Source of the DNA: an uncultured Bacteroidota bacterium
GTDB taxonomy: Bacteria; Bacteroidota; Bacteroidia; Chitinophagales; Saprospiraceae
Assembly: GCA_902609095.1 (NCBI GenBank)
Contig: CACLQQ010000008.1
Location: 1 to 54,169 of the forward strand
Length of the DNA stretch: 54,169 nt
Direction: 5' to 3'
Position numbers and translations under genes: made by a program. Numbering within the stretch: the first letter of the stretch is position 1; each line of letters begins with the position of its first letter. A model generated the notes under the pieces. That model was not told the DNA's origin. It saw nothing but the letters and a program-made list of their open reading frames with translations, and did no database searches. This document shows positions 1 through 54,169 of the stretch, in pieces.

Positions 1-64
1 TCACTCATTATATTAATAAATATTATTTTCATTCAACTGAGGAAGTATCTTATTTCTGATTAAT

Positions 65-901
65 TCAAATTGCTCTGATTCTATACCTGAAAGCAGAGTA
101 TATAAGCAATAAAAATTTGTTTAAATCAGATATCCTAATTCTTTGTTTTAAAACCTCCTTAGCTGAGAATTTTTTAATCCTTTTTAGGAGTCTTGAATAA
201 TATAGATAAGCCACAAAAACTCCTAGTCTTGAACCCTTTGGCAATTGTTTCAATCCTACTAATGCCTCATCAAATTCAGATTGTATTTCTGACTCTATTA
301 ACAGCTTCTGTTCGTTAGAAAAATCACTGTATTCTACCTGAGGAAAATACACTCGACCTCTCTCCTCAAAATCACTTTGTATATCTCTTAAGAAATTTAC
401 CTTCTGAAACGCAGAACCTAATTGCTGGGCAGGATACTTCAACCGTTCATATTCAGTCTGATCTCCTTCCAAGAAGATCTTTAAACACATCAAACCTATT
501 ACTTCAGCAGAGCCATATATGTATTTTTCGTACTCCTCCCTATTAAAGGTTTTTTTATTGAGATCCATCTCCATACTTATCAAGAATCCATCGATGAGTT
601 CATAATCAATAGCATAGTGATTGACTACCCGCTGAAAAGAATGCAAGATCGGATTCAAACTAATTTTCTCATCAATAGACCTGAAGGTATCTTCTCTAAA
701 TTGTTTAATCAGTTGGGCTTTTTCAAATTTATGAAACGTATCCACGATCTCATCAGCGAAACGAACAAATCCATAAATCGCATAAATAGGATCTCTGAAT
801 CTCTTATTAAACATCCTTATTCCTAATGAAAATGAGGTGCTATAATTATTAGTTACAAGCTTACTGCACCCTAAACAAGATTCATGATAAAGCTCCATCA
901 T
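65..901 (-). CDS. crtB: Phytoene synthase
   Basis: This enzyme condenses two geranylgeranyl diphosphates into phytoene, the first committed step of carotenoid synthesis. Both aspartate-rich motifs of the squalene/phytoene synthase family are visible: DEIVD at residues 50-54 and DIQSD at 173-177, the latter followed by the typical ERGRVYFP stretch. Its 278 residues are usual for the family. The start ATG at 901 directly abuts the TAG stop of the upstream phytoene desaturase (902-904), so translation is probably coupled. An ATG at 8-6 on the same strand could begin the next gene of the operon, but the window ends there. Confidence 0.95.
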   Translation of the reverse strand: MMELYHESCLGCSKLVTNNYSTSFSLGIRMFNKRFRDPIYAIYGFVRFADEIVDTFHKFEKAQLIKQFREDTFRSIDEKISLNPILHSFQRVVNHYAIDYELIDGFLISMEMDLNKKTFNREEYEKYIYGSAEVIGLMCLKIFLEGDQTEYERLKYPAQQLGSAFQKVNFLRDIQSDFEERGRVYFPQVEYSDFSNEQKLLIESEIQSEFDEALVGLKQLPKGSRLGVFVAYLYYSRLLKRIKKFSAKEVLKQRIRISDLNKFLLLIYSAFRYRIRAI

Positions 902-2368
902 CTACAATGAATTATGTATATAGTTAGCTACTACTTCTCCAGATATTAATGATGGAGGGACTCCCGGACCTGGAGTTGTCAACTGACCAGCGTAAAACAA
1001 ATTTTTCAGCTTTTTACTCTTCATTTTGGGTTTTAAGAATGCTGTCTGCAACAAGGTATTAGAAAGCCCGTAAGCATTACCCTTGAAAGAATGATACTCT
1101 GACTGAAAATCGTCCAAACTGAATGAACGCTTATAAATAATGTCATCTTTGATATCAACATTTATTCTTTGCTCCATCCTATCGAGTACCATATTGAAAA
1201 GCAATTCTCTTTTTTCTAAATCATCTTTTAAACCCGCTGCTAAAGGTATTAAGATGAAAACATTCTCACATCCTGACGGAGCGATATTGAAATCAGTTCT
1301 TGAAGGGGCACATACATAAAACAGCGGATCTGAAGGCCACTGAGGTTGATCATATATCTCTGCTGCATGTTTACCAAAATCGGTATCAAAGAAAAGATTA
1401 TGATGTAATAGCTGGTCATATTTCTTACTACACCCGAGATAAAACAGCAATGAAGAAGGAGCCATAACTCGAGAATCCCAGTATTTATCGCTATAGGACC
1501 TGTGAGCGGAATTCAATATATCCATCTCGGTATGATGATAATCCGCAGCGGAAATTACTTGATCGACTTCATACTTTGTATCATTAGAATTAAGATGAGA
1601 GATTACTCTATTGTCAATCGTGAACTTAGAAACTAGCGAATTAGTGTGTAGCTCTACACCCAATGATTTAGCTATAGATCCGATAGCCTTAGGAATCATA
1701 GACATTCCTCCATCTGGATACCATGTTCCCAACTTTATATCCGCATAATTCATCAGAGAATATAGAGCTGGTGTGTCTGAAGGTTTAGCCCCTAAAAACA
1801 AAACGGGAAACTCTAATAATTCAATTAGCTTAGGATTCTTAAATAACGACCTTACCTCCTTAGATATGGAAGAAAACATCGACATCTTCATGAAGCTCGT
1901 CAATATTTTGGGGTCTATAAATTCCATGATAGAAAGAGATGGTTTGTGCACATACTCTCCAAGACCTACATCATACTTATACTTGGCAGATTCTAAAAAT
2001 CTACGAAGTTTGACCGAGCTGCCTGGTTCATATAGTTCAAACATCTCCTCAAACTCTTTATAATCCGCAGGAACACGCATGATGTCTCCATCTGAAAAAA
2101 TCACCTGATACGATGGATCCAAACGAGATAATTTATAGAAGTCCGAGGTAGTACGATCAAAAAGATTGAAAAACCGTTCGAAGACATCTGGCATCCAATA
2201 CCAACTGGGCCCCATATCAAATGTAAATCCCTCCGCCTGAAAAGCTCTTGCTCTTCCTCCCAAGGAAGAATTTTTTTCAAAAATAGAAACTTGGTGACCA
2301 TGCTTAGCGAGAACACATGCAGCCGACAATCCTGCAAATCCTGCTCCTACAATACCTACTTTACTCAC
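902..2368 (-). CDS. crtI: Phytoene desaturase (CrtI family)
   Basis: This is a FAD-dependent desaturase that introduces the conjugated double bonds of lycopene or neurosporene into phytoene. It opens with a dinucleotide-binding fold, GIVGAGFAGLSAA, followed by GGRARAF. It ends with the family signature FYAGQLTTPGPGVPPSLISG. Its 488 residues are normal for the family. The start is GTG at 2368, because TAG and TGA codons overlap just upstream and no ATG is available. It lies immediately upstream of crtB with no gap, and downstream of the S1 terminator, so crtI-crtB looks like its own transcription unit. A neighbouring carotenoid-modifying gene may continue beyond the window edge. Confidence 0.95.
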   Translation of the reverse strand: MSKVGIVGAGFAGLSAACVLAKHGHQVSIFEKNSSLGGRARAFQAEGFTFDMGPSWYWMPDVFERFFNLFDRTTSDFYKLSRLDPSYQVIFSDGDIMRVPADYKEFEEMFELYEPGSSVKLRRFLESAKYKYDVGLGEYVHKPSLSIMEFIDPKILTSFMKMSMFSSISKEVRSLFKNPKLIELLEFPVLFLGAKPSDTPALYSLMNYADIKLGTWYPDGGMSMIPKAIGSIAKSLGVELHTNSLVSKFTIDNRVISHLNSNDTKYEVDQVISAADYHHTEMDILNSAHRSYSDKYWDSRVMAPSSLLFYLGCSKKYDQLLHHNLFFDTDFGKHAAEIYDQPQWPSDPLFYVCAPSRTDFNIAPSGCENVFILIPLAAGLKDDLEKRELLFNMVLDRMEQRINVDIKDDIIYKRSFSLDDFQSEYHSFKGNAYGLSNTLLQTAFLKPKMKSKKLKNLFYAGQLTTPGPGVPPSLISGEVVANYIHNSL

Positions 2369-2406
2369 TAAAATGTACTTCGTTATTTGAGTCTATAATT
2401 ATAGAT

Positions 2407-2445
2407 AAAAAAGCCTCGACTCTGGGCAGAGTCGAAGCTTTTTTT
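2407..2445 (-). terminator. Intrinsic terminator after the S1 gene
   Basis: An inverted repeat pairs TCGACTCT (2416-2423) with AGAGTCGA (2428-2435) around the 4-base loop GGGC. It is flanked by A and T runs, so it has a U tract in both orientations. It lies 19 bases past the end of the S1 gene and upstream of crtI, so its natural role is to end the S1 transcript. Confidence 0.85.
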
Positions 2446-2463
2446 AATCAGATAAAAAGTTCA

Positions 2464-4833
2464 TTACTTTTTACCACCGTCTAATTCATCTTGCAAAGTC
2501 TTAAGCTCTTCCCACTTACCATCAGCAGCAAGTGATGCCTGCTCTGGCCAAGTTGTAGGGTCGTGCATCTGATATCTCTTACCTGCTTCGGCCAATATTT
2601 CTTTTAACTTATCGACCTCAGCTGCTGCTAAGTCAGCAAAAGTTGCTAATCCTGCATTAGTCAAAAGCTCAGAGATCTTAGGACCAATTCCTTCAATCTT
2701 CTTAAAATCATCAGGCTTCGCATCTCCTTTTTTAGCAGCTGATTTGGCTGCTGCTTTTGGCTCTTCCTTCTTAGGGGCAGGTTTCGCTTCAGCTGCTTTT
2801 TGCTTAGCCGCATCTTCCTGTGCCTTAAGCTGATCTTTCAATTGAGAGAATACATCAAGCTCTCCAAGAGTGGTCTTCTCCATATTAGCGGCTCTCTGTT
2901 GAATATTCCTTCTCGTTTCAGCCCTTTCTTGACCTTTAACTTTTCTTACTTCGTCATCTGCCTTTCTCTTCAGGTCATCTAAATATCTACTGTGAGAAAC
3001 TAATATTCTCTTATCATCTCTATTGAACTCGAGTACCTTTACAGTCAAAGTATCATCTACTTCGGCCATAGAGCTGTCCTCTTTTTTCAAGTGTCTGATT
3101 GGAGCATAAGCTTCCAAACCATAAGGCAACTGCACTATGCCACCCCTATCATCTTTCTTAAGAATTGTAACCTCATGGTATGATCCTACTGGGAATACAT
3201 TCTCGAAAGTATCCCATGGATTCTCCTCTAATTGCTTGTGGCCTAAAGCTAATTTTCTGCTATCAAGATCGATCTCTAAAATAGAAATGTCAATTGTTTC
3301 ACCAACCTTAGTATACTCACTTGGGTGATTGAATCTCTTAGTCCAAGATAGGTCCGAGATATGAATCATTCCACCAATACCTTCTTCTAACTCTACGAAT
3401 ACTCCATAAGGCGTTAAGTTCTTAACCTCACCTTTATGTTGGCTACCACTTGGGAATTTATCAGTGATTTTGTCCCATGGATCTTCAGAAAGTTGCTTAA
3501 TACTTAGCGACATTTTACGTTCCTCTCTGTCAAGTGTAACTACCTTAGCTTCGAACTCTTGACCTAAGTCAAAGTAATCCCTTGCATTAACCGGTTGTGT
3601 GCTCCAGTTAACTTCTGATACGTGGATTAGACCTTCTACTCCAGGTATGATCTCAAGGAATGCACCATAATCCTCGATATTAACGATGCTTCCTTTGACA
3701 GTAGAGCCTTCTACAACTCCAGCGTCAAGAACATCCCATGGATGTGGTTGTAGTTGTTTAAGACCCAATGAAATACGCTTTTTGTTCTCATCGAAATCAA
3801 GTACTACGACATTGATTTTCTGATTTAACTCAAGAGCCTCGTTAGGGTGGTTAATTCTACCCCAAGAAATATCAGTGATATAAAGTAAGCCATCAACACC
3901 TCCTAAGTCCATGAATGCACCGAAATCCGTAATATTCTTAACAATACCCTCTAATACTTGCCCTTTCTCTAAACCTGCAATGATATGATCTCTTTGTTCT
4001 GCAAGATCTGATTCGATAAGTGCCTTATGAGATACAACTGCATTCTTAATGGCTTCATTAATCTTAACCACTTTGAACTCCATAGTCTTACTTACGTATG
4101 CATCATAGTCTATGATCGGCTTGATATCAATCTGAGAGCCAGGTAAGAATGTTTCCAATCCTCCGCAATCAGCAATAAGACCACCCTTAGTCTTGCTGAC
4201 AACAGTACCTTTGATTATAGTGCCCTCATTATAAGATCGTACAATGTTCTCCCAAGCTTGTAATAACTTTGCCTTTCTACGAGAAAGTACTAATTGACCT
4301 TTCTCATCTTCTGTCTCCTCAACATAGACTGCAACTTCGTCACCGAGTTTCAAGTCTGGCATGTCTCTGAATTCAGATGCAGATACCAAACCATCCGACT
4401 TATAGTTGATGTCCAATATCACATCTCCTCCACTAAATGAAGTTACTTTACCAGTAACAACAACATTTTCATCGAGAGTAGTTAGAGACTGCTCATAATC
4501 ATTGATGTACTGATCAATTTCTTCTTGCTCGTAAGTCAACAGGTTCTTAGCTCCTAAGTCCCAATCAAACTCGTCATGTGGCGAATCATAGGGAGAAGGG
4601 TTTGATCCTTCTAATAATTGTGTCAACGGATCTTCGTCGTCAACATCTTCATCTTCGTCAACTTCTTCCTCGACTTGATCTTCTTCAGCATCAACTTGAT
4701 CTTCTGCAGTAATTAATGTAACACCGCTATCCTCAGAGGATATTTTTTCTAATACTTCTTCTGTTATTTCTTCTTGTTCAGACGCAGCTTCAAATATCGG
4801 CTCTTCTACAGGATCCTTGTCATCTAAATTCAT
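2464..4833 (-). CDS. rpsA: 30S ribosomal protein S1, extended form
   Basis: S1 binds mRNA on the small subunit and helps initiation, which matters in Bacteroidota because Shine-Dalgarno sequences are scarce. Of 789 residues, roughly the first 95 form a very acidic, disordered leader. About six S1 RNA-binding repeats follow between residues 120 and 650, with recurring phrases such as GAFMDLGGVDGLLYITDISW and GVFVELEEGIGGMIHISDLSW. Then comes an Ala/Lys-rich linker, and the last ~85 residues form a helix-hairpin-helix-like module (KIEGIGPKISELL, then DPTTWPEQASLA). The protein is longer than the 557-residue E. coli S1. Expression probably comes from the TAATTTTG box at 4898-4905, giving a leader of about 60 nt. 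Confidence 0.93.
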   Translation of the reverse strand: MNLDDKDPVEEPIFEAASEQEEITEEVLEKISSEDSGVTLITAEDQVDAEEDQVEEEVDEDEDVDDEDPLTQLLEGSNPSPYDSPHDEFDWDLGAKNLLTYEQEEIDQYINDYEQSLTTLDENVVVTGKVTSFSGGDVILDINYKSDGLVSASEFRDMPDLKLGDEVAVYVEETEDEKGQLVLSRRKAKLLQAWENIVRSYNEGTIIKGTVVSKTKGGLIADCGGLETFLPGSQIDIKPIIDYDAYVSKTMEFKVVKINEAIKNAVVSHKALIESDLAEQRDHIIAGLEKGQVLEGIVKNITDFGAFMDLGGVDGLLYITDISWGRINHPNEALELNQKINVVVLDFDENKKRISLGLKQLQPHPWDVLDAGVVEGSTVKGSIVNIEDYGAFLEIIPGVEGLIHVSEVNWSTQPVNARDYFDLGQEFEAKVVTLDREERKMSLSIKQLSEDPWDKITDKFPSGSQHKGEVKNLTPYGVFVELEEGIGGMIHISDLSWTKRFNHPSEYTKVGETIDISILEIDLDSRKLALGHKQLEENPWDTFENVFPVGSYHEVTILKKDDRGGIVQLPYGLEAYAPIRHLKKEDSSMAEVDDTLTVKVLEFNRDDKRILVSHSRYLDDLKRKADDEVRKVKGQERAETRRNIQQRAANMEKTTLGELDVFSQLKDQLKAQEDAAKQKAAEAKPAPKKEEPKAAAKSAAKKGDAKPDDFKKIEGIGPKISELLTNAGLATFADLAAAEVDKLKEILAEAGKRYQMHDPTTWPEQASLAADGKWEELKTLQDELDGGKK

Positions 4834-4897
4834 AAAGATTCAGGTTTGTATCTCATCGTGGAGATGAGAGATATACTACCGCAATATTACGGGGCCG

Positions 4898-4905
4898 CAA
4901 AATTA
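4898..4905 (-). promoter_or_regulatory. Probable -7 promoter element for rpsA (TAATTTTG)
   Basis: On the minus strand the sequence reads TAATTTTGCGGC, which fits the Bacteroidota housekeeping -7 consensus TAnnTTTG. No clear TTTG box is seen at the -33 position. The predicted transcript has an untranslated leader of about 60 nt before the S1 ATG at 4833. Confidence 0.55.
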
Positions 4906-5013
4906 TAGTTTATTTTTGATATAAACCATAGTAATAATGAATGTGATAAGACTACCACAAACTGAACAGAATAGTCGCTATGGGTCTTATATTAGCGGAC
5001 TAAATATGAAAGA

Positions 5014-6684
5014 ATGACTACTGAATCAAGACCGTGGTTGAAACACTATCCTGAAGGAGTGCCAGCCAATATCGACCCAAGTGAATATCCCACTCTAGCT
5101 GATTACATTAGAACCAAGTGTACAGAACATAAAAAGAGAAAAGCTTTCTCTTGTATGGGAAAGGAAATGACCTATGGTGAGGTAGATAAACTATCTGATC
5201 AATTTGGTGCATATCTCCTATCAAGAGGATTAGAGCCTGGAGATAGAGTGGCCATAATGATGCCCAATCTATTACAATATCCTATCGCACTGTTTGGATG
5301 TTTTAAAGCAGGGATAATTATTGTAAATACAAACCCCATGTATACTCCACGAGAAATGGAACATCAATTCACAGATAGTCAGGTAAAAGGAGTGATCATT
5401 GCAGAAAACTTCGCTGCTAACTTAGAGTCTATCTTAGGTAAAACACAGATAAAAACGATAATTACCACGAGCATTGGAGAACTATTAGGCAGCCTTAAAG
5501 GTACAATGGTAGATCTTGCTATCAAGCATGTTAAAAGAATGGTGCCAAAATATAATCTACCAAACCCAGTCACTTTCAGTGAAGCGCTCAAGCAAGGAAA
5601 GAAATTTAATCTGGTAGAGTTTGTCAATACTGCAGATTCAGTTGTCGTACATCAATATACCGGAGGGACTACAGGAGTAAGTAAAGGGGCAATGTTGACT
5701 AACAGAAACTTAGTTGCAAACATGAGTCAAATCAAAGCGTTCTTAGGCCCGTATGTTGATGGAGATGGCTCCGGCCACGTCGTACTCTGTCCACTACCTC
5801 TCTACCATATTTTTGCGTTTTCTTGTAACTGCTTGGCCATGATGAGTATTGGCGCGCTCTCCGTCCTAATCACTAATCCACGAGATCTAGTATCGGTAAT
5901 CAAAGAGTATAAAAGGTATAAGGTGACCGGCATGACAGGGGTTAATACTTTGTTCAATGCTTTAAATAATCATCCTGATTTTAAAGCCCTCGACTTTAGC
6001 AACATGAGTGTAGCAAATGCTGGAGGTACAGCTCTACAAAAGAAAGTTGCTGATGAATGGGAAGGCATAACTGGTCTTAAGATAGCAGAAGGATATGGCA
6101 TGACTGAAGCCTCTCCAGTGGTTACTACCAATCCAAAAGGAGGTATCAAAGTAGGAACCATTGGAGTACCTGTCCCATCAACTGATGTGAGAATTGTAGG
6201 AGAAGATGGAAGCCCTTTGGATGTTGGCCAAGCTGGAGAATTGCAGGTTAAAGGTCCACAAGTAATGAAAGGTTATTACAACAGACCTGAAGAAACTGCC
6301 AATACCATAACAGCGGATGGTTGGCTGAACACTGGGGACATCGCAGTAATGGAGGAGGATGGTTACTTCAAGATTGTAGATCGTAAAAAGGATTTGATTC
6401 TTGTATCAGGGTTTAATGTATTCCCTAATGAAATCGAAAACGTAGTAGCATTGCATCCTAAGGTTGATGAAGTTGCAGCTATCGGTGTAGAAGACGACAA
6501 ATCAGGAGAGGTTGTTAAGATTTTTGTGACTATAAAAGATAGCACCTTAACAAAAGATGAATTAATCCAACACTGTAGAGAGAACTTGACTGGATATAAA
6601 GTCCCCAAGCAAGTTGAATTTATCAAAGAGCTACCTAAATCTAATGTTGGAAAAATCCTAAGGAGACAACTTAGAGACAAATAG
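5014..6684 (+). CDS. fadD: Long-chain fatty acid-CoA ligase
   Basis: This enzyme activates fatty acids with ATP and CoA, through an acyl-adenylate, for beta-oxidation or lipid synthesis. The AMP-binding signature YTGGTTGVSKG is at residues 215-225. GYGMTEASP and the hinge region TGDIAVMEEDGYFKIVDRKKD follow. The catalytic C-terminal lysine lies in NVGKILRR (about K547). Its 556 residues match FadD. It stands alone at its 5' side, divergent from rpsA. Only 12 bases separate it from the following RNA methyltransferase, so the two may be co-transcribed. Confidence 0.93.
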   Translation: MTTESRPWLKHYPEGVPANIDPSEYPTLADYIRTKCTEHKKRKAFSCMGKEMTYGEVDKLSDQFGAYLLSRGLEPGDRVAIMMPNLLQYPIALFGCFKAGIIIVNTNPMYTPREMEHQFTDSQVKGVIIAENFAANLESILGKTQIKTIITTSIGELLGSLKGTMVDLAIKHVKRMVPKYNLPNPVTFSEALKQGKKFNLVEFVNTADSVVVHQYTGGTTGVSKGAMLTNRNLVANMSQIKAFLGPYVDGDGSGHVVLCPLPLYHIFAFSCNCLAMMSIGALSVLITNPRDLVSVIKEYKRYKVTGMTGVNTLFNALNNHPDFKALDFSNMSVANAGGTALQKKVADEWEGITGLKIAEGYGMTEASPVVTTNPKGGIKVGTIGVPVPSTDVRIVGEDGSPLDVGQAGELQVKGPQVMKGYYNRPEETANTITADGWLNTGDIAVMEEDGYFKIVDRKKDLILVSGFNVFPNEIENVVALHPKVDEVAAIGVEDDKSGEVVKIFVTIKDSTLTKDELIQHCRENLTGYKVPKQVEFIKELPKSNVGKILRRQLRDK

Positions 6685-6696
6685 ACACCACATCAT

Positions 6697-7857
6697 TTGA
6701 ATATAATTGTAAAAACACTCTTCGGTTTAGAGCCGCTCTTAGCCGAAGAGCTAAAGTCCCTTGGGGCAAGAGAAATAGAATTAGGTAATCGAGTAGTCCA
6801 TTGTCAAGGCGATCAAAAGCTACTGTACTCTATCAATCTGAAGTCTCGATTAGCCCTCAGAGTTCTCACTCCTATACTTTCCTTTAGGGCTCACAACGAA
6901 ACAGTACTTTATAAGCGAGTCCGAAGATATGACTGGACAGATATCATAGATTTAGATCAAACCTTTGCTATCAATAGCGCAATATTCTCAGATATTTTCA
7001 TACACTCACAATACATATCTCTCAAAGTCAAGGATGCTATCAATGATCAATTCAGAGGTCAGTATGATGGCAGACGTCCCAGCATCGATCTGAAGAATCC
7101 AGATATTAGCATTGACGTCCATTGTGTAGGTAAGGATTTCACGTTTTCACTAAATAGCTCAGGCAACTCTCTACATAGGAGAGGTTATCGTCAATCTAAG
7201 CGGATTGCTCCTCTCAACGAGGTGTTAGCAAGCGGAATGATAATGGCCAGTGGTTGGTCTGCTGAAAGTCCGTTATTCGATCCAATGTGTGGATCTGGAA
7301 CTCTGCTCATAGAAGCTTATCATATCGCTCAAAATATTGCTCCTGGGTTGAATCGAGAGCGCTATGCGTTCATGAATTGGAGGGATTATAATCAATCTGA
7401 GTGGGACAAGCTGTGTCAAGAAGCTAGATCTGAAATAAAATCATTACCCATTGAATTATACGGATCCGACATCAATGGCATACAGATTAACGAAACTATC
7501 GAGCTGCTCCAAGAGCTCAATATAGACGATGCTATCTCCCTAAAAAAAGGAAACTTCACACAACTTCCTGCACCATATGATCAAGGAACCATAATTACGA
7601 ATCCTCCATATGATGAACGAATTAAAAGTGATGATATCATAGGGCTATATAAGTCGATAGGTGATACGCTCAAAGAAAAGTATGATGGTTGGGATGCTTG
7701 GATATTAAGTGGAAATAAGTCCGCTATAAAACGAGTAGGCTTACGTACCTCTAAGAAGATGACACTTTACAATGGATCGATAGAATGTAAATTTCACAAA
7801 TATGAAATATACAGGGGAAGTAAGAAAACTAAAAACTCCCCCTCAGAGCAAAAGTAA
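6697..7857 (+). CDS. THUMP-domain class I SAM-dependent RNA methyltransferase
   Basis: It belongs to the YpsC/RlmL N-terminal family, whose members methylate guanine N2 in 23S rRNA. An N-terminal ferredoxin-like and THUMP region covers residues 1-160. The Rossmann methyltransferase domain carries DPMCGSGT (195-202) for SAM binding and NPPY (302-305), the catalytic motif of N-methyltransferases. It has 386 residues; the second (RlmK) half of E. coli RlmL is absent, as is usual outside gammaproteobacteria. The start must be TTG at 6697: it is the first start-like codon after an in-frame TAG, and the encoded MNIIVKTLFGLE is the usual family beginning. Its 3' end overlaps the convergent TonB receptor gene by 29 bases. 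Confidence 0.88.
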   Translation: MNIIVKTLFGLEPLLAEELKSLGAREIELGNRVVHCQGDQKLLYSINLKSRLALRVLTPILSFRAHNETVLYKRVRRYDWTDIIDLDQTFAINSAIFSDIFIHSQYISLKVKDAINDQFRGQYDGRRPSIDLKNPDISIDVHCVGKDFTFSLNSSGNSLHRRGYRQSKRIAPLNEVLASGMIMASGWSAESPLFDPMCGSGTLLIEAYHIAQNIAPGLNRERYAFMNWRDYNQSEWDKLCQEARSEIKSLPIELYGSDINGIQINETIELLQELNIDDAISLKKGNFTQLPAPYDQGTIITNPPYDERIKSDDIIGLYKSIGDTLKEKYDGWDAWILSGNKSAIKRVGLRTSKKMTLYNGSIECKFHKYEIYRGSKKTKNSPSEQK

Positions 7858-10258
7858 TTCCTCTCCCAGCTGCGCTCACACCAGAAGCAAACGGTCTATA
7901 ATGCCTATCGAAGATGTTTTCCATTCCAACGCTTAGAGAAAATTGTTCTGTGATTTCATACGAGCCATAAAGGTTCAAGGTATTCCAAGCTAAGGCTCCC
8001 TCTGGAGTGGCGAACTCAGGGTTATCCACAGACCCTCCATATCTATTTATTGGTTTCAGGCCGTTAAACCTGTAAACCACTGAACCCATTAATACGCCTT
8101 GATTATACTTTACTGAAGCCTGACCATAAGTGGGAGGTATGTGGCTGAGGTGTTGATTCTCTCCGTTTTGAACAATTTCGTCTCCACGAATCCAATTTAT
8201 TGAAGCATTCGCTGTGATAGTAGGAATCGGATTATAACTGATCTGTGAGGTAAATCCATAGATTAAAGCCTCCGCAACATTTTGATTAGCGACTACTCGA
8301 AGTGTCTCACCACGATTGTTATAAGTACTGGAACCGTTAGGTGCTCTAAAATTTTGCCTAACTATGGCATCAGACAATTGGGTAAGATAGAAATAGGTAT
8401 CAAATGAAAAATCCTCATCAAGCTGTCCAGATAAACCCAATTCAAAGTTAAGCGAATTCTCCGCACTCAAGTCCAAGTTTGGGAAGCTGATTTCAGAACC
8501 ATTAATCCTGATTTTAGATAAATCATCAATATTAGGTGATCTGAAAGCTGAAGATATAATGGCATTTAAAAAGATTCCTTCAGAAAGCTTCAGCTTAGCA
8601 GAAGTTGAAAATGTAAAAGCATCATTTGATCCATAAACACCTGATAATAAAAAAGACGGCCAATCAACAGGATCGTTAGCATCGTATGAAATAAAATAAT
8701 CAGTGCGTGCATATCGGAATCCTAAACTCATGTCTAAAAGCTCTCCAAGCTTCTTTAAATAGACATAAGCGCCACTATTAGTTAGAGAATTTTCTCCACT
8801 ACCATATCTCGAGAGCACATCATCAGTTGTGCTTCCCAAAATAATATTCTGGCCAAAAGCACTTGATAACACCGAGTTGTACTGAATATCGACACCATAA
8901 TCTAATCGTAGTTTATCACTTATTAAGTCTTTAGAAAAATCAAGGGTCAATGAAGTCACACTCACATCTTCCTCTTGAATCTCTCTAATATTATTCTGCC
9001 AAAGACGACTTATCCGATCCTCATCTATCCTTTGATAAGATCCAATTATCTTCATGCGATCATATAAAGTTGTACTCTTGAAGCTATTATATAGGATGCT
9101 GGCCAAAAATCTATTATGGGGGCCGTAGTACCACTCGGCAAATCTCAGCGTTCCACGCCTCAACTCTGACAAATTATCGTATCGCGGCACATCACTACTC
9201 GTACTATACTGCAGATTGATATCTAAATCTGACTCCTCGTTAATAATCCATGACATTTTTTGGAGTAGATCAAGTTGATTATACGCTGTGCCTATCTGAA
9301 TGTTAGGGTCTTCATTTATTAATGCTTGATCAATTTCGTCACTTTCATATCGGGACTGATAGATCAATCGTTTTCCAAACTCTGGATAATCAGCTGATCT
9401 GTTATTTCCTGCTCTTAAATTACCATAATCTGCATATGTAACACTTGTTAAAGAAGCAAAATTCTTAGTACCCAAGTTAAAATCAAGATGAGCTGATTTC
9501 TCTTGATTGACTGTATTATGACGTAAATAGAAATTGGTTGAACTCTCATTCTTATCGCTCGTTCCAAACTTCGGATGACGAGTTTGGAAATGGACTACTC
9601 CACCTAAGGCATCACTGCCATACATTAATGAGTTAGGGCCAAAAATCACATCCATACGATCCATAATAGCAGGATCAACTGTAATAGCATTTTGCAAGTG
9701 TCCATTACGATAGATTGCATTATTCAATCTAACGCCATCCAATACTAGTAATACTCGGTTTGCCTCAAATCCACGTATAATAGGACTTCCACCACCCATC
9801 TGACTCTTTTGAATGAATACCCCTCCATGTTGACTCAATGCATCAGCTGCTGTCTGGGGATTAGTGCTTCTAATTTCTTTACTGTTTATCGTTTTAATCT
9901 GAGTTGGGATATCCTCTTTATCAAAAGATTGTCTACCGTAGATTACCACCTCTTCTGTCTGATAAGACTGTGGGATTAGCACAATCACATATTTGCGTGC
10001 CCTGATTTGAGCTGAACTTAATTGCAATAACTGGAAACCCAAAAATCTGAGGTTCAGGGTCTTCTGTTCATCCCAGTCAGTAATGTTAATCATACCCTGA
10101 TCATCCGTGATTCCGCTAAATTGATAATCTGACGACCAGAGCTCCACCCCTGTCAGAGGAGCTTGATTAGGAGATACTACCTGTAGGGATTGTCCGTATA
10201 GATAGGAAGAAAAGCTAATCAGCCAAAGGCAAAGAAATAGTAAACGTAGTTCCCTCAT
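7829..10258 (-). CDS. TonB-dependent outer membrane receptor
   Basis: This is an outer-membrane active transporter of unknown substrate. A signal peptide (MRELRLLFLCLWLISFSSYLYGQ) is followed by a carboxypeptidase-like beta-sandwich (about residues 24-100). Next come a plug domain (TQIKTINSKEIRSTNPQTAADAL, GGGSPIIRGFEANRVLLVLDGVRLN) and a beta-barrel ending in the aromatic SF terminus (ALRGSF). Family resemblance is to siderophore, heme or vitamin B12 type receptors rather than SusC, since no SusD neighbour exists. The ATG at 10258 was chosen because it begins the signal peptide; longer starts lie inside the upstream kinase gene. It overlaps that gene by 44 bases, so translation is probably coupled. 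Confidence 0.9.
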   Translation of the reverse strand: MRELRLLFLCLWLISFSSYLYGQSLQVVSPNQAPLTGVELWSSDYQFSGITDDQGMINITDWDEQKTLNLRFLGFQLLQLSSAQIRARKYVIVLIPQSYQTEEVVIYGRQSFDKEDIPTQIKTINSKEIRSTNPQTAADALSQHGGVFIQKSQMGGGSPIIRGFEANRVLLVLDGVRLNNAIYRNGHLQNAITVDPAIMDRMDVIFGPNSLMYGSDALGGVVHFQTRHPKFGTSDKNESSTNFYLRHNTVNQEKSAHLDFNLGTKNFASLTSVTYADYGNLRAGNNRSADYPEFGKRLIYQSRYESDEIDQALINEDPNIQIGTAYNQLDLLQKMSWIINEESDLDINLQYSTSSDVPRYDNLSELRRGTLRFAEWYYGPHNRFLASILYNSFKSTTLYDRMKIIGSYQRIDEDRISRLWQNNIREIQEEDVSVTSLTLDFSKDLISDKLRLDYGVDIQYNSVLSSAFGQNIILGSTTDDVLSRYGSGENSLTNSGAYVYLKKLGELLDMSLGFRYARTDYFISYDANDPVDWPSFLLSGVYGSNDAFTFSTSAKLKLSEGIFLNAIISSAFRSPNIDDLSKIRINGSEISFPNLDLSAENSLNFELGLSGQLDEDFSFDTYFYLTQLSDAIVRQNFRAPNGSSTYNNRGETLRVVANQNVAEALIYGFTSQISYNPIPTITANASINWIRGDEIVQNGENQHLSHIPPTYGQASVKYNQGVLMGSVVYRFNGLKPINRYGGSVDNPEFATPEGALAWNTLNLYGSYEITEQFSLSVGMENIFDRHYRPFASGVSAAGRGITFALRGSF

Positions 10259-11372
10259 CAACTTTCGAGCTTTTAACAAATATCTTTCCTTTATGGTAGT
10301 TTTCGATAATTCGCTTCGCCAAAGATAATCCAAGTCCCCAACCTCTTTGCTTAGTGGAGTATCCAGGGGCAAACACTGACTTAAACTTGTTGCTTGGGAT
10401 CCCCTTTCCTGTATCGCTTAGATTTATGCTAATCTGATTAGTTTGAGTTTTGACTACAGCCTTGATTGAGCCTTTGCCATCCATTGCGTCTAAGCTGTTG
10501 CGAATCAAATTTTCTAAAACCCAACTGAATAAATGCTGGTTCACATTAACATATAAAGGTTCAATAGTCGAACGATCTGGAAATTCAAAATTCACCCTTC
10601 TTGGTGCTCGACGCTGCATATAAGACTTAATTTCGTCGAGTTGGTCATATAAGTTGGTGCGTTCTAACTCTGGTGCCGAACCAATTTTAGAAAATCTATC
10701 TGCTATAAGGTCTAAGCGATCTACGTCCTTACCCAGTTCATCTAAGATTTCTAATTGATCTGAATTTTGGCTATACGATTCTCTAAGATGTTCAATCCAT
10801 GCGAGAATAGCACTAATTGGAGTTCCTAACTGATGAGCTGTTTCTTTGGCCATTCCGGCCCAAACTCGGTTTTGCTCAGCACTGCGAGAGGCGTTGAAAA
10901 CATAATAACCCAGAGCTATAAAAAGGCCAACTAAAAAAACTTGGACTAATGGATATAGACGTATGAGTTGTACAAGCTGTGAATCAAAGAAATAAATCTT
11001 ACCATCTCCAGCTGGATAATCTTCTGGTACCTTTCCACTTTTCAGAAAGGCTTCTATCTTCTTTTTGATAAACTCCTCATTACTATCATTCTGCTCTCCC
11101 CAGTTTAAAGCCTCAAATGAACCATCACTAAATTCCACAATGGCAGGCAAGGCAAATCTTTGTTGAATATCACTTAGAATTCTGATGTCGGCATTGTAGT
11201 CATTTTTATTATCCGCAATAAATCTGGTAGCTTCTATAAACATTTGTTTATTCTTCTCTTCAGACTCTTTGAGTTTATTAGCCAAATAATTAGAATAGAA
11301 GAGAGTAATCCCTAATATTCCTAAGCCAAATATGGCCAAAACGATGTTCCAACCTGAACGTTGATTATACAT
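10215..11372 (-). CDS. Membrane-bound sensor histidine kinase
   Basis: This is an inner-membrane two-component sensor. One transmembrane helix lies near residues 8-28 and a second at about 140-160, flanking a periplasmic segment of roughly 110 residues. The phosphoacceptor motif KETAHQLGTPIS places the histidine at about residue 180. The ATPase domain has ENLIRNSLDA (N box), DTGKGIP (G1) and GWGLGLSLAKRI (G2). The ATG at 11372 is preferred because the longer frame starts only with TTG at 11411. No response regulator gene adjoins it. Instead its 3' end overlaps the TonB receptor start by 44 bases, which suggests the sensor and receptor are made together. Confidence 0.88.
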   Translation of the reverse strand: MYNQRSGWNIVLAIFGLGILGITLFYSNYLANKLKESEEKNKQMFIEATRFIADNKNDYNADIRILSDIQQRFALPAIVEFSDGSFEALNWGEQNDSNEEFIKKKIEAFLKSGKVPEDYPAGDGKIYFFDSQLVQLIRLYPLVQVFLVGLFIALGYYVFNASRSAEQNRVWAGMAKETAHQLGTPISAILAWIEHLRESYSQNSDQLEILDELGKDVDRLDLIADRFSKIGSAPELERTNLYDQLDEIKSYMQRRAPRRVNFEFPDRSTIEPLYVNVNQHLFSWVLENLIRNSLDAMDGKGSIKAVVKTQTNQISINLSDTGKGIPSNKFKSVFAPGYSTKQRGWGLGLSLAKRIIENYHKGKIFVKSSKVDEGTTFTISLPLAD

Positions 11373-11455
11373 AGATTTCTTGTCGGAGGGATAACGAGTA
11401 AAACATATCAAAAGTATGATAAACCCATTGTTGGTTTAGGGAAAGTAAATTATTG

Positions 11456-11463
11456 CATTTTTG
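11456..11463 (+). promoter_or_regulatory. Probable -7 element of rlmN, predicting a leaderless mRNA
   Basis: CATTTTTG differs from TAnnTTTG only at its first base and ends exactly 4 bases before the rlmN ATG at 11468. TTG at 11431-11433 lies 22 bases upstream and could serve as the -33 element. Transcription would start at or within a base or two of the ATG. Confidence 0.4.
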
Positions 11464-11467
11464 CACT

Positions 11468-12517
11468 ATGACGACTATCGCCGATAAAAAAGATATCCGT
11501 AAACTCAGCTTATCAGACATCAAAACTGATCTGAAAACGATGGGTGAGCCACAGTTTAGAGCCCAACAAATCCATCAATGGCTTTGGCAAAAAGGTGTCA
11601 CCTCTTTTGATCAGATGACCAACTTAAGCCATGGTCTGCGCGAAAAGCTTGCAGAGCTCTACGATATTCATACGATATATCAAGACATGATCCAACATAG
11701 TTGGGATGGTACGATTAAAGTAAGATATCGCTTACATGATCATCACCTCATCGAGGCAGTTCTGATACCTGTTCCTCAAGAAAAGCGATTTACTGTTTGT
11801 GTTTCATCCCAAGTGGGGTGTAGCTTGAGTTGTAAATTTTGTGCGACTGGGCAGATGAAAAGAATAAGGAATCTGACTCCAGGAGAAATCTACGATCAAG
11901 TTTATCGAGTCAATGAGATATGCAATAAAGAATATAATGCCAATCTCACCAACATCGTCTATATGGGTATGGGCGAACCCTTACTCAACTACGCTAATGT
12001 TATGATAAGCATAGATATGATCTCTGCAAAAGAAGGGCTTGGAATGTCAGCGAAGCGAATTACTCTGAGCACTGCGGGAATTGCTAAAATGATCAGAAGA
12101 TTAGCCGACGATAACTCCAAAGTCAACTTGGCACTATCTCTTCATGCTGCAGATGATGTCAAGCGTAATGAGATTATGCCGATTAATGAGCAAAACGATT
12201 TAGTCTCACTCATTGACGCTATCAAATACTACTATCAGATTACCAAAAACAAGGTCAGTTTTGAGTATATCACATTCAAAGGATTTAACGACTCTAAAGA
12301 AGATGCAAGAAAGCTCACCAAGCTTTGTAAGCACTTTCCAATATTGTTCAATATCATCGAATACAACCCTATCGATGGGGTGACATACGAGAAGTCGGAT
12401 CCACTAACTATAAATCAATTTGCAGCACAACTTCGTAATAGTGGAATTATGGTAACTGTACGTAAAAGTCGAGGAAAAGATATAGATGCTGCCTGTGGAC
12501 AACTCGCTAATAAATAG
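11468..12517 (+). CDS. rlmN: 23S rRNA / tRNA adenine-C2 methyltransferase (radical SAM)
   Basis: RlmN methylates A2503 of 23S rRNA and A37 of some tRNAs by radical SAM chemistry. The cluster-binding CxxxCxxC is at residues 118-125 (CSLSCKFC). GMGEPL follows, and the catalytic mono-thiol cysteine lies near the C-terminus (AACGQLANK, about C343). Its length of 349 residues is typical. The ATG at 11468 is chosen over an in-frame TTG at 11453, because the extra residues are not family-like and the TTG falls inside the promoter. The next gene begins 3 bases after the rlmN stop, so the two are probably co-translated. Confidence 0.94.
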   Translation: MTTIADKKDIRKLSLSDIKTDLKTMGEPQFRAQQIHQWLWQKGVTSFDQMTNLSHGLREKLAELYDIHTIYQDMIQHSWDGTIKVRYRLHDHHLIEAVLIPVPQEKRFTVCVSSQVGCSLSCKFCATGQMKRIRNLTPGEIYDQVYRVNEICNKEYNANLTNIVYMGMGEPLLNYANVMISIDMISAKEGLGMSAKRITLSTAGIAKMIRRLADDNSKVNLALSLHAADDVKRNEIMPINEQNDLVSLIDAIKYYYQITKNKVSFEYITFKGFNDSKEDARKLTKLCKHFPILFNIIEYNPIDGVTYEKSDPLTINQFAAQLRNSGIMVTVRKSRGKDIDAACGQLANK

Positions 12518-12520
12518 ACT

Positions 12521-13381
12521 ATGCTATCTGCCATCAAGAGTTGGTATCGATTTCTAAATCCTAAGTTCCAATCAGTTCATCTGGATTATCGGGTTTCTGC
12601 TAAACCGAGATATGAAATGGATTCTGGTGGGCATCCAAAACTGATGGAGATTATCAATCAGCATGATGAAGGCTATGAGCATCTACTGACCCAAGTTCTT
12701 AGTCATCATGATATCTTCAGCACCTGGGAAACGTCATCAGACGGAAAAGATGTAAACATCCCTCAATGGGGTAATAGATTTTTCCCAGCATTAGATATGA
12801 TGTGCCTATACACTGTTGTACATCACTACAGGCCCAAAAGAGTAATTGAGGTCGGCTCAGGAAATAGTACTAAGGTTATCAAGGCAGCCGTGCAAAATGG
12901 TGGGATAAATACAGAAATCACGTCTATAGACCCAAAACCAAGAACGGAAATAAATCATCTATCTGATCATATAGTTAGGAAAAGATTAGAAGAATATGAT
13001 GTTTCTGAAGTTACTAACAATCTGAACCCTGGAGACATACTCTTTATAGATAATTCACATCACATCTTACCTAATTCAGATGCTATGGTAGTCTTTACAG
13101 AGATATTACCACATCTGCAAATAGGAGTACTAGTGCATATACACGACATCTATATCCCATACGACTACCCCCAATTCATGTGCGATCGATTCTATTCTGA
13201 ACAGTATGGATTGATGATTGCGCTACTGTCTAATCCTAATAAGTATCAACCCTTACTACCTGTATATTATGTCTCTCAGCACATGTCTCACCAAGAAACC
13301 ATACAAGATCTATGGACCTTACCACTAATTAAAGAAGGTGAAAAGCATGGTGGTTCTTTTTGGTTTACCATCAGTGCATAA
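12521..13381 (+). CDS. Class I SAM-dependent methyltransferase
   Basis: It has 286 residues with a Rossmann-fold methyltransferase core. RVIEVGSGNSTKVI is the SAM-binding glycine motif, TSIDPKPR the acidic second strand and GDILFIDNSHH the motif after strand 4. HIHDIYIPYDYP resembles the metal-binding segment of O-methyltransferases of the Methyltransf_24 type. The substrate is not apparent; possible targets are small molecules or cell-surface sugars. It starts 3 bases after rlmN and is likely translated with it. It is convergent with the protease gene, 20 bases away. Confidence 0.78.
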   Translation: MLSAIKSWYRFLNPKFQSVHLDYRVSAKPRYEMDSGGHPKLMEIINQHDEGYEHLLTQVLSHHDIFSTWETSSDGKDVNIPQWGNRFFPALDMMCLYTVVHHYRPKRVIEVGSGNSTKVIKAAVQNGGINTEITSIDPKPRTEINHLSDHIVRKRLEEYDVSEVTNNLNPGDILFIDNSHHILPNSDAMVVFTEILPHLQIGVLVHIHDIYIPYDYPQFMCDRFYSEQYGLMIALLSNPNKYQPLLPVYYVSQHMSHQETIQDLWTLPLIKEGEKHGGSFWFTISA

Positions 13382-13401
13382 ACCTATTTTTAACCATTTA
13401 A

Positions 13402-16400
13402 CTATCGGGAGATAATCAATCTCTGAATGTATCTATTCTGATCCTCTATCACTTCATAAAAGTAAGCACCAACTGATAGATCGGATACATCAACAGTCTG
13501 GAGTTCACCGATTATAGGTATATCTCTAACCATGATTCCTTGAGAGTTATATAGTTTAAATTGTGCTGATTGCTTCCATCTACTTTCTTTATCAATCAGT
13601 AGTTTTTCAGATACTGGATTTGGATAGATACTTATATCACTCTCAGAAATATCGAATGTAGATACAGTTTGCATAGTTCTGAATGTGAAGGTCTCGGTTA
13701 TAAAGTCTGGGGAACACTCTCCAGCCACTGTAACTCGCCACTGATATAGTGTCAACTGATCAAGTCGAGTACTGATAACCAGACTATCAATATCTCTTAC
13801 AGTTGTATCAATAATGGCCCCACTTCCAAGAGAATCAAATACTTCGATCCTATATGAGATAGCATCTGGAGCTTCTTGCCAACTTAATGTTGGTTCCCTA
13901 TCTATATTAATTGCGCTATGTGCAGGAGAAACTAAAGTTATAAATAAATTATCGCTTTGAACCTTAATAGGAATACTTACAGTCAATACTCCTTCCTCAT
14001 CTCTTACCACTACATTAATAGACGAATTTTCTTGATCGACTAAAGAGCTTATATCATCTAAGAATATCTCTATTGTTTCATCACTTCTTGAACTTACTGG
14101 TTCTCCTATGGTATTTGATTCTGAATCTTGTAATTCAACAGTAACCATGGCATCGAAATCACCACTAAGGTCTATTTCAATAAGTTGATTTTCAAAAGAT
14201 TTCTCGCATATAGCAATATTATCAAGAGATACACGCAAACTACGAGCCACTTTTTCTGACACCAAACAGAGTTCCAATGTCCAAACGTCAAAACTTCCGC
14301 CATCTAAGAATACGTCATCAGTGATCTCGAGTGTCCAATCTCCTAATGAAGAAGTTCCATCAAACACATCTAATGGTTCAGAAGGTTTATAAGCTGTTCC
14401 ATCTGTGAAAGGGCATGCCAATATGATCACCTCACTTTCATCATCAAAAGAGACATTGAAATTATCTTCATTTTCACAGCCATTAATTAATAGATCTACG
14501 GTAGTACCATCTGGACCTGTAAGCCTAAATTCTAAATCAGCCACCCATGAATGTGTACCTGTGACATTGAGCACATTAACATCGGCAATGATCAAATCAT
14601 CGGTAATGTTAATCACCGATCTCACAATGTTAGATTCATTAAGTATGGTTTGAGGCCCATCGGTAGCGACAGATTGAGTACATGCTATATTTCCAGTAGA
14701 AAAAGAAAATACCTCTGAGAAGGGACTTTCTCCACAGTCATTCAGTGAAGACACTCTCCAATAATATGTTGAGTTTGCATCTAAGCCTTTTACTGATAAA
14801 GTATTTCCAAAAACTCCAAAACTTTCAAAAGCAATCTCATTGAAAGACCTATCTGTGGCAATCTGAACATTGCTCCTATCTCCTGTCTCCTCCCATACTA
14901 AATCCAAATCAAAATTGATATCGTCTGTCGCATTAGCAGGTGAGCGCAACGGAGGTAAACCTGGAACTGCAGCATCAAGGCTAACAGCTATCGAATTCTC
15001 AACAATGGAATACCCGTCATCCAATAAAATTGATATAGTCCCGTCAAAATCTTCGTCGAGCTGAGATATGTCGATACTAACTTCTATTGGCTGCTCTGTA
15101 GTAAGTTGATTAGAGGACAAGGTCGCCATAATATTACTCGGCACATCAGATAATTGTACTGTTGCTCCGTTCTCATAACCTGACTGTACTTGAATTATTA
15201 AGGTTGCGATTGAGTTATCACTCTTGCAAATGGATAAAGATGATGGACATACCGATGCGACATTAACGCATGAACGACCAGTCAAAGTCAATCGACCCGT
15301 ATTATCGGGGTCCAACCAATCCCGTAATCTTGTAGTTGGAGTTCCACCTCCCTCCCAACTCAATTTAAGCATACCATAGTCATCAAATTGAGTATTGCCA
15401 CATGCTGCCAATCCTCCAGTGAGCTGACCTATAATTTCTTTATTCGTATTATATAATGGAGAGCCTGAAGAGCCTCCCTCTGTGGTTCCCAGCTCCCAAT
15501 TATTGACTCTCATGAAAACGTTATCCGCAAAAGGCTCAGATTGATCAAAATCGAAGCTGATTCTCTTCTCTTCACTGTTAGGGTGATGTATGCTTAATGT
15601 TGTATCAAATACTTCTCCCTCTACATTCCAACCTGAATAAAAAGGATTATAATCTGGATTCACATCATCATCCAATAGTAGCAAAGTAAAATCTGTTACA
15701 TCAAACTCTGAGATCAATCTCGATCCCGAGTTGAAGTTTGTCCTTGTACCATTACCATTTCCTCCACTTGCAGCAGAACCAGGAGTTCTACACACAGAAT
15801 TCTCATAATTCCAGTATACCACCACAGATGGAGCTTCGACCTGACCTACTTCACAGTGGAAGGCTGTCAAAAAATAAGGGGTACAATTATTACTTGTGGT
15901 ATTTATTAGAGCTCCTGAGCATAAATCAGTTCCACCTATCGAATACATCCCTACACTATTTATAATATCTCTGTACTGATTTATTAGGCCCAATCCGTCA
16001 TTTTCATCACAGATGACATCTATATTACACGAGCCGGATAAGATAGCGCCAAAACCAGCAAAATCATGGTTGACTGTAGACAGCTGTGCAGATAATCTAC
16101 TCTTTTCATCAGAATCTATCTGGATCTCTATAATTACATAATCTCCCGGAATAATTGGTGACCACCATTGCTTATGCTCCTCGTTATCCTGTGAAGTCAA
16201 CGGTCCTATGACATGGCTTTGTTCTGCATCTGATAAAAACATTACTGCCGAAGGAGGAAGATAAAAATTGCTGAAACCAAGGTTAATCGAAAAAGCTTCT
16301 GGGCTTTGGATCCTCATACGCCAGACCTCTCTATCGCCTGGAACACTCTCCCATGTACCTCTTTTTTGAGTTGATAGTTTAGTACTTATGGACTTAGCAA

Positions 16401-16590
16401 ACTTGAGTGGTCTCGGTTCATCTGGCAGACTCCTCACTGTAGCTTGTAACTTCTTATTATCCTGTGGAGCTAACACCTCTACATCAACAGACTCTATAGA
16501 ACTTAGTCCATCTGACAACCATAGTTGTTGTCCATTAAGATGATTAGTCAAGAGCAAAACTACAAACAACAAGAAGGAACGCAATTGCAT
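13402..16590 (-). CDS. Secreted trypsin-like serine protease with FN3, P-domain and T9SS type A sorting domain
   Basis: This is a 1062-residue extracellular or cell-surface protease. The signal peptide (residues 1-20) is followed by an N-terminal propeptide-like region. A lysyl-endopeptidase-like catalytic domain has His in LTAFHC (H245), Asp in VTDFTLL (D300) and Ser in GSSGSP (S375). FN3-like folds lie near residues 550-640 and 890-980. Between them, at about 650-780, is a proprotein-convertase P-domain (THSWVADLEFRLTGPDG, then LGDWTLEITDD). The last ~80 residues, from ISIYPNPVSEKLLI, are a type A sorting domain recognised by the type IX system and removed on export. The gene is intact, in contrast to the decayed T9SS gene upstream of it. 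Confidence 0.9.
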   Translation of the reverse strand: MQLRSFLLFVVLLLTNHLNGQQLWLSDGLSSIESVDVEVLAPQDNKKLQATVRSLPDEPRPLKFAKSISTKLSTQKRGTWESVPGDREVWRMRIQSPEAFSINLGFSNFYLPPSAVMFLSDAEQSHVIGPLTSQDNEEHKQWWSPIIPGDYVIIEIQIDSDEKSRLSAQLSTVNHDFAGFGAILSGSCNIDVICDENDGLGLINQYRDIINSVGMYSIGGTDLCSGALINTTSNNCTPYFLTAFHCEVGQVEAPSVVVYWNYENSVCRTPGSAASGGNGNGTRTNFNSGSRLISEFDVTDFTLLLLDDDVNPDYNPFYSGWNVEGEVFDTTLSIHHPNSEEKRISFDFDQSEPFADNVFMRVNNWELGTTEGGSSGSPLYNTNKEIIGQLTGGLAACGNTQFDDYGMLKLSWEGGGTPTTRLRDWLDPDNTGRLTLTGRSCVNVASVCPSSLSICKSDNSIATLIIQVQSGYENGATVQLSDVPSNIMATLSSNQLTTEQPIEVSIDISQLDEDFDGTISILLDDGYSIVENSIAVSLDAAVPGLPPLRSPANATDDINFDLDLVWEETGDRSNVQIATDRSFNEIAFESFGVFGNTLSVKGLDANSTYYWRVSSLNDCGESPFSEVFSFSTGNIACTQSVATDGPQTILNESNIVRSVINITDDLIIADVNVLNVTGTHSWVADLEFRLTGPDGTTVDLLINGCENEDNFNVSFDDESEVIILACPFTDGTAYKPSEPLDVFDGTSSLGDWTLEITDDVFLDGGSFDVWTLELCLVSEKVARSLRVSLDNIAICEKSFENQLIEIDLSGDFDAMVTVELQDSESNTIGEPVSSRSDETIEIFLDDISSLVDQENSSINVVVRDEEGVLTVSIPIKVQSDNLFITLVSPAHSAINIDREPTLSWQEAPDAISYRIEVFDSLGSGAIIDTTVRDIDSLVISTRLDQLTLYQWRVTVAGECSPDFITETFTFRTMQTVSTFDISESDISIYPNPVSEKLLIDKESRWKQSAQFKLYNSQGIMVRDIPIIGELQTVDVSDLSVGAYFYEVIEDQNRYIQRLIISR

Positions 16591-16689
16591 GATATTTTTT
16601 TGATATTAGAAATTTACACGATTATCTACTGTTGTACGAGCCAATATTGAGAGGAATTAATAAATAACACTAATATTTTCACTCACCTC

Positions 16690-18333
16690 TTATAACAATG
16701 ATCCGGCCGATAATGTACCCTTGTAAACATAAACTCCAGGAGAAACCAACTGATTCTGATATGTTCCATTACAGAGTTCACTGCTACTATTAGCAGCTGT
16801 TTAAGAGATTCCATAAACCTGATTCCCCCATCGATCATAAATGCTTAGCTCATCAATAGTTACCATAGAACGTCTATCTATGAAGACCCCAAAACTGTTA
16901 TTGGACCCTGTAGCACAAGGATAAATAGCAAAAGGAATATAGTAATTTGGGAATTAACCACAAATTACATCTATGTGGCACTCAGTATCTTAACAATCCA
17001 CCAATCCATCCAAATCATTATCTATTCCATCTGAACAAAAACCTACTTCAACAGCGCATGTGATACCACTTACTAAATCAACAGGATTGTTATCATATGG
17101 TGTTATGCATCCTGTGCTAACATTTCTCATGAAAATCTGATACTCATCAGGTTGGAGATTAATTAATTGATCGAGTTCCAAATAAGTTAAGCCACTTTTC
17201 AATACTTACCTGATACTCTCCAGAAGACGCTATTACGGGAGATAGGCTAACATCTGACAAATCAGGGCATTCTATAGGATCTCTGAGTCCAATCTCCATT
17301 ATGATCGCAAGGCAATCTAAATCTTGACAATCTATGAGACCATCATCATCATTATCTATCCCATCAGCACATAGTACGTCATCGTTTTCTCTGCATTGCT
17401 CCTGTTCCAGTCTGACGAAGGTAATAGACATGCATTCACTGATATTATTCTTTTGCAAGAATATCTCATAATCACCAGCAGGTAAGTCAGTGAAAATGCT
17501 ATCCTCCTGAAAAGTCACACCATCTGAACTATAAGATGCATCTCCAGTAATTCCATTGATCCTAATTAGTGATGGACGTCCATCGCAACCACCTGAAGCA
17601 TTAATATTTATAGAAGGATTCTCAGGAGCACATGATGATGTATCATCACAATCAATTAATCCATCTTCATCATTATCTATCCCATCCGTACATAGATCTG
17701 CACTGTTCTCTTCTAGGAAAAACAGTTAGTTTTTGTACCATCAGCACGCAGGTTGAATGCGGTATCCCGAGGGACATCTGCAATGACGTCGTTTGGAGCA
17801 AATTTTTGGACGATGTCCCTTACGGGAAGCAATACTTGTATCTCTAGCGTGATAAAATCTGCTATAAAACAAGTACTTGGGCTAGTCATATCATCAAAGT
17901 TCAAGATAAAGCATAATACAACTGTACTTACCCATGTGCCCATTGTATCCATAAGTGCTCGTTGCAAGTTTGTCCAAAATCCTGCTCTGATCGTACCTAA
18001 AATTTCTTCATAGCGTAATGGGAATTGTAAACTATCCACTTTATTACTATTCCTGTCTACATCATTGAGATCATAGATTACATCATCCAACAGAAGGGAG
18101 GATTGGGCTGGTAAAAAGCACGCTTTAGAATAATCATAGAAAATAAAGATGTTGGAGTTGCCAAGATACCATTCTTCAGAGCCCCCATTAGACATCTGTA
18201 GATCATAAAAGCAGTTTTAGAAGTGGTATCAACCTGAGTTAGCGCCAAACGCAGTCTATAGCTCTCTTGAGCTATAGAACCAACATGTAGAAAAATAAAG
18301 AGTAAGGTGGCTAAAGACCTAACCTATGTACAT
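16690..18333 (-). pseudogene. Decayed gene for a T9SS type B secreted protein with DGIDND repeats
   Basis: Translating all minus-strand frames recovers one ancestral protein in pieces. There is a signal-peptide-like start (RSLATLLFIFLHVGSIAQ, about 18320-18265). An N-terminal domain (17713-18195) contains NSNIFIFYDYSKACF and an FDDMTSPSTCFIADF-like phrase. Three repeats of C-x-DGIDND-x-DGL-x-DC lie near 17690-17640, 17374-17330 and 17035-16990. A C-terminal type B sorting domain (IYPCATG...IYDRWGNQVYG...PGVYVYK) ends at the TAA at 16690. At least four frameshifts (near 18325, 18200, 17712 and 17190) and three in-frame TAA codons interrupt it. It cannot make the full protein. It probably encoded an adhesin-like surface protein. 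Confidence 0.85.
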
Positions 18334-18415
18334 ATGCTATTTCCTCCTTTTGAAAACCACATTTGTCAGATAAATATTATCGCTAACCCGATGATAGAAA
18401 TAAAGAAAAAACAAA

Positions 18416-21019
18416 TTAGAAATAACCAGTAGTATCAACTTCGATCGGATCCAACTCCTTATCTAACATATCTCCGAATTCATCATCGTCAAAAACTTCC
18501 AAGTCTATTTGTTCTTGGAGGCGCTCCTTTTGTTCTTTTTCAGGTTCTCTCTGTTTATAGCGAGAACAGTCAATTATGTCAGCTACTTCCGCCGGTGGTT
18601 TAGGAAACTTAGCCATTACGTCAAAATCAATTTCCTCTGATGCTTCAACTTTTTGCATATATTTTTGATAAATCGGCCGAGCCGTAACGAATCCTTGACC
18701 ATCATCAAGTGTATAGAATCTTACCCATTTTTCATCACCACCAACCCAAATTCCTGTTACTAAATTAGGTGTCACACCCATGAACCAACCATCAGCATAA
18801 TCATTGGTTGTACCGGTCTTTCCTCCATTCGGACTCTTAAGTCCTAATCCAAATCCCCCACCAGTATTATTCTTCAACATATCCACCATTACCGCATTAT
18901 ACGTCGGATTCAAGGCTCTACGTTGAAATGTCGAACTGCGATAAATGACCTTTCCGTTTTTATCTTCTATTCGATCCACAAAGACTGGTTCAGTATATAT
19001 GCCATTATTAGCAAAGGTGGTATATCCTCCTGCCATTTGTAGTAATGACAAATCGACACTCCCTAATGCAATAGAAGGAACTCTCGGCACCATAAGTCTT
19101 CCCCCTGAAAGTCGCTCATTTTTATCTATTCCTACATTATCAAGGAGATCCCGAACTAATTCGATAGTCCCCATCTCTTTGACGATTCTGATAGTAATAG
19201 AATTCTTAGAATATAGAAGGCCTTGATAGAGGTTATAGCTATTCTCAGTATACAAACCATTTGCGTTAGATGGGGACCATTCTGCATCTACCATAAATCC
19301 GTCATCTCCTGGCGCTATAGTATACTGTATATCACTAAATTCTTGGCATGGAGGAATCCCTTGCACCCCAATAGCTGTAGCATAAACAAAGGGCTTTATC
19401 GTTGAGCCAACCTGACGTCGCATGGTAACATGGTCAAACTTAAAATATCTATGATCTGCTCCACCAACCCAAGCCTTGATATGACCATTACTTGGATCTA
19501 CTGAAAGTAAGCCACCCTGCATTTGACGCAGATGATACATCAAACTATCCATACGTGTCATCTCTTTCATCTCATATCCCTCATCATTATATGCAAAGAC
19601 TTTAGCCTCGACGGTCTCATCCATCGCCTCTTTAAGTCCTTTTTGGAAGGCTGCCCATTGAGCTCTGCTAGCATCAGATGTAGCTACTTTACGATAAGAA
19701 TCTCTTACGTCCTTGGGAATCTCGTTGAGATAGGTTATATCATTCATAAGCCTCCTAATTGTAGGCTCCTTGATTGTTAGATCAAACTCTTCTTGAGCTC
19801 TATTTTCTATCTGGGAGAAATACTTTTTATAGAGAAACTTGTATAAATCGGTATCGCGAATCCTTCTATCAATAGACCTCAATATGAGTTCTTGTTGGTT
19901 TTCATCTGCTTCAAATGTCAATGGGTTCTTGCGATCCCAAACTCTCCAATACCGTTTTTGTAATGTGGATAAATGCTCTCTCAGTGCTTCTTCTGCAAGC
20001 TTTTGATATCGAACATCAATAGTTGTATAAATCTTCAATCCATCACGATAGATATCATAGGATCCACCTTCAGGTTTGTGATATTCTTCTTTGATCAATA
20101 GGGACCTAATCCACTTAGTCAGTTCACTTCTAAAATAAGGTGCAATACCTTCACTCTGACTGGCTCTTTTAAATTGAGACATATCTATAGGCTCAGCTAT
20201 TAAGCTGTCCACTTCAACTTTAGAAATGAGGCCTCTTGAAGACATCATACTCATCACTACATCCCGCCGACCTTTAGTCCTCTCTGAAAACCTAACAGGA
20301 TTAAATCTTGCTGGATTTTTCAACATTCCGACCAATGTGGCCGCCTCATGAATAGCAAGATCACGTTGATCTTTTCCAAAGTATATTTCGGCTGCACTCT
20401 TAATCCCGTGTGCGCCATTGATAAACTCAAACTTATTGAGATACATAGCCACGATCTCCTCTTTGGTGTAGCTCTTTTCAAGTTTAACTGCTATAATCCA
20501 TTCTTTGAATTTGATCGTAGCAAGAGCTATGGCGCGAGATGCTTTTGATTTACCGCGTAATGACTCTCTGCTAAATAATAGTTTAGCTAATTGCTGGGAT
20601 ATGGTACTCCCCCCTCCTGAGCTACTTTGACCTAAGAGGACACTCTTAACTGCTACCCTCATCAAAGCTCTGAAATCTATACCTGCATGATCAAAATATC
20701 TCGAATCCTCTACACTGAATAAAGCACTTCTAACATGCGGGGATAGTTCATTATAATTGATAAACTGACGATTTTCGATGTAGTACTTGCCAAACTCCTC
20801 TCCATTAATATCATAGATGGAACATGCCAAGTCATACTTTGGATTCTCTAAATCCTCAAAATCTGGAAGATCTCCGAATGCTACTACCATTATGATGATA
20901 ATAGCTACCAAGACGCCTAATATAGCTCCACCCCATAAGATCCTTGAAATCCACTTTAAATAAGATTTCCGCTTATCGCTCCACCATGATCGACTTAGAT
21001 AGTCTGTTATCCTTGACAT
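18416..21019 (-). CDS. Class A penicillin-binding protein (PBP1A-like), copy 1
   Basis: This is a bifunctional peptidoglycan glycosyltransferase/transpeptidase anchored in the inner membrane. One transmembrane helix lies near residues 30-52. The GT51 domain has the catalytic glutamate in EDSRYFDHAGID, plus GGSTISQQLAKLLF and KEEIVAMYLNKFEF. The transpeptidase has the SxxK serine in VGSTIKPFVYATA, SKNS as the SxN motif and GGKTGTTNDYADGWF as the KTG box. The tail is acidic. The ATG at 21019 is preferred because the longer frame starts with TTG at 21040. A close paralogue lies 74 bases upstream on the same strand, suggesting a duplicated operonic pair. Confidence 0.92.
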   Translation of the reverse strand: MSRITDYLSRSWWSDKRKSYLKWISRILWGGAILGVLVAIIIIMVVAFGDLPDFEDLENPKYDLACSIYDINGEEFGKYYIENRQFINYNELSPHVRSALFSVEDSRYFDHAGIDFRALMRVAVKSVLLGQSSSGGGSTISQQLAKLLFSRESLRGKSKASRAIALATIKFKEWIIAVKLEKSYTKEEIVAMYLNKFEFINGAHGIKSAAEIYFGKDQRDLAIHEAATLVGMLKNPARFNPVRFSERTKGRRDVVMSMMSSRGLISKVEVDSLIAEPIDMSQFKRASQSEGIAPYFRSELTKWIRSLLIKEEYHKPEGGSYDIYRDGLKIYTTIDVRYQKLAEEALREHLSTLQKRYWRVWDRKNPLTFEADENQQELILRSIDRRIRDTDLYKFLYKKYFSQIENRAQEEFDLTIKEPTIRRLMNDITYLNEIPKDVRDSYRKVATSDASRAQWAAFQKGLKEAMDETVEAKVFAYNDEGYEMKEMTRMDSLMYHLRQMQGGLLSVDPSNGHIKAWVGGADHRYFKFDHVTMRRQVGSTIKPFVYATAIGVQGIPPCQEFSDIQYTIAPGDDGFMVDAEWSPSNANGLYTENSYNLYQGLLYSKNSITIRIVKEMGTIELVRDLLDNVGIDKNERLSGGRLMVPRVPSIALGSVDLSLLQMAGGYTTFANNGIYTEPVFVDRIEDKNGKVIYRSSTFQRRALNPTYNAVMVDMLKNNTGGGFGLGLKSPNGGKTGTTNDYADGWFMGVTPNLVTGIWVGGDEKWVRFYTLDDGQGFVTARPIYQKYMQKVEASEEIDFDVMAKFPKPPAEVADIIDCSRYKQREPEKEQKERLQEQIDLEVFDDDEFGDMLDKELDPIEVDTTGYF

Positions 21020-21093
21020 ATATATACTTATCAACAACAAATATCTAATATAATTAGAAGGTTAAGGAGAATAATCTATCTGTTCTTCAATCC

Positions 21094-23562
21094 TTAAAAG
21101 GGATCATCAAATTCTTCAGTAACAGAAAGACTATCTGCGCTAGGAATAATAAGAGATGCATACTTAGAGCAATCAAGCTCTATATCCAAATCTGATGGAT
21201 AACTAAATACAGCATCAGTAACGAAACCTATTTCTTCATCTTCCTCTATGCGCTTCATATAATTCAAATAATATGGTCGAGCCATATAAGATCCTTGCCC
21301 ATAACTAAAGTCTGTAAATCTGATCCAAGGATACTCTCCTCCTACCCAAGTTCCAATGACCAGATTTGGCGTAATCCCCATAAACCAAGCATCTACATGA
21401 TCATTTGTAGTACCAGTCTTTCCCCCCAAATCAGTCTTTAGCTTCCATGAAACAGCACTTGCAGCGTACTTGAGCATCTCCACCATAACGAAATTATAGT
21501 CCTCAGGAATAGATCTACTCGAACTGATTTGGCTTGAGTAGATTTCAATTCCATTACGATCCTCTATACGCTCAATGAATACAGGTTCAACACTGATCCC
21601 ATTATTAGCAAACGTACTGTAGGCCGCCGTCATCTCGAGTACAGATACATTAGGTGTCCCCAATATTATTGAAGGGTAACGAGGAATTTTACCCCCATCA
21701 ATACCCATGTTTTCTGCTAGCTGAATAATCCCGTCCACAGAGCCCAGCTCTCGAACCAACCACGTTGATACTGAGTTTAGGGACCTCCTAAGCCCATCTT
21801 TTAGAGTTACTCTTTCCCCAGAAAATGTATCACGAGAATTCTTAGGAGACCAACTCTTAGAAAGCTTAAAGTTTGGATCATCAGCCGAGATAGTATATTG
21901 GATATCCTCCACGGGGTAACATGGCGAATAACCATTCATTATAGCGGTTGTATACAGAAACGGTTTGAAGGTGGAGCCCGCTTGGCGATTGGAATTCACA
22001 TGATCATACTTCCAATAGTGATAGTCAATCCCTCCAACCCAAGACTTCACAAAACCAGTTGTAGGATCCATAGCAACACTACCTAACTGTAAATGATTGA
22101 GCATATATTTAATGCTGTCCAACGGAGTCATGATTTTCTCAATTGGTCCTCTATGGCTAAATACGGTCATTCGAACCTCAGTATTAAATGATTTCTTGGC
22201 TGCCTCTCCTAAATTACCCCAAGCATTTTTAAGCTTTAGCCAATAATCAGAACCCATTATTTTCTTATACACATCTCTTTGCTTTTTACTTATCGACTTT
22301 CTACTTAATAATTCATCGAAATATCTACTGTTAGATTCTGCTCTGACCATCCTAATGATATCTGCATTCCACAATCTAATTCCCTCAATATTCTGGCTTA
22401 TCTCTTTAGTAATGTTACTCAGAAAATTCTTACGGAGTCCAGCATATCTTTCTGAAGATTCAACTTGTCTATTGAGTATACTTTTCCTTAAGGATATATT
22501 TTCATGTCCTTCCTCGGTATACTCCCATAAGTCCTGACCAGACCAAGAATTCTCAAACTGTCTTTGCAGAGCTGTCATATGCACCTTAGCAGCATCCTCG
22601 GCATGAGCCTGATATCGGCTGTCTATAGTTGTATATATACGTAAACCATCTTGATCCAGATCGTATGCCTCTACTCCTGGCTTATTTATATTCTCATTGA
22701 CAATTAAGTTTTTAATATACTTTTTCAATTCAGACATGAAGTGTGGAGCCAAGCCATTAAAAACTTCTTTTCGTCTGAAATTACTTAAATCCAATTCTTC
22801 AGCTCGAGCTGAGGCATATTGATCTTCAGAAATATATCCTCTCTTTCTCATAAGGGCCAAGACTGTCCCTCTACGATTAGTTGCTCGTTCAGGAGCACGC
22901 ACTGGATTATAGTAATAAGGATTCTTGAACATCCCCACGAACATTGCCGCCTCAGTAATACTCAGATCTTTTTGGTCTTTCCCAAAATATACCTGGGATG
23001 CTGCTGCAACCCCATTAGCACTATAGTAGAAGTCAAACTTATTGAAGAACATCGCTAATATTTCTTCCTTAGTATAGCGCCGTTCAAACTCCACAGCAAT
23101 GACCCACTCCTTCATCTTTTGCCAGACACGCCTGAATGGATTGGAACTCTTAACTGGAGTGAAGAACTGTTTAGCCAACTGTTGAGTAATCGTACTTGCT
23201 CCACCCCTACTGCCTAATAGTATAGCTGCTCGCATGAAAGAGTAGCCATCAATTCCACTATGTCTGAAATAACGATGATCTTCTGTAGCAATGAGTGCGT
23301 CGATTAGATACGGTGATAAATCTTCATATTGAATCCACTCACGATTCTTTCTAAAATATCTATCAATTTCTGCCCCATCGCTACTGTAGACAAGAGTGGC
23401 TTGTTCAAAAGTTGGATTCTCAAGCTCATCTGTATTAGGCATTTTAGTCTTAGCTACATACATAAATAATGCAGCAACCACAATGAAGAAGGATATTACT
23501 AATCCCCATACGGTGGCGATAATATACTTAAGGGGAATGTTATAAAAAGTATTCTGCTCCAT
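21094..23562 (-). CDS. Class A penicillin-binding protein (PBP1A-like), copy 2
   Basis: It has 822 residues and the same architecture as its downstream neighbour: a transmembrane helix at about residues 12-34, then a GT51 domain with EDHRYFRHSGIDG and GGASTITQQLAKQFF, then a transpeptidase domain. The transpeptidase shows AGSTFKPFLYTTA (SxxK), RSLNSVS (SxN) and GGKTGTTNDHVDAWF (KTG). All catalytic residues are present, so both copies look active. Identity between the copies is spread along the whole length but is clearly partial, so the duplication is old. The gene starts 31 bases downstream of aroB and may share its transcript. Confidence 0.92.
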   Translation of the reverse strand: MEQNTFYNIPLKYIIATVWGLVISFFIVVAALFMYVAKTKMPNTDELENPTFEQATLVYSSDGAEIDRYFRKNREWIQYEDLSPYLIDALIATEDHRYFRHSGIDGYSFMRAAILLGSRGGASTITQQLAKQFFTPVKSSNPFRRVWQKMKEWVIAVEFERRYTKEEILAMFFNKFDFYYSANGVAAASQVYFGKDQKDLSITEAAMFVGMFKNPYYYNPVRAPERATNRRGTVLALMRKRGYISEDQYASARAEELDLSNFRRKEVFNGLAPHFMSELKKYIKNLIVNENINKPGVEAYDLDQDGLRIYTTIDSRYQAHAEDAAKVHMTALQRQFENSWSGQDLWEYTEEGHENISLRKSILNRQVESSERYAGLRKNFLSNITKEISQNIEGIRLWNADIIRMVRAESNSRYFDELLSRKSISKKQRDVYKKIMGSDYWLKLKNAWGNLGEAAKKSFNTEVRMTVFSHRGPIEKIMTPLDSIKYMLNHLQLGSVAMDPTTGFVKSWVGGIDYHYWKYDHVNSNRQAGSTFKPFLYTTAIMNGYSPCYPVEDIQYTISADDPNFKLSKSWSPKNSRDTFSGERVTLKDGLRRSLNSVSTWLVRELGSVDGIIQLAENMGIDGGKIPRYPSIILGTPNVSVLEMTAAYSTFANNGISVEPVFIERIEDRNGIEIYSSQISSSRSIPEDYNFVMVEMLKYAASAVSWKLKTDLGGKTGTTNDHVDAWFMGITPNLVIGTWVGGEYPWIRFTDFSYGQGSYMARPYYLNYMKRIEEDEEIGFVTDAVFSYPSDLDIELDCSKYASLIIPSADSLSVTEEFDDPF

Positions 23563-23593
23563 CGTAATAGGAACCAGCTATTATTGAATATTA

Positions 23594-24655
23594 TTATTTG
23601 AGTCGATTGATTAAATAATCCAAACTCTGTTGAATTTCGATTGGAGTAATCTCGATGTCAAATACGCCTGAACCTATATATTCTATTAATGAGAATAATA
23701 ATTTGCCTCCTTTATTCTTTTTATCACTGGTAAGTAGAGTAATTATTTCTTCCGATCGAGATAATAATCCTAAATCCAAGTCATGGTAAATTGATAACAA
23801 AGTACTCGTAATTTCATTCAATTCACTCTGAGACAAATCAAGTTTCATGCTGGACAAATAAGACTCACAAATCATCCCTAGTCCAATGGCCTCTCCATGT
23901 AGCAAAGGATGCTTAGTGCTAAAAGATAGAGTCTCCACTGCATGCCCTATAGTATGACCAAAATTCAGAATCTTTCTCAAACCTTTTTCTGTAGGATCCT
24001 CCTCGACGACATTCTTTTTAACTGAGATGGATTCGTATATGTCATTATACGAGATTGCCTCGGACCAATTCAATTTTTTGAGCTGATCCCAAATTTCCTT
24101 GTCTCTAATTAAGGCATGCTTGAGCATCTCAGCATAACCACTACGCAGTTCTTCTTTTGGTAAAGTTCGCAAGAACTTGGAGTCAACTATGACTTGATTA
24201 GGATTCTTAAATAAGCCTATAAAATTCTTCAATCCTTTGAAGTCAACTGCCAGTTTACCTCCGATAGAGGCATCCACTTGAGATAACAATGAAGTAGGAA
24301 TCTGAACAAAATCTATACCTCTCATATAACAAGAAGCTACAAAACCACCCAAATCTCCGATAACACCGCCGCCTAAATTAACCACTAGTCCATGCCTATC
24401 GACAAATTGCTTACTCATTGATTCCCAAATCATCTCGCAAGTAGCCATATTCTTATAAATCTCTCCACTTTGGATTTCAATGACACTCAGTGGACAAGAT
24501 GCCGATATATTGATACGATCTAAGCAATTTGAACGGGTATTCTCATCAACTATAACAGTTATAGAAGAGTAATCCTTGTCCTTGAGATACTGATTAATGG
24601 CGTCATTGGCATCTCCTAAAACGACGGAGTATTGATCTAATTTTATCTCCTTCAT
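23594..24655 (-). CDS. aroB: 3-dehydroquinate synthase
   Basis: This is the second enzyme of the shikimate pathway; it converts DAHP to 3-dehydroquinate using NAD and a divalent metal. Visible motifs are GGGVIGDLGGFVAS (NAD binding), IPTSLLSQVDASIGGKLAVDF, the metal ligands in EMLKHALI and FGHTIGHAVE, and LLHGEAIGLGM. The 353 residues match the family. It follows the SAM hydroxide adenosyltransferase by 20 bases. aroA, another shikimate gene, lies 2.4 kb away on the opposite strand. Confidence 0.95.
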   Translation of the reverse strand: MKEIKLDQYSVVLGDANDAINQYLKDKDYSSITVIVDENTRSNCLDRINISASCPLSVIEIQSGEIYKNMATCEMIWESMSKQFVDRHGLVVNLGGGVIGDLGGFVASCYMRGIDFVQIPTSLLSQVDASIGGKLAVDFKGLKNFIGLFKNPNQVIVDSKFLRTLPKEELRSGYAEMLKHALIRDKEIWDQLKKLNWSEAISYNDIYESISVKKNVVEEDPTEKGLRKILNFGHTIGHAVETLSFSTKHPLLHGEAIGLGMICESYLSSMKLDLSQSELNEITSTLLSIYHDLDLGLLSRSEEIITLLTSDKKNKGGKLLFSLIEYIGSGVFDIEITPIEIQQSLDYLINRLK

Positions 24656-24675
24656 ATCATATCACATCACCGATA

Positions 24676-25443
24676 CTATCCAAAATTGATCTGTATCGTT
24701 TCATTTTTATTGAGATTGAGTAATTCATGAGCATTGCCCATATTAATTGCGATTTCTAAAAGCCCAGTTGTATTGAAGAAAGCACATACATCTCCTATCA
24801 TACAATCGCTATAATCTGAAGCCAATGCTGTAATCGGATCATTGCTCTTATAATATATTGTATAAAATCTATCTGCTCTTATATCCTCAAATGTCTTCAA
24901 GTCAAGATTTACAATGACGTTACCGAATTGATCAATGTGCACTATTGTAGCTCGGATTTGATGAGAAGTAATTACAGGCTGCAGACTGATCTTTCTATCA
25001 AAATCTACAGACTCAAAACAAAAGTCGCTTGGCTGTTCATGAATCCCTAAGTTCTTAATCGCACTACCCACGGCGTCGTACTGATTGAATGTGGTAATAT
25101 TCTCTGCTAATAGGTATACAGAATCTGCGGAAACTTCTGGAAATATGAGGGAAAACAGTCCATTGTTAGGCCCAATGAAATAGTGATTATTATGGTCAAT
25201 AAGTATCAATTCACTTTTTTGATCATAGAACGAATTGACTGCCGCTAAATGGATCGTTTTATCAGGGAAATGAGCATATGTACTTCTGAGATAGAAAGAT
25301 GCCTCCATAATATCATGACGTTTAATGTCATGACTTATATCAATAATAGTAACAGTTGGTTCATATCTGAATATGGCCGCCTTAAGGAGAGCAACATAAT
25401 AATCTGTTGTACCAAAATCAGAAATGAGAGTTATTAAGCTCAT
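24676..25443 (-). CDS. SAM hydroxide adenosyltransferase (DUF62 family)
   Basis: This 255-residue member of the S-adenosyl-L-methionine hydroxide adenosyltransferase family (also called DUF62) splits SAM to adenosine and methionine with water or hydroxide. The N-terminal ITLISDFGTTDYYVALLKA is diagnostic, with the conserved aspartate in the first loop. ISHDIKRHDIMEASFYLRS and GPNNGLFSLIF follow, and the C-terminal beta-barrel contains HIDQFGNVIVNL. The physiological role in Bacteroidota is not settled. It is the likely first gene of the run reading into aroB and the penicillin-binding proteins, and is divergent from phoH. Confidence 0.88.
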   Translation of the reverse strand: MSLITLISDFGTTDYYVALLKAAIFRYEPTVTIIDISHDIKRHDIMEASFYLRSTYAHFPDKTIHLAAVNSFYDQKSELILIDHNNHYFIGPNNGLFSLIFPEVSADSVYLLAENITTFNQYDAVGSAIKNLGIHEQPSDFCFESVDFDRKISLQPVITSHQIRATIVHIDQFGNVIVNLDLKTFEDIRADRFYTIYYKSNDPITALASDYSDCMIGDVCAFFNTTGLLEIAINMGNAHELLNLNKNETIQINFG

Positions 25444-25596
25444 CGAACTACTGAATTTAGACCAAAGAAAAACAAATTTGGCGTGGAATTTAAACTGATA
25501 TTTTCATTCATTGAGATAGAATTCAAATTTATCGAGTATTCCGAGTTAAACAGTACTATATTGAGCTTGAGAGTAACTAATGTCTCAAATTCAGAT

Positions 25597-25604
25597 TATA
25601 ATTG
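25597..25604 (+). promoter_or_regulatory. Possible -7 element for phoH (TATAATTG)
   Basis: TATAATTG matches TAnnTTTG at all but one position. It lies 22 bases before the ATA codon at 25627 that would begin the phoH product, giving a predicted leader of about 18 nt. No convincing -33 box is seen. Confidence 0.3.
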
Positions 25605-25626
25605 TTGGCATATAAATAACTGAACT

Positions 25627-26694
25627 ATAGAAAAAAGAACGACGAGCAGCGCTAAGAAATCCCTCAGTCAAATTACGCTGTCAATACAAGGACTTGATCC
25701 GTTAGAATTATACGGGTCAAAAAATTCTAAACTAAACTTAGTTAAGAATGCATATCCAGATGTTCAAATTGTTACTCGAGGAGAACAAATCAAAATAACT
25801 GGAGAGAAAAAATCTACACAGAAGGTCAAAGAGAATTTTGAGACAATCATAAGAATTGTTAAAGCGAATGAAGAAATATCTGAAAATGTGGTGAAAGACA
25901 TCATTTCAGATTTCAATCCAAATAATCACATACACGATAATAAAAGCTCAAAAAATATTATCGTACATGGTAATGGCGGCAAAAAAATTAAGGCCAGAAC
26001 TCGTAATCAAAAAATGATGGTTGACCTATCGGAAGACCATGATATTTTGTTTGCCATAGGACCAGCAGGAACAGGTAAAACATATACTGCTGTGGCCATA
26101 GCTGTCAGAGCATTAAAAAACAGGATTGTCAAAAAAATCATCCTTACTCGCCCAGCAGTAGAGGCAGGAGAGAGCTTGGGATTCCTACCTGGAGATCTTA
26201 AAGATAAAGTCGATCCTTACCTGCGCCCACTGTATGATGCATTAGAGGATATGATACCAGGCGAAAAGTTGCAACAATTCATGGCAAATCGAACGATTGA
26301 AGTCGCCCCATTAGCCTTCATGAGAGGTAGGACTCTGGATCATGCATTCATCATACTTGATGAAGCACAGAATACAACTAGTATGCAGCTAAAAATGTTT
26401 TTGACCAGATTAGGACCTAATGCAAAATGCATCATCACGGGAGATCTATCTCAAATAGATCTCCCTCGAAAGATGAAGTCTGGCCTAATTGAAGGGCTCG
26501 ATATTCTGGGTTACATAGAAGGGATTGCAAAAGTTTATTTGACAGCAGATGATGTCGTACGTCATCGCTTAGTCCAAGCGATAATTAAAGCTTACGATAA
26601 GAATAAAAGCATTCAAAAACAGGTACCTTTAAGTCAGACAAATAATACTATTCAAGATGGCAACAGCCAAAGTACACTATCAAGGGAACCTTAG
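25627..26694 (+). CDS. phoH: PhoH-family ATPase, start codon uncertain
   Basis: This is a P-loop NTPase of the PhoH family, linked to RNA metabolism. The core has GPAGTGKTYTA (Walker A), ILTRPAVEAGE, LAFMRGRTLDHAFIILDEAQN (Walker B) and ITGDLSQIDLP. The obvious reading frame runs uninterrupted well upstream of the first GTG (25888) and encodes the family's N-terminal KH-like region (LSIQGLDPLELYGSKNSKLNL, then VTRGEQIKITGEKK). Between the in-frame TGA at 25621 and that region there is no ATG, GTG or TTG. The best-placed codon is ATA at 25627, giving IEKRTTSSAKKS. I list the whole coding frame. Its 3' end overlaps osmC by 38 bases. Confidence 0.85.
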   Translation: MEKRTTSSAKKSLSQITLSIQGLDPLELYGSKNSKLNLVKNAYPDVQIVTRGEQIKITGEKKSTQKVKENFETIIRIVKANEEISENVVKDIISDFNPNNHIHDNKSSKNIIVHGNGGKKIKARTRNQKMMVDLSEDHDILFAIGPAGTGKTYTAVAIAVRALKNRIVKKIILTRPAVEAGESLGFLPGDLKDKVDPYLRPLYDALEDMIPGEKLQQFMANRTIEVAPLAFMRGRTLDHAFIILDEAQNTTSMQLKMFLTRLGPNAKCIITGDLSQIDLPRKMKSGLIEGLDILGYIEGIAKVYLTADDVVRHRLVQAIIKAYDKNKSIQKQVPLSQTNNTIQDGNSQSTLSREP

Positions 26695-27061
26695 AACTCA
26701 GGCTATACATATAAAGTCTGATACGCAGTTGATTACTGACGCCCCAACCGATAATAATGGTAAGGGAGAGGCTTTTTCACCAACAGATCTAGTTGCTACA
26801 GCATTAGCTAGCTGTATGATTACTATCATAGGTATAAAAGCACGTAATAAGGGAATTAATATAGATGGAATTGATTCGGAAATCACTAAAGTGATGTCTC
26901 CAAACCCAAGAAGGATATCTGAAATCATCATTAGTCTAAAAATACCAAATAGCGATATCAGCAGTGAAGATCAAAAGCTATTGGAAAAGGTTGCATTAAC
27001 ATGCCCAGTAGCTTTGTCATTACATCCAGATGTAAAACAAACGATAACCTTTAATTGGTAA
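26657..27061 (+). CDS. OsmC-family peroxiredoxin-like protein
   Basis: This small cytoplasmic protein of 134 residues belongs to the OsmC/Ohr fold, which reduces organic hydroperoxides or acts on related thiol substrates. The two conserved cysteines are in LASCMITIIGIKARN (first helix) and VALTCPVALSLHPDV (second). Length and motif order match the YhfA/OsmC branch rather than Ohr. Its ATG lies within the end of phoH, so the two are translationally coupled. aroA follows 12 bases after its stop. Confidence 0.85.
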   Translation: MATAKVHYQGNLRTQAIHIKSDTQLITDAPTDNNGKGEAFSPTDLVATALASCMITIIGIKARNKGINIDGIDSEITKVMSPNPRRISEIIISLKIPNSDISSEDQKLLEKVALTCPVALSLHPDVKQTITFNW

Positions 27062-27073
27062 GATAAGTTGAAT

Positions 27074-28327
27074 ATGAGTGTCATCAGAGTCTCACATCCT
27101 ACTGGGATCATAAATGGAAAAATCAAACTCGATGGTTCTAAAAGTATCAGTAATAGGGCATTAATTATCAGGGCACTCTCTGGTAAAAAATTTGACATCA
27201 AGAAACTCTCTAAAAGTGATGATTCACAAGTGCTCCAGAAGTTGTTGGATGCAAAGGATATCAAAGAATATGACGTTCATCACGCAGGCACATCATTTAG
27301 ATTCCTTACAGCATATTTAGCCATAAATAAAGGAAAGCAAATATTGACTGGTTCAAGTAGGATGAAACAAAGACCCATCGGACCATTGGTGGATGCGCTT
27401 CGTCAGCTTGGCTGTCAAATCCAATATTTAGAAAAAGAAGGTTGCCCACCACTAAAAATAGGAAAGCCAAAAGGATTAAGTGATGCTTACAAAGTGAGCG
27501 TAGATGCAGGAATCAGTAGTCAATACATCAGTGCTCTATTACTTATAGCCCCAACTTTACCAAAAGGGATGAAACTCAATCTAAAAGGGGATTTAGTGTC
27601 AGAATCATATCTCAATATGACTCTTAAAACCTTAGTAGAATTTGGAATATCATATGATAAAAAAGGGCAAGTAATTACAATCCCTCCTCAAAAGTACAAG
27701 GCAAAAGAATTTACCATTGAGGCTGACTGGTCTGCGAGCTCATATTATTACTCAATGGTAGCGTTGGCTAAAAAAGGTATAGTCACCTTAAAAGGATTGT
27801 TCGAAGATAGTGTTCAAGGTGATGCTGCTATGATTGGTATCGGCCGTATGTTAGGGATTAACTCTGAATGGGATGATGGTAAAGTCACGCTCACAAAAGG
27901 GGAACATAGTGCTATATCCTTGGATTACGACTTCATTAATCAACCAGACCTGGCTCAAACTATTGCTGTTATCTGCGCTGCGAACGGAATCCAAGGTCAA
28001 TTTACAGGATTAAAAACCCTTAGAATAAAAGAAACCGATAGGATTGCAGCATTAGATCAAGAATTGTATAAAGTTCAAAGCTCATTTAAGCTAAAGGGCA
28101 AGAAACATAATGCCGAGTTTTATGGGATCGGTTCAAAAATCTCTTTTACAGATAAGATTGTAAGATTCGAAACCTACAAAGATCATCGGATGGCTATGGC
28201 ATTTGCCCCCTTAGCTCTGCGACATACTATAGAAATTGCTAAACCAGAAGTAGTTAGCAAATCTTACCCTCTATTTTGGGAAGACCTCAAATCGTTAGGA
28301 TTTGTGATTGAACCAGTTGCTTCATAA
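27074..28327 (+). CDS. aroA: 3-phosphoshikimate 1-carboxyvinyltransferase (EPSP synthase)
   Basis: This enzyme joins shikimate-3-phosphate and phosphoenolpyruvate in the shikimate pathway. Signature segments are LDGSKSISNRALIIRALSG, GTSFRFLTAYLA, MKQRPIGPLVDALRQLG, DAGISSQYISALLLIAP, LRIKETDRIAALDQEL and KDHRMAMAFAPLAL. The length of about 417 residues is normal. The ATG at 27074 is chosen over the in-frame TTG at 27068. It ends a plus-strand run phoH-osmC-aroA with minimal spacing. Its 3' end overlaps the convergent OmpA gene by 64 bases. Confidence 0.95.
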   Translation: MSVIRVSHPTGIINGKIKLDGSKSISNRALIIRALSGKKFDIKKLSKSDDSQVLQKLLDAKDIKEYDVHHAGTSFRFLTAYLAINKGKQILTGSSRMKQRPIGPLVDALRQLGCQIQYLEKEGCPPLKIGKPKGLSDAYKVSVDAGISSQYISALLLIAPTLPKGMKLNLKGDLVSESYLNMTLKTLVEFGISYDKKGQVITIPPQKYKAKEFTIEADWSASSYYYSMVALAKKGIVTLKGLFEDSVQGDAAMIGIGRMLGINSEWDDGKVTLTKGEHSAISLDYDFINQPDLAQTIAVICAANGIQGQFTGLKTLRIKETDRIAALDQELYKVQSSFKLKGKKHNAEFYGIGSKISFTDKIVRFETYKDHRMAMAFAPLALRHTIEIAKPEVVSKSYPLFWEDLKSLGFVIEPVAS

Positions 28328-29526
28328 TAATCTAGACTTAATATTTTGATTTCTACTCGCTGATTTTTTTTGCGAGCCTCCATGTCATACATATCATTAG
28401 CTACGATAGGCTTACGCTTACCATAACCTCGGTACTTCAATCTCTTGGGTGAGATTCCTTTCCTACTCAGATATAAAGCAACCTGTTTTGCCCGATTCGT
28501 TGACAGTTTATCACAATCTCTTGGACTTGGGATGGTATTCGTATGACCGCCAATCTCTACGAGAATGTTTCTATTTTCTTTTAAGAAATCATAAACCTCA
28601 TCAAGTACTTCATCTGATTCTGGCTCTATTGTTGATGAATTGGCTGCAAAATAGAGATTCTCTATTCTGATCGTTTGTCCTTTTTTTACCGTATTGGGAT
28701 CAAGCTTCTGAAGTAATTTATTCTTCATTGGAGCATTATTTATCGCTACAGTTTCTGTTACTTGAGGTTCAGTAGCAGTGGTTGTTTCTTGAGTGAACTG
28801 TAGCTCAACAATAGTATCAACTTTCTTTGCAGGTAAATCCTTTTTTTCAACAGCTAATGGATTATCTCCTGGGCAAGGCACCTGCTTAAAAACTGAAGCA
28901 TTATCCACGAGCAAATGTCCATTGTAAGGAATCAATACAGGAACCTCATAAAATGCCTCCAAGGTAATGTAATTCAAATTTCTACCTGGTGCTATCTCAA
29001 ATTGGAAGGTTTCCCAATCATTATTATCAACTACTTGAGACTCACCTATTAATTCTTGTCGTCCACATACTCCAGTTCCTCCCCATATCCTTAGGACAGT
29101 TGGCTCAGTGTAGTTTTCTACTCTATCAGTAACTCTGGACTTACTTACATAATAAGGAGAGCGAGCTAAATCAACAGAAAATTCATAACATTTTCCTTCC
29201 TGTATCGGAGTTTCTATGCGCTGAGATACAGACTCCCACGAATCATTATCCCTGACCACCATTCCTAAATATGTTCTTCCTTCTGACGGATTTAAATTGA
29301 CCTCCCAAGCATTTATAGGATGCAGATCGGCAGGACTTTCACTTGGGAATTGCAGATCTCCACAATCATACCAACCACGTATGCCAATGTTTTGCAATGG
29401 GTCACCTTTATGCGGCAACCCTTCAAAGGAAGGATTCTTAAGCTCAATGATATCATCATACTGGGCTAATAGGCCCGAAAATCCTGGAAAAACTAAAAAT
29501 AGAATGAATAACTCTCTCATTACCAT
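28264..29526 (-). CDS. OmpA-family outer membrane protein with N-terminal jellyroll domain
   Basis: It has 420 residues. A signal peptide (RELFILFLVFPGFSGLLAQ) is followed by a galactose-binding-like beta-jellyroll (about residues 25-210, with NPSFEGLPHKGDP and DNDSWESVSQRI). A low-complexity linker follows, then a C-terminal OmpA domain that binds peptidoglycan (IENLYFAANSSTIEPES, VEIGGHTNT, LSTNRAKQVALYL, YRGYGKRKPIV). It probably sits in the outer membrane or periplasm as an anchor. Two ATGs, at 29526 and 29520, are equally possible starts. The last ~24 residues after the OmpA fold lie in the overlap with aroA and may be non-functional. Confidence 0.85.
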   Translation of the reverse strand: MVMRELFILFLVFPGFSGLLAQYDDIIELKNPSFEGLPHKGDPLQNIGIRGWYDCGDLQFPSESPADLHPINAWEVNLNPSEGRTYLGMVVRDNDSWESVSQRIETPIQEGKCYEFSVDLARSPYYVSKSRVTDRVENYTEPTVLRIWGGTGVCGRQELIGESQVVDNNDWETFQFEIAPGRNLNYITLEAFYEVPVLIPYNGHLLVDNASVFKQVPCPGDNPLAVEKKDLPAKKVDTIVELQFTQETTTATEPQVTETVAINNAPMKNKLLQKLDPNTVKKGQTIRIENLYFAANSSTIEPESDEVLDEVYDFLKENRNILVEIGGHTNTIPSPRDCDKLSTNRAKQVALYLSRKGISPKRLKYRGYGKRKPIVANDMYDMEARKKNQRVEIKILSLDYYEATGSITNPNDLRSSQNRG

Positions 29527-29617
29527 GGTACTCTCTAACCAAAATAATTGAATTCGTTAAGAAATACCATGATCAGAACGTCAAAAACTCTTTGACCACT
29601 CTTAATAAAAGCATAAT

Positions 29618-29944
29618 TTATTCACCTACAGGCGCTAATTCTACTTTTAGACCATCTATTTCTTCGGTTATTTTTATTTGGCAGCCTAAGCGACTGTTGT
29701 CTTCGACGAAAAAAGCTTGATCTAACATGTCTTCTTCATCACCAGAAGGATCGGACAACTCATGGTCTGTATGCACATACATATGACATGAAGCACAAAG
29801 TGCCATCCCACCACATGTTCCCTCAACGGGCAGTTCATAAGAGCGACATATCTCCATGAGATTAAAGTTCATGTCAGTAGGAGCCTCCAACTGATGCTCC
29901 TCTTCCTCTCTATCTATTACTGTTATGTTCACTGTATCTTTCAA
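29618..29944 (-). CDS. 2Fe-2S ferredoxin (adrenodoxin type)
   Basis: It has 108 residues with the adrenodoxin-type cluster ligands C44, C50, C53 and C88 (GTCGGMALCASC and RLGCQI). It is a low-potential electron carrier. It lies 21 bases downstream of a ferredoxin-NADP reductase gene on the same strand, so the two probably form an electron-transfer pair. Sulfite reductase, encoded close by, is a plausible but unproven client, as are other ferredoxin-dependent enzymes. Confidence 0.92.
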   Translation of the reverse strand: MKDTVNITVIDREEEEHQLEAPTDMNFNLMEICRSYELPVEGTCGGMALCASCHMYVHTDHELSDPSGDEEDMLDQAFFVEDNSRLGCQIKITEEIDGLKVELAPVGE

Positions 29945-29965
29945 TTCAGTATTCTTTGTAATCCC

Positions 29966-30988
29966 TTAAGCCTTTACAGTCTCTTCAAATCCGTTCACAC
30001 CTGCCACAGTTGTATACTTGAAACTAAGTTTTGCATCAGGGTATATATATTTGAAAGCTGATTGAACCATTAAAGTTCCTTCATGAAATCCGCACAGAAT
30101 CAGTTTGAGCTTACCCTCATACGTATTAATATCTCCGATGGCATATATACCTGGCACATTAGTACTATAGTCCTTAGTGTCTACTTCTATCGCATTCTTA
30201 TTGATGTTTAGCCCCCATTCTGCTATCGGACCTAACTTAGGTGTAAGTCCAAACAGTGGAATAAAATTATCTACCGGCTTAATAAATTCTCCTTCTGCCT
30301 TAGATTTAATCACAACCTCTTTTAAAACACCATTTCCTTTGACACCAATAGCTTGTGCTTCAGTTATGAGATTTACTTTATTTGACTTGGCTAATTCCAT
30401 CACCTTATCAACAGAGTCTAAAGCCCCTCTGAATGAAGTTCTCCTATGAATCAGTATAACCTCCTTAGCTATGTTAGATAATTCTATAGTCCAATCTAAG
30501 GCACTATCTCCTCCTCCAGCGATAAGCAAGTTTTTATCTCTAAACTTTTCTGGATCCTTAACCATATAGTCTACCCCCTTGTCTTCGAATTGCTCGATAT
30601 CCGGAATAGGTGGTTTACGTGGCTCAAAGCATCCTAAGCCTGCTGCTATGGCTATAACTGGAGTTTGTATTTTAGTCCCTCTATTGGTCGTGAGTTGATA
30701 CATTTTCTCTCCAACCTGCTCTATGCTTTCTGCTCGCTCTCCTAATGTGAATCCAGGCTTGAATGGTTCGATTTGCTCCATCAGGTTATCTACCAACTCT
30801 CCAGCCAATACACTCGGATATCCTGGTATATCATAAATAGGCTTCTTAGGATATATCTCTGATAACTGCCCACCTGGCATAGGCAATGCATCCACTAAGT
30901 GGCATTTGAGTTTTAGTAATCCAGCTTCGAATACTGTAAACAATCCAACTGGACCTGCTCCAATAATTAAAATATCTGTTTGTATCAT
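29966..30988 (-). CDS. Ferredoxin-NADP reductase, thioredoxin-reductase-like type
   Basis: This 340-residue flavoprotein transfers electrons between NADPH and ferredoxin. It has the FAD-binding fingerprint IIGAGPVGLFTVFEAG at the N-terminus, a NADP-binding fold (LIAGGGDSALDWTIEL) and the C-terminal GIYAIGDINTYEGKLKLILCGFHEG. The CxxC pair of true thioredoxin reductase is absent, which identifies it as the TrxR-like FNR seen in Firmicutes and Bacteroidota. It is first in a two-gene unit with the ferredoxin. A perfect TAnnTTTG box ends 4 bases before its ATG. Confidence 0.93.
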   Translation of the reverse strand: MIQTDILIIGAGPVGLFTVFEAGLLKLKCHLVDALPMPGGQLSEIYPKKPIYDIPGYPSVLAGELVDNLMEQIEPFKPGFTLGERAESIEQVGEKMYQLTTNRGTKIQTPVIAIAAGLGCFEPRKPPIPDIEQFEDKGVDYMVKDPEKFRDKNLLIAGGGDSALDWTIELSNIAKEVILIHRRTSFRGALDSVDKVMELAKSNKVNLITEAQAIGVKGNGVLKEVVIKSKAEGEFIKPVDNFIPLFGLTPKLGPIAEWGLNINKNAIEVDTKDYSTNVPGIYAIGDINTYEGKLKLILCGFHEGTLMVQSAFKYIYPDAKLSFKYTTVAGVNGFEETVKA

Positions 30989-30992
30989 GGCG

Positions 30993-31000
30993 CAAAAATA
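30993..31000 (-). promoter_or_regulatory. -7 promoter element of the FNR gene (TATTTTTG), predicting a leaderless mRNA
   Basis: On the minus strand TATTTTTG is followed by CGCC and then the ATG at 30988. The element is a perfect TAnnTTTG match, and its spacing puts the expected transcription start at the A of ATG. A clear -33 box is not evident. Confidence 0.5.
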
Positions 31001-31067
31001 TTTCTTTTAAAAACTAATTGACTTTATTAATTGACTCTATTCTCCTAAGTAGTTGGTGATCCTTGTA

Positions 31068-31741
31068 TTACAGGTGAATTTCACACTCGGTTTTATCCGA
31101 ATTGGCCCACCTTCCTGAACGACCTTGCCCTTTCAGCGTACAGTGTGTACATCCTACAGAATCAAAACCTTTTAGTTTCGGAGGGTGGGGAGGAATCTCC
31201 TTATCAGCAAGAAACATATCGAACTGCATAGCACTGGTATCAATGTTTGGGTGGATCTTAATGATATCCTCTCTTCGCTAGAAGATATTGAGGTTCTCTC
31301 TAAAAGGTGTTTGATTCATTAATAAACCAGAAACCCATATTTCTTATTTGCCTTTTAGGGTTCAAAATGTTTGACTTTGTTGATATGACGGTATTTATCT
31401 GTATCAGACTTCCACAGTTTAACCTCTCTTGCCATAGTATTATCTTCAACTGAGGGTAATATATGTACTATGTTGAGCCCCAACCTTTCAGTGAGAGTTT
31501 GTTTATATCCGATCGCTTTCGTAAAACAAAAGCTGGTGTCTATTAAGTATATCGGATGCCCTGGGGCCGCTTTACTTACCATGCCTATCAATATACCTGA
31601 TGTAGTCCCAAAAGATGACGTCACTAAGATATCGTCATGATCAAAGTCTTGAAAAACCTTCTTAAGCCTTTGGATTGGATTAAGCTTCTGGTAGACTTTA
31701 TTTAGCTCTTCTAATTCTATATCTGTTATCTCCGCTATCAT
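31068..31741 (-). pseudogene. cysH: Decayed phosphoadenylyl-sulfate / adenylyl-sulfate reductase
   Basis: CysH reduces activated sulfate to sulfite. The first 128 codons (31355-31741) are open and contain VTSSFGTTSGIL, the PP-loop, and IYLIDTSFCF. The rest is recognisable but broken: a TAA after KHFEP, a frame change near 31310-31325 in the segment equivalent to LMNQTPFRENLNIF, and a TAG right after it (about 31279). The C-terminal signature VGCTHCTLKGQGRSGRW...TECEIHL then runs to the TAA at 31068. In the final motif glycine is replaced by glutamate (CEIH for CGIH). The start ATG overlaps the upstream cysG stop as ATGA, so it was the last gene of the operon. Three lesions make sequencing error an unlikely full explanation. 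Confidence 0.88.
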
Positions 31742-32310
31742 ATTTCAATCAATGTTTTAGTAAGCTTATTCAACTCTTTTACCTTATACTCGAAATTTCC
31801 TTTCAATTGATCTCTGAATATTTTGAGATGCTCTAATAAATCATTCGTCTCAGAAGGAAAGACATCTTCTAATAATTGTCTGAATCTTTTAGAAAAGGTT
31901 GGTGACTTGCCATTAGTTGAAATAGCAATTTTCAGATCTCCTCTGGTTACAATAGAGCCCATGTAGAAGTCACAGAGATTTGGGGTATCAGCGACATTAA
32001 TGATTTTCCCTCGTTCATTAGCAGCCTTATATACCTGCATATTGACATCATTGAAATTAGTAGTGGCCATGACTAAGTCTGCGTCTTCAATATCTTCAGG
32101 CTCAAATGCCTTAGTTCGAATTGTGATCGAATAAGGGTACTGTTCGATTAATTCAGATACCTCCTCACTAAACCATGTAGCTAATACTATAATACTGGCG
32201 TTAGGACTGCTCTCCAAAATGAAATGCAATTTTTCTAAGCCGACTTCGCCAACTCCGACGATAAGCATCTTTAACTTATCGAGTCTAAAGAATACCGGAT
32301 ATAATTGATT
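31738..32310 (-). pseudogene. Precorrin-2 dehydrogenase / sirohydrochlorin ferrochelatase (CysG N-domain type), start codon lost
   Basis: This enzyme oxidises precorrin-2 and inserts iron to make siroheme, the cofactor of sulfite reductase. The frame has a Rossmann motif GVGEVGLEKL, then ATTNFNDVN, INVADTPNLCDFY and AISTNGKSPTFSKRFRQLLE, all typical. Coding similarity begins at the codons NQLYPVFFRLDKLK from 32310. The codon in the expected start position (32313-32311) is TAG and no ATG, GTG or TTG precedes it. An internal ATG at 32268 would give a 176-residue protein lacking the first beta strand but keeping the glycine motif. It may still be partly functional, so the pseudogene label is provisional. 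Confidence 0.65.
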
Positions 32311-32315
32311 CTAAC

Positions 32316-33063
32316 CTATAACCATTCTGACATAGCATATGAATGGATAAAATCTTGATGCAAAGCCACTACAACGCCAACTATTATAATTCCTGGACCG
32401 GTAATTTTAAGGCCTTCCCTGAACTCAAATACAGTTCCTGGATGAACTTTTTCTTCCTCTTTAGATCCATTTTCGATGATCATCATCGGTACATAACCCC
32501 TGCCTGACTCCATTAGTAACTGAGCAATCTGCTGAAGTTTACGAATGGCCATTAGGATCACCAATGTAGCATCAGTACTTACCGCTTTTTTTACATCTGA
32601 CGAGAGCTGATGATTCTTAGTTGTTCCAGTCAGCACCCAAAAACTCTCTGAAATATTACGAAGAGTTAGAGGCACTCCCTGCAATCCAGCTAAGGAAGTC
32701 ACACTTGATATCCCAGGAATGACTTCAACATTTACATTTCTTCCCTCTAAGAATAATTGCTCTTCATGACCCCGGCCAAAAAATAAATGGATCTCCCCCT
32801 TTAAGTCTTACCACATTTTGATATTGCAATGCCTTTTGATAAATCAGCGCATTAATATCGGCTTGTTTCAAACTATGCGTTTCACATCTTTTACCAACGT
32901 ATATTAGCTCGGCATGATCCGGTGCCTCTTCTAATAATTCCAATGATGACAGCGCATCGTACAGGACGACATTTGCCTTTTGGATAGCTTTCAATACTTT
33001 CACGCTGATAAGTTCTGAATCTCCTGGACCAGCACTAACTAAACTTACTAATGATTCTACCAT
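32316..33063 (-). pseudogene. cobA: Uroporphyrinogen-III C-methyltransferase, frameshifted
   Basis: SUMT methylates uroporphyrinogen III twice to precorrin-2, the first step to siroheme. The N-terminal half (32764-33063) has LVSAGPGDSELISVKVLKAI and VVRLKGGDPFIF. The C-terminal half (32316-32702 and a little before it) resumes as GRGHEEQLFLEG, VIPGISSVTSLAGLQGVPLT and SESFWVLTGTT. The two are joined exactly if one base is removed from the T6 run (plus-strand A6 at 32778-32783). The single-base change in a homopolymer could be natural or an assembly error; apart from it the gene looks normal. It starts 3 bases after the sulfite reductase stop. Confidence 0.85.
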
Positions 33064-33066
33064 ATT

Positions 33067-35194
33067 CTAAGCTTTATAATAACTTTCGACTATTTCTTTA
33101 TCTGCTCCATCATTAGCTTGCTGACTGTTACGATAGTCAATGATCAAATTCAAGAAGTGCTCCGCATCAATCAGTTGTTGTTCTGCAAATACTTGAGTGA
33201 GCTCTTGTTTATTGATAGCCAACGCCTTCTCCTTATAATTATAATCTAGTGAAATCTTGCCAAGATCAACAATTTCTTTTTGAAAGTCAGATATAATTTT
33301 TCTGTGAGTATTACATGCAATATCCTCAGAGAGAAGTATAGCTTTAGCTCCAACAACATAGGTGGCATAGGTATAATAAATTCCATCTGCATAATGCCCA
33401 GCAGCTACAGATTCTTTGGCGCTTACCAGTTTTTCTTTAGCATCATTTATAATAGTTCCAACCATATCCAGAATCGCTCCAGCACATTCACCAATACCAA
33501 TGGCTTGTTGATATAGATGGTCTTGACCCCAATCCATTAGATCGGTGTCTGTCAAGTCTTCAACAATAGCAAGAGGTTTAAGTAGGTTATAAAAGAATTT
33601 TTTGCCACCTACTCTCTCATAATAATGATTGAAACACTCTCCTTCCAATCCTTGCTCTAAGAAGTGGTCTAAGATATACCTAACACTGTCTGGAGTTCGC
33701 TTTGCAGGAATCTTGATTACTTTGTCGGCAATGTAAGGTTTACCTGACGGATCAACCCCTCCCCCTATTACAATCTGCATTGCAGGAATTACTTTGTCTT
33801 TCTTTTTAATCGAACTACCGTGAAATCCAATGTTTCCAATCATATGCTGCCCACATGCATTCATGCAACCGCTAATCTTAATCTTGATATGCTTATCTGC
33901 AATTAGTTCAGGGTATTCATCAGTAGGCATACTTTCCAGCACTCCGGATAATCCAGTACTGTTCGTTACTCCCAGATTACAAGTATCCGTTCCTGAACAT
34001 GCCGTTATATCCGCTACAGAATCATAACCTGGTTCTGCAAAGCCATAACGGTTTAAAACAGTAACCAAGTGATCTTCATGGACATACTTAAGTAGGATGT
34101 TCTGATTGATGGTCAGCCTGATATCATCTGCCGCATATTTCTTAACGATCCCAGCTAAATATCTCGCCTTCTCACTGGATAGGTCTCCTAAGAAAACTTT
34201 AATAAATATTCCAAAATATCCTTTCTGCCTTTGTTCGAAAGTATTAGTGGCTAACCATAAATCATACTTGTACTGATTTTTGGGAACCGTGACATTAGGC
34301 TCAAAATGTTCTACAGTTTGAGCGGGATCAGGTAATTCTTTAACTGGATAGCTTTGGGTCTTAATTGCTAATCGTTCTGTCTCCACTAATTGCTTAAACT
34401 TTTCAACTCCAATCTTCTTGATCAAAAATTTAAGACGAGCCTTGTGTCTTTTTTCTCGCTCTCCATGACGATCAAAAACTCTGAGGGCAGCCTCCATAAA
34501 TGGAATTACGTATTCTCCAGGTAAAAACTCAAAAGCCGTTTGAGCAAATAAGGCTTGCGCCCCCTAATCCACCACCAACTACTACCTTAAACCCTTCTAC
34601 CCCATCGACTGCGACTGGGATGAATCCAAAGTCATGCATAAAAGTCAGGGCATTGTCATGAATACTACTAGAGAATGCAGGCTTGATTTTACGGCCCATC
34701 TCTTGGCATATAGGGTTCCGGATAAAATAATGGGCGGTAACGTGAGCATATGGTGACACATCAAAAGGCTCATTTGTATCAATCCCCGCTTCAGCTGAGG
34801 CAGTTACGTTTCTAACCGTATTACCACATGCTTCACGAGCGGTTATACTTTTCTCAGCAAGTGCAGTCCAAACTGCAGGAGAATCATCAAGCTTAACATA
34901 GTGTAGTTGTATGTCCTGTCGGGTAGTAATATGCAGATTACCCGTTGCATATTTATCAGATACATCAGCGATACGCACTAACTGTTCGGCAGTTAGACTT
35001 CCGAAAGGAATCTTACTTCTAAACATCTGGACACCTAATTCCCTCTGCCCATAGATCCCTCTGGTCAATCTATACAGCTTAAATCGCTCTTCATCAATCT
35101 GTCCATTTTTAAATTTTTGTATCCTCTCCTCCAATTCATTAATGTCTTTTTCATCTTCTGGCGCGATGGTTAGTGCATCATGTGTTAAACTCAT
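33067..35194 (-). pseudogene. Sulfite reductase hemoprotein with C-terminal helical (HEPN-like) extension, frameshifted
   Basis: This enzyme reduces sulfite to sulfide using siroheme and a 4Fe-4S cluster. The first part (34529-35194) contains the substrate-binding repeat with NLHITTRQDIQLHYV and ends VVVGGGLG. The second (33067-34497) contains the cluster and siroheme ligands TACSGTDTC and SGCMNACGQH. About 140 mostly helical residues follow, of the HEPN-like type often attached to Bacteroidota sulfite reductases. Removing one base from the G5 run (plus-strand C5 at 34560-34564) rejoins them as GGGLGAQALFAQTAFEFLPGE. The start ATG is at 35194, only 20 nt beyond the attenuator terminator. It is the first gene of the sulfur operon. 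Confidence 0.88.
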
Positions 35195-35213
35195 CTGATT
35201 TATTTATTTACAT

Positions 35214-35245
35214 AAAAAAAGGCCTATCAAAAACTTGACAGACCT
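35214..35245 (-). terminator. Attenuator terminator in front of the sulfite reductase gene
   Basis: On the minus strand, arm AGGTCTGTCAA (35245-35235) pairs over 11 positions, including G-U pairs, with TTGATAGGCCT (35230-35220) around a 4-base loop. Seven U residues (35220-35214) follow. It ends 20 bases before the operon's first ATG, so transcription must read through it to express the genes. The 5' arm can pair alternatively with the upstream segment at 35265-35273. Confidence 0.85.
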
Positions 35246-35273
35246 GCTTATTAATATAATGACTCCTATCAAG
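35234..35273 (-). promoter_or_regulatory. Antiterminator hairpin of the cysteine attenuator
   Basis: Segment CUUGAUAGG (35273-35265) is nearly a copy of the terminator 3' arm. It can form 9 consecutive pairs with CUGUCAAG and its flanking U (35242-35234), which removes the terminator 5' arm. The overlapping segment UAGGAGUC (35268-35261) can also pair over 8 positions with GACUUCUA (35322-35315) inside the leader peptide gene. The four segments thus have the mutually exclusive 1:2, 2:3, 3:4 logic of an amino-acid attenuator. Confidence 0.7.
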
Positions 35274-35279
35274 ACATAA

Positions 35280-35345
35280 CTATCCATCAGCACAACAACA
35301 GCAACAAACTGTAGTAGAAGTCCTAAATGATTTAATATGTCTCAT
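35280..35345 (-). CDS. Polycysteine leader peptide (21 aa) of the sulfur assimilation operon
   Basis: The short reading frame starts with ATG at 35345, reads MRHIKSFRTSTTV followed by five consecutive Cys codons (35306-35292) and ADG, and stops with TAG at 35280. Five adjacent cysteines in a 21-residue peptide directly before sulfite reductase and siroheme genes strongly suggest a regulatory leader that senses charged Cys-tRNA. A ribosome paused at the Cys codons would cover segment 1 (35322-35315), let segments 2 and 3 pair, and prevent termination. A ribosome reaching the stop would mask segment 2 and allow the terminator to form. It is too short for ordinary gene callers. Confidence 0.8.
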   Translation of the reverse strand: MRHIKSFRTSTTVCCCCCADG

Positions 35346-35356
35346 GTTTTATTCAT

Positions 35357-35390
35357 AAAAAAAGCCTGTACGAAGAATCGTTCAGGCTTT
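35357..35390 (-). terminator. Upstream terminator of the tandem attenuator
   Basis: On the minus strand AAAGCCTG (35390-35383) pairs with CAGGCTTT (35368-35361). Four further pairs (ACGA with TCGT) lie beyond one mismatch, the loop is 4 bases, and a run of seven U residues ends at 35357. It lies between the upstream four-cysteine frame and the start of the five-cysteine leader, 12 bases before the latter's ATG. Confidence 0.8.
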
Positions 35391-35414
35391 AATTTTTCTT
35401 TTACACTATTATAC

Positions 35415-35470
35415 CTACCGAAGCTTTTCGAGTTGGGACCGACAGCAACAACAGATATTAATTTTTTCAT
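35415..35470 (-). pseudogene. Upstream polycysteine leader frame, out of frame with its ATG by one base
   Basis: Codons 35453-35442 read four consecutive cysteines (TGT TGT TGC TGT), followed by RSQLEKLR and TAG at 35417-35415. The only nearby ATG (35470) is followed by six A residues and is off by one. With seven A residues the frame would read MKKINI, four Cys, RSQLEKLR and stop. The segment at 35423-35413 resembles the 3' arm of the following terminator, as in the downstream module. It is therefore probably a second leader peptide, inactivated by a one-base loss or miscalled in a homopolymer. Confidence 0.6.
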
Positions 35471-35476
35471 TTAGAT

Positions 35477-35506
35477 AAAATATATTGATATTATTTATGA
35501 AACAAC
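35477..35506 (-). promoter_or_regulatory. Probable promoter of the sulfur operon
   Basis: On the minus strand GTTG (35506-35503) is followed after 18 bases by TATATTTT (35484-35477), which matches the TAnnTTTG -7 element at all but the last base. Transcription would start just before or at the ATG of the upstream leader (35470), so both attenuator modules would be included in the transcript. Confidence 0.5.
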
Positions 35507-35594
35507 TGGGACATCAAAAAATTACGTTAAAGGATAAATATTAAGTAAAAATTATCTTGTGTACGACATTACAAAACAACAATACCAAGAGTGT

Positions 35595-37069
35595 ATGTTA
35601 GCTAAAGCGTATGCAAGTGCTGTTCAAGGAGTCGATGCACAGACTATTACTATGGAAGTCAATGCTGGGAGAAATGTTGCCGCAGGAAAGCAATTCTATT
35701 ACCTCTTGGGCTTACCCGACAACGTTGTTAAAGAAGGATTTCAGAGAATAGAAGCTGCCATTAAAAATATCGGCTATGAAATGCCACGTCTCAAGCTGGT
35801 GGTGAACATGGCCCCTGCAGATATCCACAAAGAAGGGTCTGCCTATGATCTAACCATATCTGTTGGCATCTTAGCCGCTACCAAGCAAATTGCAGCCGAT
35901 AAATTGTCAGAATATCTTATCATGGGAGAGCTGGCTTTAGATGGAAACCTAAGGCCTGTAAAAGGTGCTCTGCCTTTAGCCATAGAGGCTCACGAGCAAA
36001 AATATAAAGGGATCATTCTTCCCAAGCAAAACGCCAATGAAGCTGCCATAGTCGATAATCTCAAAGTCTATGGTATAGATAATCTTGTTGAAGCGGTAGA
36101 ATTCTTGATCTAACGTTAAGGGACAAGAAAATATAAAAAGAGCATTAGAAATCACAGCCGCTGGTGGACACAATGTGATACTAATCGGTCCTCCTGAGGC
36201 AGGAAAGACCATGCTGGCTAAAAGGCTACTTGGGATATTGCCTCGACCCAGTTTACATGAAGCGCTAGAAGTGACCAAGATTCATTCTGTTTGTGGATTT
36301 CTTGGACCTAATTCTTCTCTCATCTCTTCAAGACCATTCAGAAGCCCGCATCACACGGTTAGTGATGTGGCTTTAGTTGGTGGTGGTTCTGATCCAATTG
36401 CAGGAGAAATATCTTTGGCTCAGAACGGTGTTTTTATTTCTGGATGAGTTGCCAGAATTCAAACGATCTGTTCTGGAAGTTATGCGTCAACCGATGAAAG
36501 AACGTCGAGTCACTATTTCTATTGCAAGAGTAACTGTGGATTACCCGTCCAGTTTCAATCTTGTCGCATCTATGAACCCATGTCCATGCGGATACTACAA
36601 TCACCCAGAGAAGGATTGTTCTTGTGGGCCAGGAATCATGAAAAAGTACCTGAATAAGATTTCCGGACCCCTACTAGATCGAATCGACCTACATGTAGGG
36701 GTTACATTAGTGTCTTATGATGGGTTAAGCAATCGTAAATATAAAAGTGAAAGCAGTCCGGACATCAGAGCAAGAGTGGCTACAGTAAGAAAAATACAAA
36801 AAGAGCTTTTTTAAGATTTTCCTGACATCTACTACGATGCTCAAATATTCAATAGGATGGGACAAGAAATGTGCCAATTACATACGGCTGGCATTACATT
36901 ACTTAAAACCACTATGGAAGGATTGCAACTGTCTGCCCGTGCATATGATCAAATATTAAAAGTGGCAAGAACATGTGCTGATCTATCAAGGAGTGAAGGA
37001 ATTGACATCCAGTACTTGGCTGAATCAATACAATATCGGAGCTTAGAGAGGGAAGGATGGGCGGGATAA
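35595..37069 (+). pseudogene. comM: Decayed ComM / YifB-type Mg chelatase-like AAA ATPase
   Basis: ComM is a hexameric helicase that promotes branch migration during natural transformation. Fragments in order: an N-terminal ChlI domain (MLAKAYASAVQGVDAQTI...EAVEFLI, to 36113); the AAA core from VKGQENIKRAL with Walker A GPPEAGKTM; LDELPEFKRSVLEVMRQP and MNPCPCGYYNHPEKDC; and a C-terminal domain ending QYRSLEREGWAG. Three lesions are seen: a deletion of about 40 residues with a frame change at 36113, one extra T in the T5 run near 36433, and an in-frame TAA at about 36812-36814. Several normally conserved residues in the core have changed. The real start is the ATG at 35595. Confidence 0.9.
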
Positions 37070-37117
37070 CGTGCTTTTTATGTATTTTACCTCAGGCAAG
37101 TTAGAATCGAAAATATT

Positions 37118-38283
37118 TTGCTACAATCAACAGTAAAAATCACCGAATCTTACGTTAAGAATCAGTTCAACGACCCCATTTGGGAACCCTTTACTTACCA
37201 TGATGTTAATCTTAAGACAGCCGTTGTAAATGCGGCTAACGTTTCAGGAACTACAGAACAATTATCAGCTGAAGAGATGGAAATCTTATTAGTTGCTGCT
37301 TTGTTCCATGATGTCGGTTATAAATAGTGCTATGACCAGCATGAGTAAGCAAGCATTAGAATAGCAGTGGAGTTCTTGACTTCTTCTGATTACGATCCTG
37401 ATAAAACAGCACGAGTCAAAGAACTCAAAAAAAGCACGAAAACAGACTATTCAGATCTACGAGATAGTACACTCAAACAAGCGATACATGATGTGGACCA
37501 TTTCAGTATAGGGTCGGTCAACTTACCAGAAAAAAGTAAGCTTCTACGAAAAGAAATAGAACTAAAAAGAGAAAGTAAGCTACAGGGCAAAGAATGGAGA
37601 AAGATTCAAAAAAACTACTTAGCACAAACTGATTTGCTGACTGATCAAGCCCGAGAAAACTATGCTCCCATCAGAAAGGAAAATTTAAAGGCTCTGGAGA
37701 AAAAGAAAAAGCCAAAGAAAAAGAAAAAGAAAAAAGCTATCCCAGAAAATCCCAAATTAGGTAGAGGGGTTGAAACGATGTATCGAGTGATTTTTAGAAA
37801 TCAAATAAACCTTAGCTCAATAGCTGATAATAAGACTAATAGGCTCGTCGGTATCAACTCTGTAATGCTTTCTTTATTAATTAGTTCATTGGGTGGAAAT
37901 GTCCTGTCTCAAGGTGTATCAATAACTATGGATTTTAGGATTCTAATTCCAGTATTGATCCTTATTTTAACCTCAGGAATAGCAATGATTAACGCGACCA
38001 TGGCAGCAAGGCCTAATATTCCTAAATTGAAAAAGTACCACGAAACAATGAGTCTAATTTTCTTATGAATTTCATCCAGATGTCCAAGGATGATTTTATC
38101 CAGAAAATGGATGATTTCAAAGTTGATGACAATTCCATATACACCCACTTAGCTGAGGATATATATAATCACGGTATTGTACTGAACAGAAAATACTTGC
38201 TATTGAAGGTTGCCTGTAATGTTTTTATGATAGGTCTCTTAGCTTCTTTAGTAAGTCTTATTTTACTAAATGTGATTTTGTAG
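37118..38283 (+). pseudogene. Broken HD-phosphohydrolase fused to a DUF5706 (Pycsar-effector-like) membrane domain
   Basis: The N-terminal part is an HD hydrolase (YHDVNLKTAVVNAA, then LLVAALFHDVGY). A charged linker rich in lysine follows (about 37680-37750). The C-terminal part has RGVETMYRVIFRNQINLSSIADNK, two hydrophobic helices, LNRKYLLLKVACNVF and a final membrane helix. This matches the family formerly called DUF5706, now named for the transmembrane effector of Pycsar systems. Two in-frame stops interrupt it (TAG at 37325-37327 and TAA about 20 bases later, in the context YK-stop-CYDQHE-stop-ASIRIA), plus a frameshift near 38050-38068. It starts with a possible TTG at 37118. No nucleotide cyclase gene is nearby. 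The fused HD form is widespread in Bacteroidota outside defence loci. Confidence 0.82.
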
Positions 38284-38295
38284 TCCTAAGAAATT

Positions 38296-38688
38296 TTATT
38301 CCTCTTCATCAGAGTCTAATAGGTTTCTTTCATTTAAGAATGTATACCACTTAAGAACCTTCTTCACATCGCTAATCATTACCTGATCACGATCATAATC
38401 GGGTAATATCTGAGCAAAGTAACCGAACAATTCTTTAGGCGAGGAGCTCAGAGGTGGAATAGATATTTCTAAGGTTATAATTTTTTGGAAGACTTCCTTC
38501 ATCTCACAAGCATCAACATCAGTATAAATTGCTACCGTGTCTAGAGGAGTAAACTGATGCTTTCTTATAGAAACAAACTTTGTTTTTCCAGTGTCAATGT
38601 CTTCAACTACAAGTCCATTACTGCGAGATGTTACCATCTTATATAAACCAGGCAGACCACTAACCGCAACAAAATCTTTTAGTACCAT
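38296..38688 (-). CDS. DUF5606 domain protein
   Basis: This intact protein of 130 residues begins LKDFVAVSGLPGLYKMVTSRSNGLVVEDID, the conserved opening of the Bacteroidota-specific DUF5606 family, and ends with an acidic tail. The family has no assigned function that I know of. The N-terminal half looks like a small SH3-like beta domain. A perfect TAnnTTTG element (TACTTTTG, 38714-38707) lies 18 bases before its ATG. It is convergent with the broken HD gene. Confidence 0.85.
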   Translation of the reverse strand: MVLKDFVAVSGLPGLYKMVTSRSNGLVVEDIDTGKTKFVSIRKHQFTPLDTVAIYTDVDACEMKEVFQKIITLEISIPPLSSSPKELFGYFAQILPDYDRDQVMISDVKKVLKWYTFLNERNLLDSDEEE

Positions 38689-38706
38689 ATCTTCTTAATT
38701 GTGCCG

Positions 38707-38714
38707 CAAAAGTA
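38707..38714 (-). promoter_or_regulatory. -7 promoter element for the DUF5606 gene (TACTTTTG)
   Basis: This is a perfect TAnnTTTG on the minus strand followed by CGGC, as in the rpsA and atpD promoters. It predicts a leader of about 14 nt before the ATG at 38688. TTTG at 38733-38730 is 15 bases upstream, somewhat close for a -33 box. Confidence 0.5.
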
Positions 38715-38753
38715 CCAAAACAACCAAATCAAAGTTGAAAAATAAGAAACACA

Positions 38754-39467
38754 TCAATCATACAATGTATATAAGACTTCTAAGGATTTCAAATCGGTGA
38801 AACCTTCAACATGTATTTTATAATAATCGATTAGATGATTAATCAGTTCTTTTCTCTGAGTCTTGGTTGAACTCACATCAGATCCAGACAAATATTTTGA
38901 AAGAATATTGCTCAACTCTGGCTCCAAGGTTCTTCTATTATTAAGCACGCTATCTACAAACATACCTTCCCTAAGCGAAAACACAGTCTCCATCTGATTT
39001 CGGTTATTCTGGAGTTCAAAACCAATAACTCTGGCTAACTCGATGAGATATCTGATATGAAAATCTCGGAGTACAACACCTGTAGAGTCCAGTTCACAGA
39101 ACTTAGTTGCTATGAAATCATAAGTGGACTCGGTATCATCTGATTGTGTAACTGACTTACGACTCACCTCTATCAAAAATATACCTAAAGTACCTCTCAC
39201 AATATCAAAGGGAATATGAGAATAGATTTTGTGAAACTTGATTTCTTTAATTCTTGACAAGGACGGTTTATTCGCTGGTTTATCATAGCAAACTATGTCT
39301 ACCATATTCATGACCTGCATTATGGAAGCTTTGGCAGACTTTTTCTTCCTTACACCTCCACAGATATATGATCTCATTCCTACATCTGGAGAAAATATAT
39401 CAAGTATTAGACTGGTCTCTCCGTATTTAACAGTTTTACATATGATACCCTGACGATTAACTATCAT
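38754..39467 (-). CDS. recO: DNA repair protein RecO
   Basis: RecO loads RecA with RecF and RecR and anneals SSB-coated single strands. The 237-residue protein has the N-terminal OB fold (IVNRQGIICKTVKYGETSLILDIFSPDVGMRSYICGGVRKK) followed by a helical domain with DFHIRYLIELARVIGF. The zinc-finger cysteines present in some RecO proteins are absent, as is common in Bacteroidota. The gene follows the small protein and GH3 genes on the same strand with 29 bases between. Confidence 0.9.
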   Translation of the reverse strand: MIVNRQGIICKTVKYGETSLILDIFSPDVGMRSYICGGVRKKKSAKASIMQVMNMVDIVCYDKPANKPSLSRIKEIKFHKIYSHIPFDIVRGTLGIFLIEVSRKSVTQSDDTESTYDFIATKFCELDSTGVVLRDFHIRYLIELARVIGFELQNNRNQMETVFSLREGMFVDSVLNNRRTLEPELSNILSKYLSGSDVSSTKTQRKELINHLIDYYKIHVEGFTDLKSLEVLYTLYD

Positions 39468-39496
39468 TGAATTTTCTCTTATTATAATTCAATAAT

Positions 39497-39769
39497 TTAA
39501 TTGTTGGAACTACCATATTTCTTGCGCAGCGATATTCTTAGCAATTGTCTTTTTAAGATAAGCTCTGCTAGCGCTTTAATTCTCAAATCACCACTATAAT
39601 GCTGTATGGCATGCTTCAACTTTTGTTCATCGATATCTAAACGATACATATAACTCAAAAGCAAACTCGCATCTTCTTCTATTAACTCCCCTACTCGCCT
39701 TGCGATTACATCTAAGAGATCATCATAGCTGGCATCCTCAACTGATATTGGTAAAAAATCATCAAACAT
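39497..39769 (-). CDS. Small conserved hypothetical protein
   Basis: It has 90 residues, is mostly alpha-helical and lacks a signal peptide or membrane segment. It opens MFDDFLPISVEDASYDDLLDVIARRVGELIEED and has a basic C-terminal helix. I do not recognise a named domain, but the sequence has good coding character. Its ATG overlaps the GH3 gene end by 8 bases, so the two are probably translated together. Confidence 0.65.
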   Translation of the reverse strand: MFDDFLPISVEDASYDDLLDVIARRVGELIEEDASLLLSYMYRLDIDEQKLKHAIQHYSGDLRIKALAELILKRQLLRISLRKKYGSSNN

Positions 39770-41249
39770 GGTTCAAATTGAGTAACTCATCCAATATAGA
39801 CCTATCGTTCCGTAATTTCTGGATTTTACTTTGACCACCCTGCTTTCCTATTGACTTCAAATAACGATCAAAGGTTCCTGATTTCAATTCATGAACTTTT
39901 AGTTGATTCATTGCTATTGAATTAAACCTCTTTTGTTTATAGTTCCCATTTATACCCTGTATCTGCTGGTCTAAGTCGCGTTCAAAACTCTCTATATCAT
40001 TAGGAGCTTGAATGAACTCAATTGCCCAGTCATGCCATCCTTTCTCATTAACAGAAATGTATTTAGGAGCAATACTGTAATGAGCTAACCCCACTTGATA
40101 TTTATCAGCGGTATTCATTAATGCTTGTTGGGCTTGCCATAACATTAGATCCTCACCGAAAGCATTAACATATTCCGATATCCTTCCTACAACTATAATT
40201 TTATAAGGAGACAAACTGACAAACTCAACAATATCGCCAATCACATATCTCAAAAGGCCGGTTAATGTAGAAATGAGTAGAACGTATCTTTCCCTTAACT
40301 CTAAATCATCGAAGCCCAATATTTCTTCAGAGCCCTCAGAATCAAAATCATCAAATCTGACAAATTCAAAATAAATTCCACTATTAGTCATTAAGAGCAT
40401 ACCATTTTCATCAGGATTGTCTTGAAATGCCAAGAAACCCTCAGTAGCATTATAAATCTCAATAAACTTGAAATGGGGTAAGTCTATCAAAGACTTTAAT
40501 TGATTGAGATAGGGATCCATACTAACTCCACCATGCAAGTAAGCTTTCAAAGTAGGCCAATGGTCTGATAAAGACCTTGGGTGAATGTTTTTTTGAACTC
40601 CTGAGAGGACGGTGATAACCCAAGTCGGCACTCCGGCGAGCAATGAAATATCTCTACTTTTAGAAGCCTTATTGACCGTTATCTCTAACTTTTCTTTCCA
40701 GTTAGGTAAGATAGCCTCACTGATCTTAGGCACATAATAGGGTCTGAAAAATTGAGGAATTCGATTAAGCATAATCCCTGACACATCGCCAATCAAGTAA
40801 TTCTTATGCCTTTCATATATAGCCCCGCCAATCAATAAGTTTTTAGCATTGAACACATTCATGCTAGGCACATTATTATAGAGTGTATTGAGTGTATACC
40901 ATGAACCTCTTAAATGATTGGCACGTACAAAAGATTCGGGAGTGGGAACAAGTTTTTTCTTACCGCTTGTAGTGCCAGATGATTGAGCATAATATTCTAT
41001 CTCTCTATCATTCTGTCGCATCAACTGCGCTATTCTCTCTTCATACTTTTTGTAAGTACTAATCTGAATCTGTGATTTGAAATCAATCTCCTTTGATAAA
41101 CCTTCCACTTCTGGATTAAGTTGTAAAACTAAATCGTTCTTCAGAATCTGATCTAACTGCTCGTTTTGACATAGGGAAGTTTGATATCTCACCTGATCCA
41201 GCTCTTTATCAAAGCGTTTGACGTAATATTTTACTAAACCATTAATCAT
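39762..41249 (-). CDS. GH3 auxin-responsive promoter family protein (acyl-adenylate / amide synthetase fold)
   Basis: It has 495 residues. GH3 proteins in plants conjugate amino acids to auxin or jasmonate through acyl-adenylates; bacterial members are of unknown substrate. Family segments seen are EYYAQSSGTTSGKKKLVPTPESF (ATP-binding motif), HGGVSMDPYLNQLKSL, FIEIYNATEGFLAFQDNP, YVLLISTLTGLLRYVIGDIV and ISEYVNAFGEDLM. The C-terminal domain contains QGINGNYKQKR and the final KIQKLRNDRSILDEL. The ATG at 41249 is used because the longer frame begins with TTG. The decayed gene upstream ends 20 bases away. Confidence 0.85.
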   Translation of the reverse strand: MINGLVKYYVKRFDKELDQVRYQTSLCQNEQLDQILKNDLVLQLNPEVEGLSKEIDFKSQIQISTYKKYEERIAQLMRQNDREIEYYAQSSGTTSGKKKLVPTPESFVRANHLRGSWYTLNTLYNNVPSMNVFNAKNLLIGGAIYERHKNYLIGDVSGIMLNRIPQFFRPYYVPKISEAILPNWKEKLEITVNKASKSRDISLLAGVPTWVITVLSGVQKNIHPRSLSDHWPTLKAYLHGGVSMDPYLNQLKSLIDLPHFKFIEIYNATEGFLAFQDNPDENGMLLMTNSGIYFEFVRFDDFDSEGSEEILGFDDLELRERYVLLISTLTGLLRYVIGDIVEFVSLSPYKIIVVGRISEYVNAFGEDLMLWQAQQALMNTADKYQVGLAHYSIAPKYISVNEKGWHDWAIEFIQAPNDIESFERDLDQQIQGINGNYKQKRFNSIAMNQLKVHELKSGTFDRYLKSIGKQGGQSKIQKLRNDRSILDELLNLNHV

Positions 41250-41268
41250 ACTTACCAAAACTCAAAGC

Positions 41269-42793
41269 TTAAGCTCGCTTACGTTGCAAAGGTTTAGTAA
41301 TATCAAGAATTATCTTCCATGATCCCTCATAAGGAATAATCTCTATCTCAGCACTGTATTCGTTGAGGTTCATCTCGGTAGAACTCAATCGTTTTACATA
41401 CTTTTCTGCATATCGACTGGCCCTTATCGGGTTAAAATCAGCCTTAACTAATGATAAGAGCATTCGAATGAAACAATTTGACCGAAGGTTTTGGTCATTC
41501 TTTAGATGGCGATAGGAATACTTATCTAATGCCTCTGTACGATCAATTAGTTTACCATACTTTTTGTCAGCCAGCAATATAATAAACTGGGCGATCAATA
41601 TTGATATGTTCATGCCTCTCTTATCCTTCGAATAGTGTAGTACCTCATTTAGAAATTTTCCCAGTTTAAAGTTATGAACTCTTCTTTTTCCAGATTCTGA
41701 TAAATCTACATAACCAATTTTTGAAAGAAAATGAATTTATGCAGACCGAATACGCCATTACTGAATCCAAATATCATCTAAACTTTCAAAGGCACTTTGA
41801 GTGGTAACTTTAAACAAAACATTTGCGCCAGACTGATATCTTTCAGACAACATCTCAAGTGTAAAAAAAAATAACTGAAAGTTGAATTCCAATGAACTGT
41901 CCCAGGACGAGGATTTTAGTTGATTAGATTTTCAAAATCATGTCTATATTCATCGTAATCATTTGTATAGATTGAAGCCACCGCCATTCTTAATCGCATT
42001 GTATAAAGCTGATACTGAATATGACTTAAATTCCTTTGATAAAACTTCAACGCTTCACATAGATGCTTTTTTTAGTTTCTCTTATTGTTTAGTTAATAAA
42101 AAGTAAAAATAAATATTGGAATAAATTCTTTGGATGTTTACGTTCGCCTGTCCTGGATATATTGATTCTCTCATCCCGAGTATCATTTTTTCATAATTAG
42201 TCTTTTCCTTCGCCGAAATTAGGCTTTTATTATTCACTACTCTATTCACCAATTCATAATAAAGACCTGATACAGTTCCCTTTTGATTTATAATTTCTAA
42301 GTGTGAATTATATTTTGAAGAATATATTATTGATTGATTAATATCATATGTTACGAATGAATAATAGTGCTGTAAAAATTGACCGCTTAAGAGGCTGAGA
42401 TCATTCAAATGATTCAACTCTGAATCTTTAAGTAGCTTTATCGCATAATAAATGGCCAACGGCCTTTGTCCTAGTCTGAATAAATATATACCTCTTATAT
42501 GTAATAGATTTAACCGTACCAAAATCATCAGAGTAATTATTCTCGTTGCCAATCAAAACAATTTTATCAATAAGCTGATTTTCAACTCTATTGAGCATGC
42601 GCTTCTCAGTCTTTGTTAAAAGTATTGATTCAGAGTTTTACTCTTTGCATATTTTAAGCAATAAGTCTATTCGCCCCTTGATTAACTTTTTTTGATCTTG
42701 CATGACAAGATAAAATTCATATTCTGGGATAACCTTTATCAAACCATTTATCCTATTTTTAAGATTAATAAAGTTATGGTTATCAATTATTTA
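41269..42793 (-). pseudogene. Decayed gene for a large helical hypothetical protein
   Basis: Minus-strand frames recover one long helical, TPR-like protein in pieces: HNFINLKNRINGLIKVIPEYE, then LLHIRGIYLFRLGQRPLAIYYAIKLLKD (open at 42082-42552), then EALKFYQRNLSHIQYQLYTMRLRMAVASIYTNDYDEYR, then VLFKVTTQSAFESLDDIWIQ, and finally IHFLSKIGYVDLSESGKRRVHNFKLGKFL to the end (open at 41269-41613). Stops (in KE-stop-NSES, LIN-stop, IQ-stop-WRIRSA-stop) and at least two frameshifts interrupt it. The layout resembles an unnamed Bacteroidota family of about 500 residues. The 5' end cannot be located. No function is known to me. Confidence 0.7.
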
Positions 42794-43248
42794 TGAATAA
42801 TAAAAGAATTATAACTAAATATCCATTAGTCCAAAATCGGTCAATATTATCAAACAAACATATCAGAAGCAAAATTACCTTTGAATGGATAGAAGTCTCA
42901 ATTTTTATTGAAATAGTCAACTTAAAATACTGACTGTTAGCTGTTTATATAATTTTAACGAGCATAACTGTTAATAAATTATGACGTACTTATTGACTTG
43001 TTGTCCGTTAGCTATGTAGGGTATATCTGCTACATTTGTTTACCATTAATATCCAATCAAAGTATCATGATTAATTATATAATCGGAGACAACGTTGCGA
43101 CTATATCGCTAAAAACACAGTTCTATGGTTTTTACAAGGGTCAGTTTGGCCGTTGTAATAACCCTCACAAGTCGATGTAAAAATTATTTAAAGGGTGTTT
43201 ATTAAGGGGATGACCAATATTTGTAGCTCCTTTGACTTTCAGACCTAT
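42794..43248. other. Gap without a recognisable gene
   Basis: These 455 AT-rich bases contain only short frames (for example on the plus strand at 42998-43180) without family resemblance or a credible start. The part adjoining 42794 may include the eroded 5' end of the neighbouring decayed gene. No tRNA, terminator or promoter could be supported. Confidence 0.5.
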
Positions 43249-43947
43249 TCAGTTCAGCAAGAATATGCAAGGAACCTTTCCTATTATATAGTTCTTGGCT
43301 TTCTTCCAATCCTTAATCGTTTTCGTTTGAATATTCTCTCTAAGGGCACTGATTTCTTGTGCAATACAGAGTTTCATGTGATCTGGTAATTTAGATATTA
43401 ATGCGCGATACAGTTTCTGATTTCTATATGGTGTCTCAATAAATATGTGGGTATAGTTTGATTTTGACAGATTGCCTTGAATGGTTCTTAACTTCTTAAT
43501 CAATTCAGGCTCCTTAATTGGGAGGTATCCATGAAATGTGAATTGCTGTCCATTCAACCCTGAGGCCATTAAAGCCATAAATATAGAACTTGGACCAGTT
43601 AAAGGAACAATGCTGTAATAATAGGATCTTGCCAAATCAACAATCTTATTTCCGGGATCAGCGATACATGGCAAACCTGCCTCTGACATTAATCCAATAT
43701 TTCTGCTCGAGCTTAATATTTCCCTAATCTCTTTATCATTATATTGATGATTTCTTTTATCCAATTCATAGAAGGTTGAACCATCAATATCAAAATCAGG
43801 AATAATTGATCGAATAAATCGCCTTGCTGTTCTGACCTTCTCTACTATAAAGCAATCTAATCCACGAATCGTATCATAAACAACATGTGGCATATGATCC
43901 AGAGACTGTTCTGATATTGGTGCAGGGATAAGATAAAGGGTTCGCAT
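43249..43947 (-). CDS. SAM-dependent methyltransferase of the RsmI (16S rRNA C1402 ribose) family
   Basis: It has 232 residues with the tetrapyrrole-methylase fold. The N-terminus is LYLIPAPI, later IGLMSEAGLPCIADPGNKIVDLA is the strongest RsmI-like motif, and VPLTGPSSIFMALMASGLNG and FHGYLP follow. It is shorter than E. coli RsmI (286) and matches the short Bacteroidota version, whose exact target is less certain. It is divergent from scpA, with only 20 bases between the two ATGs. Confidence 0.85.
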   Translation of the reverse strand: MRTLYLIPAPISEQSLDHMPHVVYDTIRGLDCFIVEKVRTARRFIRSIIPDFDIDGSTFYELDKRNHQYNDKEIREILSSSRNIGLMSEAGLPCIADPGNKIVDLARSYYYSIVPLTGPSSIFMALMASGLNGQQFTFHGYLPIKEPELIKKLRTIQGNLSKSNYTHIFIETPYRNQKLYRALISKLPDHMKLCIAQEISALRENIQTKTIKDWKKAKNYIIGKVPCIFLLN

Positions 43948-43955
43948 AGGATCTA

Positions 43956-43963
43956 TATATTTG
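43956..43963 (+). promoter_or_regulatory. -7 promoter element of scpA (TATATTTG), predicting a leaderless mRNA
   Basis: This is a perfect TAnnTTTG followed by TCGC and the ATG at 43968. It sits in the 20-base space between two divergent start codons, so the rest of the promoter lies inside the start of the rsmI-like gene. Confidence 0.5.
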
Positions 43964-43967
43964 TCGC

Positions 43968-44723
43968 ATGATCGATCAGGGGGACGGATATACTATTAAA
44001 ATCAAACAATTTGAGGGTCCTTTTGACTTATTACTTTTTTTTATTGAGCGAGATGAAATAGACATCCTGAACATCCCGATTTCCAAAATCACTGCTGACT
44101 TTCTATTCTATATCCGTCAACTTGAAATATTAAATATAGATGTAGCCAGCGAATTTATTTTAGTAGCAGCTACACTGATGCGCATAAAAGCCAAAATGTT
44201 ACTTCCCAGACCCGAATTGAACGAACATGGAGAAGAAATTGATCCAAGAGAGGAAATTACTCGCAAACTATTAGAGTATAAACGATTCAAGGATATCGTC
44301 GGAGATCTATCAAATTTAGAATCTGAGCGAAGTCAATTATCGCAAAGGGGCTACGTGAAAAAGGAAATCAGCTCTATAGCAACCAAAGCCTTAGTAGATG
44401 TTGAATTAGAGTCACTCACTATGTTCAAACTCATGAAGAGCTTTGAGAATGTGATGAACAGAATGAAAATCCGAGAAACCAAACCAAGACATCTGGTATA
44501 TCGATACAATTATACTCTAAAGGATCAAAAAATATATGTAATTGATATCGTAAAGCGCCAGAAAGAAACCAGTTTTGAGGACATCTTCACTGGACTCCGA
44601 GATCGATTGCATTGTATTATTACCTTTTTATCAGTCTTAGAGCTAATTAATGCTGAGGAAATCTACATTTCAACTGGAATCAGTATAAATAACTTTGTTT
44701 TGAAAAGAGCTGAGGCTGCCTAA
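43968..44723 (+). CDS. scpA: Segregation and condensation protein A (kleisin)
   Basis: ScpA is the kleisin that links SMC heads and ScpB in chromosome condensation. Of 251 residues, the N-terminal helical domain begins YTIKIKQFEGPFDLLLFFIERDEIDILNIPISKI, the diagnostic family start. IDVASEFILVAATLMRIKAKMLLPRPE follows, and a C-terminal winged-helix-like domain has DIFTGLRDRLHCIITFLSVLELI. scpB is not in the window. The ATG at 43968 fits both the family start and the leaderless promoter. Confidence 0.92.
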   Translation: MIDQGDGYTIKIKQFEGPFDLLLFFIERDEIDILNIPISKITADFLFYIRQLEILNIDVASEFILVAATLMRIKAKMLLPRPELNEHGEEIDPREEITRKLLEYKRFKDIVGDLSNLESERSQLSQRGYVKKEISSIATKALVDVELESLTMFKLMKSFENVMNRMKIRETKPRHLVYRYNYTLKDQKIYVIDIVKRQKETSFEDIFTGLRDRLHCIITFLSVLELINAEEIYISTGISINNFVLKRAEAA

Positions 44724-44884
44724 AGCTTAATCAACCATCAATTATTTGGACTTACATCACTTAAGCCAACTCTTATCACTTTCAAAGAAATTAGGTCAAT
44801 TTAAAAAAATATGAAGCTAACACATTACAAACATTGATGCTGCCTAATCTTTTTCCTCTAAGGAGTCCTTCATAGATATAATAA

Positions 44885-46447
<1,563 letters not shown>

Positions 46448-46466
46448 ATCGATAAAAGACTTCGCA

Positions 46467-46718
46467 ATGAATCTTACAATATTAACCCCAGAGAAAGAAG
46501 TTTTTAACGGGCAGATCAAATCTGTTAAAGTTCCAGGAACATCGGGTCAATTTGAAGTACTCAAAGGTCACGCAGCAATAGTTTCTTCTCTCACTGAAGG
46601 AGAAGTCAGAGTGGTAGATAGAGCTGGGGCAACTTTGAAATATACCATTGCCAGGGGATTTATAGAAGTATACAATGATGAAGTCTCTCTTTTAGTGAAA
46701 GGCTTAGAAAACAGCTGA
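46467..46718 (+). CDS. atpC: ATP synthase F1 subunit epsilon (short form)
   Basis: It has 83 residues comprising only the N-terminal beta-sandwich of epsilon (LTILTPEKEVFNGQIKSVKVPGTSGQFEVLKGHAAIVSSL). The C-terminal inhibitory helices are missing, as is normal in Bacteroidota. It links the rotor to the catalytic head. It starts 19 bases after atpD. Confidence 0.93.
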   Translation: MNLTILTPEKEVFNGQIKSVKVPGTSGQFEVLKGHAAIVSSLTEGEVRVVDRAGATLKYTIARGFIEVYNDEVSLLVKGLENS

Positions 46719-46832
46719 TTAAAACTTCAATCTAAAATATAATGTGCAGGCATCATGTCTTCCCATTTTTTATTTACATAAAGGCGTAATACTATTAAAA
46801 TAATAACTTAGAGATGCTCAGCACCCCGCATA

Positions 46833-47492
46833 GTGGACCTAATCTACAGAAAAAAGAAATATCGAGAGTTCTTAAGTAAGCTTTATGAGCTCAAAGGTCA
46901 GAGTTCCAATCAGACCATAGAGTCAAACCCCAATACGGCGATTAATTATCAACTGGTAGAATTATTATCTGAGCTAAGAGGAAAGGCGGATCTTGTTTTT
47001 ACCCGTAACGCATATATATTATTAGCTTTTCCGCTTAGCCTTATACTCGTGTATAGATCTTATTATGATGGTCTTGGAATAACTTTCGGGTTACTCATAT
47101 GTGTATTCCTGTTCTTTTTGATCAGTCATTTCATCATGAAGAATTTGATCAAAGTCAACATTACCAAATCAAGGAAGAAAGATGAGTCTTCAGAAAATGG
47201 ATTGGTACATATATGGGACAAGATAAATTATGTAAATTCAGTCATTAATATTAAGACATATCGATTTATCCTACTGGCAGGCTTTTACATACTCTTTTTT
47301 CCCATCTTATTAGCTTATCTCTATCAAGTGATTTACATCCTTAATGCATCTTTAGTAGTCTGGATACTATCCTACATACTGTCAGTAAGCTATTGGACTA
47401 TCTATTATTATCATGATATAGCCTTCTATTTAGAGCTCAAAGAACTCGTTAATGGAATCAAAAAACAATTAACTTCTATCTCTATGGAGTAA
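46833..47492 (+). CDS. Hypothetical integral membrane protein
   Basis: It has 219 residues with a charged N-terminal segment (about 60 residues). Four hydrophobic helices follow, in pairs: about 62-77 and 84-107, then 144-165 and 172-194. A basic/acidic loop (KSRKKDESSENG) lies between the pairs. I recognise no family. The start appears to be GTG at 46833, since no in-frame ATG precedes the hydrophobic part sensibly. It has good coding character but stands alone, with 114 bases before it and 235 after. Function unknown. Confidence 0.6.
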   Translation: MDLIYRKKKYREFLSKLYELKGQSSNQTIESNPNTAINYQLVELLSELRGKADLVFTRNAYILLAFPLSLILVYRSYYDGLGITFGLLICVFLFFLISHFIMKNLIKVNITKSRKKDESSENGLVHIWDKINYVNSVINIKTYRFILLAGFYILFFPILLAYLYQVIYILNASLVVWILSYILSVSYWTIYYYHDIAFYLELKELVNGIKKQLTSISME

Positions 47493-47727
47493 TCCCAATG
47501 AAGTGATTTAAGAATACACTCACAACTTATTTGCGAGCCATCGATCTCCGAATACTTCAGCGTTTTTACGTTCCTTAGCCATGACTATGAAACTTAAAAA
47601 AGAACTTCCAACTAACTTTAATCTACATTCTTAAAAGACTTCAATGCATACATATGAAATATGTATATATAATTACTTGAAAGATGATACCTTCACTCTT
47701 CTGTTTTAATGTAAGAGTTCCAAAACC

Positions 47728-49992
47728 ATGAGTAATAGTGACATAGCCTTCAGTTATCTGAATGAACTTAATGAAATCCAGCGAAAAGCTGTAGAAACTA
47801 CCGATGGGCCAGTCATGGTCATCGCAGGTCCAGGATCAGGTAAAACCAGGGTACTCACATACAGAATAGCCCACCTTATCAATGTCGGCGTTCCACCATG
47901 GCAAATCCTCGCATTGACCTTTACAAACAAGGCTGCCCAAGAGATGAAAGAGCGAATAGAAAAAGTTGTGGGTCCAAAAGCACAGAAAGTTTGGGCAGGT
48001 ACATTTCACTCACTTTTTGCTCGGATACTCAGGGTCGAAGCTCATCACCTCGGATACCCAAATGATTTCACCATATATGATACTGATGATACTAAAAGTG
48101 TCATCAAAGAGGTGCTCAAACAGATGAGTTTAGATACTAAGGTCTACTCTCCAGGGGCGGTAAGGTCAAAGATATCTTCTGCTAAGAGTAATCTTATAAC
48201 GCCTAAATCATATGCCACAAACGAAAAACTCATGTCATATGATCGCATGAATCGTATGCCGCTCATGCATGTTATCTATGATAAGTATGTCAAGAAGTGT
48301 ATGCGTGCGGGAGCAATGGATTTTGATGACCTCCTACTTCAAATGTTCAGACTTCTCTACCTAAACCCTGAGCACGTCAAGAAGAAGTATCAGCATCAGT
48401 TTCAATACTTATTAGTAGATGAGTTTCAGGATACAAACTTCTTACAGTATGAGATCATGAGGCAATTGGTTAATTATGAGGACAGCGCTTGTAATATATG
48501 TATAGTTGGAGACGATGCTCAGAGCATTTATTCATTTCGTGGTGCAACTATAGAGAATATCCTGCAATTCGAAAGTGATTTCCCAGATGTACAGACTTTC
48601 AAACTGGAACGCAATTACAGATCCACTCAGCACATCGTAGAAGCTGCCAATGGTATAATCTCCTATAATCAGCGTCAGATAAAAAAGAAAATTTGGACAG
48701 ATCGTCTTGGAGAGAACAAGATAAAAGTCATCAAAACGATCACCGATACTGAGGAGGGAAAAAGAGTCGCGGATACCATCATCGAACAAAAAAACAGATA
48801 TGGTTTAGAAAATACTGAGATCGCCATACTATATAGAACCAATGCGCAATCAAGAGTATTTGAGGAATACCTCAGAAGGTATAACATTGCTTATCGCATA
48901 TATGGAGGCCTATCCTTCTATCAGCGTAAAGAAATTAAAGATTTAATGGCCTACATGAGGTTAACCGTTAATCCTAAAGACAATGAGGCATTCAAAAGAG
49001 TTATCAATTACCCTAAGCGAGGATTTGGTAATAAGAGTTTAGAAAGCCTTATCACCTTTGCTGAGGACAATGATATCAGCATCTTCGAGTCTATCCCAAT
49101 GGTCGAAATGAGTAAGCGTGCTAAGACCATACTAACTGACTTCATGCGGCTCATAGCCAACTTTAGAATCAAGGCCGAAAAAGCCAATGCTTATGAAACT
49201 GCTCTATATATCTCCAAGAAATGTGGGATAGTTGATCTACTCAAAAGGGATGGTAGCATGGAAGGGATGGCACGATTAGAAAATGCTAATGCCCTGCTTG
49301 ATGGTATACAAGAATATGTCGAGGACGATGAATTGGAGCCTGGAGAAGAAATAGCAGATAAATCTCTGCCTAAATACCTGCAGAACATAGCTCTTATAAC
49401 AGATATGGATGAAGACAAAGGGAATACTGAGGTAGTAACACTAATGAGTGTTCATGCCGCTAAAGGACTAGAATTCAAATCGATCTTTGTAGTTGGCTTG
49501 GAGGAAAATTTATTCCCATCATTCATGTCCTTAAGTGATCCTAATCAATTGGATGAGGAGCGTAGACTATTCTATGTTGCCATAACTCGTGCTGCAGAAT
49601 TCTTAACTCTGACCTATGCCAATAGTAGATATCAATATGGTCAGATGAGATTTAATGATCCGAGTCGATTCCTCGAAGAGATACCTCCTGAGAACGTCGA
49701 CTCCATCGTACCTATAAAAGCGAAGGCTGAGTTCGGAGCTCCTAAAATATTGAGTGGACTAAAACCTCTGAAGGCAGCAAAACCTATGCCTAAAGTTAAC
49801 GTGGCTAATTTCATCCCTAATGACCCTAAAGACATTAAGGAAGGCATGAAGGTTTTACATATGAAGTTTGGAACTGGAGAGATACTCAGCATAGATGAAC
49901 GTAATGTTGCAACCATACACTTCTCTGAGGTGCCTGATAATACACAGAAGAGAATCATGCTCCAATATGCAAAGCTCCAGATCCTCAATTAA
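47728..49992 (+). CDS. pcrA: UvrD/PcrA-type superfamily 1 DNA helicase
   Basis: This is a 3'-5' DNA helicase of repair and replication-restart, 754 residues. The SF1 motifs occur in order: Q-motif LNEIQRKAV, motif I VIAGPGSGKTRVL, Ia ALTFTNKAAQEMKERI, II LLVDEFQDTN, III VGDDAQSIYSFRGA, IV LERNYRST, V VTLMSVHAAKGLEFKSIFVVGLEENLFPS and VI EERRLFYVAITRA. A Tudor-like C-terminal domain (EGMKVLHMKFGTGEILSID) matches PcrA. queG follows within 6 bases. Confidence 0.95.
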   Translation: MSNSDIAFSYLNELNEIQRKAVETTDGPVMVIAGPGSGKTRVLTYRIAHLINVGVPPWQILALTFTNKAAQEMKERIEKVVGPKAQKVWAGTFHSLFARILRVEAHHLGYPNDFTIYDTDDTKSVIKEVLKQMSLDTKVYSPGAVRSKISSAKSNLITPKSYATNEKLMSYDRMNRMPLMHVIYDKYVKKCMRAGAMDFDDLLLQMFRLLYLNPEHVKKKYQHQFQYLLVDEFQDTNFLQYEIMRQLVNYEDSACNICIVGDDAQSIYSFRGATIENILQFESDFPDVQTFKLERNYRSTQHIVEAANGIISYNQRQIKKKIWTDRLGENKIKVIKTITDTEEGKRVADTIIEQKNRYGLENTEIAILYRTNAQSRVFEEYLRRYNIAYRIYGGLSFYQRKEIKDLMAYMRLTVNPKDNEAFKRVINYPKRGFGNKSLESLITFAEDNDISIFESIPMVEMSKRAKTILTDFMRLIANFRIKAEKANAYETALYISKKCGIVDLLKRDGSMEGMARLENANALLDGIQEYVEDDELEPGEEIADKSLPKYLQNIALITDMDEDKGNTEVVTLMSVHAAKGLEFKSIFVVGLEENLFPSFMSLSDPNQLDEERRLFYVAITRAAEFLTLTYANSRYQYGQMRFNDPSRFLEEIPPENVDSIVPIKAKAEFGAPKILSGLKPLKAAKPMPKVNVANFIPNDPKDIKEGMKVLHMKFGTGEILSIDERNVATIHFSEVPDNTQKRIMLQYAKLQILN

Positions 49993-49998
49993 TAAGTG

Positions 49999-50931
49999 AT
50001 GACCATTCTCGAACAGAGAACTCATATAATTAAATCAAAGTCTGATGAACTTGGTTTTTTAGATATAGGCATATCTAAGGCTGAAAAAATGGAGCCAGAG
50101 GCTAAAAGATTGGACTCTTGGCTTAATGCTAATCATCATGGGCAGATGTCTTATATGGCAAATCATTTTGACAAAAGAGTTGATCCTACCCTACTTGTTC
50201 CTGGTGCCAAAAGTGTCATCAGCTTATCTTATAACTATCATACGGAGCAAAGACAAATTGATTCTGAGGCACCTAAAATCGCTCAGTACGCCTATGGCAA
50301 AGACTATCATATGGTCATAAAAGAAAAGCTTCATGAATTCATTAATTGGATCAGATCTGAAATTGGAGATATTGATGGACGGTGCTTTGTCGATTCAGCA
50401 CCAGTATTAGAACGTGATTGGGCTAAACGAAGTGGATTAGGTTGGATTGGCAAGAACACACTCTTATTATCCAAAAAGAAAGGGTCGTACTTCTTTTTAG
50501 CTGAGATCATCTCTGATCTAGAGTTAGCGTACGATCATCCCGTTACAGATCAATGCGGCACCTGTTCACGTTGTATCGAGGCTTGCCCTACAGACGCTAT
50601 TAGTACAGAAGGATATATCATAGACTCCCGTAAATGTATCTCATATCTAACCATAGAACTCAAAGATGAAATACCTACAGAGTTCAAAGATCAAATGGAA
50701 GGATGGATGTTCGGGTGTGATATATGCCAGGAAGTATGTCCCTGGAATAGATTCAGTAAGCCTCACTCCGAACCACAATTTGAACCAACGAATAAGTTAC
50801 TTCATATGACCAAGTCCGACTGGACCGAATTAACTCAGGAGGTCTTCAGCAAGATTTTCTCTAAATCCGCCGTTAAAAGAACTAAGTTCAAAGGGTTGAA
50901 GAGAAATATCGCATTCCTTGATTTAGATTAA
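49999..50931 (+). CDS. queG: Epoxyqueuosine reductase
   Basis: QueG performs the last step of queuosine tRNA modification, using cobalamin and two 4Fe-4S clusters. The 310-residue protein has the catalytic aspartate region [24 protein letters not shown]. The cluster ligands are [16 protein letters not shown] and [13 protein letters not shown]. It lacks the HEAT-repeat tail of longer versions. The ATG at 49999 is chosen over the in-frame GTG at 49996. It starts 6 bases after pcrA and is likely in the same operon. Confidence 0.95.
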
Positions 50932-50965
50932 TATGACTCAAATTGCTAAGAAGACAATATAGTTT

Positions 50966-52219
50966 ATGCCTTTCAAGACATATCAGAAATATATAGTTGC
51001 TGCCATACCGTTGACCATCGTTGGAATCATGATCTATTACTTCAGCGATATATTCACTTATATCATTCTCGCTTGGGTGGTCTCGATGCTTGGTGCCCCA
51101 CTAAATAATAGACTCCAGAAGCTAATTGGCAAAACGGCGGCTGCCATCACCACTCTGATGTCCTTTACGTTGATATTAGCAATGGTTTTCTGGATGTTTA
51201 TTCCACCTATAGTACAACAAACTAGGAAGTTCGCAACTATTGATTACAGTCAACTGGCCAATAGCTTTGAAGAGCCGCTTGAGGATTGGAATAAATGGCT
51301 CGTAGATAAGGGACTATTACCCGCTGACAAACCAGAACTGTCTAAGGAGTATATATCTCAAGATGTCCATATACAAGATCAACTGTCAAAAATTGATTCT
51401 ATCTATACTACAGCCGATGGGAAGAATATCACATTAGTAGTCAATGTTCATAATAAGAATGAAGACGAAAACTTAAGTGATTTAAAAGTGGTTCATACTG
51501 ATGATTTTTTTGAGCGAGCAAAAAAGAACATTCTACAATTCTTCAACCCTTCTCGAATCACTGATCTATTCAGTTCCGTTGTAGGCTTTTTGGGGAATTT
51601 ATTGATAACTATTCTGTCTGTGTTATTCATAGCCTTCTTCTTCCTGAAGGAGAATGGACTATTCACACAAATCATTAAATCGATAGTGCCTAATGATTAT
51701 GAAGATCAGTCAGTTCATGCTATCGATGAGAGTGCTTCCTTGCTTATAAGGTATTTCATTGGAATTGCATTGCAAGTCACAGTTATAACCATATTCATTA
51801 CCACGGTCTTAAGCTTCTTAGGATTTAAGAATGCGCTACTGATAGGTTTCTTTGCAGCCCTTATGAATGTTGTTCCTTATATCGGACCGATACTAGGTGC
51901 TGCATTTGCCGTGATCATTGTCGTATCTGGCAATTTGGACGTTTCGTTTTATGATATCCTACTTCCTAAGATATTGAAGGTATTTGGTGTGTTTGCAGCG
52001 ATGCAACTCATGGATAACTTCTTATTACAGCCAAACATCTTCTCAAAAAGTGTTAAAGCTCACCCTTTAGAGATCTTTATTGTAGTATTAATGGGTGCTA
52101 AATTGGGAGGTGTTACAGGTATGATAGTAGCCATTCCTATTTATACCGTAATCCGCGTACTGGCTAAAGTTTTCCTAAGTGAATTTAAAGTCGTACAGCG
52201 TATTACCAGAGGGTTATAG
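50966..52219 (+). CDS. AI-2E family transporter (PerM-like)
   Basis: This inner-membrane protein of 417 residues belongs to the AI-2E/PerM transport family. Two helices lie at the N-terminus and a hydrophilic domain of about 140 residues in the middle. C-terminal helices carry the family phrase MNVVPYIGPILGAAFAVIIVV and LLQPNIFSKSVKAHPLEIFIVVLMGAKLGGVTGMIVAIPIYTVIRV. The substrate in this organism is unknown; members export small solutes or sodium. It follows queG by 34 bases. Confidence 0.88.
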   Translation: MPFKTYQKYIVAAIPLTIVGIMIYYFSDIFTYIILAWVVSMLGAPLNNRLQKLIGKTAAAITTLMSFTLILAMVFWMFIPPIVQQTRKFATIDYSQLANSFEEPLEDWNKWLVDKGLLPADKPELSKEYISQDVHIQDQLSKIDSIYTTADGKNITLVVNVHNKNEDENLSDLKVVHTDDFFERAKKNILQFFNPSRITDLFSSVVGFLGNLLITILSVLFIAFFFLKENGLFTQIIKSIVPNDYEDQSVHAIDESASLLIRYFIGIALQVTVITIFITTVLSFLGFKNALLIGFFAALMNVVPYIGPILGAAFAVIIVVSGNLDVSFYDILLPKILKVFGVFAAMQLMDNFLLQPNIFSKSVKAHPLEIFIVVLMGAKLGGVTGMIVAIPIYTVIRVLAKVFLSEFKVVQRITRGL

Positions 52220-52232
52220 CCACTTAATTTAC

Positions 52233-52928
52233 TCAACTCGGATCTTGCTTTGCAAATACCTTTTGTAACAATGGAGTAACTCGCTGAGATACATCAGCTC
52301 TGATACCATCTTCTTTCTTTTCTACTAAGGAGAATAATCCTTTAAGGGCCTCGTGTGTGACATAGTCATCTAATCTTGACTTTACATCTGCTAATAGAGG
52401 AATCTTGTTGTAGGTATTCACAGCAGCTTCCCAATAAGTTACAGCATTAAACTTCTGTAGTGATTCTAACAGGATAGGCTGAAACTCTCCATAGAGCTGA
52501 TTATAGGTCTGACCATTTAGGTACTGAGTTGCTGCGTCTCGTTTACCCATGAGTATGCTCATAGCGTCTGAGATAGACATTCCTTTGATGGCATTTAAGA
52601 ATATAGGACCCGCCTTTGTAGCTGCATCCTCTGCCGCTCTATTGATTTTTTCTAATACAACCCCCTCTACATTATTAAATCCAGGTATAACCTTAAGCTT
52701 ATCCGTTACTTGTCTCACCTCCTTGGGTAATAATATTTTATAGGCTGATTTAAAGTATCCATCCTTAGCAGATAGGAATCCTACAGCTTCATCTGTACCC
52801 AAACTAAGCACCTCTTTAAGGCCATTAGAAATATCTGCATTGCTTAAGGGAACATCGATTAAATCTTGAATGGATGCTGAGCATCCCATAAAGCTAGTAC
52901 TGAATAATAGTGGAAGTAAATATTTCAT
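52233..52928 (-). CDS. DUF4197 lipoprotein
   Basis: It has 231 residues. A lipoprotein signal with lipobox FMGC at about residues 13-16 is followed by a helical DUF4197 domain (DISNGLKEVLSLGTDEAVGFLSAKDGYF, then GMSISDAMSILMGKRDAATQYL). It is predicted to be anchored in the outer membrane on the periplasmic side. The biochemical function of the family is unknown. A TACATCTG sequence, one mismatch from TAnnTTTG, ends 4 bases before the ATG. Confidence 0.85.
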   Translation of the reverse strand: MKYLLPLLFSTSFMGCSASIQDLIDVPLSNADISNGLKEVLSLGTDEAVGFLSAKDGYFKSAYKILLPKEVRQVTDKLKVIPGFNNVEGVVLEKINRAAEDAATKAGPIFLNAIKGMSISDAMSILMGKRDAATQYLNGQTYNQLYGEFQPILLESLQKFNAVTYWEAAVNTYNKIPLLADVKSRLDDYVTHEALKGLFSLVEKKEDGIRADVSQRVTPLLQKVFAKQDPS

Positions 52929-52989
52929 ATTACAGATGTAAGTTTAGTTATAGAACGGAAATAATCCTGTTATAAAAGTTAGACGAATG

Positions 52990-53337
52990 TTAAACCTCGA
53001 TGGTCACTTGAGCTTTACCGACTTTCCCTTTTAAAGGTGGATTAGATTTACTCAGACATACTCTAACACGCTGCACAATCTCATCAGATGATTTAATCTG
53101 GGCAGCTATATCATATGCCAGCCCTTCGAGAAGTTGGTACTTCTTGGCCATATGTGCATTGACGATGTCAGAGGCTTTTTCGTAGTTATAAGTATTCTCT
53201 ATTTGATCATTGGGATCAGCAGACATATCCACTTCTATGTCTACATCTACATGGAAGGTATTACCTACTCTACGTTCGAACTCATAGTATCCATGATATG
53301 CGTAGAACTTCATGTCCTTGAGAGAAATGGTCACCAT
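52990..53337 (-). CDS. folB: Dihydroneopterin aldolase
   Basis: FolB splits dihydroneopterin to 6-hydroxymethyl-dihydropterin and glycolaldehyde in folate synthesis. The 115-residue protein has the family features: the tyrosine in MKFYAYHGYYEFER, the glutamate in LLEGLAYDIAAQI, the lysine in LSKSNPPLKGKVGKAQVTIEV, and TYNYEKASDIV. It is probably a homo-octamer in the cytoplasm. It lies 61 bases upstream of the DUF4197 gene on the same strand. Confidence 0.93.
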   Translation of the reverse strand: MVTISLKDMKFYAYHGYYEFERRVGNTFHVDVDIEVDMSADPNDQIENTYNYEKASDIVNAHMAKKYQLLEGLAYDIAAQIKSSDEIVQRVRVCLSKSNPPLKGKVGKAQVTIEV

Positions 53338-53438
53338 TTTATTTATTTATGTTGGGTTGTAATATAGCTCATTAAGCCAATAATAGAATGGTTATCTTAG
53401 AATAGAGTTTTGTACCTTGGTTCAAACAAGATGACGTT

Positions 53439-53909
53439 ATGAATGCTGTAGATTATCTTAAAAATGTTCAAGAGCAATTAAAAGGATTAGAAGCAGATGC
53501 TACACCTACATTTGGGGTTATGACACCGCAACATATGTTAGAGCATCTCATATGGGAGACTAAATCATCTATAAAAGACTTTGGGCCTGCCCCTGATAGA
53601 TCTGAACTACCTGAAAAAGTCTTGAAGTTCATGCACTTTATAGAGTCAGGCAAACCAATGAAGTACATTGAAAAAGATGTTACTGAAGCAGACCTGAATG
53701 ATCTGCGCTTGGAATCTTTAGAGGCTGCTAAAGTCGGTGTTGCAGAGGCGATTGATCGACTTATCAATGATTATAATAGTCGAGGAGATAAACCTTACTT
53801 CAATCCGATGATAGGTGTTGTAAGTAAAGAGCATATGATTGACTTTCACAGAAGACACTTCGTGCATCACTTAGAGTCTCAATATGGATTAGATACAGTA
53901 AGTGCTTAA
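53439..53909 (+). CDS. DinB-like / DUF1569-type helical protein
   Basis: It has 156 residues and a predicted four-helix bundle. It contains FGVMTPQHMLEHLIWETKSS near the N-terminus and a C-terminal segment with FNPMIGVVSKEHMIDFHRRHFVHHLESQYGL. Several histidines (MTPQHMLEHL, HRRHFVHHL) are placed like the metal ligands of the DinB/YfiT superfamily. The function could be a metal-dependent thiol transferase or similar, but I cannot assign one. It converges on the next gene with a 4-base overlap. Confidence 0.7.
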   Translation: MNAVDYLKNVQEQLKGLEADATPTFGVMTPQHMLEHLIWETKSSIKDFGPAPDRSELPEKVLKFMHFIESGKPMKYIEKDVTEADLNDLRLESLEAAKVGVAEAIDRLINDYNSRGDKPYFNPMIGVVSKEHMIDFHRRHFVHHLESQYGLDTVSA

Positions 53910-54169
53910 TCGCCTTGAGATAAGCTGCTGTGAAATATTTGGACTAAACGATCGGCATCGATAAATCCCCAAGCCCATGCTTCATAGCCCTCAACAACTT
54001 TGTCAGCATCGATGAAATCAGTATCTCTACCTACAGAAACGTAGGCATTTACTCTGGTTCTAATATCCTTAAGAAATACCAGATAATTCTCCAAGTCAGA
54101 TTTGCTGGCCATAGGCCCATGACCTGGGATGATCTGAGTGTTATCGTCTACTAACAGCAACGCCGTATT
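53906..54169 (-). CDS. Metallo-beta-lactamase fold hydrolase, C-terminal part (truncated by the window)
   Basis: The frame runs off the right edge of the window, so only the last ~87 residues are seen. NTQIIPGHGPMASKSDLENYLVFL is the typical final metal-binding PGHGP motif of MBL-fold hydrolases such as quinoprotein-relay-associated or glyoxalase II relatives. A helical tail follows. The stop (TAA at 53906-53908) overlaps the convergent DinB-like gene by 4 bases. The N-terminal HxHxDH motif lies outside the window. Confidence 0.8.
   Translation of the reverse strand, partial: NTALLLVDDNTQIIPGHGPMASKSDLENYLVFLKDIRTRVNAYVSVGRDTDFIDADKVVEGYEAWAWGFIDADRLVQIFHSSLSQGD

What the first reader, a model, noticed from the sequence alone, without database searches (positions are those of the whole stretch)
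35214..35345. Polycysteine leader peptide and terminator form a cysteine attenuator in front of sulfite reductase
A 21-codon frame with five consecutive Cys codons (35306-35292) is followed by an 11-bp terminator ending 20 nt before the sulfite reductase ATG. Segment 1 (GACUUCUA, 35322-35315) pairs with segment 2 (UAGGAGUC, 35268-35261). Segment 2 extended (CUUGAUAGG, 35273-35265) pairs with segment 3 (35242-35234). Segment 3 (35245-35235) pairs with segment 4 (35230-35220). Segment 2 is almost a copy of segment 4, as an antiterminator should be. Positions fit the ribosome-stalling model: Cys codons directly follow segment 1, and the stop codon lies 6 nt before segment 2. Polycysteine short ORFs that respond to cysteine are known in mycobacteria. 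I do not know of a described Bacteroidota case with this four-segment RNA switch.
Basis: partly seen in the sequence, partly recalled or inferred. Interest (0 to 1): 0.9.

Follow-up and report, generated by a model that had tools for sequence, protein, structure and literature searches.

The report
Tandem cysteine attenuators before sulfite reductase
Before the sulfite reductase gene of a Saprospiraceae-like bacterium lies a tiny gene with a run of cysteine codons followed by an RNA stop signal, a layout kept and often doubled in relatives, which points to a built-in switch that turns sulfur assimilation on when cysteine runs short.

Summary
On the minus strand a 21-codon ORF (MRHIKSFRTSTTVCCCCCADG, 35345-35280) is followed by an 11-bp terminator (35245-35220), 25 nt before the sulfite reductase (SiR) ATG. 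In 118 SiR loci from relatives, 56 have a short ORF with at least four consecutive Cys codons within 900 nt upstream; the reverse strand has 0 of 118. Of 86 Cys-run sites, 73 have a strong terminator within 130 nt (shuffles: 1.0). Segment 2 pairs with its own segment 3 better than with swapped partners in 72 of 73 and starts a median 12 nt after the Cys run. This supports ribosome-mediated transcription attenuation by stalling at Cys codons. In Cytophagales and before MetY, polycysteine ORFs occur mostly without a recognisable terminator, so the mechanism there is open. Known polycysteine leaders are actinobacterial. Nine paper searches gave no Bacteroidota case. No expression data exist here.

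The parts
35280..35345 (-). Leader ORF 2, MRHIKSFRTSTTVCCCCCADG (21 codons plus TAG)
   Evidence: ORFs at similar positions in relatives
35292..35306 (-). Five consecutive Cys codons (proposed stall site)
   Evidence: Cys reading frame favoured over Leu and Val/Ala frames
35265..35273 (-). Segment 2, 5' half of the antiterminator (CTTGATAGG)
35234..35242 (-). Segment 3, shared by antiterminator and terminator (TCTGTCAAG)
35220..35245 (-). Terminator 2: 11-bp hairpin, U-tract follows
   Evidence: all 11 pairs kept in 5 aligned loci (window included), 6 of them changed on both sides
35415..35470 (-). Degenerate leader ORF 1: ATG at 35470, four Cys codons at 35453-35442, TAG at 35417-35415; the Cys frame is out of register with this ATG in the assembly and has no ATG of its own
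35361..35390 (-). Terminator 1 (AAAGCCTGAACGATTCTTCGTACAGGCTTT, dG -15.7), U-tract follows; not listed by the consensus scan
34529..35194 (-). Sulfite reductase, N-terminal part (NIR_SIR_ferr, NIR_SIR); frame broken near 34500-34530
33067..34497 (-). Sulfite reductase, C-terminal part
32316..33063 (-). Uroporphyrinogen-III C-methyltransferase (siroheme synthesis), in two frames
31738..32268 (-). Siroheme synthase CysG N-terminal domain protein
31355..31741 (-). CysH-like PAPS reductase (short frame, below the NCBIfam cut-offs, above the Pfam one)

Best explanation
This is a ribosome-mediated transcription attenuator for cysteine ahead of a sulfate-assimilation operon, built in relatives as one unit or as two in series. 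RNA polymerase transcribes a short ORF with a run of Cys codons. When Cys-tRNA is charged, the ribosome runs to the stop codon, covers segment 2, segment 3 pairs with segment 4, and transcription ends before the SiR gene. When Cys-tRNA is scarce, the ribosome stalls in the Cys run. Its leading edge stops about where segment 2 begins, a median 12 nt beyond the run. Segment 2 then pairs with segment 3, the terminator cannot form, and SiR and the siroheme and CysH genes behind it are transcribed. Where two units are present, polymerase must pass both, which should deepen repression when cysteine is plentiful. Shown here by comparison of sequences: the Cys run in frame, the terminator, the mutually exclusive pairing, the spacing, the target gene and the doubling. 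Inferred: ribosome stalling, a response to cysteine supply, co-transcription of the operon, and the effect of doubling.
For: (1) 56 of 118 SiR loci carry an ORF with at least four Cys in a row within 900 nt upstream; reverse strand 0 of 118. (2) TGY repeats can also be read as Leu (YTG) or Val/Ala; of 87 runs, 83 have an ATG within 45 codons and a stop within 30 codons in the Cys frame, 10 in the Leu frame, 3 in the Val/Ala frame. (3) 73 of 86 sites have a terminator of dG -12 or better within 130 nt; dinucleotide shuffles give 1.0. (4) Antiterminator: own mean -14.0 kcal/mol against -9.0 for swapped partners; own beats the region-swapped mean in 72 of 73 and the arm-swapped mean in 70 of 73. 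(5) Spacing: Cys end to segment 2 median 12 nt (IQR 9-13), Cys end to hairpin 59 (52-65), stop to hairpin 28 (24-33). (6) In the window and four near relatives the terminator keeps 100% of pairs with 6 of 11 changed on both sides; 1 of 500 shuffles as high. (7) Target: SiR in these 56 loci; other sulfur genes elsewhere. (8) Bacteroidota-type promoter matches near the first leader in 29 of 56 against 3.25 in mononucleotide shuffles. (9) Presence follows the SiR tree: 10 changes against 39.8 for shuffled labels (quick tree).
Against: No expression or ribosome data. The segment 1:2 helix is not supported. In the five-locus alignment the antiterminator helix does not beat shuffled letters (86.7% paired against 82.6%; 69 of 500 as high), although it beats every slid version. 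The window's antiterminator stretch alone folds no better than shuffles (z -0.17). 10 of 86 sites had no terminator by my criteria. Among 34 Cys-run sites in named loci plus the two MetY leaders, 6 had none, among them Fulvivirga, L052 and Marinoscillum unit 1. 62 of 118 SiR loci lack the ORF, including 26 of 26 in family f20 and 16 of 17 in genus g7; two of the 62 have under 110 nt upstream and a third 348 nt. The first unit of the window is out of frame in this assembly.
Confidence: 0.87

Rival explanations
1. Translational control as in mycobacterial polycysteine ORFs: the leader governs ribosome access to the SiR start, and the hairpins are incidental.
For: A 2026 paper says that several M. 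smegmatis cysteine genes are regulated by translation attenuation (passage), and Actinobacterial Cys-run leaders lack conserved terminators (section read). Some sites here lack a terminator: 10 of 86, and 6 of 34 in the second set. Five leaders that stand before MetY or a ferredoxin-MetZ-SiR operon (L050, L052, L054, L187, L306) have the stop codon directly after the Cys run and no good terminator, so a second mechanism may exist there.
Against: At the SiR-first loci, U-tailed hairpins at fixed spacing in 73 of 86 and matched antiterminators are the parts of transcription attenuation. In the window the first hairpin ends about 165 nt before the SiR start.
Confidence: 0.07
2. The peptides are functional Cys-rich proteins, for example metal- or thiol-binding sensors or nascent-chain arrest peptides, rather than tRNA sensors.
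For: Cys-rich peptides bind metals in general (background knowledge, no call).
Against: Nothing but the run is evidently shared; run length varies from 4 to 11. No match for the leader peptides tried: four in Pfam and six in NCBIfam. The tail after the run carries segment 2, which explains why it varies.
Confidence: 0.03
3. Chance: a TGY repeat and an ordinary terminator of a neighbouring gene.
For: TGY repeats do occur within coding frames on other strands or frames.
Against: 0 of 118 on the reverse strand; the window's upstream gene is divergent; conservation across several families.
Confidence: 0.01

Closest known systems
trp/his/thr-type leader-peptide transcription attenuators of Proteobacteria (recalled)
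   Same: Run of regulatory codons, terminator, and a competing antiterminator positioned for a stalled ribosome, ahead of the matching biosynthetic operon.
   Different: The amino acid is cysteine and the phylum Bacteroidota; no conserved 1:2 hairpin found; in 29 of 56 loci two units in series for the same amino acid.
Polycysteine short ORFs of mycobacteria and other Actinobacteria (Seliverstov 2005, PMC1262725, section read; Shell 2015, PMC4633059, passages; Canestrari 2020, not held, title only from reference lists)
   Same: Short ORFs with Cys runs before cysteine or sulfur genes.
   Different: PMC1262725 reports no conserved terminator hairpins there and suggests Rho; here terminators and antiterminators are present at the SiR-first loci. 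Different phylum.
Tandem attenuators of Salmonella mgtCBR (PMC3641672, search listing only)
   Same: Two leader ORFs with attenuators in one leader.
   Different: Here both units carry runs of the same codon and have the same design.
Leader-peptide attenuation noted in Flavobacterium psychrophilum (PMC9723704) and short ORFs in 5' UTRs of Bacteroides thetaiotaomicron (PMC7366714), passages read
   Same: Attenuation by leader peptides proposed in Bacteroidota.
   Different: No cysteine leader named in the passages found; supplements could not be read. Flavobacterium SiR loci lack a CCCC-bearing ORF in the up to 2.5 kb seen.

Membership tests
Ribosome-mediated (leader-peptide) transcription attenuators | Short ORF with a run of codons for the end product | tested here: met
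   translation itself not tested
Ribosome-mediated (leader-peptide) transcription attenuators | Located before genes that make that amino acid | tested here: met
   SiR, siroheme synthesis, CysH; MetZ- and MetY-like genes in other genomes named by eye:
Ribosome-mediated (leader-peptide) transcription attenuators | Intrinsic terminator between leader ORF and first gene | tested here: met
   73 of 86 against 1.0 in shuffles; 10 of 86 without one by the looser criterion; 6 of 34 without one in the second set
Ribosome-mediated (leader-peptide) transcription attenuators | Mutually exclusive antiterminator placed beyond a ribosome stalled at the codons | tested here: met
   72 of 73 better than swapped mean; start median 12 nt after the run; not significant in the five-locus alignment
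Ribosome-mediated (leader-peptide) transcription attenuators | Segment 1:2 (pause) hairpin | tested here: inconclusive
   42 and 47 of 73 better than swapped; segment 1 not evidently shared in the five-locus alignment
Ribosome-mediated (leader-peptide) transcription attenuators | Read-through depends on charged Cys-tRNA | not testable with these tools
   needs expression data
Actinobacterial polycysteine ORFs | Cys run in a short ORF before sulfur genes | tested here: met
Actinobacterial polycysteine ORFs | No conserved terminator hairpin (as stated in PMC1262725) | tested here: not met
   terminators present at the SiR-first loci
Any Rfam 15 family | Match at the gathering score | tested here: not met
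   0 matches in the window; only matches below the gathering scores

The most novel reading that the evidence does not exclude
An undescribed class of cysteine-specific transcription attenuators in Saprospiria and Chitinophagales, in about half of the cases two polycysteine leader-terminator units in series that read the same tRNA twice, controlling sulfite reductase. A second, terminator-less form with the stop codon directly after the Cys run stands before ferredoxin-MetZ-SiR operons and MetY, mostly in Cytophagales, so that one phylum would hold both a terminator-based and a mycobacteria-like solution.
Probability: 0.72. Interest if true: 0.72.

Novelty: new variant of a known kind. Interest (0 to 1): 0.65.

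Why it matters
In what I could read, cysteine control by a leader peptide is reported for Actinobacteria only, there without terminators. This would be a classical terminator/antiterminator version in another phylum, often doubled in series. It offers a testable answer to how a large group of environmental Bacteroidota senses cysteine, implies transcription-translation coupling close enough for attenuation there, and supplies dozens of natural variants that show which parts of such a switch are constrained.

Tried and rejected
Segment 1:2 helix as a general part: not supported. Leucine reading of the TGY run: disfavoured by start codons. Known RNA family: none at threshold. Known peptide family: none for the leader peptides tried, four in Pfam and six in NCBIfam.

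Polycysteine leaders elsewhere in genomes: TGYx5 sites were checked in six relatives and in eleven genomes behind named loci. I took a site as coding if any other frame ran 120 aa or more and looked no further. What remained were SiR or MetY leaders, a terminator tail in Arcicella (L122) and one site in a 103-aa frame (L125/L136), not followed. The SiR leaders of G001 and G084 were known and not fetched again. Nine sites listed for G155-G157 were not fetched. The f8 hit at -898 (L260) is probably unrelated. L202 (4.4 kb before SiR in G008) has no run of four Cys codons. Flavobacterium operon heads beyond 2.5 kb were not examined. SiR genomes G049, G193 and G250 were left out of the 118 for lack of upstream sequence, as were the weak matches. 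A careful tree did not finish; the quick one, with many rows under half filled, was used.

Full report
What is there. On the minus strand of the window a 21-codon ORF (35345-35280) with five consecutive Cys codons (35306-35292) precedes an 11-bp terminator (35245-35220) and the SiR gene (ATG at 35194). SiR is followed by siroheme synthesis genes and a CysH-like frame, so this looks like a sulfate-assimilation operon. The neighbour upstream is divergent, so the terminators cannot belong to it. The genome holds three other TGYx5 sites, which overlap open frames of 500, 187 and 244 aa.

A second unit. Upstream lie four Cys codons (35453-35442), a stop (35417-35415) and a second U-tailed hairpin (35390-35361). 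The nearest ATG (35470) is not in the Cys frame. Other genes of this window are broken into frames (SiR, the methyltransferase), so this may be an assembly error or real decay. The other three members of the window's group in the SiR tree (G001, G002, G084) have two complete units.

Conservation. SiR matches were found in 44 of 148 relatives (E up to 0.001, some of them weak and distant) and 107 of 396 genomes of the order. I assembled 118 loci, one per genome; three genomes were left out for lack of upstream sequence. 56 have a short ORF (ATG, GTG or TTG start) with at least four consecutive Cys within 900 nt: f1 39 of 69, f12 11 of 11, f18 2 of 8, f21 2 of 2, f2 1 of 1, f8 1 of 1 (at -898, doubtful), f20 0 of 26. 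29 have two. The reverse strand has 0 of 118. Of the 62 negatives, two have under 110 nt upstream and one 348 nt. In genus g7, 16 of 17 are negative. Among 80 loci with titles, 22 have a CCCC-bearing short ORF upstream on the coding strand, 10 of them two, and none on the reverse strand (partly the same organisms as the unnamed set; two of the 80 have under 50 nt upstream). They include Saprospiraceae MAGs, Phaeodactylibacter, Portibacter, a Chitinophagales MAG and Cytophagales (Fulvivirga, Flexithrix, Marinoscillum). Loci titled Flavobacterium have none. The window is placed in or near Saprospiraceae by its best titled matches, 76 and 73% identity.

Cys, not Leu. TGY repeats read as Leu in another frame. 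Of 87 runs, an ATG within 45 codons and a stop within 30 exist in the Cys frame for 83, the Leu frame for 10 and the Val/Ala frame for 3.

RNA parts. 76 of 86 sites, from 56 loci, have a U-tailed hairpin. With the stricter rule (dG -12 or better, within 130 nt) 73 of 86 do, against 1.0 in dinucleotide shuffles (three each). In 73 units kept after dropping near-duplicates and far hairpins, the stretch between Cys run and hairpin pairs with its own 5' arm at -14.0 kcal/mol on average, against -9.0 for swapped partners; it beats the region-swapped mean in 72 of 73 and the arm-swapped mean in 70 of 73; 25 and 37 of 73 rank in the top 5%. Segment 2 begins a median 12 nt after the run (IQR 9-13), and its end lies near the stop codon (median -1 nt), where a terminating ribosome would cover it. 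In the window and four near loci the terminator keeps all pairs, with changes on both sides in 6 of 11. The antiterminator helix there is 86.7% paired, better than slid versions but not than shuffles. Segment 1 is not supported: 42 and 47 of 73.

A second architecture. In Fulvivirga, a MAG (L052) and a Flammeovirgaceae MAG (L054) a leader stands 1.8-2.1 kb before SiR, ahead of a ferredoxin and a MetZ-like gene. In G063 and Fulvivirga a leader precedes a MetY-like gene. In these five the stop codon follows the Cys run directly, and four have no terminator and the fifth an unusual one by my criteria. Marinoscillum unit 1 and Phaeodactylibacter also lack one. The tail after the Cys run thus goes with the terminator, as expected if it carries segment 2; without either, control may be translational. 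MetZ and MetY are my reading of the sequences, not from a family search.

Start. A promoter of the Bacteroidota type (TTTG / TAnnTTTG, consensus recalled) scores 9 of 10 or more upstream of the first Cys run in 29 of 56, against 3.25 in mononucleotide shuffles, ending about 28-96 nt before the run.

Literature. Nine searches of the paper library listed no Bacteroidota cysteine attenuator. Seliverstov 2005 (PMC1262725, section read) describes Cys-run leaders in Actinobacteria without conserved terminators. Shell 2015 (PMC4633059, passages) says its mycobacterial candidates would be the first cysteine-directed attenuation in bacteria. Naville and Gautheret 2010 (PMC2965389, passages) knew leader-peptide systems from Proteobacteria and Actinobacteria besides their Firmicutes case. 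Canestrari 2020 was not held. Supplements of PMC9723704 could not be read, so an unlisted flavobacterial case is possible.

Verdict. A cysteine-specific, ribosome-mediated transcription attenuator, often doubled; new variant of a known kind; function inferred, not measured.

Noticed in passing
window 31355-35194: SiR and the uroporphyrinogen methyltransferase are each broken into two frames and the cysH-like frame is short, as in an assembly with single-base errors.
   Followed up: partly
L050, L052, L054, L187, L306: Polycysteine ORFs before ferredoxin-MetZ-SiR operons or MetY that end right after the Cys run and mostly lack a recognisable terminator: a second, perhaps translational, form.
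   Followed up: partly
L053: Marinoscillum has two Cys-rich ORFs; the second has an interrupted Cys run but is followed by a clear U-tailed hairpin (seen by eye).
   Followed up: no
loci of genus g7 and of family f20: 16 of 17 g7 loci and 26 of 26 f20 loci have SiR without the leader; all 26 f20 loci fall in a group of 38 with only four leader-bearing rows in the quick SiR tree.
   Followed up: partly
L260 (-898 from SiR): Isolated polycysteine ORF in f8 with a weak hairpin 141 nt away; probably unrelated.
   Followed up: no
L122: TGYx5 formed by the U-tail of an ordinary terminator between genes, a source of false hits in such scans.
   Followed up: yes
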